Source of the DNA: a virus
Length of the DNA: 39,999 nucleotides
Virus record (IMG/VR): IMGVR_UViG_3300048930_000238
Span: 1-39,999 of that record
Strand: one strand, 5' to 3'
The position numbers and the translations under genes are program-made. Of the stretch, positions 1-39,999 are shown one piece after another. The notes below the pieces were generated by a model. The model ran no database searches. It was given only the letters and a program-made list of their open reading frames with translations, and was not told the origin of the DNA. Position 1 is the stretch's first letter; each line of letters starts with the position of its first letter.

Positions 1-89
1 CTAACGGCTGCCTTCAGCAGATCGCAGCCAACCAACTATGAACAACACGCAAGACGATGACGCGATTCTGCTGCAAGGCTTTGTTCTCT
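1..89 (+). other. integron attC site 1 (5' edge cut by window)
   Basis: The window opens inside the AAC box (CTAAC, 1-5), followed by the arm CGGCTGCCTTCAGCAGATCGC. The matching right arm, CGATTCTGCTGCAAGGC, ends at the GTT box GTTCTCT (83-89). Left arm GCCTTCAGCAGATCGC and the reverse complement of the right arm pair except for single unpaired bases, which is the typical attC fold with extrahelical bases. Unlike attC sites 2, 3 and 4, its central segment has no AGGAG before the ATG at 38. The GTT box departs from the classical GTTRRRY consensus, but it is complementary to the AAC box that ends the same cassette (753-760). Confidence 0.8.
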
Positions 90-436
90 CTCCTCATCCG
101 TTGAGGGTGCAGCGAACCAGGAGCCGTGGGGCGAGGACACCGAAGGGGGCCGTATATGTTGGGCGTCCTACGGTGTGGGGGAACCCATTTCGTGCTGAGT
201 ATCGCGACGGTTCATGGCGAGTAGTTCGAGCCGCAAGCGGGAAATCGGTTTGCGCGATGCCAGGCCAAAATGAAGCAAAGGCATACGCGGTGCGACTGTA
301 TCGCGAACTGATCCGTCGCGAGCCGACGCTGGCGATCCGAGCCAAGTCAGAACTGGCGGGCAAGAAACTGGCGTGCTGGTGCTCGCTGGACGGCCCGTGC
401 CACGCCGATGTGCTGGCGGAGATTGCCAATTCCTAG
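38..436 (+). CDS. DUF4326 domain protein (cassette gene)
   Basis: A 132-residue protein whose residues about 25-130 match the DUF4326 family as I recall it: YVGRPTVWGNPF near the N terminus and a C-terminal LACWCSLDGPCHADVLAEIAN with paired Cys and His. DUF4326 has no established biochemical role; the Cys/His-rich end suggests metal binding (inference). There is no in-frame ATG after the one at 38, which lies inside the preceding attC, so residues 1-16 (ending DDDAILLQGFV) are encoded by attC sequence. TTG or GTG codons around 101-107 are the only starts inside the cassette proper. The stop at 434-436 is followed directly by a relic attC arm. Confidence 0.8.
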   Translation: MNNTQDDDAILLQGFVLSPHPLRVQRTRSRGARTPKGAVYVGRPTVWGNPFRAEYRDGSWRVVRAASGKSVCAMPGQNEAKAYAVRLYRELIRREPTLAIRAKSELAGKKLACWCSLDGPCHADVLAEIANS

Positions 437-440
437 ATGA

Positions 441-468
441 GCTAACGGCTGCCTTCAACAGATCACGC
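441..468 (+). other. relic half attC
   Basis: GCTAACGGCTGCCTTC at 441-456 continues as AACAGATCACGC, close to the left arm of the complete attC sites, but no right arm or GTT box follows. Its AAC box (GCTAAC) does not pair with the GTTCTCT box at 83 that starts this cassette. The stretch is best read as a scar where two cassettes were fused by deletion. Confidence 0.65.
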
Positions 469-752
469 GGCTACTCCATCGTGATCCATCGCAAATCGGC
501 CCACATACTTATGGATTGGCTGGCGAAGCACGAAAGGCGCAGAGTCAATGAGGAAACCAAGCGAGTCAGGAAACATGACTAGGCTGGTGGCCACTAACGC
601 CACCGCCGAGGCCGTATCAATTCGGCGTCATCACTGCCAGGACTCGCTTGTGGGGATGCGACGTGAGGCCAGCCCTGTAACCCGCAGGGACGGCGTAAAC
701 CGTGGCGGCTATACGGCCACGCCGGACTCCGGTAACCGGCTTTTCATTCCGT
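469..752 (+). other. cassette segment with no confident gene
   Basis: These 284 bases lie between the relic attC arm and attC site 2. A short open frame runs through 469-582 (peptide ending KRVRKHD) but has no start of its own. A second runs from ATG 548 or 575 to a TGA at 752-754, which touches the AAC box. ATG 575 has AGGA at a plausible distance and overlaps the TAG of the first frame. Neither product is recognisable. The placement of the stop at the attC edge, as in the other cassettes, is the only argument that the second frame is a gene. Confidence 0.35.
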
Positions 753-842
753 GAGAGAACGGCTGCCTTCAGCAGATCGCAGCCAAAGGAGTATCAATGA
801 CGCAAGACGATGACGCGATTCTGCTGCAAGGCTTTGTTAGGC
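753..842 (+). other. integron attC site 2
   Basis: The AAC box GAGAGAAC (753-760) is complementary to the GTTCTCTC that starts this cassette at 83. Arms GGCTGCCTTCAGCAGATCGC (761-780) and CGCGATTCTGCTGCAAGGC pair with extrahelical bases. The GTT box GTTAGGC (836-842) fits the classical GTTRRRY and starts the next cassette. The centre carries AAAGGAG and ATG 797. Confidence 0.85.
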
Positions 843-871
843 ATTCCTGTTTGACGAGGAGTATGGCATGA
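797..871 (+). CDS. attC-encoded leader peptide, coupled to HNH gene
   Basis: A 24-codon frame starts at ATG 797, ten bases after AAGGAG, inside attC site 2. It encodes M-T-Q then DDDAILLQGFV, crosses the recombination point at 836, and ends at TGA 869-871. That stop overlaps the ATG of the HNH gene (ATGA at 868-871), the usual arrangement for translational coupling. The same peptide is encoded by attC sites 1 and 3. Whether the peptide itself has a role is unknown; a role in delivering ribosomes to the cassette gene is an inference. Confidence 0.55.
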   Translation: MTQDDDAILLQGFVRHSCLTRSMA

Positions 872-1392
872 AACGAAACCGCACCGCCGCGACGGCGACA
901 TCCGCGAAGTGGAGGCAGGAGCGAACCGAGAAGTTTCGGATTCTTCATCGCGACAATTTCACCTGCCGCTACTGCGACGCCAAGCCAGGCTCCGAATTCC
1001 TTGAGGTGGATCACTTGATTCCGCGATCGCTGGGCGGAAGCGATGACCAAGCCAATCTCGTCGCGGCGTGCGTAACGTGCAACCGAAGGAAGTCGAACAC
1101 GATATTCCTGCCGCCATCAATGGTCGAAGGGCCAGACGATGAAGACGGATGGTCGATCCACAAGACGTTTGGGGTATTCGCGGTCAAGTTCTCGGACGCG
1201 CAGGTGGTCATTGAAGCCAACTGGGGGTACTGGTTTCCGGCGTGGTGGGTTCACGATCACGAGAAGTGGCAGCACATCCACGACAAGGAGTGGCCCAAGG
1301 AATGGATGCGAGACCTGTACGAATGCGCGAACTACGTTGGACTACTGGTTGCCAGAGATGCGGACGAGGAAGCGGAGTACGACGATGATTGA
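868..1392 (+). CDS. HNH endonuclease (cassette gene)
   Basis: A 174-residue protein with a compact HNH nuclease domain at about residues 25-75: CRYC, then EVDHLIPRSLGG with the catalytic His pair region, DDQANL, and CVTCNRRK completing the four-Cys zinc site. HNH proteins of this form cut DNA, as in restriction or homing systems; the target cannot be told from sequence. The C-terminal 95 residues are rich in Trp and acidic residues and I do not recognise them. GAGGAG lies about 6 bases before ATG 868, so it can be started directly as well as through the attC leader whose stop overlaps this start. It is the only gene of its cassette. Confidence 0.85.
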   Translation: MKRNRTAATATSAKWRQERTEKFRILHRDNFTCRYCDAKPGSEFLEVDHLIPRSLGGSDDQANLVAACVTCNRRKSNTIFLPPSMVEGPDDEDGWSIHKTFGVFAVKFSDAQVVIEANWGYWFPAWWVHDHEKWQHIHDKEWPKEWMRDLYECANYVGLLVARDADEEAEYDDD

Positions 1393-1425
1393 ACACGGCT
1401 CTGGCTCTGGCTCTGGCATCCTGTT

Positions 1426-1515
1426 GCCTAACGGCTGCCTTCAGCAGATCGCAGCCAGGAGATACTGCTATGAGACAAGACGACGACGCGATTCTGCTGC
1501 AAGGCTTTGTTCTCT
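1426..1515 (+). other. integron attC site 3
   Basis: The AAC box GCCTAAC (1426-1432) is an exact complement of the GTTAGGC that begins this cassette at 836. Left arm 1433-1455 and right arm 1489-1508 pair as in the other copies. The GTT box is GTTCTCT (1509-1515). The central segment carries CAGGAG followed by ATG 1470. Confidence 0.85.
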
Positions 1516-1709
1516 CTTTTCTGTGCTGCCGATGCGGAGAGAGCTTCCAGAGCCTTCCCCCGCCAGCGGACACCAGGCCCGACGAACCGAACCCGATGTG
1601 CATTGATTGCATAGAGCGGGCACTGGACGAGGTTGAGCCAGAGCCGATATCGCAGGAGGAGATAGATTCGATTGTTGCCAGAGTGACCGGAAGGGATCGC
1701 CGATCATGA
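1470..1709 (+). CDS. small zinc-ribbon-like cassette protein fused to attC leader
   Basis: The 79-residue frame begins at ATG 1470 within attC site 3, with AGGAG nine bases upstream. Residues 1-14 are attC-encoded (MRQ then DDDAILLQGFV). The cassette part continues without a break: CCRCGESF at about 19-26 and CIDC near residue 46 form a Cys-x2-Cys pair set typical of a zinc ribbon, followed by an acidic helix (EVEPEPISQEEID). There is no internal ATG before the first Cys pair, so the attC start appears to be the functional one. Function unknown. Its TGA overlaps an ATG at 1706. Confidence 0.6.
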   Translation: MRQDDDAILLQGFVLSFLCCRCGESFQSLPPPADTRPDEPNPMCIDCIERALDEVEPEPISQEEIDSIVARVTGRDRRS

Positions 1710-1739
1710 GCAGGATGAACAGTTGGCCGGGAGCACACC

Positions 1740-1958
1740 ATGGGAGGAATGATGGATATCGTTGTCGTGAAGCAGTGGTCGGGTGAGATAGACGACGTTG
1801 TTGGGCGGCTGACGCTGACCGATGACTACAAGGCGGCTTTTGAGTCTGAGCGGATGCAAGCCTTGGTGGATTTCGCATATGAGCGGCAAGATGACGGTAC
1901 GCTTCGGATCGTTGCGGCGAGAATCAGGCCGTCGCCCTCCGTGCCCTTGTCCCCGTGA
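1740..1958 (+). CDS. small cassette protein, unknown function
   Basis: A 72-residue frame with GGGAG seven bases before ATG 1740; in-frame ATGs at 1749 and 1752 are alternatives. The sequence is mixed alpha/beta in character (residues 5-50, DIVVVKQWSGEIDD..LTDDYKAAFESERM) and ends in a proline-rich tail. Not recognised. It is the second gene of the cassette that starts at 1510. The TGA (1956-1958) runs into the AAC box GAGAGAAC, as in other cassettes here. It is the last host gene before the prophage. Confidence 0.5.
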   Translation: MGGMMDIVVVKQWSGEIDDVVGRLTLTDDYKAAFESERMQALVDFAYERQDDGTLRIVAARIRPSPSVPLSP

Positions 1959-1964
1959 GAGAAC
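1957..1964 (+). other. left half of the attC split by the prophage (host-phage junction)
   Basis: GAGAGAAC here is the AAC box that pairs with GTTCTCTC at 1509, so it should be followed by GGCTGCCTTCAGCAG as in the other copies. Instead TACCTATTAGCC follows, and the sequence is phage from this point. The matching right arm and GTT box are found 37.4 kb away at 39414-39432. Confidence 0.75.
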
Positions 1965-1966
1965 TA

Positions 1967-2087
1967 CCTATTAGCCCCGGTCGCGCCCCTGATTCGACTT
2001 AGCGCCCGGTTCGACGCCCCACTTATCACCGATTAGCCGCGACTTATCGCCGATTCGGCACCCGGAGATAACTACTTATCCCCGGAA
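1967..2087 (+). repeat. direct repeats at prophage left end, likely integrase arm-type sites
   Basis: Four or five related copies of ACTTATCNCCGATT lie between the junction and the last phage gene: ACTTAGCGCCCGG at 1997, ACTTATCACCGATT at 2021, ACTTATCGCCGATT at 2042, ACTTATCCCCGGAA at 2074, and a weaker one, CTATTAGCCCCGG, at 1968. They are spaced 21-32 bases apart in one orientation, as arm-type binding sites of tyrosine integrases often are. The last one overlaps the stop codon of the leftmost phage gene. The role is inferred from position. Confidence 0.55.
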
Positions 2088-2263
2088 TGCCCGCGTGCCA
2101 CCGCCAACGCCTCGCACGCCCGCCGATAGGCGTCGATGAGCCGGATCATGTCCGCTGCGAGGGTGCCACCCGTCCCGGTCCAGCAGTTCGCCGGGCCGAG
2201 CCTGCGGGCGCGCTGCTCCATCGCGGCAAGGTCTTCCGGCGATAGCGGCGGAAAGAGTGTCAC
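2072..2263 (-). CDS. small phage protein, unknown
   Basis: The 63-residue product starts at a GTG that overlaps the TGA of the upstream gene (GTGA). It is largely helical: PPLSPEDLAAMEQRARR, then a Gly/Thr-rich loop, then AADMIRLIDAYRRACEAL. Short helical proteins of this kind are common in phages, with no assigned role. It is the last gene of the late operon. Confidence 0.55.
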   Translation of the reverse strand: MTLFPPLSPEDLAAMEQRARRLGPANCWTGTGGTLAADMIRLIDAYRRACEALAVARGHSGDK

Positions 2264-2574
2264 AGCGGCTCGGCCTCGGGGATCAGGGCGACGGCATCGC
2301 TCCACGGCATGACCGTCGTGCCTTGGGCGATGGCCTGCAAGTCCGATGCCGCCCACATTGCGTGGAGCAAGCCGCCAGGCCCGACTTCGCTGAGAACGTC
2401 AGCCGAGAGCATGAATCTCCCGTCCGTTAGTTGCACCGGCGACGGCACGCAGTTTGTGCTGCCGTGTTCGGCCCACTTTGCGGAGATGGCTTGCGAGAGC
2501 GGAGCGGGAAACACCAGGGCGTATTGCCGCAGGGTGGCGATGTCGGCGGTGAGGAGTTGCTGTAGCGTCATCAT
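2260..2574 (-). CDS. small phage protein, unknown
   Basis: A 104-residue protein, not recognised. It has an N-terminal helical segment (LQQLLTADIATLRQYALVF) and a C-terminal part ending LIPEAEPL. ATG 2574 overlaps the stop of the upstream fibre-like gene (ATGA), and its own stop overlaps the GTG of the next gene, so it is translated as part of the late operon. An ATG at 2571 is an alternative start. Confidence 0.55.
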   Translation of the reverse strand: MMTLQQLLTADIATLRQYALVFPAPLSQAISAKWAEHGSTNCVPSPVQLTDGRFMLSADVLSEVGPGGLLHAMWAASDLQAIAQGTTVMPWSDAVALIPEAEPL

Positions 2575-3416
2575 GACCTCCCCAGTGCGGTGTTGAGGGC
2601 GAGCCAGGCGTTGTAGAACGCAAGAGCTTGTGCGTCAGTGAACGGCAGGCCGATCGAGTAGCCGAACGAGCGGCCAGTAAAATAGCTTGTTGGCGTGCCC
2701 GCGTTGTTGCGAGCAAACACAAACAAGGCTCCCGGGTTTCCGGTTGCGAACGCGACGGAGCCGGACGTAACCGACGTGGCGGCGATGTTTGTGCCGTTGC
2801 GATAGCCGACGCCAGTGCCGCTGGACCGCTGACCCAGTAGCAATCCATTGCGAGCCGCAAGTGTGCCGTTTTCGATGCCGGAATTTGAGCCGCCGCCGAA
2901 GCGAACGTACATGCCAAGCGTTGCGAACGCCGGGAAGTAAATGGAAAACGCCCCTCCATTTGAGGAACCAATCCAGTCGCCGCTCGTATTGAGCGTGTCT
3001 GGAAAAAAACCTGAGTTGTGGTAGTTTTGCTCGGTCAGCCCGACATTGAACGGGATAAGCCCGGTTGCTAGGTACTTCGTGGAGTTGGCCCCGCTGGTTG
3101 TTAGTCCGCCAGTTGCCGTGAAATCGCCGCCAACGAAGTTGACGTTGGTGTCCGTCGTGTTTCCGTAGGCGGTCGATTGCGAGGGGCCGCGAAACAACGG
3201 AACGAGTCCAGCAGCAAGGTCGCTGCCAACAAATGGATTATGCCGAAACAGAAGCGAGCGGTATCCGCCCGAGTATGCGGCCCGAACGTATGTATCAACA
3301 GCCTTCACCTGCGATCCGGTGACACTGCCGCCATTCGCAACCACAGCAGCACGCCAAGCCAACGCCTCCGGGTGGAGCGTCTGGCGAGGCACCAGCAGTC
3401 GATGATTCATCGGCAT
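2571..3416 (-). CDS. fibre-like or surface structural protein
   Basis: 281 residues, rich in Gly, Ser, Thr, Asn and aromatic residues, with beta-strand-like alternation through residues 60-250 (for example NVNFVGGDFTATGGL, FSIYFPAFATLGMYVRFGGGS, ALFVFARNNAG). The C terminus is a helix, PFTDAQALAFYNAWLALN. This resembles phage fibre tips or lectin-like receptor-binding domains (about residues 130-260), but I cannot place it in a named family. It is joined by TGATG to the upstream membrane protein gene. Located far from the tail genes, it could also be an exported moron. Confidence 0.5.
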   Translation of the reverse strand: MPMNHRLLVPRQTLHPEALAWRAAVVANGGSVTGSQVKAVDTYVRAAYSGGYRSLLFRHNPFVGSDLAAGLVPLFRGPSQSTAYGNTTDTNVNFVGGDFTATGGLTTSGANSTKYLATGLIPFNVGLTEQNYHNSGFFPDTLNTSGDWIGSSNGGAFSIYFPAFATLGMYVRFGGGSNSGIENGTLAARNGLLLGQRSSGTGVGYRNGTNIAATSVTSGSVAFATGNPGALFVFARNNAGTPTSYFTGRSFGYSIGLPFTDAQALAFYNAWLALNTALGRS

Positions 3417-3772
3417 CAGGGAGTCCTCGGTGCGTGGATTGATGGCTCTAGCCGCTTGAGCGTGTCTTTGATCTCGGCTTGAATCTGCCCAATCTCCCGC
3501 TGCGTCTCGCTGATGCCGTGGAGAATGTGGGTCTGGTCCGCCTTGGCTTCGGCAAGCGTCTCGATTGCTGAAGCCTGCTGCTGCTGAATCTCACCGCTTT
3601 GCTTGATGTATTCGACGGTCGTGGAAACGACGGGGACGATTGCCGAGTCGTGGATACGCCAGAACCCGATCCACACCGCAGCCCCCACGAGCGTCAGGGC
3701 AACGGTCGGGTAGCCGAACTCGCGAACGAGCTTCACCCATACCTCGAACTTGCCAAACTCTTCTCGCGTCAT
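3416..3772 (-). CDS. membrane-anchored coiled-coil protein
   Basis: 118 residues from the ATG that overlaps the upstream stop (TGATG). A single membrane segment (YPTVALTLVGAAVWIGFW, about residues 21-38) is followed by a long Gln/Glu/Ala-rich helix (about 50-112) with coiled-coil character. This layout is seen in phage spanin-like or holin-accessory proteins, and the position among small membrane proteins would suit a lysis role, but there is no diagnostic motif. Confidence 0.6.
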   Translation of the reverse strand: MTREEFGKFEVWVKLVREFGYPTVALTLVGAAVWIGFWRIHDSAIVPVVSTTVEYIKQSGEIQQQQASAIETLAEAKADQTHILHGISETQREIGQIQAEIKDTLKRLEPSIHAPRTP

Positions 3773-4065
3773 CACTTGCCCCCCTTGGACCACCAGCGGT
3801 CGATCAGCATGTCCACAATCCGCCCGATAGCCCAAGACAGCGCGAACGCCACGAACACGCTTCCGCATTGCTCGGAATACTGGTCACGCACCCGACGCTT
3901 GATGGCCTTGCGGCCCTCCGGCGATAACGTGCGAGCGGTCAATGGCATGTTGCGTACGGCAAGCTTGGTGAGTCGCAGGCAGCGGTTGCGGCCTAGCAGG
4001 CTCCGTCGCCACGTTGATGCGGCAAGGTCTTCCCACGCGGCTTCGTAGACGTCTTCCTGCGTCAT
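3772..4065 (-). CDS. small membrane protein
   Basis: A 97-residue basic protein with a hydrophobic segment near the C terminus (SVFVAFALSWAIGRIVDMLI), followed by Asp-Arg-Trp-Trp and a Lys tail. ATG 4065 overlaps the stop of the protease gene (ATGA); ATG 4074 is also possible. No family recognised. Together with its neighbours it forms a run of membrane-associated genes at the end of the late operon, where holins often lie; a holin role is only a guess. Confidence 0.5.
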   Translation of the reverse strand: MTQEDVYEAAWEDLAASTWRRSLLGRNRCLRLTKLAVRNMPLTARTLSPEGRKAIKRRVRDQYSEQCGSVFVAFALSWAIGRIVDMLIDRWWSKGGK

Positions 4066-4976
4066 TTTCGGCACCTGCCGTTGGGGCAGTTATCCGGCTT
4101 TACCGGAGAACTGGACTTGCCACACTTGCCATCCGGGCACTGTGCCGCCGCCACGACATCCTCGATGGTCGGGCCGTTCAGGAACTCCCGAATCCGGCCG
4201 GCGTGGGTCGCATATGTACGGCTGCCTTCACTACCCCACAGGATTCCGGCTATATGTCCCTGAGCGTTAAATACCGGGCCTCCGCTGTCGCCCTGCCTGG
4301 CCGGAGTCGAAATGATGATGTGATCCATCGGGTGCTCGCTAGACGGCCGAGCCCGGCCAATGATCCGGCCACGGGATTCACGCCACGACGATGGATGCGG
4401 GCCGTAGCCGACAACTGTCAAGGATTCCTTGACGGTTGGCTCGTCACCCAACAACGCGAATGCCGGGCCAGGCGTCTCGCATTGCAGCAACGCCAGGTCA
4501 AAAGCGTCGTCGGCCTTCACAACCCGTGCTTTGCTTTGAGTCCCGTCTTGGAAATACACCGTGGGTATATTCGCAGAGCTATTCGTGCGGACGACGTGCC
4601 ACGCGGTCAGCACCTTGCCGTCGCCGATAGCAACGCCGCTGCCACGGCTGGTGGACGGCCCCTCGGCAACGACGATCCGCACGACGGCCTGCCGGTGGTC
4701 ATGCGCCTTTTGATGCGCCTCGTCATGCGCTCCCGATCGGGATGGTACGCTTCCTGAATCACCAGGTTTTCCCGTGTGGGAAAAATGGTCCAGATTTCCT
4801 ACACCCGAGCAGATCGGACAGACGTAGCGAACCGGGCCAGGCCCGACGAGGCCGGCATCGCAGTTGGGGCACTCGGCGGCGTTGCAGTAGCCGGCGAGCC
4901 AAAAACTGATAGTGAGCACTGCAATCACAATGCCCACTAGAAGCACGCAGTCGGCTAGGAACTCGCGGAGTTTCAT
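4062..4976 (-). CDS. membrane-anchored trypsin-like serine protease with zinc-ribbon motifs
   Basis: 304 residues. Residues 9-33 form a signal anchor. It is followed by a DnaJ-like Cys pair set (CPNC at 36-39 and CPIC at 53-56). A chymotrypsin-fold protease domain spans about 98-270, with His127 in LTAWHVV, Asp160 in DDAFDLALLQ and Ser231 in the classical GDSGGPVF. The C terminus has two more CPxGxC-type motifs (280-285 and 297-302). All three catalytic residues are present, so it is probably active, most likely outside the cytoplasmic membrane. Such DegP/trypsin-like proteases are not standard phage parts; roles in lysis, host envelope change or defence are inference. Confidence 0.85.
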   Translation of the reverse strand: MKLREFLADCVLLVGIVIAVLTISFWLAGYCNAAECPNCDAGLVGPGPVRYVCPICSGVGNLDHFSHTGKPGDSGSVPSRSGAHDEAHQKAHDHRQAVVRIVVAEGPSTSRGSGVAIGDGKVLTAWHVVRTNSSANIPTVYFQDGTQSKARVVKADDAFDLALLQCETPGPAFALLGDEPTVKESLTVVGYGPHPSSWRESRGRIIGRARPSSEHPMDHIIISTPARQGDSGGPVFNAQGHIAGILWGSEGSRTYATHAGRIREFLNGPTIEDVVAAAQCPDGKCGKSSSPVKPDNCPNGRCRK

Positions 4977-4979
4977 GGT

Positions 4980-5846
4980 TCACCCTGCTGGTTTCATCCA
5001 GTCCTGCGGTTGCGTTGTCGTCCACACACACACGGCACCACGGCACGCACTGCGGAACGTGGCGGCCGAGTCGTACAAAACACGGTCGTACGAGTCGGCG
5101 TACGGGTATATGTCTTGGTCGTGCTTCCACCCAGCGACCGCGACAGCATGGCCCCTGCGACCGTAGGCGATGACCCCGCCATGCAGCAGGGCCGAGACAG
5201 CTTGATCCTCGTTCTCGATGATGATGATTTCGAGTGGACGGAAATGCTTCGCCGTTTCCTCCCAACCATCGGGAAGATTGCGAAGGCTCACCCACGGGCC
5301 GATGCTCTGATTGCTCGACTCCTTGCCGCCAGCCGATCCATGCAGCGTATGCCGCAGGCCGTACTCGGCCGGTTGCACGCGATCCGGCAGCCACCCTCGC
5401 CGCTGGGCGATGTTCACGTTGCGGACGATGTTGCTGCCACCCCATTGCGACGGATTCGCTTCGAGATAGATAGACAGCGGCGAAAGGTACACGTCGCCCT
5501 TTGACGACTCTGGATAACGGAACCCCTTCTTAGGTCCATCGGCGTAGATGATGCCGCGAAGCCGATTGCGTGCGCCTTCGCCGCTCCGCGTCACGGCATG
5601 TCCGGCACATTCGTGCGACCCGCCCTGATGGGTGTACCTCGAAAGATAGTTCAGCCCCCAAGTGCGATTGCGGTCGTTCGCTTCCGCCATCGCCTTGCGT
5701 TCGTGCTTCGGCACCATCATCTCAGGCGGGAACGCACGTGCCGAGTCGCCGCACGCCGCAAAGAGGTTGTCGGCGGTATCCTCGTCGCCATCGACGTAGC
5801 CGGTGTTGTGCGACGGGAAAACGTCGATGAGGCTGCGGTCGATCAC
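4980..5846 (-). CDS. papain-like (C1-type) cysteine peptidase
   Basis: 288 residues from a GTG overlapping the upstream stop (GTGA) and preceded by GGAGG. The segment HQGGSHECAGHAV holds Gln74 and Cys80 in the spacing of the papain QGxCGSCWA site. His233 in RGHAVAVAGW matches the catalytic-His strand, and an Asp-rich stretch (YADSYD, 249-254) stands where the Asn of papain would be. No clear signal peptide. The family is normally proteolytic; the substrate is unknown. It lies next to a serine protease gene, so this phage encodes two different protease folds side by side. A peptidoglycan-related role as lysis enzyme is possible but unproven. Confidence 0.7.
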   Translation of the reverse strand: MIDRSLIDVFPSHNTGYVDGDEDTADNLFAACGDSARAFPPEMMVPKHERKAMAEANDRNRTWGLNYLSRYTHQGGSHECAGHAVTRSGEGARNRLRGIIYADGPKKGFRYPESSKGDVYLSPLSIYLEANPSQWGGSNIVRNVNIAQRRGWLPDRVQPAEYGLRHTLHGSAGGKESSNQSIGPWVSLRNLPDGWEETAKHFRPLEIIIIENEDQAVSALLHGGVIAYGRRGHAVAVAGWKHDQDIYPYADSYDRVLYDSAATFRSACRGAVCVWTTTQPQDWMKPAG

Positions 5847-6226
5847 TTCACGGCCTCCATTACGGATTCCTTCGTGTCAGCCGTCACGACGCGCAGCACC
5901 TGGCCGCCAGCGAGATAGACGACGCACGGCATCCCATGCTTGACGGCAGCCGCCTCGGCCAGCTTGTATTCCTCAGCGACAACGCCCGTGCCGTCAGTGC
6001 CGCCAACCTCGTAGAAGTCCGCCTCAATGCCGCTGGCATCAATGGCACTGATTGCCGCACGCACGTCCGACGAATGCCGCTTGCCGTTGTGGTCGTAGAC
6101 GGCAACCACCCGGTCCACCTCGCTCGTCCGCACCACCGCCACCGGCAGCCAATCCCGCAACGCCGACACGTCGGGAAGCCCGAACATGACGAACAAGCCA
6201 GCGGCGATCAGCACGAGCGGACGCAT
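5843..6226 (-). CDS. exported thioredoxin-fold-like protein
   Basis: 127 residues starting MRPLVLIAAGLFVMFG, a signal peptide or membrane anchor, chosen because the start follows the upstream stop by one base. The rest looks like a redox-inactive thioredoxin fold: a strand-helix pattern, and a C-terminal GMPCVVYLAGGQVLRVV that resembles the cis-Pro strand region of thioredoxins. The CxxC motif of active thioredoxins is absent. The function is unknown; its place next to two proteases suggests an envelope role. Confidence 0.5.
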   Translation of the reverse strand: MRPLVLIAAGLFVMFGLPDVSALRDWLPVAVVRTSEVDRVVAVYDHNGKRHSSDVRAAISAIDASGIEADFYEVGGTDGTGVVAEEYKLAEAAAVKHGMPCVVYLAGGQVLRVVTADTKESVMEAVK

Positions 6227-6227
6227 C

Positions 6228-6485
6228 TCAAACCTTCTTGGCTGGCGAAAGCATTTCCTGAACGAGTCCACGGGCCAGGTCAGCCGCACGGGTCTTGCCC
6301 GCCTCGTCCAGCCGGATCGAGATGTTCACCACGGTATGCACGTCGCTGTCACCGCCCTTGCCCCACGACGGCAGCTTGAACGCCGGAAGCCGCTTCCAGC
6401 CTTCGTAGAGGCCGTAGAGGCCGTACAGCACGAGGCCGACGCCAACAACTAGCTGCCCGATCTGAACGGCCGTTTCCTGAATCAC
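6228..6485 (-). CDS. small membrane protein
   Basis: 85 residues. GTG 6485 overlaps the stop of the preceding gene (GTGA). A transmembrane segment is visible at residues 9-29 (IGQLVVGVGLVLYGLYGLYEG), followed by a basic stretch and a soluble tail. It might be a holin or an accessory membrane protein, but has no motif that decides it. Confidence 0.55.
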   Translation of the reverse strand: MIQETAVQIGQLVVGVGLVLYGLYGLYEGWKRLPAFKLPSWGKGGDSDVHTVVNISIRLDEAGKTRAADLARGLVQEMLSPAKKV

Positions 6486-6736
6486 TTCGTCGCCTCCACG
6501 TAGTCAGCCTGCGCCTGATCCACCAACGCCTTGAACTGCGGCGTCGAAATCACGGCCGCAAGCAGCGGCGCGTACTTGTCATCGACCTTGGTGTCGGTCT
6601 TCTTCGACGCCCACTCAAGCATGTCCGCAAGCACCACGGTCTTGGCGTGTGCATCCGGCTTGGCAAGCAACTCCTGCCCCATGTTCAGGAGCGGATACCA
6701 TTCGGACCATAGGGCCAGTTTTTGCCAAAGAGTCAT
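6482..6736 (-). CDS. small phage protein, unknown
   Basis: An 84-residue mostly helical protein (MTLWQKLALWSEWYPLLNMG, then AKTVVLADMLEWASKKTDTK). No family recognised. It is coupled by GTGA to the membrane protein downstream and follows the structural gene after 18 bases, so it belongs to the late operon. Confidence 0.55.
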   Translation of the reverse strand: MTLWQKLALWSEWYPLLNMGQELLAKPDAHAKTVVLADMLEWASKKTDTKVDDKYAPLLAAVISTPQFKALVDQAQADYVEATK

Positions 6737-6754
6737 TGCATCACTCCAAGAGAC

Positions 6755-7246
6755 TTAGGACGAGAACGAACCCACGCCGATGATCGCAATGTCGATGCTC
6801 ACGGCGGTTGCGGTCGGGTTGTGAATCCGCAACGCCGAGCCGGCCCAATCGCTCGCAGCGATTCCGGTCGTGTAGCTGCAAAGGTGGTACTCGCCACCGT
6901 ACGGCACGCGGTGGCCGGTCACGCCGGTTGCGTAGCCGACGAACAACTGAGCCCCGGTCGTTGGGGCCACCTTGACCAAAATCTCGCGAACGTCGGTGAA
7001 CGCCACGAGGCCGGTCGAGCCGAACGAGTTGTATTCGATGCCGGAGAACGGGAACGTCAGCGTCGATGCCCCGGTAACAATGTGGGTGTTCGTGTAGCCG
7101 ACCGTCGCCTGATCCGGCCCGGTGCCGTGCGAGATTGTGCGGCTCGTGCGGACTTCGGCACTGCGGGTGACGGTGCCAACGGAATGGGTTGCCGTCAGCG
7201 TCCAGTTGAGCCGGGTCGATCCTCTTGCGGTGAGGCTATTTGACAT
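6755..7246 (-). CDS. probable minor structural protein
   Basis: 163 residues, rich in Thr, Ser, Gly and Val with alternating hydrophobic strands along the whole length and no Cys pairs or catalytic motif. Phage structural and fibre-associated proteins have this look, but I do not recognise a family. AGGAGCAGGA directly before ATG 7246 is a strong ribosome-binding site. Confidence 0.5.
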   Translation of the reverse strand: MSNSLTARGSTRLNWTLTATHSVGTVTRSAEVRTSRTISHGTGPDQATVGYTNTHIVTGASTLTFPFSGIEYNSFGSTGLVAFTDVREILVKVAPTTGAQLFVGYATGVTGHRVPYGGEYHLCSYTTGIAASDWAGSALRIHNPTATAVSIDIAIIGVGSFSS

Positions 7247-7481
7247 TCCTGCTCCTTTGTTCCTCGATGACCTCTGCTACCGTGATGCCACGGAGCCAGG
7301 CTTCGTACTCGATCTCGCTGGACGACCGGCTCGTGATGCACCCAATGCCGCAACCGCGACGTTCAGCGGCGTGCGGATGAATACCGGCAGTCAAAGGCGT
7401 TGAGAGTGCTTCTCGGCCATGCTTGGACCGCCTGTAGACGCCTTCGGACTGCTGAAACACAAGCGGCCTCCTATCCCTCAT
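7236..7481 (-). CDS. small phage protein, unknown
   Basis: 81 residues. The N-terminal half is basic and low in hydrophobics; the C-terminal half (GCGIGCITSRSSSEIEYEAWLRGITVAEVIEEQR) looks like a small folded helical unit. No clear Shine-Dalgarno precedes ATG 7481. The gene overlaps its downstream neighbour by 11 bases. It could be shorter than given. Confidence 0.4.
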   Translation of the reverse strand: MRDRRPLVFQQSEGVYRRSKHGREALSTPLTAGIHPHAAERRGCGIGCITSRSSSEIEYEAWLRGITVAEVIEEQRSRNVK

Positions 7482-7494
7482 TGTATACGGACGT

Positions 7495-7782
7495 TCAGCG
7501 GTGCCCGGCCGCCACTTCGGCCAGGCACGCGGCGTATCCGGCGATGTCCACCGGATTGTCCGGCGACGGGTTTCCGCCCTGATGCCGCGAGCACTTGTCG
7601 AGAATCATGCATATGGCCCAGTCCTCTGCCGTCAGCGGCTCGCGGAGCTTGTGAGCGAATACGGCACTGATGGCACCGGCCGTGCGTGCGAAGTGTTCGT
7701 TGGGTGGCCCGTAGGTGTCGTGCCTATCCTTGACTGCGGCCAGGGCTTCCTTGAGCGTCTTGATTGCTGCTGAATCTTCCAT
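7495..7782 (-). CDS. DUF6378-like small phage protein
   Basis: 95 residues with the pattern DRHDTYGPPNEHFARTAGAISAV, LTAEDWAICMILDKCSRHQGG and DNPVDIAGYAACLAEV. This is the spacing I know from DUF6378, a phage family often likened to MazG-type nucleotide pyrophosphohydrolases. The acidic residues that would bind metal are partly present; activity is not established. AAGGGAG sits six bases before ATG 7782. Confidence 0.65.
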   Translation of the reverse strand: MEDSAAIKTLKEALAAVKDRHDTYGPPNEHFARTAGAISAVFAHKLREPLTAEDWAICMILDKCSRHQGGNPSPDNPVDIAGYAACLAEVAAGHR

Positions 7783-7794
7783 GTCTCCCTTTCG

Positions 7795-8871
7795 CTACCT
7801 CTTCGCTGCCAAGTCGCCATCACAAAACAACGGGTATGCCTTCGTGACCTCGTTCCGCCCGTGGTCAACGATCACCATGCCCTGACACGGCCGTTCGATG
7901 GACGCCTTGATGTGGACTGCGTACGCCGAATGGCCGATCACGCTGCCGTTGCTGACGTACCGCGAGCCTCGCAGCCAGCCCCACGTGTGGTAGTGGCCGA
8001 AGATGGTCAGGTCGGCCTTACGGTTGGCGTCCCACCCGGCAATCGCCTTGCTGGCCGGCAACGCCAGGCCGTAGACGCCACCGGCGTAGCGGATCGAATG
8101 TCCGTGCGTGGTTCGCAGCAGGAACCCGTCTAGGTCAACGTAGCCGAGGTGGCCTTCGGCAATCTGCCACTGCACGTTGGTGTTCCGCTCCTCGCGGGCC
8201 AGCGTTCGGTACATTAGTTGTTCCCACGAGTGGTCCAATTCCGTGGCAATTCGGTTCTTCTCGGTTGAACGCCCGTGGTTCCCGGCGTTCGTGCAGATAA
8301 CCACGCTCTTGGCGTTGGCCGCCACGGTGTCGATGAGGCCTCGCAGCCGTTCGCCGATCCAGCGGGTTGCGTTCGGCGGCGACAACTGAGCCACCTCGAC
8401 GCAATCCGGGTGAATGTGGCCGGTGATGAAATCGCCACCCAGCCACAGCACGACGCGGGACACGTCGGCAATGCTCCGCTCGTGGTCAAGCATCGCCAGG
8501 AATCGCCGCTCTAGTTCATCAAGCCGCTTGTCGCAGACGTCAAGCGAATAGTCGTTGTCGCCGTTGACCGTCTCCGGCGCGACTCGTTCCTCGCAGTGAA
8601 CATCGGAGAGCATGAGGATGGCGGTAGCCTTGTGCCGCTTCGATGACTTGCCACGGTATGCCTTGCTGCCGCGGCCTTTGATTCCCTTGAGGGCCACCAG
8701 CGAATCGGCACGCAGCCGCTCGCGGTCGATCTCTGCAAGAGCCGCCTTGTATTGAGCCTTGACGGCAGCAAGCTCTGCACGCAGCCGCGCGGCTTCGGCG
8801 TCAAGCGTCAGCCGTTCTTCGGCAGTGATGCCGGCGGCAATCTCGCTCACTATGTCCGGGCTTCTAGCCAT
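7795..8871 (-). CDS. calcineurin-like metallophosphoesterase
   Basis: 358 residues. Residues 15-60 form a coiled coil. The metallophosphoesterase core follows with its standard motifs in order: SDVH (89-92), GGDFITGH (145-152), AGNHGR (196-201), and FGHYHTW about 100 residues later. All metal ligands expected for the family seem to be there. Related phage enzymes are DNA nucleases or phosphodiesterases, and the substrate cannot be told here. ATG 8871 was chosen because AGGGAG precedes it; it overlaps the upstream gene by 22 bases. Confidence 0.8.
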   Translation of the reverse strand: MARSPDIVSEIAAGITAEERLTLDAEAARLRAELAAVKAQYKAALAEIDRERLRADSLVALKGIKGRGSKAYRGKSSKRHKATAILMLSDVHCEERVAPETVNGDNDYSLDVCDKRLDELERRFLAMLDHERSIADVSRVVLWLGGDFITGHIHPDCVEVAQLSPPNATRWIGERLRGLIDTVAANAKSVVICTNAGNHGRSTEKNRIATELDHSWEQLMYRTLAREERNTNVQWQIAEGHLGYVDLDGFLLRTTHGHSIRYAGGVYGLALPASKAIAGWDANRKADLTIFGHYHTWGWLRGSRYVSNGSVIGHSAYAVHIKASIERPCQGMVIVDHGRNEVTKAYPLFCDGDLAAKR

Positions 8872-9110
8872 TTCACGACTCCCTGGTCGGCAACGGTTGC
8901 GATACCCTTCGCACGCAAGAATGCTGATATGCCTTTTGCCGCACGGCACTTGCTTGGCCCGTAGCGGCCGTCCAGCCAGCCGGTGAAGATGAGGTCGAGC
9001 GTTGCCGCGTGCTTCGCGTCAATCTTTTCCCACCACGGCCGCGAACGATTCGATGGCGGAATCAAAGCGGCAATCTCTGCGAAAACCGATTCGCTGTCGG
9101 CCTTAGCCAT
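8850..9110 (-). CDS. small phage protein, unknown
   Basis: An 86-residue basic helical protein (FAEIAALIPPSNRSRPWWEKI, DLIFTGWLDGRYGPSKCRAAKGISAFLRAKG). The ATG at 9110 is preceded by TAGGAG at the right distance, favouring it over a TTG at 9128. It overlaps the phosphoesterase gene. The C-terminal half could bind DNA, but no known fold is certain. Confidence 0.55.
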   Translation of the reverse strand: MAKADSESVFAEIAALIPPSNRSRPWWEKIDAKHAATLDLIFTGWLDGRYGPSKCRAAKGISAFLRAKGIATVADQGVVKWLEART

Positions 9111-9120
9111 TCGCTTGCTC

Positions 9121-9642
9121 CTACTCAATGTGTGCCGGTCGTTGCAGTTCCCACACTGACACTTGGCAGTCTGCTGCCGACTGCGAAACGACCGAGAAAT
9201 CGATCACGTTCACGCCGAACATCCGAAGCTCGGAACGGATGCGTGCGATGACTCGCTTGCGGGCTTTTGCCGAGAGCATGTCGGCCGCGTCGGGAGTCGT
9301 GCGGTAGACAGCCGAAAAACCAATCTCGGCAAAGTCCGCGATTGTCTCGTCGAAGTCGTATGTATTCGTGACCAAAGCAAGGGCGTCGTCGATTTCGTAG
9401 ACAACCTTCCAGCGGAATGCGTACTTGCCGAACCGCTGGGTGCGTGACGTCACCTGACGTCGAACGTGGACGGTTTCGTACCGAGAAACGAGCGGCCATG
9501 CGAAATACCATCCAGGCTTGAGGACGCGAGGCCATCGGCCAAACACGAACGCCACGCACCGCTCGTCGGTCCGCACGATCAGCGGGCGAGGAATGAGGTC
9601 GGTGAACGTGTGCAGGAGTTGCGATAGCCATTCCCATCCCAT
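9121..9642 (-). CDS. SPFH/band-7 domain protein
   Basis: 173 residues with the features of a stomatin/prohibitin (SPFH) domain: DERCVAFVFGRWPRVLKPGWYFAWPLVSRYETVHVRRQV, the strand-turn-strand opening of the family, followed by a long helix with ARKRVIARIRSELRMFGVNVIDFSVV, the usual SPFH close. There is a short hydrophobic amphipathic N terminus rather than a full membrane segment. SPFH proteins organise membrane microdomains and regulate membrane proteases; a phage copy may protect the envelope or block superinfection (inference). Confidence 0.75.
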   Translation of the reverse strand: MGWEWLSQLLHTFTDLIPRPLIVRTDERCVAFVFGRWPRVLKPGWYFAWPLVSRYETVHVRRQVTSRTQRFGKYAFRWKVVYEIDDALALVTNTYDFDETIADFAEIGFSAVYRTTPDAADMLSAKARKRVIARIRSELRMFGVNVIDFSVVSQSAADCQVSVWELQRPAHIE

Positions 9643-9690
9643 GCGGACTCTCGTGGCTCCGGGTTGCTGCGGAATTGACCGTGGAATCGC

Positions 9691-9951
9691 TTAGTTGGGA
9701 AGAGGGAAAACGGCGTTCAAGGCTGCCTGCCGTTCCTTACACGGCGGGCAAGGCTTGACGCCTAACGCCGTGGTAACGGTTGCTATCACGTCCCCGAGGC
9801 CACGTAGCGACGGGAACGCCGGGTGGGTGTCGTCTAGCGTCGCCAGGTCGCCTTCTCGGCTTACGATGGCAGGCTCGACGTCTTGCAACGTCACGCCAAC
9901 GACGGCACAGCGGCGTTCCAGCCCGGCGGTTGTGAAGCGGACTAGGGGCAT
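9691..9951 (-). CDS. small phage protein with CPPC motif
   Basis: 86 residues. The C-terminal half reads GLGDVIATVTTALGVKPCPPCKERQAALNAVFPL, with a CxxC pair and a helix-turn look. The gene overlaps the upstream Cys-rich protein gene by 10 bases and may act with it. Metal binding by the CPPC pair is possible. No named family. Confidence 0.55.
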   Translation of the reverse strand: MPLVRFTTAGLERRCAVVGVTLQDVEPAIVSREGDLATLDDTHPAFPSLRGLGDVIATVTTALGVKPCPPCKERQAALNAVFPLPN

Positions 9952-10877
9952 GCGCAGCCAGCCTCGGAGGACGGGTATGCATCGGCCCAGGTCGCAGAGC
10001 CGCGAACCACGACCATAGGGTCCAAGTCGCCAACGAACTCGCGGTACGTCCCATCAACGATTCCATAGTCCCACTCGTAGTCTGCGAACTTGCTGAACAA
10101 ATTGATTGTCGGCTCGCCACATACGCCCATCGGCTCATTTAGGTAGATCGTGTCGGTGTTTCCGAACTCGTCGGTATTCGCGCCGATGAGATACCGGCCA
10201 ATGGGATCGTTCGGAAAGTCGGACGAAGATTCATTGATCGCCGCTCCACTTCGGCACTTGAGCCGCGTGAACTGCGGAAGCGACTCGTCGCAGTTTCTGG
10301 CGGGGGCAATGTAAAGGACGGCCGATCCGGCATTCTGGACCCACGCATCTCCATCCCAGAACTCAAAGTCCCAGGTGATTGTCCAGCAATGCGGCACGTT
10401 CGCGCATCCGCAGCAGAACGTAACCGACTCGATGCCGTATACAAAATTGACCGGCGGCGGGTCGCTTATCGTTTCGACGGGAGTTCCGTATGCCGTTAGA
10501 AGCGTCGGGCAATCGCCGCTCGACTCGCCGCCGTACTCAAAGCCTTCGTCGCCGGGGTTCAGGTCATACGTCCCCCATTCAACTTCCTGAAACGCCCCGC
10601 CTGTTTCGTCCAGCCTGGCTTTGGCGACGAAACGAGGCTTGCCGCATGTGCCGTTCTGCGGGAACCACCGGATATCGAACCGATACTGCTCCGTGCCGGT
10701 GTCCCGTGTCCAGTACGCCTCGCCCTCCTCTCCGTACAGGCCGGTGCCAGACACGAGAACCCATGCGTCCGTGCCTTCCGTCGATGGCGAGCAAAAGGAG
10801 CGGCCGTCAAAGGCTACGCAGCAGTCTTCGCAACAGCCGCAATGGCACGAACACGCCCCGAAGAGGAAGCCACCCAT
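9942..10877 (-). CDS. Cys-rich tail-tip or fibre-associated protein
   Basis: 311 residues from an ATG that shares its A with the stop of the upstream gene. Residues 8-21 hold a dense cysteine run (ACSCHCGCCEDCC), followed by a beta-rich body with more scattered Cys (GDCPTLL, FCCGCANVPHC, CGEPTI, AGCACP). It lies at the end of the tail gene block, after tape measure and tail-tip proteins, so a virion role is likely. The Cys run could bind metal or form disulphides in the mature virion. Not recognised as a known family. Confidence 0.6.
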   Translation of the reverse strand: MGGFLFGACSCHCGCCEDCCVAFDGRSFCSPSTEGTDAWVLVSGTGLYGEEGEAYWTRDTGTEQYRFDIRWFPQNGTCGKPRFVAKARLDETGGAFQEVEWGTYDLNPGDEGFEYGGESSGDCPTLLTAYGTPVETISDPPPVNFVYGIESVTFCCGCANVPHCWTITWDFEFWDGDAWVQNAGSAVLYIAPARNCDESLPQFTRLKCRSGAAINESSSDFPNDPIGRYLIGANTDEFGNTDTIYLNEPMGVCGEPTINLFSKFADYEWDYGIVDGTYREFVGDLDPMVVVRGSATWADAYPSSEAGCACP

Positions 10878-11635
10878 TACGGCAAGCACTCCGCGGCGAT
10901 AAGGAACCACTTCGGCCCGTACTTGTGGCACGCCACCCGTGCGTACGATCCGGTCGGAACCGTCACGTCAGCGAACCAGTTACTCGCCTCGAAGATGCCG
11001 GTCGCCAGCGCCGCCCCGTTCTCGTCAACCGGCTCCACCGATCCGGTCGCATCCTTGGCCCACATGCCCGACACGCCGCCGGTGACACGCCCGAGCCGGA
11101 ACGACTCGTCATCGTTCCCGATGCGAACCAGCCCCCACTTGCCGCTACCGGTGCCGCTTTCCTTCCAGATGATGTACGCCGGGCCACCGTGAGCCGTCTC
11201 AAGCTGCGTGATGTCATCGACCTTTACCCGAGCGTACCGATGGTCGGCGTCGAGGATGTTCAGCTTGACCGGCGTAACGCCTGCCACAGCACCCATCGCA
11301 AAGGCACCGGTCGTGGCGGGTGCCGCCAGGACGCAGAACCCGGCACCGGTTTCAGCGTCCGGCTTCGTGCCGGCGAACACCGGCACCGAGGCAAACTGGC
11401 CGCCTGCCGTGCCGGTCGGGTTGATGACGACCGAGCCGACTTTCAGGACCGAATAAATGTCGGCCACTCCGGTCGTGTCGTTGCGGACGGCCACCCGGAA
11501 GTTGAGCAAAGCGTCGGCCGCTTGGGCTCCTCCGAAGTCCGCACGAGGCGAGACGACGTCCATCGTGCGATTCCATGCCGCAGCATGGATGGTCAGCTTC
11601 TCGCCGGGCTGGACACGCTTAAACGGGTCGGCCAT
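10877..11635 (-). CDS. tail-tip or baseplate-associated protein
   Basis: 252 residues. The N terminus (MADPFKRVQPGEKLTIHAAAWNRTMDV) and the repeated short strands with Gly/Ala/Thr turns are typical of planar structural phage proteins that follow the tape measure gene. No enzymatic motif. Start and stop are both joined to neighbours by one-base ATG overlaps, so it is part of one translational chain from tape measure to the Cys-rich protein. Confidence 0.55.
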   Translation of the reverse strand: MADPFKRVQPGEKLTIHAAAWNRTMDVVSPRADFGGAQAADALLNFRVAVRNDTTGVADIYSVLKVGSVVINPTGTAGGQFASVPVFAGTKPDAETGAGFCVLAAPATTGAFAMGAVAGVTPVKLNILDADHRYARVKVDDITQLETAHGGPAYIIWKESGTGSGKWGLVRIGNDDESFRLGRVTGGVSGMWAKDATGSVEPVDENGAALATGIFEASNWFADVTVPTGSYARVACHKYGPKWFLIAAECLP

Positions 11636-12606
11636 TACGTCACCCCGAAGCCGGCCGACTCAAGCGGGTGCGTAAATGCGTGCGTGGATAGGTAGAGGTT
11701 GGCCCACGACGTGCCGATCTTGAGATTGGCGAACGGCTTCCGCTCGATCACCCGAGCGACGTACGCATACTTCGGCTTGCGGATGAGGCTTTGCGACTCA
11801 ACCTCGTTCTCATACTCTACCCAGAGATAGTCCCATCCATCCTTAAAGATGTCGGTTATCTCGCCGATCGTCACGCCGGTCTGTCTCGCGCGAACGTCAA
11901 AGCGGAATGTAACGGGCACCATCGTTGCCGTCGCTGATGCCTCAAACCTGGCACCACGAAACAGAACCGAACCTTGCGGGAACCCACGGAACGTGTCGGA
12001 GTTGACCTTGCAGTTCATCTCCGAAAGCGTCTTGATGTACGGGTCGGCTCCACCGCCAGGCCCGAACAGCAGATAGCTTGACGGCATCATCCACGTTTCG
12101 GAGAACTGCATTGCACCGACCGGGACGTCAACGCCGTTGACCTGATTGCCACTCGTATTGATGGCACCATACGTCAGCGGTGCCCCTCCCGTGGCAGCGG
12201 ACCCAGTGACGTATGCGTCCGGATCGCCGGAGTCGGACCAGGCCTGCGTTATATGCTCCGTGCCGTCCGTGAATTCGACCGAAACGGAGTGAGGTACGAT
12301 CGTGGCTCCGTCGTCATTCGGGACCGCTTCACCTTCTTCGTACTGCTCAATTCCAGCGTTCGCATACTCAGCAGTGACCGCATACCAGCTACCCGACACC
12401 GGCCGCACGCTTAGGCCCGTGCGGCGGTGGCCGAAGTAGACGCCAGGGGCAAGCGTCTTGGCACGATCCTCCGCTGCGTCGTAGCCCCGCATCGAATGAA
12501 CCATCCAACGCAGTTCGACATTCCGTTGGACGATAGCACCGTCACGGGAAATAGAGCCAGCCCCCGACTCGCGATGCTCAAGGTTGTTGGAGGGTGTTTC
12601 GGCCAT
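11635..12606 (-). CDS. distal tail or tail-hub-like protein
   Basis: 323 residues placed directly after the tape measure, where siphophages encode distal tail and hub proteins. It is beta-rich with a long C-terminal segment (VTFRFDVRARQTG..DIFKDGWDYLWVEYENEVE). No decisive motif; the assignment rests on position and composition. Nine bases separate it from the tape measure stop. Confidence 0.55.
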   Translation of the reverse strand: MAETPSNNLEHRESGAGSISRDGAIVQRNVELRWMVHSMRGYDAAEDRAKTLAPGVYFGHRRTGLSVRPVSGSWYAVTAEYANAGIEQYEEGEAVPNDDGATIVPHSVSVEFTDGTEHITQAWSDSGDPDAYVTGSAATGGAPLTYGAINTSGNQVNGVDVPVGAMQFSETWMMPSSYLLFGPGGGADPYIKTLSEMNCKVNSDTFRGFPQGSVLFRGARFEASATATMVPVTFRFDVRARQTGVTIGEITDIFKDGWDYLWVEYENEVESQSLIRKPKYAYVARVIERKPFANLKIGTSWANLYLSTHAFTHPLESAGFGVT

Positions 12607-12615
12607 TGCGGTTCC

Positions 12616-14529
12616 TTACGCGAACACGAGAGGCTGGCTTGAACGAGCGGCAAGCTGCCGCAGAATCTCGTTACTCCGTTCAACGCCCAGGGCCGTACGC
12701 TCTGCCGCAGACAGCAACCCGCGATCGCTGACCGCAGAAACGCCACCACGAACGCCGGTGCCGGAGCCGCCGGCACGCATAGTCCCCTTGGCAGCCTCCG
12801 CTGCCCTTGCCGTGTTTTTCTTGATTTCGTCAAGCTGTCCGGTCATCTTTGCCGTATTGCTTGCCGTCTCCGTGGCGGCAGTGATCGAAGCACCAATCCC
12901 AAGCTGACCAAGGACGCCGCCGCCGAAGGTGCCGAACGTGTCGCCACGCGATTGACCAGCAGGAGAAGCACCACCGCCTCCAGTCTCGGCAAGCGACTGC
13001 CTCTCCTCGTCGCGGATCAGCTTTGCCTCATCGTCCATCGCTTTTTCGCCTTGAGTCCACAAATAGGCCTCAAGTGCAACGCCAGCAGCAAGCGCACCCC
13101 ACCCGACCGGACCCATATTCGCCATGACAACCTTCATGGACCGAGCCGTCGCAATCATCGCAAGCCGCACCCGCGCCAGGGCCGCAACCACCATCGGCCC
13201 GAACTTAACGATCGAATCGAAAGCCCTGACGGTTAGCGACATGCCTCCACCGAGAAGCAGCATCCCGCCGCCTATGCCCGTAAGTGCCGCAGCAAGGCCG
13301 GCGACGATCGGCGCTAGCCCAGGTATGTTGTGTAGAAGCCAAGCGGCAGCGTCGATCAGCCCGGTGAACAGTGGCCCGACAACTCGCAGCGTCGGCCCGA
13401 GCGACGTGCCAAACGCATCCGCGAGCCGCATCGTCGCTGCGTACAGACTGGTGAAGAAACCAGTCAAGCCTTCCATCATAATTGCGTACTTCTCGGATAC
13501 GCTGCGGGCGTTCTCCATTTCCGTCGCGATGTCGCCGAATCCCTTTTGGCCGGCATCGGCGAACGCCTGGATGACCTTGATGCCGCGAACGTCGAACACC
13601 CTGACTAACGCCTCATTCGCGAGCATGGCCTCGCGGGCGGAATCGCTCATACCGCCAAGTCTCTTCTCGAACATGGCCGCAATCTGCGAGATAGGCAACA
13701 GCTTGCCAGACGCATCCACGAACGATTCCATCGAGAGTCCGAGCGTTGCCAGGGCTTCCTTGGCCTCGTTGGTAGGTGCCAGGAGCTTGGTCAGAACAGT
13801 CTTGATGCCGGTGCCTGCCTCTTCGCCCGTCATGCCGTAGCGAGCGAGAACCGCGATGGCTTGCGACAACCCGAAGAGGCTTTGCCCGGTACCCTTGGCG
13901 ACCGATGCAATCTGCGGGAACGCCTCGACCATCTGAGCAATGCTGGTTTCGCTTGCATCAGCAGCGGCGGACATCGTGTTGATGGCCTCCTCTGCTGACG
14001 TGCCGAAGACGTTCATTGACACCTTCATGAACTCGGCAGCGGTCGCGGCATCGACACCGCCTACCTTGGCGAACTCGACCGCTGCCTTGCCGGCACCTCC
14101 AAGCACGTCCTCAACCTTCATGCCGGCCTTAATCAGCAGCGTCATTGCGGCGGCAGCATCCGCAGGCCCAACGCTCAATTCCTTTGACATGCGGATGGCA
14201 GCGGCCCGGACGGCATCCATCTCCCTTGGCGTGATGTTCGATACGGCGCCCTTCAACTCAAGCAAAGAGTCCTGAAACGTGGCTGCGGCTTTTGCCGCGA
14301 GTACCATTGGAGTTCCAAGGGCAATGCCGCCTGCCATTGCCCGCATACCTCCAGACATAAGGCCAGAGCCGACACCCTGAACTCGCCCGCGGGCAGAAGG
14401 GTCGGCGAGAGAGTTACCAAACGCCGCCGCCTTGCCTCGCATTTCACGCATTTTTCGCATGAAAGGCTCAACGTACGCGCCGACTTCAACGAACGCTTTT
14501 CCGGCGCGAACGCCAGCAGCACCGCTCAT
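12616..14529 (-). CDS. tail tape measure protein
   Basis: 637 residues with the TP901-type tape measure core: an N-terminal helical region (FVEVGAYVEPFMRKMREMRGKAAAFG), the long alanine-rich block at about 60-330 (SVGPADAAAAMTLLIKAGMK, GTSAEEAINTMSAAADASET), hydrophobic stretches at about 365-430 and 470-490, and a polar C terminus. By the usual rule of about 0.15 nm per residue this predicts a tail near 95 nm. The ATG shares a base with the stop of the preceding chaperone frame. Confidence 0.88.
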   Translation of the reverse strand: MSGAAGVRAGKAFVEVGAYVEPFMRKMREMRGKAAAFGNSLADPSARGRVQGVGSGLMSGGMRAMAGGIALGTPMVLAAKAAATFQDSLLELKGAVSNITPREMDAVRAAAIRMSKELSVGPADAAAAMTLLIKAGMKVEDVLGGAGKAAVEFAKVGGVDAATAAEFMKVSMNVFGTSAEEAINTMSAAADASETSIAQMVEAFPQIASVAKGTGQSLFGLSQAIAVLARYGMTGEEAGTGIKTVLTKLLAPTNEAKEALATLGLSMESFVDASGKLLPISQIAAMFEKRLGGMSDSAREAMLANEALVRVFDVRGIKVIQAFADAGQKGFGDIATEMENARSVSEKYAIMMEGLTGFFTSLYAATMRLADAFGTSLGPTLRVVGPLFTGLIDAAAWLLHNIPGLAPIVAGLAAALTGIGGGMLLLGGGMSLTVRAFDSIVKFGPMVVAALARVRLAMIATARSMKVVMANMGPVGWGALAAGVALEAYLWTQGEKAMDDEAKLIRDEERQSLAETGGGGASPAGQSRGDTFGTFGGGVLGQLGIGASITAATETASNTAKMTGQLDEIKKNTARAAEAAKGTMRAGGSGTGVRGGVSAVSDRGLLSAAERTALGVERSNEILRQLAARSSQPLVFA

Positions 14530-14720
14530 TAGATGGCCCCCATTGCAATGAGGTCAGCGGCATCCACTTCTTGTACCTTTGGCTTTGGTCGCATCGGGTG
14601 CATCTCCGCTGCATCAAACGGTCGCGATCGCTTTTTCGGGTCGCGGTGAATCTCTGCCATCTGAGCCAGCATCGCGCACGTGTGGTTCCACGATTCACGT
14701 TGCCGGCCACGCGAGGCCAC
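14529..14720 (-). CDS. gpT-like tail assembly chaperone part, -1 frame
   Basis: The frame encodes SWNHTCAMLAQMAEIHRDPKKRSRPF and a tail ending LIAMGAI. The HRDPKKR..PF segment is what I know from gpT-type extensions of tail assembly chaperones. A GTG at 14720 could start it, but the same frame remains open far upstream and encodes PARWSLGELVVASRGRQRESW across the stop of the gpG-like gene, also a family-like sequence. That argues that it is made mainly by -1 frameshifting from the upstream frame. I could not identify a canonical slippery heptamer by eye. Confidence 0.65.
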   Translation of the reverse strand: MASRGRQRESWNHTCAMLAQMAEIHRDPKKRSRPFDAAEMHPMRPKPKVQEVDAADLIAMGAI

Positions 14721-14722
14721 TA

Positions 14723-15190
14723 CTAGTTCTCCGAGGCTCCAGCGGGCTGGATGGACTCCGATAACTCCGGCAATTTCAAGGCAGAGGCATCGGACAGAAG
14801 ATGCTGGGCTTCCGCCTTCGCCGCCTCCACTGCCTTTGCGTTGTGAATCTCCTGGGCCTTGAGGCTCAGTTCGAGGATCGTTCGGTACTCCGGCGGAGAA
14901 AAAAAAACTTGCTCATCCAGCAACGCCTTGTGAGCGGCGTACATGGCAGGGCCGTCCATCGCCTTTGCGAACTGTGCCCGCGTGATGCCACGCTCCACCG
15001 CTTGCGGCTCTACCATCGCCCACAAGACCTTGCCACGGGTGACGGCCGATTGCACGGCCACCACGCTCTGAGGGTTATCCGAGGCGATGTCGTCCAGCTT
15101 GACGCCCGTAGAAGCCTCGACACGCTCAAGCGTCTCGAAGTCCAGCCGAAGGAACCACTCCCGATTCTCTGAATCCCGAAACGATTTCAT
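14723..15190 (-). CDS. gpG-like tail assembly chaperone
   Basis: 155 residues, mainly helical (REWFLRLDFETLERVEASTGVKL, AQFAKAMDGPAMYAAHKALLDE, YRTILELSLKAQEIHNAKAVEAAKAEAQ), in the position of the chaperone that coats the tape measure during tail assembly. ATG 15190 overlaps the upstream stop (ATGA). The stop at 14723-14725 is followed in the -1 frame by the gpT-like segment, as for lambda G and GT. Confidence 0.65.
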   Translation of the reverse strand: MKSFRDSENREWFLRLDFETLERVEASTGVKLDDIASDNPQSVVAVQSAVTRGKVLWAMVEPQAVERGITRAQFAKAMDGPAMYAAHKALLDEQVFFSPPEYRTILELSLKAQEIHNAKAVEAAKAEAQHLLSDASALKLPELSESIQPAGASEN

Positions 15191-15585
15191 GCGCCTAAGT
15201 GCCCCCACTGGTTGAACTGAATCCGCGGCATCACAACACCGTCAAGCGGCTGGTCGTCGTCCATGTCCGCAATGACGAACCGCTCTTGGAATGTCATAGT
15301 CGCGCCTTCAACAAGCAGCGTGAAGATTCTTGGCAACGTGAAGTCGCCAACTTGCTCCACGCGATTGCTCCATAACTGGCGAGCAATCCGCAACTCCGAA
15401 AACGTGACGAGAATCTGATACGTGCGAGTGACCGGAACCTCGCTGACGACCGTCTGGTTGAGACCAGTGACGTCCAGCGTTTCCGTTCGCTCCCGTACCG
15501 AAACGTCTGCCACGCCGTCGCATGGCTCGCCGTCGATTTCGAGCGTGCATTTCCGGCCCAGCGAGTAAATCTTCTCGACTGGCAC
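15187..15585 (-). CDS. tail tube-like protein
   Basis: 132 residues from GTG 15585 with GGGGTGAT upstream. The sequence alternates strands through its length (KCTLEIDGEPCDGVADVSVRERTETLDV, RTYQILVTFSELRIARQLW, ATMTFQERFVIADMD) in the manner of siphophage tail tube subunits. Being directly before the tail chaperone genes, it is a good candidate for the major tail protein; the neighbouring gene upstream is a second candidate. Confidence 0.55.
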   Translation of the reverse strand: MPVEKIYSLGRKCTLEIDGEPCDGVADVSVRERTETLDVTGLNQTVVSEVPVTRTYQILVTFSELRIARQLWSNRVEQVGDFTLPRIFTLLVEGATMTFQERFVIADMDDDQPLDGVVMPRIQFNQWGHLGA

Positions 15586-15588
15586 GGA

Positions 15589-15957
15589 TCACCCCAGGGC
15601 GTACTTGCGGAGCGTGATCGTGTTGACGATCGCGCCGTCGATCTCCTGCGGCTCGCCGATGTTGTTGACGTAGTAGATGCCGGTGGCGACCATGCCCGTC
15701 GTGCCCGCGAGGGGGGCAATCGTCACAAGGCCGGTCGCGTGCATGACGCACGTGTGATGCCAGGCCGTGACTTCGTAGACGGTGTTCTTCCGAACCGGCA
15801 AAAACTCTTGTATATCGCCACTGCCGCGGCTCGTGACCTCAGCCTCGGCGGACGTCTCAACCGTGACGGTGACGTTCTGAATGTCCACGTTGGCAATGGA
15901 CGAGCCGAACGTGAAACTGTTGTTTTTTCCGAGTCGATAGGACTGGCCGGACGGCAT
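15589..15957 (-). CDS. tail tube-like or tail structural protein
   Basis: 122 residues, beta-rich (NSFTFGSSIANVDIQNVTVTVETSAEAEVTSRG, NTVYEVTAWHHTCVMHATGLVTI). It precedes another tube-like protein of similar size. One of the two probably builds the tail tube. A promoter-like motif 31-48 bases upstream suggests extra transcription from here, fitting a protein needed in many copies. Confidence 0.5.
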   Translation of the reverse strand: MPSGQSYRLGKNNSFTFGSSIANVDIQNVTVTVETSAEAEVTSRGSGDIQEFLPVRKNTVYEVTAWHHTCVMHATGLVTIAPLAGTTGMVATGIYYVNNIGEPQEIDGAIVNTITLRKYALG

Positions 15958-15987
15958 TTTTGCGGCTCCGTGTGCGGTGTGCGGTAC

Positions 15988-16005
15988 CTATACGTCAGTA
16001 TACCG
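15988..16005 (-). promoter_or_regulatory. promoter-like motif before tail tube genes
   Basis: On the minus strand this reads CGGTATACTGACGTATAG. It shares GGTANACTGACGTATAG with the site at 33211 and GGTATACT with the one at 26632. TATACT fits a -10 box, but there is no convincing -35 box 17 bases upstream, so a phage activator or a different use (operator) is possible. It lies in the 57-base gap between two late genes. Confidence 0.5.
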
Positions 16006-16014
16006 CTACCGCAC

Positions 16015-16752
16015 TTAGCCCCCGGCCGACATGCCCGCCACGCTTACCCTAGCCCGAGTAAACGAACCGGCGAACGCCTTTGCGATGTGGCCGCCAGCAA
16101 TCGCTTTTCGGAGGGCCGGCCGCATGTACGGGCGAGCCGGGTAACGGGCCGTTTCTGTGCTGATCGTGTTCCATCGCCCCGTGTCTCGAACCGGGCCGAT
16201 GTCGCCTATCGTCCGAATGATTGGCCGCCGCATCGAGCGGCCATAGCGAGGAATCCAGGCTTGCGTGCGAAGATTGACCGACCCACCGAACTCGTGCAGG
16301 AACGGCAACGCCCTCCCTTTGGCCGATGGCCCAACGACGGCCGATCGCGTTGAAGGGTCAAAGAAGTTCCAGAGGTTTCGCTTGAAACTCAAGTAGCTGG
16401 CTTGATGCCCAGAGGTCGGTGTGTGCGAGAATGGTGGCGTTCCAGCAGGCGACCCGTGTGGAAACATTAGCTCAAGAACAATGAGGCTTCGCGTTCGCTC
16501 TGGTATCACGCCAGAACGAGTAAGCATCGACACCGTTTGGCCGTTTGCGACTCCAAGGGCAGCTTTCTTGGAAAGCCTTGCCATTCCTCGCTGCTTGATC
16601 GACCGCTTTGCAAAGTCCTTGATTTTTACCGAGGACTTCATCAACGCCCGGTATTCCATGTCGGAAAGCGCGTCTTTGACGTGCTTGCGGTCGAAGAAAA
16701 ACTTCGTGCGGCCGGTCAGTGCTATGCGTGGGCGGAAGCTAGGAAGAGCCAT
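16015..16752 (-). CDS. HK97 gp10-like tail completion or head-tail protein
   Basis: 245 residues. The N-terminal part (KDALSDMEYRALMKSSVKIKDFAKRSI) and the C-terminal PARPYMRPALRKAI resemble the HK97 gp10-like family, whose members connect tail to head. It is longer than the usual 130-170 residues because of a central insertion with FPHGSPAGTPPFSHTPTSG. It lies between the tail terminator-like gene and the tail tube genes, as expected. Confidence 0.6.
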   Translation of the reverse strand: MALPSFRPRIALTGRTKFFFDRKHVKDALSDMEYRALMKSSVKIKDFAKRSIKQRGMARLSKKAALGVANGQTVSMLTRSGVIPERTRSLIVLELMFPHGSPAGTPPFSHTPTSGHQASYLSFKRNLWNFFDPSTRSAVVGPSAKGRALPFLHEFGGSVNLRTQAWIPRYGRSMRRPIIRTIGDIGPVRDTGRWNTISTETARYPARPYMRPALRKAIAGGHIAKAFAGSFTRARVSVAGMSAGG

Positions 16753-16770
16753 ACCGTCATCTTACCGCCA

Positions 16771-17235
16771 TCACGCCTCATGCTTCTCCACCAGACCACG
16801 ATACGTCACTGCAATCTCCGCCAGGAATATCCGCCCGTGGATCACGGACTTGGCATCGTACAGCACCGGATTCTCGATGCTCACGAACTGCATCCCGTAC
16901 GGCATGGCCGGCACGCTCTCCGGCAACGCATCCGAGCGAATCTTGTCGGCAATCTCGGCACGCAACCGCGACAGTCCGCCGAGTTCCGAGTTGGCCGTGA
17001 TCGCTTTGGCGAGAACGACGTTGACCGTCACCTCGTGAAGATTGGCACCACGCGCCGCCTCGGTAACGTCCACGGCACCCGGAACGACCGACACCCGGAG
17101 GTCGGTAGCGTCCAGCCGCTCGAAGTCCGGCACGTACTCCATCGTGGGTGCGATCGCCGTGGAGAACGGATACCGGGCAAGGCTATCGGCCAAGCTCGTC
17201 GCCACCAGCACTTCGATTGCGTCAACCGCTGCCAT
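16771..17235 (-). CDS. tail terminator-like protein
   Basis: 154 residues with an N-terminal helix (DAIEVLVATSLADSLARYPF), strands with Arg/Val (DLRVSVVPGAVDV) and HEVTVNVVLAKAI, and a C-terminal strand ending FLAEIAVTYRGLVEK. Size, composition and position next to the gp10-like gene fit a phage tail terminator (gpU-like). No decisive motif. Confidence 0.5.
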   Translation of the reverse strand: MAAVDAIEVLVATSLADSLARYPFSTAIAPTMEYVPDFERLDATDLRVSVVPGAVDVTEAARGANLHEVTVNVVLAKAITANSELGGLSRLRAEIADKIRSDALPESVPAMPYGMQFVSIENPVLYDAKSVIHGRIFLAEIAVTYRGLVEKHEA

Positions 17236-17236
17236 G

Positions 17237-18289
17237 TTAATCGGGCTTCGGCCCGTCCTCCGTGACCAGTGATTCCAGCACCGCTACGTTGCGAGCCAGT
17301 TCGTCGTTGTCCGGTGCCTTCGCCGCTGCCGCCTTGGCGAACTTCAACGCCTCGCGGTAGCGGCCGACTTCCACGGCAGCACTCGCACCGATCGAAGCAG
17401 GCAGCGGCCCGTAGGCATTCGGGTCGCTTGAGTGCGTCTGGTCGCACTTCTGGCCCGCCACGGCAAGCCGCGAATAGTAGATAGCCGTCACGTGGTCGCC
17501 AATCTCGTAGGCCATCGCGGCAAGATCTGCCCGTGCCTCCGGCTCCGGCGATTCCAAGACAGCCCGGAGTAGGTGCCGCTGCCGCTGGTCCTTGTCGAGA
17601 ACCGACAGCCGCCGCCACGCAAAAGCACGCTCGTGCGGCGAGCCTCCCGGCATCGCAAGGTAATGGCGGTAGGCGTCCGCGGCACCGGTTTCGTTCTCGG
17701 TGTCCAGTTCCCGAGCGAGATACCAGTGCATCCTGGCGTCGTGCGGTGCTTCGCGGACGGCTTGCTTGAGTAGCGTCAGGTCGGACTTGTGCTTCTTGTT
17801 CGGGTCGCGGTGGTGGTGAACCGCGATGCTGGTCGTGTAGACCGGGTTGTGTTCCACCGCCCACGGCACGAGGCCTTCGTGGGTGGCACCGGTCCATCGG
17901 TAGCCGTGCCGGGAGTGAATCCGGTCAAGGTTGAACACTATGCCCGGCCCCCAATGGTACGGGTAGCGAAGCTGGGTGCAGCCGTCCACCCACGCCGCTT
18001 CGATCGCTTGCCGCCAGCCCGGCTCGATCGACTCGTCAAGGTCAAGCCGCACGGCGACGTCAACGTCGGCCGGAAGGTGCATCAGCGAAAGGTTGTGGGC
18101 GTCGTCCCACCGCCACGGCACCGGCGAGCCGTGGCACACCGTCACGCCGTGATCCTCCAAAGCCTTTACGGTGCCGTCCGTGCTGCCGGTATCCGTGACG
18201 ACCCGCACGTCAGCCTCCCGGCAGCAGGCCTCCCATCGGGCCACGTTGGCGGCCTCGTTCTTTGCCAAGGCATATACGCCGATCTTCAT
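17237..18289 (-). CDS. glycosyltransferase family 2 with TPR-like C terminus
   Basis: 350 residues. Residues 1-120 form a GT-A fold: MKIGVYALAKNEAANVARW, DTGSTDGT, and RLDLDE as the DxD metal site. The second half has repeated helical pairs (for example REAPHDARMHWYLARELDTENETGAADAYRHYL, EVGRYREALKFAKAAAAKAPDNDE) like tetratricopeptide repeats. ATG 18289 overlaps the stop of the methyltransferase gene (ATGA). It is the last of five coupled genes for glycan synthesis or modification inserted between tail genes. Acceptor unknown: virion protein or host surface glycan. Confidence 0.85.
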   Translation of the reverse strand: MKIGVYALAKNEAANVARWEACCREADVRVVTDTGSTDGTVKALEDHGVTVCHGSPVPWRWDDAHNLSLMHLPADVDVAVRLDLDESIEPGWRQAIEAAWVDGCTQLRYPYHWGPGIVFNLDRIHSRHGYRWTGATHEGLVPWAVEHNPVYTTSIAVHHHRDPNKKHKSDLTLLKQAVREAPHDARMHWYLARELDTENETGAADAYRHYLAMPGGSPHERAFAWRRLSVLDKDQRQRHLLRAVLESPEPEARADLAAMAYEIGDHVTAIYYSRLAVAGQKCDQTHSSDPNAYGPLPASIGASAAVEVGRYREALKFAKAAAAKAPDNDELARNVAVLESLVTEDGPKPD

Positions 18290-18900
18290 GCGGCACGCTC
18301 CCATACGATCAGTTTTTCGCCGGCCGTGCCGCGGCAGATGGAGCAACGCGGCGAGCAACGGGTTGCCGAGCCGAGGCCGATGCCGGTGTTGATGTAGCGG
18401 ACGGTGGTGTCAATGGGCCGACCAACCGAAGTGCCGATCAATTCCGCATGGCAGTCGTAGTCGAGGTCTTCGCAGACGTATACGCCGCCTTTGGCAAGGT
18501 ACGGCAGCAACGCCCCTGCCGTCCGTATCTGGTCAACGTCGCGGTGTGAACCGTCGTCAACGATGAGGTCGAATTGCAGCACCTCTCGCTGTGCAATCTT
18601 GGAAAGCCGCCGTTCGTCGTTCTGGTCGCCGTAGTAGCATCGAATCCGCCCAGCGTTGAATAGACACGACTTGTCCACATCCACGCCCACGATCTCCGCA
18701 TTCGGGAAATACTCCTCCCACATGCGAAGGCTCGCACCCTTGTGGACGCCAATTTCGAGAACCCGCTTCACCGTCTCACGCCGGTGACCTAGCAACTCGT
18801 GATACGCCGGTGTGTAGTTGTGGCAATGCTCGCCCGCGAGCGTGTGCCATCCGCCCTTGTCGCAAGCGTGTTTCCGTGCCAATTCGCACAGCGGTGTCAT
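18286..18900 (-). CDS. class I SAM-dependent methyltransferase
   Basis: 204 residues. The SAM-binding motif is VLEIGVHKGASLRMW (about 53-67), followed by IVGVDVDKS and an acidic motif FDLIVDDGSH. This pattern is common in sugar O-methyltransferases of the macrocin-methyltransferase type (established family knowledge). The C terminus ends with a Cys cluster, CSPRCSIC. It is coupled by ATGA overlaps on both sides inside the glycosylation module, so it probably methylates a sugar made by the neighbours. Confidence 0.75.
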   Translation of the reverse strand: MTPLCELARKHACDKGGWHTLAGEHCHNYTPAYHELLGHRRETVKRVLEIGVHKGASLRMWEEYFPNAEIVGVDVDKSCLFNAGRIRCYYGDQNDERRLSKIAQREVLQFDLIVDDGSHRDVDQIRTAGALLPYLAKGGVYVCEDLDYDCHAELIGTSVGRPIDTTVRYINTGIGLGSATRCSPRCSICRGTAGEKLIVWERAA

Positions 18901-19601
18901 CGTACTGGTGCCTCCCAAGCCTTGCGATAGTTGAGGAATTGCGTCTCGTCGTGGTTCGCCTTGAACCAATTGAACGGGATCACGCCCAGCAGCTCCACGA
19001 ACGCGAGCGTGTTCATGTCCCACGACAGCCGGCCCGTGATGGTCGTGCGGGTCAGCACGACCCCACGGACTGCCTCATACAAGTCCTTCACCCAATCGGC
19101 ATGGACGACGAAGCACGAGCCCACGAAACGCCAGTGAGCCTCGGAATCATTGATCGGTCCCATAGGCCAGCATCCACCGGCACAGACGCCATCGAACGGC
19201 GTGACCTCCTGCAAGTCTTGGGCGAACTGCCGGATTACGTCCTCCGTCACGTTCGTCTGCTTGAGTGCTGACCACTCCACCCACGCGAACACCTCCGCGT
19301 CCGGGTCGTTACGCGATGCCGCGTACAGCCAGTAGAACCGCTGCAACAGAACGGCATTGCTCCGCACCATGTCCTGCGGCGTTGCGAAGCGATCCGCCGG
19401 CGGGTTGAGGCACGACGGCAGCAGATGCTCCACCGATTTCTCTTGCGGCAACCAGCAGTAATCGAAAGGCGACTCGAACGGCATGAGGCAATCGCCTGCC
19501 GCCATCTTGAGCCGTTCGCCCAGGCTACGGAATTGCTCCTGGCTGAGATGCTTCGCCGGGAATGCGTCCGGCACGAAGCCGGTCACGATGCGGGCTTTCA
19601 T
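18897..19601 (-). CDS. glycosyltransferase-like protein (HtrL/YibB type?)
   Basis: 234 residues starting MKARIVTGFVPDAFP. It is similar in layout to the next gene: a starting RIVTG strand, a size-measuring helical part, FYWLYAASRNDPDAEVFAWVEWSAL and a late acidic motif. The pattern resembles HtrL/YibB-like glycosyltransferases, in which W-[IV]-[DE] follows an xFVW strand. Here Asp is replaced by Glu in AWVEW. GGAGGCGGC before ATG 19601 is a strong ribosome-binding site, and the ATG overlaps the upstream stop. Confidence 0.5.
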   Translation of the reverse strand: MKARIVTGFVPDAFPAKHLSQEQFRSLGERLKMAAGDCLMPFESPFDYCWLPQEKSVEHLLPSCLNPPADRFATPQDMVRSNAVLLQRFYWLYAASRNDPDAEVFAWVEWSALKQTNVTEDVIRQFAQDLQEVTPFDGVCAGGCWPMGPINDSEAHWRFVGSCFVVHADWVKDLYEAVRGVVLTRTTITGRLSWDMNTLAFVELLGVIPFNWFKANHDETQFLNYRKAWEAPVR

Positions 19602-20290
19602 GCCGCCTCCAAGATGGTGTGGTTGTGGTCGCAGAGGTAGTGGCGGAAGAGGGCGGGCCGTTGCCGCCATGCCGCCGCCCACGTGTTCACCTCGTAAGTG
19701 ATGCGTCCGAAGTTCGTCAGGCATCGCTCGGCAGCGTCCATTGCTTCCGCGTGAAACTCGCCCGCCAGCCGGCCGGGACAAATGACGACACCGCCGGCAC
19801 ACCACCACTCCACGCGGTCGGTCAAGATGCCGCGGATCGGCTCGCCCCAGATGCTCGCGAAAGTCACCTTGTCTTGCGGCAGATTGGCGGCACGCTCCAC
19901 GAGGCCCAGGATGCCCGCCTCCGTCACGCCGGGAACGTGAAGGATGCCGAGGTCAACCCATACGAGCGTGTCCCGTGGGTCAATCGCCGCGGCCATTGCG
20001 AGCCACTGCGTCTTCTGATGCTGCACGGCATGGAAGTCGGCCGTGTCCTTCTCTGGGTTGTCGGTCATCGGAATCTTCGGCCTCTTGTCGGCCTTAATCC
20101 GCCAAAGCCAATGCACTTCCGCGTCAGCGTGAATCTCGGTATTCCAGCCCGGCTCGAAGCTCTCGTGCCAGTCCGTGAACAGGTCGATCGGCGTCGGCAA
20201 GGCCAATAGCCGATTCCCGAGCCGCACGTACTCCTCATGGGGCCGCGGGCCATTCAGTACGTCGTACCCCGTCACAATCCGCACGTTCAT
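19598..20290 (-). CDS. glycosyltransferase-like protein (HtrL/YibB type?)
   Basis: 230 residues, paralogous in layout to the neighbour at 18897-19601: MNVRIVTGYDVL, then FHAVQHQKTQWLAMAAAIDPRDTLVWVDLGILHV, which looks like the acidic sugar-nucleotide site of HtrL/YibB-like enzymes. The presence of two diverged copies suggests duplication within the module. ATG 20290 overlaps the stop of the upstream gene (TTATGA). Confidence 0.55.
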   Translation of the reverse strand: MNVRIVTGYDVLNGPRPHEEYVRLGNRLLALPTPIDLFTDWHESFEPGWNTEIHADAEVHWLWRIKADKRPKIPMTDNPEKDTADFHAVQHQKTQWLAMAAAIDPRDTLVWVDLGILHVPGVTEAGILGLVERAANLPQDKVTFASIWGEPIRGILTDRVEWWCAGGVVICPGRLAGEFHAEAMDAAERCLTNFGRITYEVNTWAAAWRQRPALFRHYLCDHNHTILEAA

Positions 20291-21342
20291 AACACCCTCA
20301 CCGCTGCAAGTGCCGCGTCCAACGGGAACTCCGCCAACCACGCCTCGGCATCGCGAACACCGAACGACGCAATCGCACGGCCTTCGATGACCGCCAGCCC
20401 GGCACAGAACTCGATGGCCCGCTTCTCGCGGAACCAGAACGGCTCGGATACGCCGACGATCCGCCAGCCGTCCTCGGCGAACAAGACGAACCGATGCTCA
20501 TAGATGCGGCATTTGCCGTCGTGAGCCACCTCGTGGACGATGCAGAGCCATTGCCCGTTGCCAACCGGCACAAGCTGCGAGCCGCCGCGGAACCCGCGAG
20601 CGATGGCGGGCGATGGCGAGCCGATCGTCACCCTCCACGTGTCGCCTTCCTCCGCAGCCGTTGCCGTGTGGCCTTGCACGCTGCACGAGTAGAGCCATTC
20701 CCGACGCCCGAGAATCGGCATCCAGTTCTTCTCGGCGATGCCCGGCATCGTCTCGCGGACGATGAGGTCAACGTGATCGCCTTGTGCCATCCGAGCAACG
20801 CCGATACGGCATGTGCCGTCGTGCGGTGCCGCGTTGCGGACGGTGGCCGAAACGACCGTGTCAAAGTCAACGTGATTGAGCCGAACGTCCTCAAGGCCGT
20901 CTACCGGGAAGGCGGTGCGTTCATATTCGGCTTTGGCCGGAACTTCAATGAGAATCCCAAGCGTTTCGAGGTCGAGCATGCATCCGATGTTGTCTGTGCG
21001 GATAGTTTCGCCATCCTCTGGCGGCATGACGTACTTGCCATCGACAATCTGGTAGTTCGATGACCGCACGTTAACGAAAGGGTACGTAAGCCCGTCGATG
21101 ATGCACGGGTTAAACCGCGACCACCCCGGCCGCACCTTCGGCAGTAGTTGCACTTGCCGCGGCTCGCAGCCGATCACCTCGGCAAGCGACCGCGTGTACC
21201 ACGTGCGATTCCGTCGCACCTTCTCCTCCCGGCCTTGCGACAATCCAGGCATCGAAAGCAACTTTTCGCACGCCTTCCGGCCGACGTCATGCTCGCCGCA
21301 ATGCCAAGCGTGGGCCGCGAGTTGGTACAGGTGTTCGATCAT
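20287..21342 (-). CDS. five-bladed beta-propeller glycan-associated protein
   Basis: 351 residues. After a short helical N terminus (MIEHLYQLAAHAWHCGEHDVGRKACEKLL, one TPR-like pair), the rest is made of blade-like strands with acidic and aromatic residues (NPCIIDGLTYPFVNVRSSNYQI, WRIVGVSEPFWFREKRAIEFCAGLAVIEG). The end, ASFGVRDAEAWLAEFPLD, is characteristic of GH130/GH43-like propeller proteins that occur beside family 2 glycosyltransferases. It may bind or cleave a glycan. I chose ATG 21342 because the longer frame would overlap the upstream gene by 76 bases. Confidence 0.6.
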   Translation of the reverse strand: MIEHLYQLAAHAWHCGEHDVGRKACEKLLSMPGLSQGREEKVRRNRTWYTRSLAEVIGCEPRQVQLLPKVRPGWSRFNPCIIDGLTYPFVNVRSSNYQIVDGKYVMPPEDGETIRTDNIGCMLDLETLGILIEVPAKAEYERTAFPVDGLEDVRLNHVDFDTVVSATVRNAAPHDGTCRIGVARMAQGDHVDLIVRETMPGIAEKNWMPILGRREWLYSCSVQGHTATAAEEGDTWRVTIGSPSPAIARGFRGGSQLVPVGNGQWLCIVHEVAHDGKCRIYEHRFVLFAEDGWRIVGVSEPFWFREKRAIEFCAGLAVIEGRAIASFGVRDAEAWLAEFPLDAALAAVRVL

Positions 21343-21389
21343 GCGGACCGAACGTAGCGTGAGTGCCGCTAGTTGGGAACGTCGGGAAA

Positions 21390-21719
21390 TCAGCCCTTCA
21401 CGCAATACCGGATCGTGGCCGTCCCGGCGTTCAGCACCGGCACCGCAAACGGGAACCCGTAGCACTCGTCGGGAACCGGATACGCCCGAGCGTCGGTCAG
21501 GCTCTGAGTCACGGCGGTATTCGTTCGGTCGTTCAACGCCACCGGCGTTGCGGTGGCCGACTCGGCAACGTGCCAGGTGATCGTCACGCCGGTAACGAGG
21601 CTCGACACAAAAATGCCGCCGCCAGCGTAACGCTGCATATTGACGCGGCCGGTCGTGGAAGCCGACGCGGTGGCGGAAATACTGACTGCACCTTCGTTCT
21701 CGCGGTCAATTCCTGGCAT
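21390..21719 (-). CDS. minor structural protein
   Basis: 109 residues, rich in Ala, Thr, Ser and Val with short strands (AVSISATASASTTGRVNM, GVTITWHVAESATATPVAL). It looks like a virion decoration or fibre-associated protein. No family recognised. It stands just upstream of the glycosylation module in the late operon. Confidence 0.5.
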   Translation of the reverse strand: MPGIDRENEGAVSISATASASTTGRVNMQRYAGGGIFVSSLVTGVTITWHVAESATATPVALNDRTNTAVTQSLTDARAYPVPDECYGFPFAVPVLNAGTATIRYCVKG

Positions 21720-21750
21720 GGGAGGCTCCTGTCTTTAGGGTTTGTTTTTG

Positions 21751-22023
21751 CTACGAGAGGTTTGGTGCCGCGGCGATTGCGGCGCTGCCAAGATAGATCG
21801 TGTTTGCGCCGGTAAATGCGTCCGTGATGACGTAGAGCGTTGTGGATGACTTTGGCGACAAGGCCGCGTACTGAGCAGAGGTCAGGCCGACGATCGCCGT
21901 AACGGCGGTTCCTTCAACCTTCGCATCCACCGCCGCTTCGATCGCGTCAAGGTTGGCGTCATGCTCCGCGGCCGTCAGTGCCGTGCCCTTCACCAAACGG
22001 CGAACAAGTCCTGAAATGCTCAT
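21751..22023 (-). CDS. small phage structural protein with fibre-like repeat
   Basis: 90 residues. An N-terminal helical segment (GTALTAAEHDANLDAIEAAVD) is followed by VGLTSAQYAALSPKSSTTLYVITD, a motif often found in phage fibre and baseplate-linked proteins (LTxAQYxAL..TLYxI). ATG 22023 overlaps the upstream stop (ATGA). Confidence 0.5.
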   Translation of the reverse strand: MSISGLVRRLVKGTALTAAEHDANLDAIEAAVDAKVEGTAVTAIVGLTSAQYAALSPKSSTTLYVITDAFTGANTIYLGSAAIAAAPNLS

Positions 22024-22439
22024 GCTGCATACACTCCCGAATCGAAGACGCCAGACGCGAACACGGTCGATGCCACCCGGTAATCCTCAATCCGCAGACA
22101 ATGGATACGACGCAACTTCTCGCCACGGTCCGCCCACGTCCAGCACTGCTGCCGGCCTGGTGGCACCATCACCTCGTACGCCTCGCCATCCTCCGTCACA
22201 ATCCGATCGCCCCGCGCGGGCTGGTCGGAGTAATCCGACACCGCCACGAAGATGTCACGGGTCTGAATCCGTGCCATCTGCCCGGCGGTGTCCATCACGT
22301 CCCACCGTCCCGTCACGACCGTGACGACGCACGGCACGGCCGTTGACGAGCCGGACTTGTAGTAGTCGGCGTTGATCGACAGATGCGCCCGCCGCTGCGT
22401 CTCGAACCACGTAGCGGCCTTGCTCATCATGTCTTGCAT
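22020..22439 (-). CDS. head-tail connector-like protein
   Basis: 139 residues. ATG 22439 is preceded by GGGAGG at seven bases. After a short helix (MQDMMSKAATWFETQRRAH) the sequence becomes strand-rich (VVTVVTGRWDVMDTAGQMARIQTRDIFVAV, GEAYEVMVPPGRQQCWTW). The pattern and place after the decoration protein gene suit a head-tail stopper or neck protein. No exact family. Confidence 0.55.
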   Translation of the reverse strand: MQDMMSKAATWFETQRRAHLSINADYYKSGSSTAVPCVVTVVTGRWDVMDTAGQMARIQTRDIFVAVSDYSDQPARGDRIVTEDGEAYEVMVPPGRQQCWTWADRGEKLRRIHCLRIEDYRVASTVFASGVFDSGVYAA

Positions 22440-22511
22440 CGAACGCCTCCCACCACAGACCACGCCCGCCGGTGGCCGCGGTTACAGCGACTCACCGGCG
22501 AGCGGAGTCAA

Positions 22512-22838
22512 TCAGTTGCCGCCAGGAACGACGAGAACGTCAACGCTCGTATCGGTGGCCGCGCGAGCCTTGGCGAGGAAGCCGAGGTCAACGCCGGTAG
22601 ACGCCGAAGCGATACCGCTGGTGGCCCAATACTTGATCGCCGAGCCCTGGGCACCGGTCGAGCCGGTGAGGCAAGCGAAGTTCCAAACACCGTTGGTGGA
22701 CACGGCACCCAGCTTGCCAGCGGCGATCGCCGAATCGGCAATCGTCACGAGCGAACCGAGAACCACCACTTCGCCGGCCGCCACTGCGGACACCGGCGTG
22801 TAATCGAGCTTGTTTCCATCCGCAACACGACTTGGCAT
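22512..22838 (-). CDS. DUF2190-like capsid decoration protein
   Basis: 108 residues: DYTPVSAVAAGEVVVLGSLVTIADSAIAAGKLGAVSTNGVWNF, with a C-terminal LVVPGGN. This is the DUF2190 pattern, a small beta protein found next to major capsid genes and thought to decorate the head. AAGGATTTCTCA precedes the ATG. A strong hairpin separates it from the capsid gene. Confidence 0.75.
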   Translation of the reverse strand: MPSRVADGNKLDYTPVSAVAAGEVVVLGSLVTIADSAIAAGKLGAVSTNGVWNFACLTGSTGAQGSAIKYWATSGIASASTGVDLGFLAKARAATDTSVDVLVVPGGN

Positions 22839-22889
22839 TGAGAAATCCTTTGAGTGAGAGTGTCGAAATCGAAAAGGTCAGAGCCGAAG

Positions 22890-22918
22890 CCCGGCGGGAG
22901 CATCACGCTCCCGCCGGG
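22890..22918 (-). terminator. strong hairpin between major capsid and decoration genes
   Basis: CCCGGCGGGAGC (22890-22901) and GCTCCCGCCGGG (22907-22918) form a perfect 12-bp stem with a five-base loop. On the minus-strand transcript it sits between the decoration protein gene and the capsid gene. No run of U follows directly, so it may act as a partial terminator, a processing site or an mRNA-stabilising hairpin rather than a full terminator. Confidence 0.55.
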
Positions 22919-22930
22919 GCTCCGTTGTCA

Positions 22931-24802
22931 TCAGGCGGTTGCCATCTTGTAGGCACCCTTGGTCTCGGCCACGGCCACGCCGTAGGAGAAGTGGCCGCGG
23001 AACTGCACGCCCAACTGAGCGAAATCGACGTCAGCCGATTCCACGGTCGGGGCACGCTGCCCGTTGAGGTAGGCAATCTCCATCGCCGGGAGGTCCATCG
23101 GGCTGGCGGCGAGCCACCAAGTCGTCGCAGACGACAGGTAGCTCGATCCGACAACCTCGTACCGCCCAGCCAGCACGTTCTGCGAGGTCTGGGTCGTCGT
23201 GCTGCCCGTGATGAGCAACGCGGACGACATCATCTCAGCCGCAGTGATCTCAAGGTCAGCCGGCACAACAATGAACCGCGGCATGATGCCGAGCGGGTTG
23301 TTGTCGCTGTCCTTGAGCTTCCTCCAAGCCGTCACAGCCTCCTTGAGCGACGTCAGGCTGAGAGCGTTGCCACCGCCAGGAGTGGCGGCGGTGTAGCTCC
23401 CAGCGGCAAACGCCTTCCAGAAGTCGGTATTGAGCTTCAGAGCGGCACCACGACCGAGCCGGCTTGGCACCTGGGTCAGCACGCCGAGGTCGTCGTTGAT
23501 GAGGTCCACCATCGACACCTTGGTGAGCCGGCCCGTGAGCTTGGCCTGGATCGTGCGAGTCTCATCGGAAGCCGCAGCGCCCTTGAGTTCGCCGGTCGGG
23601 CCAACATCAAGGAAGTCGAAGCCACCGTTGAGCCGAACGCCGGTCATGCTCTTGTAGTCGCTGACCGAACGAACCGCCGCGATCTTCTCGTAGCCGCTTT
23701 CCACCGAAGAGAACCCGGCAAGGAGGAACTTGCCGTAGGTCGCCGAAAGCACGTTGCTGATCGAGTGCGTCGAGAACGCATTCGCCAGCACCTCCTTGCA
23801 GTTGCCCTGGTCGATTCGGTAGTGCCCGGTGTACCCGTTTGCGCGGGCAGCCTCGATCAGCACTTCCTGAAGCGAACCGCGGCCGTGCCGCTTGTGGGCA
23901 AGCTCAAGCGTCTTGGCATCGAACGACGCCTCGACGTTGGGCAGACCACCGGCAAGGCAGAGCCCGGCCTCGATCACCTTCGGAGAGTTTGCAGCAGCAG
24001 CGTCAACCACGTGGACGGCCGGACTTTTGGCCCGGTCGGCACGCTCGCGGCCCAACAACTCCTCCTTCAGCTTCGACAGCACGAGGTCGGCAACGCTGTT
24101 GGCGTCAACGAGGCTCGCGCCGTCGCCACCCTTGGCTTCGATGCCGAGCGATGCTTCAACGCTCTTGTTCTCGGTCCCCACGGCGGCCTTCGCCGTGTCT
24201 TCCGCAGACGCCTTGACGTCTTCGGGCTTGTCGGTGGCCTTATCAGCCATAGGGTCAACCTCCGAACTCGCATCCGCTGCGATAGCGGCAGACGTATTGG
24301 CGTCTGCTCCAAAGAGGACCAAAGACACTTCCCGCAGCCGCGAGGCCCGGACGACGGTAATGGGACCAGCGAACTCGCGACCGTTGACGGTCACGCTCGC
24401 GCCCGACTTGACGTATTCGGTGCGGTCAACGCTCGCACCAATCGAAGCCTGCAACGGCACGCCAGCGGCCCCGAGGCGGATGAGCTTGTCGGCGTTGGGT
24501 TCGCCGCGGATAAGGTCGGCCGCAATATCAAGCTGCTTGCCGTCGTTCTCGATCCGCGTTGACTTGCCTACCACGCTGTCCAGCGAGTTCATGTCCTCGC
24601 GACCGTGGGCATACAGAACCGGCACCGTGTCGCCAGCCTTGACGCCTGCCAGGTCCACCACGAGCGGCACGTCCGACCACGCTTGAGCGATCTGGTCGCC
24701 GGTGTACGCCACGATGTCAACGGTCGGCTGACGCTCGCCCTCGCCAGCGGCGAAGGCAATGTCGGCGGAGAGGTTCAGCGTGTAGTTCTTCTTCTTGCTC
24801 AT
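22931..24802 (-). CDS. fused prohead protease and major capsid protein
   Basis: 623 residues. The N-terminal 180 residues look like an HK97-type prohead protease: LYAHGRED with His66 and PLQASIGASVD with Ser120 as likely catalytic residues, followed by the ASRLREVSLVLFGAD strand. A helical, Lys/Asp/Ala-rich linker (about 185-270) resembles a scaffold. The rest (about 290-623) resembles a gpT-like or HK97-fold major capsid protein (RLTKVSMVDLINDDLGVLTQVPSRLGRGAAL, FIVVPADLEITAAEMM). Self-cleavage would release the capsid domain. ATG 24802 precedes the portal stop by four bases (ATGA). Confidence 0.85.
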   Translation of the reverse strand: MSKKKNYTLNLSADIAFAAGEGERQPTVDIVAYTGDQIAQAWSDVPLVVDLAGVKAGDTVPVLYAHGREDMNSLDSVVGKSTRIENDGKQLDIAADLIRGEPNADKLIRLGAAGVPLQASIGASVDRTEYVKSGASVTVNGREFAGPITVVRASRLREVSLVLFGADANTSAAIAADASSEVDPMADKATDKPEDVKASAEDTAKAAVGTENKSVEASLGIEAKGGDGASLVDANSVADLVLSKLKEELLGRERADRAKSPAVHVVDAAAANSPKVIEAGLCLAGGLPNVEASFDAKTLELAHKRHGRGSLQEVLIEAARANGYTGHYRIDQGNCKEVLANAFSTHSISNVLSATYGKFLLAGFSSVESGYEKIAAVRSVSDYKSMTGVRLNGGFDFLDVGPTGELKGAAASDETRTIQAKLTGRLTKVSMVDLINDDLGVLTQVPSRLGRGAALKLNTDFWKAFAAGSYTAATPGGGNALSLTSLKEAVTAWRKLKDSDNNPLGIMPRFIVVPADLEITAAEMMSSALLITGSTTTQTSQNVLAGRYEVVGSSYLSSATTWWLAASPMDLPAMEIAYLNGQRAPTVESADVDFAQLGVQFRGHFSYGVAVAETKGAYKMATA

Positions 24803-26280
24803 TCGTCCTCCGGTTCGTCGCCTTGCATCGCAGCGGCAACAGCCACTTGCGAAAGGCTGGCTGGATCAATTCCGAGTTCACGCTGCAAGGCAAGTTCTTC
24901 GGCTCGCTTTCGCATCACGAGCCGGCTGTCCTTGCCACGCTTGCCGCAGACTTCCGCAAGGGTCGTCATGTTTGCGGCAAGCATGATCGCGTCGGCCTCG
25001 GCTTCCTTCTTGGGGTCCACATGCTCGAAGCCGTCCCACGTCCACGACCAGTTCCATTCCGAGAACGGCGGAAGGCCGCGCGGAATCATGCCGCTGATGA
25101 GCGTTGCTTCATCGAGCCACGAGTAGAGAATCGGGTCGAGCCAAACCCGCTCGACGTCCGACCGCTCTACGTTGATCGCCTTGCGATAAACCTGATAGTC
25201 GCCACGCATTGACGAGTAGTTCGCGGACGACGAATCCATCGCCGCGACGATGTACGGCATGTCGAGGCAGCGGGCGATCTCGTTCAACACCTGGCGGACG
25301 AACGCCGAGTGTTCGCTCTTGGGATGCTCCGACTTCATCTGCACCGGCTCCCAACCATCGGGAGCGGCAACGCCCATATTCGGGACAACCGGCATCGTCT
25401 CGAACAGGTCGAGCGTCTTCGCGCCGCCGGTGTCGGCTGGCATGGTCGTCTTCAAGACGAACGAAACGTTGGCGGCAGTCTCGTAGGCAAGCACGACGGC
25501 ACGCCCGGTACGCCGCAACATGGCGAACAGTTCAAGTGCCGGCGTGATCTCCGGTACGCCGCGGCTCTGGCCCGGTCGCGTTGCGTGGAACCAGTGAAGC
25601 ACCTTGTCGGCGTCAACCCACTCGCCATCCTGGCCCCACCCGGAGAACGACGAGCCAGGGTGATACTTGGCGACCCAATACGCAGCCGGGTTGCCGTCCT
25701 CGTCGAACCGGATGCCGTCCACCTCGTTCGGCAGTTCAATCGTGCCGAGCGGCGAATAGACCTGATCGGCCTCAAGCAACTTGACGTCGAGTTGCACCTT
25801 GCGGAACTTGCGGTTGTTCGTTTTCAGCCCGAACACCTCGCCGGCGGCGATCTTGGCCTGCTTGGCAAGTCGCAATTTCTGAGCCAAGTCGCACTCGACC
25901 GACCAATCGAAAAACGCCGTTTCGACTTGCCGCGTCTTGCGCGGGTTGACGTCCGGCCCGAGGTCAAGCTGCAACCGTGGCCCGGTGCCAACCATGTCTC
26001 GCGCCCACGTCGAAGCCATGCCAGCCGCGTAGGAGTTGTTGGCAAGTTCGTAGCGAGCCCGGTTGCGAATCTTCGTACGCACGGCCGGCGACAACGCCGC
26101 GTCCGGCGAGAACCCGTCAGCGTTGGCCCAGTGCCGCTCGTTGTTCGCGTGCGTCTTCGCAGCGTCGTAGGACGCCCGCAAAAGGCTCTGGATGGTCGCG
26201 TTTTGAGCGTCCACCGTGGCGGCGAGCTTCGCGCGGCTAGTTCCGGCGAGCGGCGAAAGGAGCTTTCCGAGAAGGCTCAT
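24799..26280 (-). CDS. portal protein, lambda type
   Basis: 493 residues with the lambda-family portal pattern: an N-terminal helical region, WARDMVGTGPRLQLDLG, the wing strands, then VLHWFHATRPGQSRGVPEITPALELFAMLRRTGRAVVLAYETAAN, and ANYSSMRGDYQVYRKAINVER near the C terminus. Portals form the dodecameric ring through which DNA enters the head. ATG overlaps the stop of the gpW-like gene, as in lambda W-B order. Confidence 0.9.
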   Translation of the reverse strand: MSLLGKLLSPLAGTSRAKLAATVDAQNATIQSLLRASYDAAKTHANNERHWANADGFSPDAALSPAVRTKIRNRARYELANNSYAAGMASTWARDMVGTGPRLQLDLGPDVNPRKTRQVETAFFDWSVECDLAQKLRLAKQAKIAAGEVFGLKTNNRKFRKVQLDVKLLEADQVYSPLGTIELPNEVDGIRFDEDGNPAAYWVAKYHPGSSFSGWGQDGEWVDADKVLHWFHATRPGQSRGVPEITPALELFAMLRRTGRAVVLAYETAANVSFVLKTTMPADTGGAKTLDLFETMPVVPNMGVAAPDGWEPVQMKSEHPKSEHSAFVRQVLNEIARCLDMPYIVAAMDSSSANYSSMRGDYQVYRKAINVERSDVERVWLDPILYSWLDEATLISGMIPRGLPPFSEWNWSWTWDGFEHVDPKKEAEADAIMLAANMTTLAEVCGKRGKDSRLVMRKRAEELALQRELGIDPASLSQVAVAAAMQGDEPEDE

Positions 26281-26486
26281 TCAGCAGCCCCCGGAGCCTG
26301 GATGCGAGCGAACCGAAGCCCGCCGAATGCACTGGCCGAAGCGGCCCGCCCGTCGATGACGAACTTGGCTGCCGCGACCTGTTGATCGAGATCGTGCTGC
26401 TCAACTTCGCCGGCATCCGTACGCGCCCGCTTCGGCTGCGCAAGGTTGTCAGCGATCGCGTCGAGAACGTCGTCGTTGTCGGCCAT
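26277..26486 (-). CDS. gpW-like head-tail joining protein
   Basis: 69 residues, just upstream of and overlapping the portal gene, the location of lambda gene W. The helical N terminus (DDVLDAIADNLAQPKRA), a central helix (EVEQHDLDQQVAAAKFVID), and small size suit the gpW/gpFII-like joining proteins. The similarity is structural rather than by strict motif. Confidence 0.55.
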   Translation of the reverse strand: MADNDDVLDAIADNLAQPKRARTDAGEVEQHDLDQQVAAAKFVIDGRAASASAFGGLRFARIQAPGAAE

Positions 26487-26525
26487 TCGGCAGCACCCAC
26501 GGCATGAAAGGCGTGTATTGCCTTC

Positions 26526-26547
26526 CTACCGTTCAGTGTACCGGTGT
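26526..26547 (-). promoter_or_regulatory. promoter-like motif before the head operon
   Basis: On the minus strand this reads ACACCGGTACACTGAACGG. It shares ACAC(C/T)GGTANACTGA with the minus-strand site at 33211 and with the plus-strand site at 26625. TACACT could be a -10 box; no -35 is evident. It is 40 bases upstream of the gpW-like gene and faces away from the promoter of the rightward pair. Confidence 0.5.
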
Positions 26548-26609
26548 CCAGGTGACCCCCCGGCCGACGCGTGGACGCGGCTATCTTTCGAAAAACTTTT
26601 CCAGGGCAC

Positions 26610-26637
26610 TTGACCCACTGTCCGACACTGGTATACT
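26610..26637 (+). promoter_or_regulatory. sigma-70-like promoter of the rightward gene pair
   Basis: TTGACC (26610-26615) and TATACT (26632-26637) are separated by 16 bases. The transcript would begin near 26644 and reach ATG 26670 soon after. The -10 box is embedded in ACACTGGTATACT, the same motif seen in the phage's minus-strand sites. Confidence 0.65.
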
Positions 26638-26669
26638 TAGTGCGATACGCGGCCGAACTAGCTCAAAGC

Positions 26670-27014
26670 ATGTCCTCAGTTATCGGCGTTGAGCCTACGC
26701 AGCGTGACGTGAAAGACATAGAGATCTTGCTGCGATCCTTGGGAACAGACCGCCTTGCGGACTTTGAAGACGGCCGGTATTTCGCAAGAATCAAAGTCAG
26801 GCAAGCTGCCGCCGAGTTAGGGTTGACGATGGGAACTCTCCAGAAATACAACAAGGACCTCACTGGCCCTGAGTGCGAAATAGGCCACGGCGGACACCTT
26901 ACCTTTTCATTCAAAGCGATTGACAAGTGGCAAAGTGTGCGGGAAAAGACATCGCAGGCTCGGCCCGCAAGGACGCTGGTTCGGCAACAGGAACTCCACG
27001 CCGTAGCCAGTTGA
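26670..27014 (+). CDS. HTH DNA-binding protein (moron-like)
   Basis: 114 residues from the first ATG after the promoter at 26610. An N-terminal helical part precedes IKVRQAAAELGLTMGTLQKYNKDL, a helix-turn-helix of the excisionase/MerR-like type, and GHGGHLTFSFKAIDKWQ, which resembles the wing and second helix. It points against all surrounding phage genes and lies between gpW and terminase genes. A repressor or regulator expressed from the prophage is likely; a small terminase is an alternative because of its position. Confidence 0.6.
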   Translation: MSSVIGVEPTQRDVKDIEILLRSLGTDRLADFEDGRYFARIKVRQAAAELGLTMGTLQKYNKDLTGPECEIGHGGHLTFSFKAIDKWQSVREKTSQARPARTLVRQQELHAVAS

Positions 27015-27048
27015 TGCAAGGCAACTACCTTAGCACAATGAGCATCCC

Positions 27049-27252
27049 ATGATCGAACGCATCACCTTTCGTCCAGGGCCTCTGGCCGTTCCGCTTGCAA
27101 CTTATTGTGAGCGGAACGGCGTTACGCCCAGCGTCGCGGTCCGCCTGGCCGTCTCAAAAATGCTCCGCGTTGAGGCCCCGGTAATGGAAGGCTACGTGGA
27201 AACAATACGGCGAGTGAATGCCTCGAAGCGTCCGAAGAAAAGGCGCAAGTAG
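27049..27252 (+). CDS. small basic DNA-binding-like protein
   Basis: 67 residues: ITFRPGPLAVPLATYCERNGVTPSVAVRLAVSKML has the strand-helix-helix length of ribbon-helix-helix proteins, and the tail is Lys/Arg-rich (NASKRPKKRRK). It probably forms a unit with the HTH gene 34 bases upstream. Its stop is three bases from the convergent stop of the terminase gene. Confidence 0.5.
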   Translation: MIERITFRPGPLAVPLATYCERNGVTPSVAVRLAVSKMLRVEAPVMEGYVETIRRVNASKRPKKRRK

Positions 27253-27254
27253 GC

Positions 27255-29387
27255 TTACCCAAAGCGGCGTTTTATCTCTTCGCGGCGGCGCCTAGCCTCC
27301 TCCGAGCTAACAGCCTGCCGCCTTACCGCTGGCTCCGATTCGGTGCCAACGTCAGAGATGCCGGAGAACGATGCCGCAACCGCTGCCCCCACAAGGCAGT
27401 CCCACAAATGGTTGTCGCGGCCAGGCGTCAGCCGCCACTCATCAACGATTCGCTGCCTGCTCGTCACTCGCACTGGATGCTCGCTCGCGAACTGCTCCGC
27501 GAGCATGTCGTGTTGACCTTCGTGGAGCGTCAGGCCTTGCGGATCGCCGACCGGCAAGCGAATACGCGAGGCCACGAACGACTTCCATGCGTTCGTGTCG
27601 TAGAGCAAGTGCTTCTGCTTCTGGATCGTGCTGGTTCGCCAGTTGAACCCGACCCGCTCGCCTCGATCCGGTGCTTTGTCGCTGATTGTTGACGACGAGG
27701 CTCCGACGAATCGGCCGTGCGTTGGAATGATTCGCGGCCCCCATTTGCTTCGCCTCGCAAAGTCTCGCACGACGCCTTGCGTCTGAGCCCAGTTGGCGTC
27801 AATGAGCATGTGCGAAACCCGCATCACAGCGTCGTCATTCTCGCGTGCGAACTCGCGCTCAAGAAGCATCGTCGCAACGGCACCGAGGCCGGCGTGAATT
27901 GCTGGCTCGATCGCATCGACGCCGGCCTCCCGCTGTAGCGTGCGGCGGGTTTCTCGCAGCGTGAAGTAGCTGCGGCCCTGGTCAGGGTATGCACCGTAGG
28001 CAACAACGTGACCGCGGAAGCGGTGCCCCCACGCTGCCACGAGCCAATACAGCACGGTTTGCTGAACGTCCACGAAAACCGTGAGGGTGTCCAAGCCGGA
28101 AGGCACGATCCAACGGTCAATCTTCACCGCCTTCGCAACCGTGTCGTTTACCTTGAGCCCGGCGGCTTCCGAGGCCATTTCGAGCGGTTGGTTCTGATAT
28201 TCCGCGAAAAAAGCCGCTTCGCCGCGGTCAATTCGCAGATTCCAGGCGTGCTGAATGGCCGAAAGCTCGTCATCATTCTTTCGTTCTGCCCACGAAACGA
28301 TGCCGCCTTCGTCCATCGCCTCGCGGTTGCGAGCGTAGAACGCGGTCGCCTCCGCCGTGCCTGCACCGGTTCGCTGCCCACGGCGTCGAAGTTCGGCGTA
28401 TTCCTCCCACAAGGTCGCATTCTTCGGCCATTGCTGGACGAGCGAGAACCGCTTGCCTTGAAATGCCGGGTTCCGTTCGCGGTTCAATAGCCGCTCGGCC
28501 AGGTCGTCAGGCCAGATGACGGTGACGGTCGCTAGCCCAGCGATCCTCACTCGCGGCCCGGCGAGGCCAAGGATGGCACCGCGAATGACCGACTCGCGGT
28601 TGGCGACCTGCGAAGGCGATCTTGCGGAGTCGTCCGTCTGCGGGTCGTCGATCAGCACGAGGCCAGGCCGCACCTTTCGGCCGTCGCTCGCACGCTTCGC
28701 GGACATGCCACGAATTTGCCCGGTGATGCCAGCCACCCGGATGATGCCGCCGGCGGCCGGCGAGCCAGGAATCGACGGGAACTGCAATTCGTCCGATGTC
28801 CAGCGAATATGAGTCGGCTTGCCTTGGAATAGCTGCCCCTTTGCCCGCTGGTGAATTCGCTCCAAGGCGACAATCGGATAGATCGCCTCGGGAAAGTCCT
28901 CAAGCAGAAGCTCGTTCGTCTCGCACTCCACTTGCACGCTCTGGAGCATCATCGCGGCGTGCCCCTCGTCGCTGCCAACGATCGCAACGAAGTCGCGATG
29001 GCCGTACAGCAACGCCCACAATGCAGCGGCTTCGACAAGGCTCGTCTTTCCTGAGCCTCGCGGCATCGCGAACGCCAGCAACTCGCCTCGAAGCACTGCT
29101 GCCTCGACGGCTGCGATCACCTCCAGGTGGTCCGGCGACCACGCAAGCTCGAACGTGGCCGGCATGTAGCTTTCGCAGAAAAGCCGGAACGAATGCCGGC
29201 CGGCGTCACGGCGATCGCGTTTGACGATCGGCGGAATTTCACCGATGTCGCGGCCGGACTCGGAAAGGGCAACGTCACGCTCGCGAGTGCGTGCCTTTTT
29301 GGTGTCGTACGAGGCCTTCAGATATCCGCTAGGTGCCTTTTTTTGAGGCTTTTCGGCGGCCGGCGGTGGCTTTTTCTTGCGTGCCAT
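27255..29387 (-). CDS. terminase large subunit
   Basis: 710 residues. The ATPase has Walker A PRGSGKTS (109-116), a coupling region (about 190-230) and Walker B GLVLIDDPQTDD (242-253). The nuclease half begins near TVFVDVQQTVLYWLVAAWG with its first acidic residue; the C terminus shows GRDNHLWDCLVGAAVAA, typical of phage terminases with a gpA-like ending. It packages DNA into the procapsid. The length is at the upper end for the family. The basic N terminus (about 35 residues, Lys/Pro-rich) is an extension. No clear small terminase gene is adjacent. Confidence 0.9.
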   Translation of the reverse strand: MARKKKPPPAAEKPQKKAPSGYLKASYDTKKARTRERDVALSESGRDIGEIPPIVKRDRRDAGRHSFRLFCESYMPATFELAWSPDHLEVIAAVEAAVLRGELLAFAMPRGSGKTSLVEAAALWALLYGHRDFVAIVGSDEGHAAMMLQSVQVECETNELLLEDFPEAIYPIVALERIHQRAKGQLFQGKPTHIRWTSDELQFPSIPGSPAAGGIIRVAGITGQIRGMSAKRASDGRKVRPGLVLIDDPQTDDSARSPSQVANRESVIRGAILGLAGPRVRIAGLATVTVIWPDDLAERLLNRERNPAFQGKRFSLVQQWPKNATLWEEYAELRRRGQRTGAGTAEATAFYARNREAMDEGGIVSWAERKNDDELSAIQHAWNLRIDRGEAAFFAEYQNQPLEMASEAAGLKVNDTVAKAVKIDRWIVPSGLDTLTVFVDVQQTVLYWLVAAWGHRFRGHVVAYGAYPDQGRSYFTLRETRRTLQREAGVDAIEPAIHAGLGAVATMLLEREFARENDDAVMRVSHMLIDANWAQTQGVVRDFARRSKWGPRIIPTHGRFVGASSSTISDKAPDRGERVGFNWRTSTIQKQKHLLYDTNAWKSFVASRIRLPVGDPQGLTLHEGQHDMLAEQFASEHPVRVTSRQRIVDEWRLTPGRDNHLWDCLVGAAVAASFSGISDVGTESEPAVRRQAVSSEEARRRREEIKRRFG

Positions 29388-29662
29388 TTTGAGAGATCAC
29401 AGGGCGGACGGAAGGCCTGACCACTTTTGCGGCGTTCGTTGCCGGAGGCAAAGTAGCCAGGCCTGGGGAAGGAACCGCAACGCCTACTGTCGCAGACTGT
29501 CGCGACGGTACCAACCGGCATCGAGGTGCCGTCGCTTTGCTCGCCACCCCCTGCAAGCCCCTGGCTTGCGTTCTCTGCCACTTGCAGGCGCAAGGCTACC
29601 GAGAACACCACCGGCGTGCGTAAAGCCCTTGGCGGGCCTATACGGGCGTCCAGTGACCATCC
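29388..29662. other. non-coding gap upstream of terminase, possible packaging site
   Basis: This 275-base gap has no convincing gene. It holds a long hairpin, GCGACGGTACC (29502-29512) with GGTGCCGTCGC (29525-29535), and two adjacent copies of ACTGTCGC (29487-29504). Position just ahead of the terminase gene and the repeats would suit a packaging (cos or pac) site, but I see no proof. Confidence 0.35.
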
Positions 29663-29950
29663 TTACACCCCTGCCTCTGTTTCCTCCACCGGAACGGGGA
29701 ACGGATGGAACTGCGTTGTAAGCACTCCCCAGCGGCCATCGTCTGCTTGGTGGGTCGCGTGGGTGACGCCGCATGATTCGCAAGTTGCTTCGCGGCCTTC
29801 CGTCGCCCACATGTCGCTGTCCGGTGCCTCCGTGACCTTGTGGTCCCTGCCGGTGCCGCGGTACGTGATGACGCAAAGCGTGCCGCACAGTGGGCAGTCA
29901 AACCGGATAGTGTCGAAGCCTCGGTCGGTTCGTGGTGATTTTCTTGACAT
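29663..29950 (-). CDS. small zinc-ribbon protein
   Basis: 95 residues with two Cys pairs, CPLC (about 21-24) and CESC (about 57-60), separated by a strand segment. This is a typical zinc ribbon. Basic N terminus (MSRKSPRTDRG). Role unknown. It is the last gene of the early operon, separated by 275 bases from the terminase. Confidence 0.6.
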   Translation of the reverse strand: MSRKSPRTDRGFDTIRFDCPLCGTLCVITYRGTGRDHKVTEAPDSDMWATEGREATCESCGVTHATHQADDGRWGVLTTQFHPFPVPVEETEAGV

Positions 29951-30069
29951 GGTCCATCGTCCTTCGGGGGTCATCGTCAGAACTGCCCGCAGCACGTTGC
30001 CGCGGGTGTGTTTTCGGTGGCCGCGGGAGCCGCCAAGGCGACCGCCGGCCCTTCTGTATTCTGTTCATG

Positions 30070-30146
30070 TACCGATAGTCGGTACGGTTCCTGATGCGAA
30101 TCGGTACGGTTCATCTCTTCATCCGTACCGATGATCGGTACGGTTC
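30070..30146. repeat. iteron-like repeats
   Basis: TCGGTACGGTTC occurs three times in the same direction (30079, 30101, 30135). Two of the copies belong to inverted pairs with three-base centres: TACCGATAGTCGGTA at 30070-30084, and CCGTACCGA with TCGGTACGG at 30123-30143. Further half-sites, such as AATCGGTGCGAG at 30159, continue the pattern. This looks like a cluster of protein-binding sites, either operators or replication iterons. Confidence 0.6.
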
Positions 30147-30299
30147 CTGGTCCGCAAGAATCGGTGCGAGACATTCGGACGGGTTGGGGTGCACCCCGTA
30201 CTTGCTGGGCGTGGACTTGTCCCTGGACAGCCATATCGGCCAGACGAGTTTCAGCTCGCAGAGCCGCTTCAAGGCCTTGGCTGCCGTCGAGCAACTCAC
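30111..30299 (-). CDS. small winged-helix-like protein
   Basis: 62 residues from GTG 30299, with GAGGAGC upstream. VSCSTAAKALKRLCELKLVWPI reads like the recognition helix and following helix of a winged-helix domain, but the preceding helices are missing because an in-frame TGA lies five codons upstream. It may be a truncated regulator. Its 3' end overlaps the iteron-like repeats, which encode EPYRSSVRMKR in this frame. Confidence 0.4.
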   Translation of the reverse strand: MSCSTAAKALKRLCELKLVWPIWLSRDKSTPSKYGVHPNPSECLAPILADQEPYRSSVRMKR

Positions 30300-30336
30300 G
30301 CCGCCCTCAGCTCCTCAGACACCCTCTCCAGACCGG

Positions 30337-30443
30337 TGCGCACAGTGCGCATAGTTGGAGACTGTTTTGGAAAGTTTCTCCACACGAGGCGCATATAGGG
30401 AAAGTTTGTTGAAATCGCCCTTGAACTGTGCGCACTGTGCGCA
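30337..30443. repeat. pair of 15-bp palindromic operator-like sites
   Basis: TGCGCACAGTGCGCA at 30337-30351 and TGCGCACTGTGCGCA at 30429-30443 are the same palindrome in opposite strands, with centres 92 bases apart. Two perfectly matching palindromes in a gene-poor stretch (30300-30526) suggest operators for a dimeric repressor, with looping between them. I see no confident gene in that stretch. Confidence 0.6.
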
Positions 30444-30526
30444 CTCACCGTTTTCGCACGCTTTTTGCCTACCTATCCCACCCACCTTAACGCCACGCGA
30501 TCCTCTCCGGCCGCCTGCCCGTGGCG

Positions 30527-30781
30527 TCACCAGACCACCGCCGGTCGGTGCGTCGCCGCAACCTTGCGACGGATTAAGCTTTCGGCGTCGTCGCGCCCCA
30601 GCTTGCGGAAGGCGGCGCGGTCGTGGGCGTTCGTCACCCATGACGGGACTACTACCTTTTCTTGCGATTCGCAAGTTTTGGTAGTAAGCATCCGGTCGAT
30701 CTTCGCGACCATCTGCTGCGAGCACCCGACGGCATCGGCGGTCTGCTGCTGCGTCTCGGTCGGCCGCGCGTCACTGCACAC
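30527..30781 (-). CDS. HTH-containing small protein, ParB-like fragment
   Basis: 84 residues from GTG 30781. ARPTETQQQTADAVGCSQQMVAKIDRML is a helix-turn-helix as found in ParB-like and phage regulatory proteins. The rest (WVTNAHDRAAFRKLGRDDAESLIRRKV) is basic and helical. The ParB nuclease or CTPase part is missing, so it is either a free HTH protein or a remnant. It begins 19 bases after the upstream stop. Confidence 0.5.
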   Translation of the reverse strand: MCSDARPTETQQQTADAVGCSQQMVAKIDRMLTTKTCESQEKVVVPSWVTNAHDRAAFRKLGRDDAESLIRRKVAATHRPAVVW

Positions 30782-30799
30782 ACGTTCAGCATACCCTGC

Positions 30800-31135
30800 C
30801 TAGTCCTGCGGCACTTCGCTGCGCCGCTCTGCCAACCGCTCCGCAATCTTCGCAATGCCCTTGCTCGCCTTGCCGGGGTTGGCCTCGCACCACTCAAGCA
30901 CTTCGATGACGTCCTCAATGGCGATCTCGCCGCGCGTTGCAACGTGCGACGGCAGCCCAACGCGGCGTGCCAACGCATCGCGGCGTGCGATTATTCGCGG
31001 CAACGCATGGTCGAGAGCGTGGACCACGAGCCCGAGTCCTACGTTGCTCATGGCGGTTGCCTCGATGCACGTACGGCACATCGCTGCCAGGTCTGTGGCG
31101 ATCATCTCGATACGCTTGTGATCGGTGTCGTTCAC
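30800..31135 (-). CDS. small phage protein, unknown
   Basis: 111 residues, helical and neutral: RIEMIATDLAAMCRTCIEATAMSNVGLGLVVHALDHALPRI and IEDVIEVLEWCEANPGKASKGIAKIAERLAERR. No family recognised. GTG 31135 was preferred over TTG 31138 because of the TAGGGG spacing. In the early operon between a RuvC-like gene and an HTH gene. Confidence 0.5.
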   Translation of the reverse strand: MNDTDHKRIEMIATDLAAMCRTCIEATAMSNVGLGLVVHALDHALPRIIARRDALARRVGLPSHVATRGEIAIEDVIEVLEWCEANPGKASKGIAKIAERLAERRSEVPQD

Positions 31136-31194
31136 CAAAAGGCCCCTAGCTTGCGTTTACACGGGCGTCCAGTTCTGGACGCATGAACACCGGG

Positions 31195-31704
31195 TCAGCC
31201 TGCTGCTTTTCGATTTGGCGCAACGCTAGACGCCTTCCCGGCCCTATGGAACGTCGCCTCGTGATCCGTATGCGGAACATCAAACGCAGTGACGGCAACG
31301 GCCAAGGCCGCCCAGCGGTGGCTGGCGATGCCGGCCAACGGTCCTGGGTTCTTCTTCGTTCCCACCTCGCCGAACCGGTCGATCAACGCCTGGCGGATGT
31401 TGCCGTCCTTCGCCTTGGCTGACTTGCAGATGTGCAACTTGACGTCGCGGCGTGGCACGAGACGAACGCCAGGAACGATCGCCGCGAGTTGGCCGACCGT
31501 GAACACCGTCTCGAAGACCTCCCGGCCTACCGCCATGCCGAACGACTCGATCCACTCGCACGCTACGCCAACTCCGTTGATCCAATGCGGCCGAATAGCA
31601 CCTGCTAAGCGATCGTTGGGAACGTCGCCGCACTCGACAACGCGCACGCCGTCCCACACGACGTAAGCGGATTCTCGCGGGCCTGGGTCAATGCCGATCA
31701 CCAT
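31195..31704 (-). CDS. RuvC-like Holliday junction resolvase
   Basis: 169 residues with the RNase H-fold of RuvC: IGIDPGPRESAYVVWD (Asp6), ACEWIESFG (Glu50/Glu53), and ASHRWAALAVAV (His129) as the last catalytic segment, where RuvC usually has HDADALA. The third position is altered, but the three motifs are in order. It would cut branched DNA during replication, recombination or packaging. It follows the replication genes in the early operon. Confidence 0.75.
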   Translation of the reverse strand: MVIGIDPGPRESAYVVWDGVRVVECGDVPNDRLAGAIRPHWINGVGVACEWIESFGMAVGREVFETVFTVGQLAAIVPGVRLVPRRDVKLHICKSAKAKDGNIRQALIDRFGEVGTKKNPGPLAGIASHRWAALAVAVTAFDVPHTDHEATFHRAGKASSVAPNRKAAG

Positions 31705-31761
31705 CCGCGTTCTTTAGCGTGGGATCGCAAGGTTGGGAACATCACGCCGGACGGTGTCTGC

Positions 31762-32307
31762 TCACCCCGTCTTCTTGAGTTGAGCGATCATCGCCTCTCG
31801 GTCGTTCGCCCCGAACATCGGCGACACGTTTCCTTCGGCGTCCACCTTCCCAGCCACAGGCTCCTGCCCAAGCAACCGCTTCCTCGCGTATCGCAGCAAC
31901 CGAAACGCCGTCACGGACTTCATGCCGTCCAGCTTTTGCAGCACCATGTGCTTGATCTTCTCGAACTCGCTGGGCGTGGCGTTGTCGATGACAAACGTGA
32001 ACTCATCGGCCATGCGGCGGTCCTCGGCATCGTCGATGTCGAGTTTCACCTTTTCGACATGCTCAACCTTGGCTCGCTTCGTGATAGCGTTCCTGGCGGT
32101 AAGCAGTTCCCGGTAGGCGGCAAGAATCCACGCAAGCTGCGGAAATGCCGACTCTTTCTGCCGTTTCACGTTCCGCAAGGCGTCGTACAGCAACGTCTGG
32201 TCAAGCATCGAAAGGTCATCATGCCAGAGCTTTCGCTCTTCCGGCTTTGGGTCAAAAAGCGGCCATAGGTCGTTGATCGTTTCCCGGTTGTCGTCCCACG
32301 TTTTCAC
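31762..32307 (-). CDS. helicase-loader-like protein
   Basis: 181 residues from a GTG overlapping the initiator stop (GTGA). The N-terminal half shows W..LWPLFDPKPEERKLWHDDLSMLDQTLLYDALRNVKRQKESAFPQLAWILAAY, the spacing seen in phage loader proteins of the G39P/DnaI-associated type. A central basic helical region and LLRYARKRLLGQEP follow. It probably brings the host replicative helicase to the phage origin. Assignment is moderate. Confidence 0.5.
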   Translation of the reverse strand: MKTWDDNRETINDLWPLFDPKPEERKLWHDDLSMLDQTLLYDALRNVKRQKESAFPQLAWILAAYRELLTARNAITKRAKVEHVEKVKLDIDDAEDRRMADEFTFVIDNATPSEFEKIKHMVLQKLDGMKSVTAFRLLRYARKRLLGQEPVAGKVDAEGNVSPMFGANDREAMIAQLKKTG

Positions 32308-33074
32308 AGCGTTCCCCTCCTTGGTGTCCTTGCCCCCGAACCAGCCATCTGCCGCTCGGCCTTGGGCTCGGCAAACTCGCCTGCCCGGATCCTGTCGATG
32401 AACTCAAAGAACCGCGTCATCGGCACCGGAGTGGCGAAGTATCGGCGGCTCGGCAGCATCGCCAACGCTTCCCTGGCACACTCAAGCCACCCCGGTGATG
32501 CAGCCAAGTCAACCCAGTTGTGCGGGGGCGTCAGGTGATCCCACCGCTGGGCTCGCTCGGTCTGGTTCCACTCCGCGAGCCAGCGGTCCCATTCCACGGC
32601 TGCCCACCCTGGCTTGCGAAACTCGTCAGGCGGATCGCTCGCGGTGTGTGTGTGTTCTTTCTCTTCTCTTCTCTTCTCTTCTCTGGTCACACTTTTGTCA
32701 CGCTCGGAGCGTGACAATTTCGTGACACATTCGTACCTCTCTTTTTGCTTCCTACTGCGGGAAAGTGCCCTGTTTTTTGCACTCTCGGACAGGTGCCGAT
32801 CAAAATTCGGGACTTCGAGCGAGCCATTGCGGACCCGAAGCCAACCAACTTTGATGAGCGCGGACGCGAAACCATCGTGACCAAATGCGGAATCAAGCGT
32901 GACATTTGTCACGCTGTTAGCGTGACCATCTGCCATTTGGTCGTCGCACCACGACCAGAACCGAACGCATAGCCCGAATGCGTGGTCGATGTGAACTCCA
33001 AGGCTGTCGGCGATTGCCATGACTTCCGGCTTACGGGCCGTAGCCTTCTCAACCTTTATCCAATCGCCAGCCAT
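32304..33074 (-). CDS. phage replication initiator-like protein
   Basis: 256 residues. The N-terminal 110 residues (DWIKVEKATARKPEVMAIADSLGVHIDHAFGLCVRFWSWCDDQMADG) match the winged-helix N terminus of phage replication proteins of the DnaD/O type. A charged linker (TREEKRREEKEHTH), encoded by a TTCTC-type tandem tract at 32659-32683, connects to a C-terminal helical domain. GGAGGATGATTTC precedes the ATG. The origin often lies within such a gene. Confidence 0.65.
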   Translation of the reverse strand: MAGDWIKVEKATARKPEVMAIADSLGVHIDHAFGLCVRFWSWCDDQMADGHANSVTNVTLDSAFGHDGFASALIKVGWLRVRNGSLEVPNFDRHLSESAKNRALSRSRKQKERYECVTKLSRSERDKSVTREEKRREEKEHTHTASDPPDEFRKPGWAAVEWDRWLAEWNQTERAQRWDHLTPPHNWVDLAASPGWLECAREALAMLPSRRYFATPVPMTRFFEFIDRIRAGEFAEPKAERQMAGSGARTPRRGTL

Positions 33075-33205
33075 GAAATCATCCTCCGTGAAAGGTGGGC
33101 CGCAGGCGGGCTGACACTACCGGGTAGCGGACCGGGAGCAGCCGAAGCTGCCCCGCCTGCGAGCCCATATTGGGCGTGAAGAACCGCTAACCACGAGAGT
33201 GTCAG
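33075..33205 (-). promoter_or_regulatory. structured 5' leader of the replication operon
   Basis: The transcript from the motif at 33211 would begin near 33205 and pass through nested stems: AGTGTCAG (33198-33205) with CTGACACT (33111-33118), and GGGC plus CGCAGGCGGG (33097-33110) with CCCCGCCTGC plus GAGCCC (33151-33166). A leader of this size with strong stems may serve as an attenuator or translation control. Confidence 0.45.
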
Positions 33206-33210
33206 TCCCG

Positions 33211-33232
33211 CTATACGTCAGTTTACCAGTGT
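33211..33232 (-). promoter_or_regulatory. promoter-like motif before the replication operon
   Basis: On the minus strand this reads ACACTGGTAAACTGACGTAT. It matches the site at 15988 over GGTANACTGACGTATAG and those at 26526 and 26625 over ACACYGGTANACT. TAAACT would be the -10 box; no good -35 box. About 137 bases upstream of the initiator gene. Confidence 0.5.
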
Positions 33233-33257
33233 TCATAGGACCACTCAGCCGAGTTGT

Positions 33258-33563
33258 TTACTGTGCCAACCGATACAATGCTTCCCGCCCACCGCTGGCC
33301 GACCTCGTCTCGCCATCGCGAACGATGAACCCGTCCTGCCGCAGGTCCGGCAATCGCTTGCTGACCTGCGCCACGCTCAACCCGGTACGCCGCACAATCT
33401 CCGACTGCCCAGCCGGCCCGGCGTTGAACGCTTCGAGGATGACCTTGCAATGCCCGTGGACCGGAGCCCGCTTCGCCGCGTCGTGCGACGTTGGCGGATC
33501 GCTCTTGCGCGCCAACGCGAACAATGGAAGGTCGGTTGCCTGGTCGATAAACGTCCTTACCAC
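33258..33563 (-). CDS. winged-helix DNA-binding protein
   Basis: 101 residues from GTG 33563, with AAGGAGG upstream. SDPPTSHDAAKRAPVHGHCKVILEAFNAGPAGQSEIVRRTGLSVAQVSKRLPDLRQDGFIVRDGETR is a known phage arrangement: a DPxTSHxAA lead followed by a winged helix. It probably regulates phage genes. It lies directly downstream of the pentamer array in transcription direction. Confidence 0.7.
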   Translation of the reverse strand: MVRTFIDQATDLPLFALARKSDPPTSHDAAKRAPVHGHCKVILEAFNAGPAGQSEIVRRTGLSVAQVSKRLPDLRQDGFIVRDGETRSASGGREALYRLAQ

Positions 33564-33589
33564 AGATTCGCCTCCTTGCTAACTGAAAA

Positions 33590-34035
33590 GACCACGCCAT
33601 GCCGTGCCCATACACGCCTTGCCATTCCGAGCCGGAACCAACCTGACCGATCCTTGGCCCGCCATGACTTGCCTCGGTTGTTTTGCGACCTCGCCATGCC
33701 GAACCAGGCCCTGCACTTACCAGCCGATCCTTACCAATCCGCGACATTCCGCGCCGCGCCGCAGCGGGTGCATCCTCGCCCTGGTTGTTTTGTAACCACG
33801 CCGAACCGCACCATGCCGAGCCCCGCCATTCCTTCCCATGCCGCTCCGATCCACGCTGTGCCACGCCACGATTGTTTTGTAAACCGTGCCGAACCGAACC
33901 CATCCGTGCCTCGCCACACCGAACCAAACCCCGCCGGTCCATGCCCCGCCCGTGTTAGTTTGTGACCTCGCCGCGCCGCGACTCGCCGAGCCAAGCCGGG
34001 GCTTGCCGGACCAAACCGGGCTTAACCGCGCCATG
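33590..34035 (-). repeat. NNNCC pentamer array with TTGTTTTG spacers
   Basis: About 450 bases in which CC recurs every five bases with variable bases between (plus strand NNNCC, minus strand GGNNN). Blocks of 10-17 units are separated by TTGTTTTG at 33678, 33785 and 33872 and by TTAGTTTG at 33955; spacing is 107, 87 and 83. In the block from 33883 all 13 pentamers end in CC. Spacer surroundings can pair (GGTT..AACC). Frame is not kept between blocks, so it is not coding. It fills the early operon gap between bet and the winged-helix gene. The 118 bases from 34036 to 34152 hold only a small stem (GTGGC with GCCAC near 34078-34096). Confidence 0.8.
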
Positions 34036-34152
34036 AGCCGCCAAAAACTCCCGCCTGCGGAATCGAGCCGCAGCCCCGTGGCTTATGAGGCCACAAGGGA
34101 ACCTTCACGGGATGACCAGGCCGCCGCCGGAAAGGCGACAGCGGCGACCGAC

Positions 34153-35010
34153 CTATGCCGTCACGACCTCCTGGCCTTGGATCAATCCCGCCCTCGCCAT
34201 GATGCTGGCCTTGGCTTCCGCAAGATCGGCGTCAGTGAAGAGCCCGTCGTCGTGGTATCCGTTAGCTGTGGACCTCAGCTTCTCCAACGCCTCGATGCTC
34301 TCGGCCGACTCAACACCCTCGGTGAGTGCCGCGATGGCATCCGCTCGAGGGTCGCTGTCCACCACGACCGGCTCCGGCTTCTTCTTCGGAGCCTTGGCGG
34401 ACTCGATGGCCTTGCGTGCCGCCGCGTGGGCCTTGCTCGCCGGAGCCGTATCGGCCGGCTCGCTCGCGACGTTGACGATCCGTGCTGCCTCGTCCTCGTC
34501 GTAGATGCCAACGAACCCGAACGCCAGGCGGGCACACTGGATCATGGCCTTGTGCCGCAGCATCCGCCGAGGGTGCGAGCCCCAAGGCCCGGTGCCACGC
34601 TTGCACTCAGCGTAGAACTCCTTCACCCGGATCGGATGAGCCCGGTCCTTGCGGTGGATGATGCACTCAATCCACGCCGGCACCTGGCCGTTGACGCTGT
34701 CGGCCTCGACGAACTCCATGCCGTCGAACTTGTCGTGCGTGTTGACGATGCGAGCCCAGCCATCGACGCCCACGACCGGCACAATGCCGTTGCTCTTGTC
34801 GGGGAAGGCGTAGATTTCCTTCGTCCACGGGTTGAGCCCGTACTGGTCGGCCACGATCAGCAGGGCCATCATTTGCTCGTTGCTGACGTCACCTTTGAAC
34901 GCCGTAGCCTTGAGCGTGGACAGCATCTTCGCCGGCTCGACGTGGAACCGGCCCGCCATCTTCGACAGCAGGCTTGGCGGTGCCTGCGTGGTTGCAACTT
35001 CCGTGGTCAT
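34153..35010 (-). CDS. bet: Bet/RecT single-strand annealing protein
   Basis: 285 residues. LNPWTKEIYAFPDKSNGIVPVVGVDGWARIVNTHDKFDGMEF is the core sequence of the Bet/RecT family, followed by CKRGTGPWGSHPRRMLRHKAMIQCARLAFGFVGIYDEDEAARI. The C-terminal 80 residues are Ala/Lys/Glu-rich and probably flexible with a helical end. It anneals single strands in phage recombination together with the exonuclease encoded just upstream. AAAGGAGTGAG precedes the ATG. Confidence 0.92.
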   Translation of the reverse strand: MTTEVATTQAPPSLLSKMAGRFHVEPAKMLSTLKATAFKGDVSNEQMMALLIVADQYGLNPWTKEIYAFPDKSNGIVPVVGVDGWARIVNTHDKFDGMEFVEADSVNGQVPAWIECIIHRKDRAHPIRVKEFYAECKRGTGPWGSHPRRMLRHKAMIQCARLAFGFVGIYDEDEAARIVNVASEPADTAPASKAHAAARKAIESAKAPKKKPEPVVVDSDPRADAIAALTEGVESAESIEALEKLRSTANGYHDDGLFTDADLAEAKASIMARAGLIQGQEVVTA

Positions 35011-35031
35011 CTCATCTCACTCCTTTGGGGA

Positions 35032-35940
35032 TCACTTCAAACGAAACACTCGAAACGTGGATTCCTTGCGGTACTGGTCGGCCAGTTCCTTATGGGCGGC
35101 CTCCAATGCCTTCGTGTCCAGGCTCTTGCGGGTCTGAGCCTTGTAGGTGGCAAGCGTCTTGCCTCCGACCGCGATGGCCGAGGCGTCCCGGCAGGCGATC
35201 TTGAGCCGGTCCTCGATGGATCCGATCCGCTCATCAAGCTCCTTGGCGGTGGCCTTTAGGTGCTTCAACTCTTCGATGTCGTCGGCCAGTTCCGGCTCGA
35301 CCTCAATCGTCTCGCCGTTGTCTCGCGCCCATAGCTTCGCAGCGTCGGCCGCATTGATCGGCTCGGGTGGCACGCCGGCCAAAACGTGTTCCTTCCAGAA
35401 CAGCCGCTCGGCTTCGATGAGGTCCGCGATGAAAGAGTCCTCTCGCGGAACCGTGTAGATGCGGAAGTCTGACGCACCGATCAGTACCGGTACGTAGGCA
35501 ACCTGAGCCCCGGTCACGGCCATGTAGTGAGCCACTTGGGTCGTGTAGTAGACCGGGATTTCGTCGCTGCCCGGCTCGCCCCAGCCGTCAGCCGAGCGTG
35601 CAGTCTTGCACTCCACGACGGCCCCGCAGTCGGTGAGACCGTCAAGGCTCGCGATCATGAACGGGTGATCCTTGCTCATGAGGATCGGCGGCGGCTCGAC
35701 CAGATTCAGGCCGGAACGCTTAGCGAACTCCTCGCGGATTATCGGCTCAAGCAGTCGGCCCCACAGCATCGGCTCGCTGTCGGCCTGGTCGCTCGACACC
35801 TGGCCGGTCTTCTCAAGGTAGACGTCCAGCCGGCTTCGCCACTTGCTCAGGCCCAGGATCGGGGCAACGTCGCTGCCACCGATGCCCCGACGCCTAGCCT
35901 GTAGCCACTCGGCTCGTGATTCCTGTTGCGTCTCGCTCAT
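35032..35940 (-). CDS. YqaJ-type viral exonuclease
   Basis: 302 residues from ATG 35940 with AAAGGGAA upstream. RRRGIGGSDVAPILGLSKWRSRLDVYLEKTG is the YqaJ start motif; GRLLEPIIREEFAKRSG, then MIASLDGLTDCGAVVECKTARS, hold the catalytic Asp and ExK of the lambda exonuclease fold. A C-terminal helical extension (about 220-302) contains a coiled coil. It generates 3' single strands for Bet, with which it forms an exo-bet pair. Confidence 0.9.
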   Translation of the reverse strand: MSETQQESRAEWLQARRRGIGGSDVAPILGLSKWRSRLDVYLEKTGQVSSDQADSEPMLWGRLLEPIIREEFAKRSGLNLVEPPPILMSKDHPFMIASLDGLTDCGAVVECKTARSADGWGEPGSDEIPVYYTTQVAHYMAVTGAQVAYVPVLIGASDFRIYTVPREDSFIADLIEAERLFWKEHVLAGVPPEPINAADAAKLWARDNGETIEVEPELADDIEELKHLKATAKELDERIGSIEDRLKIACRDASAIAVGGKTLATYKAQTRKSLDTKALEAAHKELADQYRKESTFRVFRLK

Positions 35941-35966
35941 CACAGATTCCCTTTCAGTTATTGAAC

Positions 35967-36143
35967 TCACGGCCCCACCCCCTCTAGCACGCTGTGCGTC
36001 ACCATCGCCCGTCGCAGCACGTCCTCTCGCTTGGCCCGTCGCCAATCGAGAACACGCCAAGCGACCACGGACGCCACGGTCGTGACGCCAACGGTTGCAA
36101 CGCCAAGGGCGAACCCCACGATGATTGCGGTTGCGGTGTTCAT
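35967..36143 (-). CDS. small single-span membrane protein
   Basis: 58 residues: a membrane segment (TAIIVGFALGVATVGVTTVA) followed by a basic cytosolic-like tail (WRRAKREDVLRRAM). GGAGGTGGGG precedes the ATG, which overlaps the upstream stop (ATGA). No known family. Its place between an HTH gene and exo suggests an early function such as exclusion, but nothing proves it. Confidence 0.55.
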   Translation of the reverse strand: MNTATAIIVGFALGVATVGVTTVASVVAWRVLDWRRAKREDVLRRAMVTHSVLEGVGP

Positions 36144-36487
36144 GACCCCACCTCCACCAACCCGTACCCGCGGGCAGCGTAGGTGCGAATCTTCGCCGGG
36201 TGATGATGCTGCCAGGCGTGATGCCGCTCGGCTTCTCTCCACTTGGCTTGGACTTGCATCTTCCGTTGCTCTACCTCTTCCGGCGTCAACTCAGCCTTGG
36301 ACATCTCAAACCCGATGTACCGCCGCTTGGCATCGCTGGCACGCGGGTAGAGCCCGGCATCCTTGGCGATCTTCCGTACCGTCGGCGGCGACACGTGGCA
36401 GACGAACATGATCTCAGTAAGCGGCCGGTCGTCCTTCCACATGGCGAGGATGGCGGCTCGCTTCTCGGGTGTCATTTGGCGGTTCAT
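36140..36487 (-). CDS. HTH protein
   Basis: 115 residues. TPEKRAAILAMWKDDRPLTEIMFVCHVSPPTVRKIAKDAGLYPR is a helix-turn-helix like those of resolvases and transposase-related regulators. The C-terminal part is rich in Gln, Lys, Glu and His (AKWREAERHHAWQHHHPAKI). It is coupled by ATGA to genes on both sides. Likely a regulator of the early operon. Confidence 0.6.
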   Translation of the reverse strand: MNRQMTPEKRAAILAMWKDDRPLTEIMFVCHVSPPTVRKIAKDAGLYPRASDAKRRYIGFEMSKAELTPEEVEQRKMQVQAKWREAERHHAWQHHHPAKIRTYAARGYGLVEVGS

Positions 36488-36669
36488 ATGCCGATCTCCG
36501 ACTTGCTACGCGACTCTCTCGACACCTTCTCGGCTTGCACGGCGATGCCTCGCAGCACGGCCTTGCACACCGACAACTCATCACGCAGCCTTGCGTTCTC
36601 ACGCTCCAAAGTCGCAACGATCGCCTTCGTATCCCTGGCTCGATGCCACCGCTTGAACAAACCAAACAT
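36484..36669 (-). CDS. small coiled-coil protein
   Basis: 61 residues: MFGLFKRWHRARDT followed by IVATLERENARLRDELSVCKAVLRGIAVQAEKV, a leucine-zipper-like helix. AGGAGG lies five bases before ATG 36669; GTG 36675 is an alternative. No function known. Confidence 0.5.
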   Translation of the reverse strand: MFGLFKRWHRARDTKAIVATLERENARLRDELSVCKAVLRGIAVQAEKVSRESRSKSEIGI

Positions 36670-36671
36670 GC

Positions 36672-36944
36672 TCACCTCCTTGTGAAATCACGCTTCCTTG
36701 CAAACCTCCGAACCAAAGCAACGTGCTTTGGCTCATAGCAATTCCATGCCCGAAACTTTTTCGTTCGCGTGCCCACCAACGCTGCACGGGCGACCTCGCG
36801 GGTGACGTTCAGCCCTTCGGCTCCGAGGACCGCCTGCATCTCCGCGAGCGTGAGCCAGGTACGTTGGCTTCGCGGCGGAATGCCCATCCAGTCGCTCCAC
36901 TGCGATGGCTCGGCTACGGCACATAACGGCTCGTGGTCGTTCAC
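36672..36944 (-). CDS. small phage protein, possibly DNA-binding
   Basis: 90 residues from a GTG overlapping the stop of the CsrA-like gene (GTGA). TWLTLAEMQAVLGAEGLNVTREVARAALVGTRTKKFRAW may hold a helix-turn-helix, followed by a basic end (VRRFARKRDFTRR). Not assigned to a family. Confidence 0.5.
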   Translation of the reverse strand: MNDHEPLCAVAEPSQWSDWMGIPPRSQRTWLTLAEMQAVLGAEGLNVTREVARAALVGTRTKKFRAWNCYEPKHVALVRRFARKRDFTRR

Positions 36945-37132
36945 TTGGCTTGCTCCTTCTTGCGGTCCATTTCCTCTTGCACCTCCCAGCGATTGATGAC
37001 GACATGCGGCGGTGCATCGAATCCGAGCCGCACCGTGTTGCCACGAATCGCCAGCGGTGCCACGACGATCTGGCACGGCTCGACCACCGTAATGACCACC
37101 TCGTCGCCAATGCCTCTTGTGAGACTCAACAT
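36941..37132 (-). CDS. csrA-like: CsrA/RsmA-like RNA-binding regulator
   Basis: 63 residues: MLSLTRGIGDEVVIT, then IRGNTVRLGFDAPPHVVINRWEV. This has the five-strand layout of CsrA, with LTR at residues 4-6 and the Arg of INRWEV at the place of CsrA Arg44, both known as RNA contacts. An insertion-like change occurs in the second strand (VEPCQIVVAPLA). GAGGGGG precedes ATG 37132. CsrA dimers bind GGA in RNA loops and control translation. A phage copy may redirect host or phage translation; the GGNNN array in the same operon is a possible partner (inference). Confidence 0.75.
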   Translation of the reverse strand: MLSLTRGIGDEVVITVVEPCQIVVAPLAIRGNTVRLGFDAPPHVVINRWEVQEEMDRKKEQAK

Positions 37133-37151
37133 GTGCGGTGCCCCCTCGGCA

Positions 37152-37352
37152 TCATGCGTCGGGGGTGTGGCCCTCCGTGATGCCTCCGGTCGATCCGTCC
37201 GCCCCGGTTCCACCGGGCGATTCGATACTCGCAGCGATGGCAATGAGTGCCGACGCTGAAACGCGAGCCGTGTGAGCAACGCCCGCAACGTCTAGCGGGT
37301 TGCGCGGGTCCGCCTTATTGGCCGCGTAGTACGCGGACCAGGCGGCTTTCAT
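37152..37352 (-). CDS. small phage protein, unknown
   Basis: 66 residues starting MKAAWSAYYAANKADPRNPLDVAG; ATG 37352 overlaps the upstream stop (ATGA). The second half is Ala/Ser/Gly-rich (VSASALIAIAASIESPGGTGADG) and may be flexible. No family. Confidence 0.45.
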   Translation of the reverse strand: MKAAWSAYYAANKADPRNPLDVAGVAHTARVSASALIAIAASIESPGGTGADGSTGGITEGHTPDA

Positions 37353-37564
37353 GACGTACTTGAGAAACGCCGCATGAGTCGCCGCCGTATCAACTCCGCG
37401 GCAATCGCCTTCCGCTTCCGCTCCAACGGCGACCACCCGGCAGTCGTTCTCGCAGTCAACTCGGCGACATGCTCCGCGGCGTGCGGTGCGGGCTGCGGCG
37501 TGTTGAGCCGCGCGATGCGATTTGCAAACACTTCGACCTCCTTGTCGTTTGGCGTCCATGCCAT
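37349..37564 (-). CDS. small basic phage protein, first gene of the early operon
   Basis: 71 residues: an acidic start (TPNDKEVEVFANRIARL), a central helix, and a basic C terminus (LERKRKAIAAELIRRRLMRRF). It starts right after AAGGA. It follows a gene-free stretch with repeated CGTCAAATGGTCA motifs, so it is probably the first gene of the leftward early operon. Confidence 0.5.
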   Translation of the reverse strand: MAWTPNDKEVEVFANRIARLNTPQPAPHAAEHVAELTARTTAGWSPLERKRKAIAAELIRRRLMRRFSSTS

Positions 37565-37574
37565 TTCCTTATTT

Positions 37575-37736
37575 CGTCAAATGGTCAGCCAGCAAGACCG
37601 GCTGAGAAAATCCTAAGAATCACAATCAGCAACTCGATCCAAACCGCTGCATCCATGATTGACCTCGTTGAGTTCGTCACTCACCCGCTGTCATCCATGA
37701 CGGCGGGCATCATTGTGCAGAATCGTCAAATGGTCA
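37575..37736. promoter_or_regulatory. early control region with 13-bp direct repeats
   Basis: CGTCAAATGGTCA occurs at 37575-37587 and again at 37724-37736, 149 bases apart in the same orientation, bracketing the non-coding stretch ahead of the early operon. The motif contains GTCA twice and may be an operator. No strong sigma-70 promoter could be fixed by eye. Confidence 0.4.
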
Positions 37737-37762
37737 AGGCCACCTAAAAAGATTCTTTTCGA

Positions 37763-37778
37763 CCGCAGTTTTCTGCGG
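37763..37778 (-). terminator. terminator hairpin after pspC-like gene
   Basis: CCGCAG and CTGCGG form a perfect six-base stem with a TTTT loop. On the minus strand it lies seven bases after the stop of the PspC-like gene and is followed by an A/T-rich stretch ending CTTTTT. This fits an intrinsic terminator that separates the excisionase/PspC unit from the early operon. Confidence 0.55.
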
Positions 37779-37784
37779 GAAAAA

Positions 37785-37982
37785 CTATGCCTTTGTCGGC
37801 AGTTTTGGAAGGAAGAGCCCGACTAGATAGGCAAATCCGACAAAGAAAAACATGGAGAGGAAAGCCATGAATCGCACGGCTGCGACCGGCACGTTGAACT
37901 TGTGGGCCAGGCCACCGCACAACCCGAGAATCATGCGGTCGTCGCTCGAGCAGTAGATCGACGGATACTCGTTTGTGTTCAT
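37785..37982 (-). CDS. PspC-domain membrane protein
   Basis: 65 residues: SSDDRMILGLCGGLAHKFNVPVAAVRFMAFLSMFFFVGFAYLVGLFLP matches the PspC domain (RxIaGVCGGLAxyFxxdxxxVR followed by a membrane segment). PspC senses membrane stress in the phage shock response. A prophage copy next to the excisionase-like gene may monitor or protect the membrane in lysogens (inference). Confidence 0.8.
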   Translation of the reverse strand: MNTNEYPSIYCSSDDRMILGLCGGLAHKFNVPVAAVRFMAFLSMFFFVGFAYLVGLFLPKLPTKA

Positions 37983-37983
37983 G

Positions 37984-38223
37984 TCACCCCTCGTTTTTCC
38001 TCTTGCGTCCGCCCCTGGCCTTTCGCACGGCAGCGGTTTCCTTTGCAAGCCGTTTGACCTCGTCCTCGAAATAGTAGATGCGATGCGGCGAATGGACGAC
38101 CGCATTGAGCCTCCCGTGAATCCGAAGAGTGCGGAGGTTGCCTTCACTGCAATCGTAGAGTGCCGCAGCCTCCGGTGGAGTCAGCAATTTCCTTCCTGTC
38201 TTCTCATCAATCATCGCAACCAT
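37984..38223 (-). CDS. excisionase-like HTH protein
   Basis: 79 residues: KLLTPPEAAALYDCSEGNLRTLRIHGRLNAVVHSPHRIYYFEDEVKRLAKE is the short MerR-like or HTH_17 fold common in phage excisionases and directionality factors. The C terminus is basic (RKARGGRKRKNEG). It is the first gene leftward from the integrase, as expected for xis, but a repressor role cannot be excluded. Confidence 0.6.
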   Translation of the reverse strand: MVAMIDEKTGRKLLTPPEAAALYDCSEGNLRTLRIHGRLNAVVHSPHRIYYFEDEVKRLAKETAAVRKARGGRKRKNEG

Positions 38224-38461
38224 ACCCGCATCCTACGGGTCTCCTGTAGCCGGCGATACCAAATTCTTGCCCCCTTGCCCTGGCGGACGTAGGGTTGACC
38301 TAGCGAGCCGTCGCGTCCGGTCCTACCGGTACACGACGACCCCTAGAATGGTGGGGGCAGGATTCGGATTTCCGCGTCCACCCCACCGACCGGCCGAAAG
38401 ATCAGGCCGGCGACTTTGACTGGCATGGATGCGTGACCTACCTACTACGGGGGGGCACGCA
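38224..38461. promoter_or_regulatory. divergent control region between excisionase-like gene and integrase
   Basis: A 238-base non-coding stretch. It holds CCTACCGGTACAC at 38323-38335, which resembles part of the phage motif, and TAGAAT at 38344-38349 as a possible -10 box for the integrase. I could not identify a firm -35 box on either strand. A short G-rich run just before 38462 may serve as ribosome-binding site. Confidence 0.4.
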
Positions 38462-39352
38462 ATGAGATTGCAAGAATACTTCGACGACGTCTACCGTCCA
38501 CTGAAGCTGAGGGGAAAAAGCCCAGCGACGACAAGGCTCTACGGCTGCCTCGTGTCGACGCTCGCGAAGTTCCTTGGTCGTCCGCCAGACCTGGAGGACA
38601 TTGCCGACGAGATGGTTTTGGCTCGGTTCCTCGAATGGAGGACGGCACAGGGCCGTAGCCCGTTCACCGTGGAGAAGGAGAGGCAGCAGCTTGTGGCACT
38701 GGCCCGGCTTGCGAATGAGCGGCGGCTGATCGCTGCCATGCCGTCCTGCGAGGCAGCACCGCTGCCAGACCCGGTGCCAATGGCTTGGAGCACCGAGGAT
38801 CTGCAACAGCTCTACGCCGTGGCGTCGTCGATGCGTGGGCTTGTTGGCACCGTCCATGCGTCTCTCTGGTGGCCGACGCTGATTTCGGTTGCGTTCCAGT
38901 CGGGCGAACGGATCGGTGCCATCATGGCGGTGCCTCGGTCGTGCTACGCGAGGCCATGCCTGACGTTCACGGCACTCACCAGAAAAGGCAAGCGGCGGGG
39001 CCGCGTCTGCGAACTCACTGAGGACGTCTGCGATGCAGTGGAGGCCGTCATGGCGTCGACAAAGTGCGGGCGTGAGTCGCCGATTTTTGTTTGGGATGGA
39101 GCGAAGACGTACCTCTGGGACCGTTTGCGATGGATGCTCGATAAGGCTGGGCTTGCTGGCAAGCGGCTGGGCTTTCAGCAGATACGCCGCTCGTCAATCA
39201 GCATGGTGGCCCGTGCGGGAGGCGATGCCGTTCGCCACGCGGGCCACGCCCAGGCGGCCACGACAAAACGCTGGTACATCGACCCCCGCTTCGTTGATCA
39301 CGGGCCGCGGGCCTGCGATCTGCTACCGAAGCTGCGGTCGAAGAAGAGGTAG
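38462..39352 (+). CDS. int: tyrosine recombinase (phage integrase)
   Basis: 296 residues. The N-terminal 95 residues form the core-binding helical domain (ATTRLYGCLVSTLAKFLGR..EKERQQLVALARLANERRLI). The catalytic domain has Arg150 in SGERIGAI, Lys175 in TRKGKRRG, Arg242 in QQIRRSSIS, His262 in GHAQAATTKRW and Tyr272 as nucleophile. The His normally two or three residues before the second Arg is replaced by Gln. I do not see the extra helix of integron integrases, so this is the phage enzyme. ATG 38462 was chosen over 38429 because G-rich sequence precedes it. It lies next to the right prophage junction. Confidence 0.88.
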   Translation: MRLQEYFDDVYRPLKLRGKSPATTRLYGCLVSTLAKFLGRPPDLEDIADEMVLARFLEWRTAQGRSPFTVEKERQQLVALARLANERRLIAAMPSCEAAPLPDPVPMAWSTEDLQQLYAVASSMRGLVGTVHASLWWPTLISVAFQSGERIGAIMAVPRSCYARPCLTFTALTRKGKRRGRVCELTEDVCDAVEAVMASTKCGRESPIFVWDGAKTYLWDRLRWMLDKAGLAGKRLGFQQIRRSSISMVARAGGDAVRHAGHAQAATTKRWYIDPRFVDHGPRACDLLPKLRSKKR

Positions 39353-39413
39353 GAAATCTATCTGGCAAAGCAACGCGATTCGGCGACAATGCCTGGAATG
39401 ATTGAGGAGTCGG

Positions 39414-39432
39414 CTGCAAGGCTTTGTTAGCT
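39414..39432 (+). other. right half of the split attC and junction of the prophage
   Basis: CTGCAAGGCTTTGTTAGCT has the right arm and GTT box of the attC copies. The preceding bases (GAGGAGTCGG) differ from the expected GATGACGCGATT, so the phage ends just before 39414. The GTT box starts a cassette whose AAC box (AAGCTAAC, 39838-39845) is complementary, confirming this is the proper cassette boundary. Confidence 0.75.
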
Positions 39433-39457
39433 TTTCTTTTTTACCGAGAGGACTGTT

Positions 39458-39844
39458 ATGACTCAGAGATCACTGACACCAGACGAGCAGGCCGAACTCA
39501 AGTCGCTGAACGATGCGGTCAAAGCGGCCATTGAGACCAGGCGAAAATGGCTGGACGCGAAGATGCACGAAATCTCGCGGCTGAAGGTTGGCGACGGAAT
39601 CTACGACCTTGACACCGGGCGGTACGTTGGGATGGTGAAGCGGCTTCATCGCACATGGCAGGACAAGCACGAGGGCGTGCTGGACGCGAACCCCTACTGC
39701 GACTACGAGTTTGAGTCGGAGCCTGGCTTCATCACTAGCACGGCGAGGTATTTTGGGTGTCGTTCGTTCGGGTCGCGAGAGGATGCCGCCAGGGTTCTGG
39801 CCGACCGAGCGGCTGCTTTGGCGAACTTCCGATCCGTAAGCTAA
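39458..39844 (+). CDS. cassette protein, unknown function
   Basis: 128 residues with GAGAGGA nine bases before the ATG. Helical N terminus (PDEQAELKSLNDAVKAAIETRRKWLDAKMHEI), then a strand-rich part around GDGIYDLDTGRYVGMVKRLHRTWQDKH and ANPYCDYEFESEPGF. Not recognised. The stop lies in the AAC box of the following attC, as in other cassettes here. Confidence 0.6.
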   Translation: MTQRSLTPDEQAELKSLNDAVKAAIETRRKWLDAKMHEISRLKVGDGIYDLDTGRYVGMVKRLHRTWQDKHEGVLDANPYCDYEFESEPGFITSTARYFGCRSFGSREDAARVLADRAAALANFRSVS

Positions 39845-39928
39845 CGGCTGCCTTCAGCAGATCGCAGCCAGAGGAGTAACCATGAGTAACCAACGTGATC
39901 GCGATTCTGCTGCAAGGCTTTGTTCTCT
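39838..39928 (+). other. integron attC site 4
   Basis: The AAC box AAGCTAAC (39838-39845) matches the GTTAGCTT at 39426. Left arm CGGCTGCCTTCAGCAGATCGC and right arm GCGATTCTGCTGCAAGGC pair as in other copies. The GTT box GTTCTCT is at 39922-39928. GAGGAG precedes ATG 39882. Confidence 0.85.
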
Positions 39929-39980
39929 CTGTCCTGGTTTTTTCTCAGTTATCCGGACTTTCCGGAAATCTCTGAAGTAG
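39882..39980 (+). CDS. attC-encoded leader peptide
   Basis: A 32-residue frame from the attC start codon, with GAGGAG six bases upstream. Here the spacer is one base longer than in the other sites, so the right arm is read in another frame (DSAARLCSLC). It ends at TAG 39978-39980, ten bases before an ATG (39990) that could start the next cassette gene, cut by the window end. Confidence 0.35.
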   Translation: MSNQRDRDSAARLCSLCPGFFSVIRTFRKSLK

Positions 39981-39999
39981 AAAACGAGCATGAAAGCAC

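What the first reader, a model, noticed from the sequence alone, without database searches (positions are those of the whole stretch)
33590..34035. Array of NNNCC pentamers with T-rich spacers
For about 450 bases CC recurs every fifth base while the three bases between vary freely, in five blocks separated by TTGTTTTG-like elements 83-107 bases apart. The block from 33883 is perfect in 13 of 13 units. The minus strand, which would be transcribed, is GGNNN repeated, able to form two-layer G-quadruplexes or bind a protein with five-base register. It is non-coding by frame shifts between blocks. I know no described element with this design.
Basis: seen in the sequence. Interest (0 to 1): 0.85.

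Follow-up and report, generated by a model that had tools for sequence, protein, structure and literature searches.

The report
Orphan guide-RNA array against sibling phage
The odd five-base repeat is a set of five guide RNAs of the newly described VIPR type (a CRISPR-like RNA-guided system carried by phages), found here without its protein partner, and one guide spells out a gene start in a nearly identical rival phage while the phage's own copy no longer matches.

Summary
In detail: CC recurs every fifth base at 33589-34042, far above shuffled sequence. The sense (minus) strand is GGYNN repeated. A blind DNA-pattern search found such arrays in at least 111 other viral contigs. In 84 of 112 array loci a gene of PHROG 4652 lies within 710 bp, always on the GG strand. 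That protein has a Csm3/Cas7 (RAMP) fold and matches PDB 36pp, 'SUSP1 Vipr'. The arrays are therefore guide RNAs (vrRNAs) of VIPR, an RNA-guided system described in a 2026 preprint (PMC13142463). The window holds five vrRNAs but no vipr gene. Decoded with the published 1-nt-skip rule, the fifth guide matches a near-identical sibling phage (L131) at 30 of 34 positions, at the start of its HTH gene, with all 14 skip bases inside the coding sequence at codon position 3. Shuffled guides reach at most 24. The window's own allele there matches only 20 of 34, and array plus allele replace the sibling's version between near-identical flanks. I read it as a guide-only array used in sibling-phage conflict, with Vipr supplied in trans (inferred).

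The parts
33963..34042 (-). vrRNA-like guide block vr1, 16 pentamer units (12 GG)
   Evidence: Parsed in register; no target found
33881..33950 (-). guide block vr2, 14 units (14 GG)
   Evidence: no target found
33793..33867 (-). guide block vr3, 15 units (14 GG)
   Evidence: no target found
33686..33780 (-). guide block vr4, 19 units (14 GG), irregular
   Evidence: no target found
33589..33673 (-). guide block vr5, 17 units (13 GG); decodes to the start of the HTH gene of sibling phage L131
   Evidence: 30 of 34 positions with a 1-nt skip
33674..33685 (-). linker CAAAACAACCGA between vr4 and vr5
   Evidence: motif not seen beside arrays in any other locus
33781..33792 (-). linker CAAAACAACCAG between vr3 and vr4
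33868..33880 (-). linker ACAAAACAATCGT (approximate bounds) between vr2 and vr3
33951..33962 (-). variant linker CAAACTAACACG between vr1 and vr2
33258..33563 (-). winged-helix (HTH) gene whose allele in the sibling phage is the vr5 target
   Evidence: Pfam HTH_IclR; 92% protein identity to the sibling, divergent only at the 5' end
33520..33569 (+). own site homologous to the vr5 target; matches the guide at only 20 of 34
33514..34045 (.). exchanged segment: array plus divergent HTH 5' end; the sibling has 915 bp with a PHROG 5931 gene here
   Evidence: blastn flanks 99.97% over 3073 bp and 98.1% over 3671 bp
34153..35010 (-). recT, upstream neighbour in transcription order
   Evidence: Pfam RecT 2.9e-26
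32304..33074 (-). replication initiation protein, downstream of the HTH gene
   Evidence: PHROG 2509 6.4e-51

Best explanation
The segment is an array of five VIPR-type guide RNAs (vrRNAs), transcribed on the minus strand between recT and the HTH-rep genes of a temperate phage probably infecting Planctomycetota. There is no vipr gene beside it. Guide vr5, read by the 1-nt-skip rule, specifies the start of the HTH gene of a nearly identical sibling phage. The array-bearing phage carries a divergent HTH 5' end that the guide does not fit. Proposed mechanism: Vipr protein supplied in trans (by the host, a prophage or a co-infecting phage) binds the transcript and blocks transcription of the sibling's HTH-rep region, so that the resident phage excludes its sibling. 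SHOWN by computation: the array, its class, the lack of vipr in the contig, the guide-target match with wobble register, the escaping own allele, and the exchanged segment. INFERRED: transcription, Vipr in trans, repression and exclusion.
For: (a) Arrays found by DNA pattern alone have a PHROG 4652 gene within 710 bp in 84 of 112 loci, 84 of 84 on the GG strand. (b) That family matches PDB 36pp 'SUSP1 Vipr protein' at E=2.3e-39. Its model (pLDDT 93) is Csm3/Cas7-like, Foldseek E about 1e-6 and Z about 12.6. (c) The preprint PMC13142463 describes vrRNAs of GGY/NN repeats read with a 1-nt skip. (d) vr5 against sibling L131: 30 of 34 with skip 1; the best for skips 0, 2 and 3 is 22-24; 60 shuffled guides reach at most 24 over 6.0 million sites. 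All 14 coding skip bases fall at codon position 3. (e) Of 609 guide windows from all array loci, only this pair stands out. (f) Own allele 20 of 34; the exchange break is at 33513 and 34046. (g) Cousin phage L220 has a full HTH-array-vipr-array locus beside the homologous HTH gene; L089 and L341 also pair this HTH family with vipr. (h) Vipr occurs in 5 of 297 genomes of the order of a host-group genome.
Against: No vipr was detected in the window, so the array cannot work alone by the known mechanism. Four of five guides have no known target. GGY is looser than in published vrRNAs (55 of 81 units). No conserved structured 3' tail was established. Expression is unknown, and the trans supply of Vipr is not shown.
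Confidence: 0.6

Rival explanations
1. Relic: a former VIPR locus that lost vipr; the guides are decaying and no longer act.
For: No vipr; 14 of 81 units have lost GG; vr1 and vr4 are irregular; the same HTH family sits beside complete VIPR loci in L220, L089 and L341.
Against: vr5 still matches its target completely in 14 of 17 units, including all four units whose GG is lost, and the target lies in the closest known relative.
Confidence: 0.2
2. A complete VIPR system whose Vipr is too divergent for the profile, or is encoded on a part of the phage genome missing from the linear contig.
For: Vipr proteins are very diverse (mean column identity 19%); the contig is classed linear, often a fragment.
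Against: In 84 of 84 loci vipr lies within 710 bp of an array, whereas here recT and the HTH gene directly flank the array; nothing significant in the window even with the filters off, and no RAMP loop motif.
Confidence: 0.15
3. Anti-VIPR decoy: the array makes Vipr-binding RNA that titrates a competitor's Vipr, the guide sequences being secondary.
For: Guide blocks without vipr; phages are known to use solitary repeats as decoys (own knowledge).
Against: A decoy needs no target, yet vr5 has a 30 of 34 match in the nearest sibling.
Confidence: 0.04
4. G-quadruplex or structural RNA element with no guide function.
For: GG every five bases permits two-layer quadruplexes (sequence).
Against: Quadruplex term adds only 2 kcal/mol; it does not explain the vipr linkage or the target match.
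Confidence: 0.01

Closest known systems
VIPR vrRNA arrays (SUSP1 and P. fulva type II and the other VIPR types; PMC13142463)
   Same: GGY/NN pentamer repeats, several guides of about 14-19 units, sense with the flanking genes, 1-nt-skip decoding with skip bases at codon wobble positions, phage-against-phage target
   Different: No vipr or recognised vap gene; looser GGY; short ACAAAACAA linkers seen in no other array locus fetched here; target is a sibling phage with an escaping own allele
Virus-borne mini-CRISPR arrays (PMC6858448, found by title and abstract; details from own knowledge)
   Same: Guide array carried by a virus without effector genes, with guides against close relatives, proposed to use effectors in trans
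   Different: Non-contiguous GGY/NN code and no CRISPR repeats; the partner would be Vipr, not Cas
Class 1 CRISPR Cas7/Csm3 backbone subunits
   Same: Fold of the partner protein family (Z about 12.6)
   Different: Five-base register with a one-base skip in the target instead of six-base segments; no cas genes

Membership tests
vrRNA (VIPR guide RNA) | Tandem YNNGG (GGY/NN) repeats, 9-16 per guide | tested here: met
   Five blocks of 14-19 units; 67 of 81 with GG, 55 with GGY; two blocks slightly longer than published, consensus looser
vrRNA (VIPR guide RNA) | NN dinucleotides specify DNA with a 1-nt skip | tested here: met
   vr5 30 of 34 with skip 1, at most 24 for other skips and for shuffles; vr1-vr4 without target
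vrRNA (VIPR guide RNA) | Skip bases at codon wobble position in coding targets | tested here: met
   14 of 14 coding skip bases at codon position 3
vrRNA (VIPR guide RNA) | Invariable structured 3' tail after the repeat tract | tested here: inconclusive
   Short ACAAAACAA linkers follow four of five blocks; no conserved structure was tested beyond single folding
VIPR system (complete locus) | vipr (RAMP) gene at the locus | tested here: not met
   no match in the 39,999-base record; recT and HTH flank the array
VIPR system (complete locus) | vap accessory gene | tested here: inconclusive
   No vap models at hand; the adjacent HTH family recurs beside vipr in L220, L089 and L341
VIPR system (complete locus) | RNA expressed and bound by Vipr; target repression | not testable with these tools
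   Needs RNA-seq and reporter assays
CRISPR array | Identical direct repeats separated by unique spacers | tested here: not met
   Only a 5-base motif and 8-12-base linkers recur; the tandem repeat finder reports no array here

The most novel reading that the evidence does not exclude
Solitary vrRNA arrays without vipr are a recurring class of guide-only weapon in phages ('mini-VIPR arrays'). They use Vipr from the host or from another phage to exclude close siblings, and spread by recombination as a cassette together with an escape allele of the targeted gene.
Probability: 0.4. Interest if true: 0.82.

Novelty: new variant of a known kind. Interest (0 to 1): 0.66.

Why it matters
VIPR was described only in 2026, from systems with their own Vipr. 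This case extends the guide code to a phage of Planctomycetota, tests it independently (one of four skip lengths works, wobble register 14 of 14), and shows a natural guide aimed at a nearly identical sibling with the self allele changed. If guide-only arrays act in trans, VIPR has an ecology like that of mini-CRISPR arrays, and vipr-less phages can be searched for guides and targets directly.

Tried and rejected
Rfam at gathering thresholds: no match in the window. Tandem repeat finder: misses the array because the units vary. Protein coding: blocks change frame and no family matched. G-quadruplex: negligible energy gain. Targets of vr1-vr4: exact 8-unit scans of IMG/VR gave 13-26 hits each, none extending significantly beyond chance (best 23 of 32, 23 of 28, 21 of 30, 25 of 38); vr2 and vr3 with up to 3 mismatches in 297 genomes of the host order: none. 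Guides of all other array loci against all fetched loci: no further significant pair. Vipr in nine MAGs with relatives of the window's terminase: none. The structured hairpins beside arrays in Felix O1-like phages (L214) have no counterpart found in the window. Searches for earlier papers on pentanucleotide repeats in phages gave nothing relevant.

Full report
OBSERVATION. Between 33590 and 34035 CC recurs every five bases: 51 lag-5 CC pairs against 14.7 +/- 3.4 (maximum 26) in 1000 dinucleotide shuffles, and the highest lag-5 windows of the contig lie there. On the minus strand, the strand of the neighbouring genes, it reads GGNNN. There are five blocks of 16, 14, 15, 19 and 17 units, separated by ACAAAACAA-like linkers; 67 of 81 units keep GG and 55 keep GGY.

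SURROUNDINGS. The contig is a temperate phage with lambda-type portal, gpA-type terminase, tape measure protein, RecT, YqaJ exonuclease, replication initiator and integrase. Relatives of its terminase lie in Pirellula and other Planctomycetota MAGs, so the host is probably a planctomycete. The array lies between recT (34153-35010) and a small winged-helix gene (33258-33563), followed by the replication initiator (32304-33074), all on the minus strand.

THE SAME ELEMENT ELSEWHERE. After removal of simple repeats, 112 loci, the window included, carried varied arrays; the base after GG is C in 66% and T in 23%. Genes between paired arrays shared one family, PHROG 4652, of unknown function. A profile found it in 84 of 112 array loci, always within 710 bp and always on the GG strand; none of the recT loci without arrays had it. 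The family also occurs in 155 named phage records. GGYNN arrays lie next to it in Felix O1-like VpaE1, Mycobacterium phage Saal, Pseudomonas LESphi2 and Medea1, and in Gordonia phage UmaThurman.

IDENTITY. A profile of 74 members matches PDB 36pp, 'SUSP1 Vipr protein', at E=2.3e-39. The AlphaFold model of one member (pLDDT 93) is a Csm3/Cas7-type RAMP: Foldseek E about 1e-6, Z about 12.6 over 165 residues. The literature search found the preprint PMC13142463 (April/June 2026), which describes VIPR: a RAMP protein, vrRNAs of 9-16 YNNGG repeats, and recognition of double-stranded DNA by the NN dinucleotides with one skipped base, leading to transcriptional repression in phage-phage conflict. I reached the protein family and the sense-strand rule before finding the paper.

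NO VIPR IN THE WINDOW. The profile with filters off gives nothing better than E=1.7. PHROG scans of 30 window proteins give no PHROG 4652, a whole-record search at E<=10 gives nothing, and no open frame has the RAMP loop motif tested. By contrast a cousin phage, L220 (terminase 71% nucleotide identity), has HTH gene, array, vipr, array in a row, and the same HTH family lies beside vipr in L089 and L341.

DECODING THE GUIDES. I joined the NN dinucleotides of each block with 0-3 skipped bases and searched all loci held. Guide vr5 with a 1-nt skip matches L131 at 30 of 34 positions. L131 is a phage 99.97% identical to the window over 3073 bp on one side and 98.1% over 3671 bp on the other. With skips 0, 2 and 3 the best is 22-24; 60 shuffles of the guide reach at most 24 over 6.0 million sites. 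A binomial estimate with match probability 0.27 gives about 1e-5 expected such matches over all guides and skips tried. The match covers L131 6819-6868, the first codons of the HTH gene (6825-7136), and all 14 skip bases inside the gene are third codon positions. All four vr5 units whose GG has decayed still match in NN. A repeat of period five cannot resemble a coding sequence of period three in this way by common descent, so a guide relation is the only explanation I can offer.

SELF AND NON-SELF. The window's own HTH 5' end, at 33520-33569, matches the guide at 20 of 34. The strong divergence from the sibling in this part of the genome is confined to one exchanged segment: window 33514-34045 (array plus HTH 5' end) against 915 bp in L131 holding a PHROG 5931 gene and the matching HTH 5' end. 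The weapon and the escape allele thus sit in one exchanged piece. Which allele is ancestral was not resolved.

OTHER GUIDES. vr1-vr4 have no significant target in IMG/VR sub-pattern scans or in fetched loci, and vr2 and vr3 none in 297 genomes of the host order. Among 609 guide windows from all array loci the vr5-L131 pair is the only outlier.

MECHANISM. By the published mechanism a Vipr-vrRNA complex at the HTH start would repress transcription there; the HTH gene precedes the replication initiator on the same strand. With no vipr in cis, the protein would have to come in trans. Vipr is present in 5 of 297 genomes of the host order, so a source exists, but rarely. Vipr-less, guide-sized arrays also occur in other long contigs (L033 and L078 of 105 kb, L112 64 kb, L040 56 kb, L037 45 kb), though contigs may be fragments and divergent Viprs may be missed. 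Rivals are a decaying relic, an undetected Vipr, or a decoy.

VERDICT. The repeat class is known since 2026; the window is an orphan vrRNA array, not a complete VIPR system, with a convincing natural target in a sibling phage. I am about 95% sure of the class, about 90% of the vr5 target, and about 60% of action in trans.

Noticed in passing
window 1-91, 748-840, 1428-1523, 39833-39930: Four copies of a ~90-base repeat with integron attC-like features (GCCTAAC...GTTAGGC ends, imperfect hairpin CAGCAGATCGC/GCGATTCTGCTG, an inner RBS and ATG) around the contig ends and beside the integrase at 38429-39352: a possible gene-cassette array in a phage. The integrase matched no NCBIfam model.
   Followed up: partly
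L033, L037, L040, L078, L112, L021, L121, L100, L065 and others: Guide-sized GGYNN arrays in contigs of 18-105 kb without any detectable vipr: vipr-less arrays may be common.
   Followed up: partly
L131:6000-6794: A PHROG 5931 protein with a DGQHR (ParB-like) motif occupies exactly the place of the array in the sibling phage; ParB-like genes also lie beside or between arrays in L094, L084 and L113.
   Followed up: partly
L220:6001-6270, L089:4575-5060, L341:641-1171: The HTH family targeted by vr5 recurs directly beside complete VIPR loci: possibly a regulator or accessory gene of VIPR.
   Followed up: partly
L214:3430-4010 and 5025-5430: In Felix O1-like phage VpaE1 each GGTNN block lies between a hairpin (CATCACTTAA...TTAAGTGATG) and a second hairpin with changing stem but nearly constant loop.
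   Followed up: no
window 32655-32684: TTCTC pentamer tandem repeat (6 copies) inside the replication initiator gene.
   Followed up: no
window about 33108-33212: Inverted repeat (GCGGGCTGACACT ... AGTGTCAGTCCCGC) in the non-coding gap between the HTH gene and the replication initiator, possibly an origin or regulatory hairpin.
   Followed up: no
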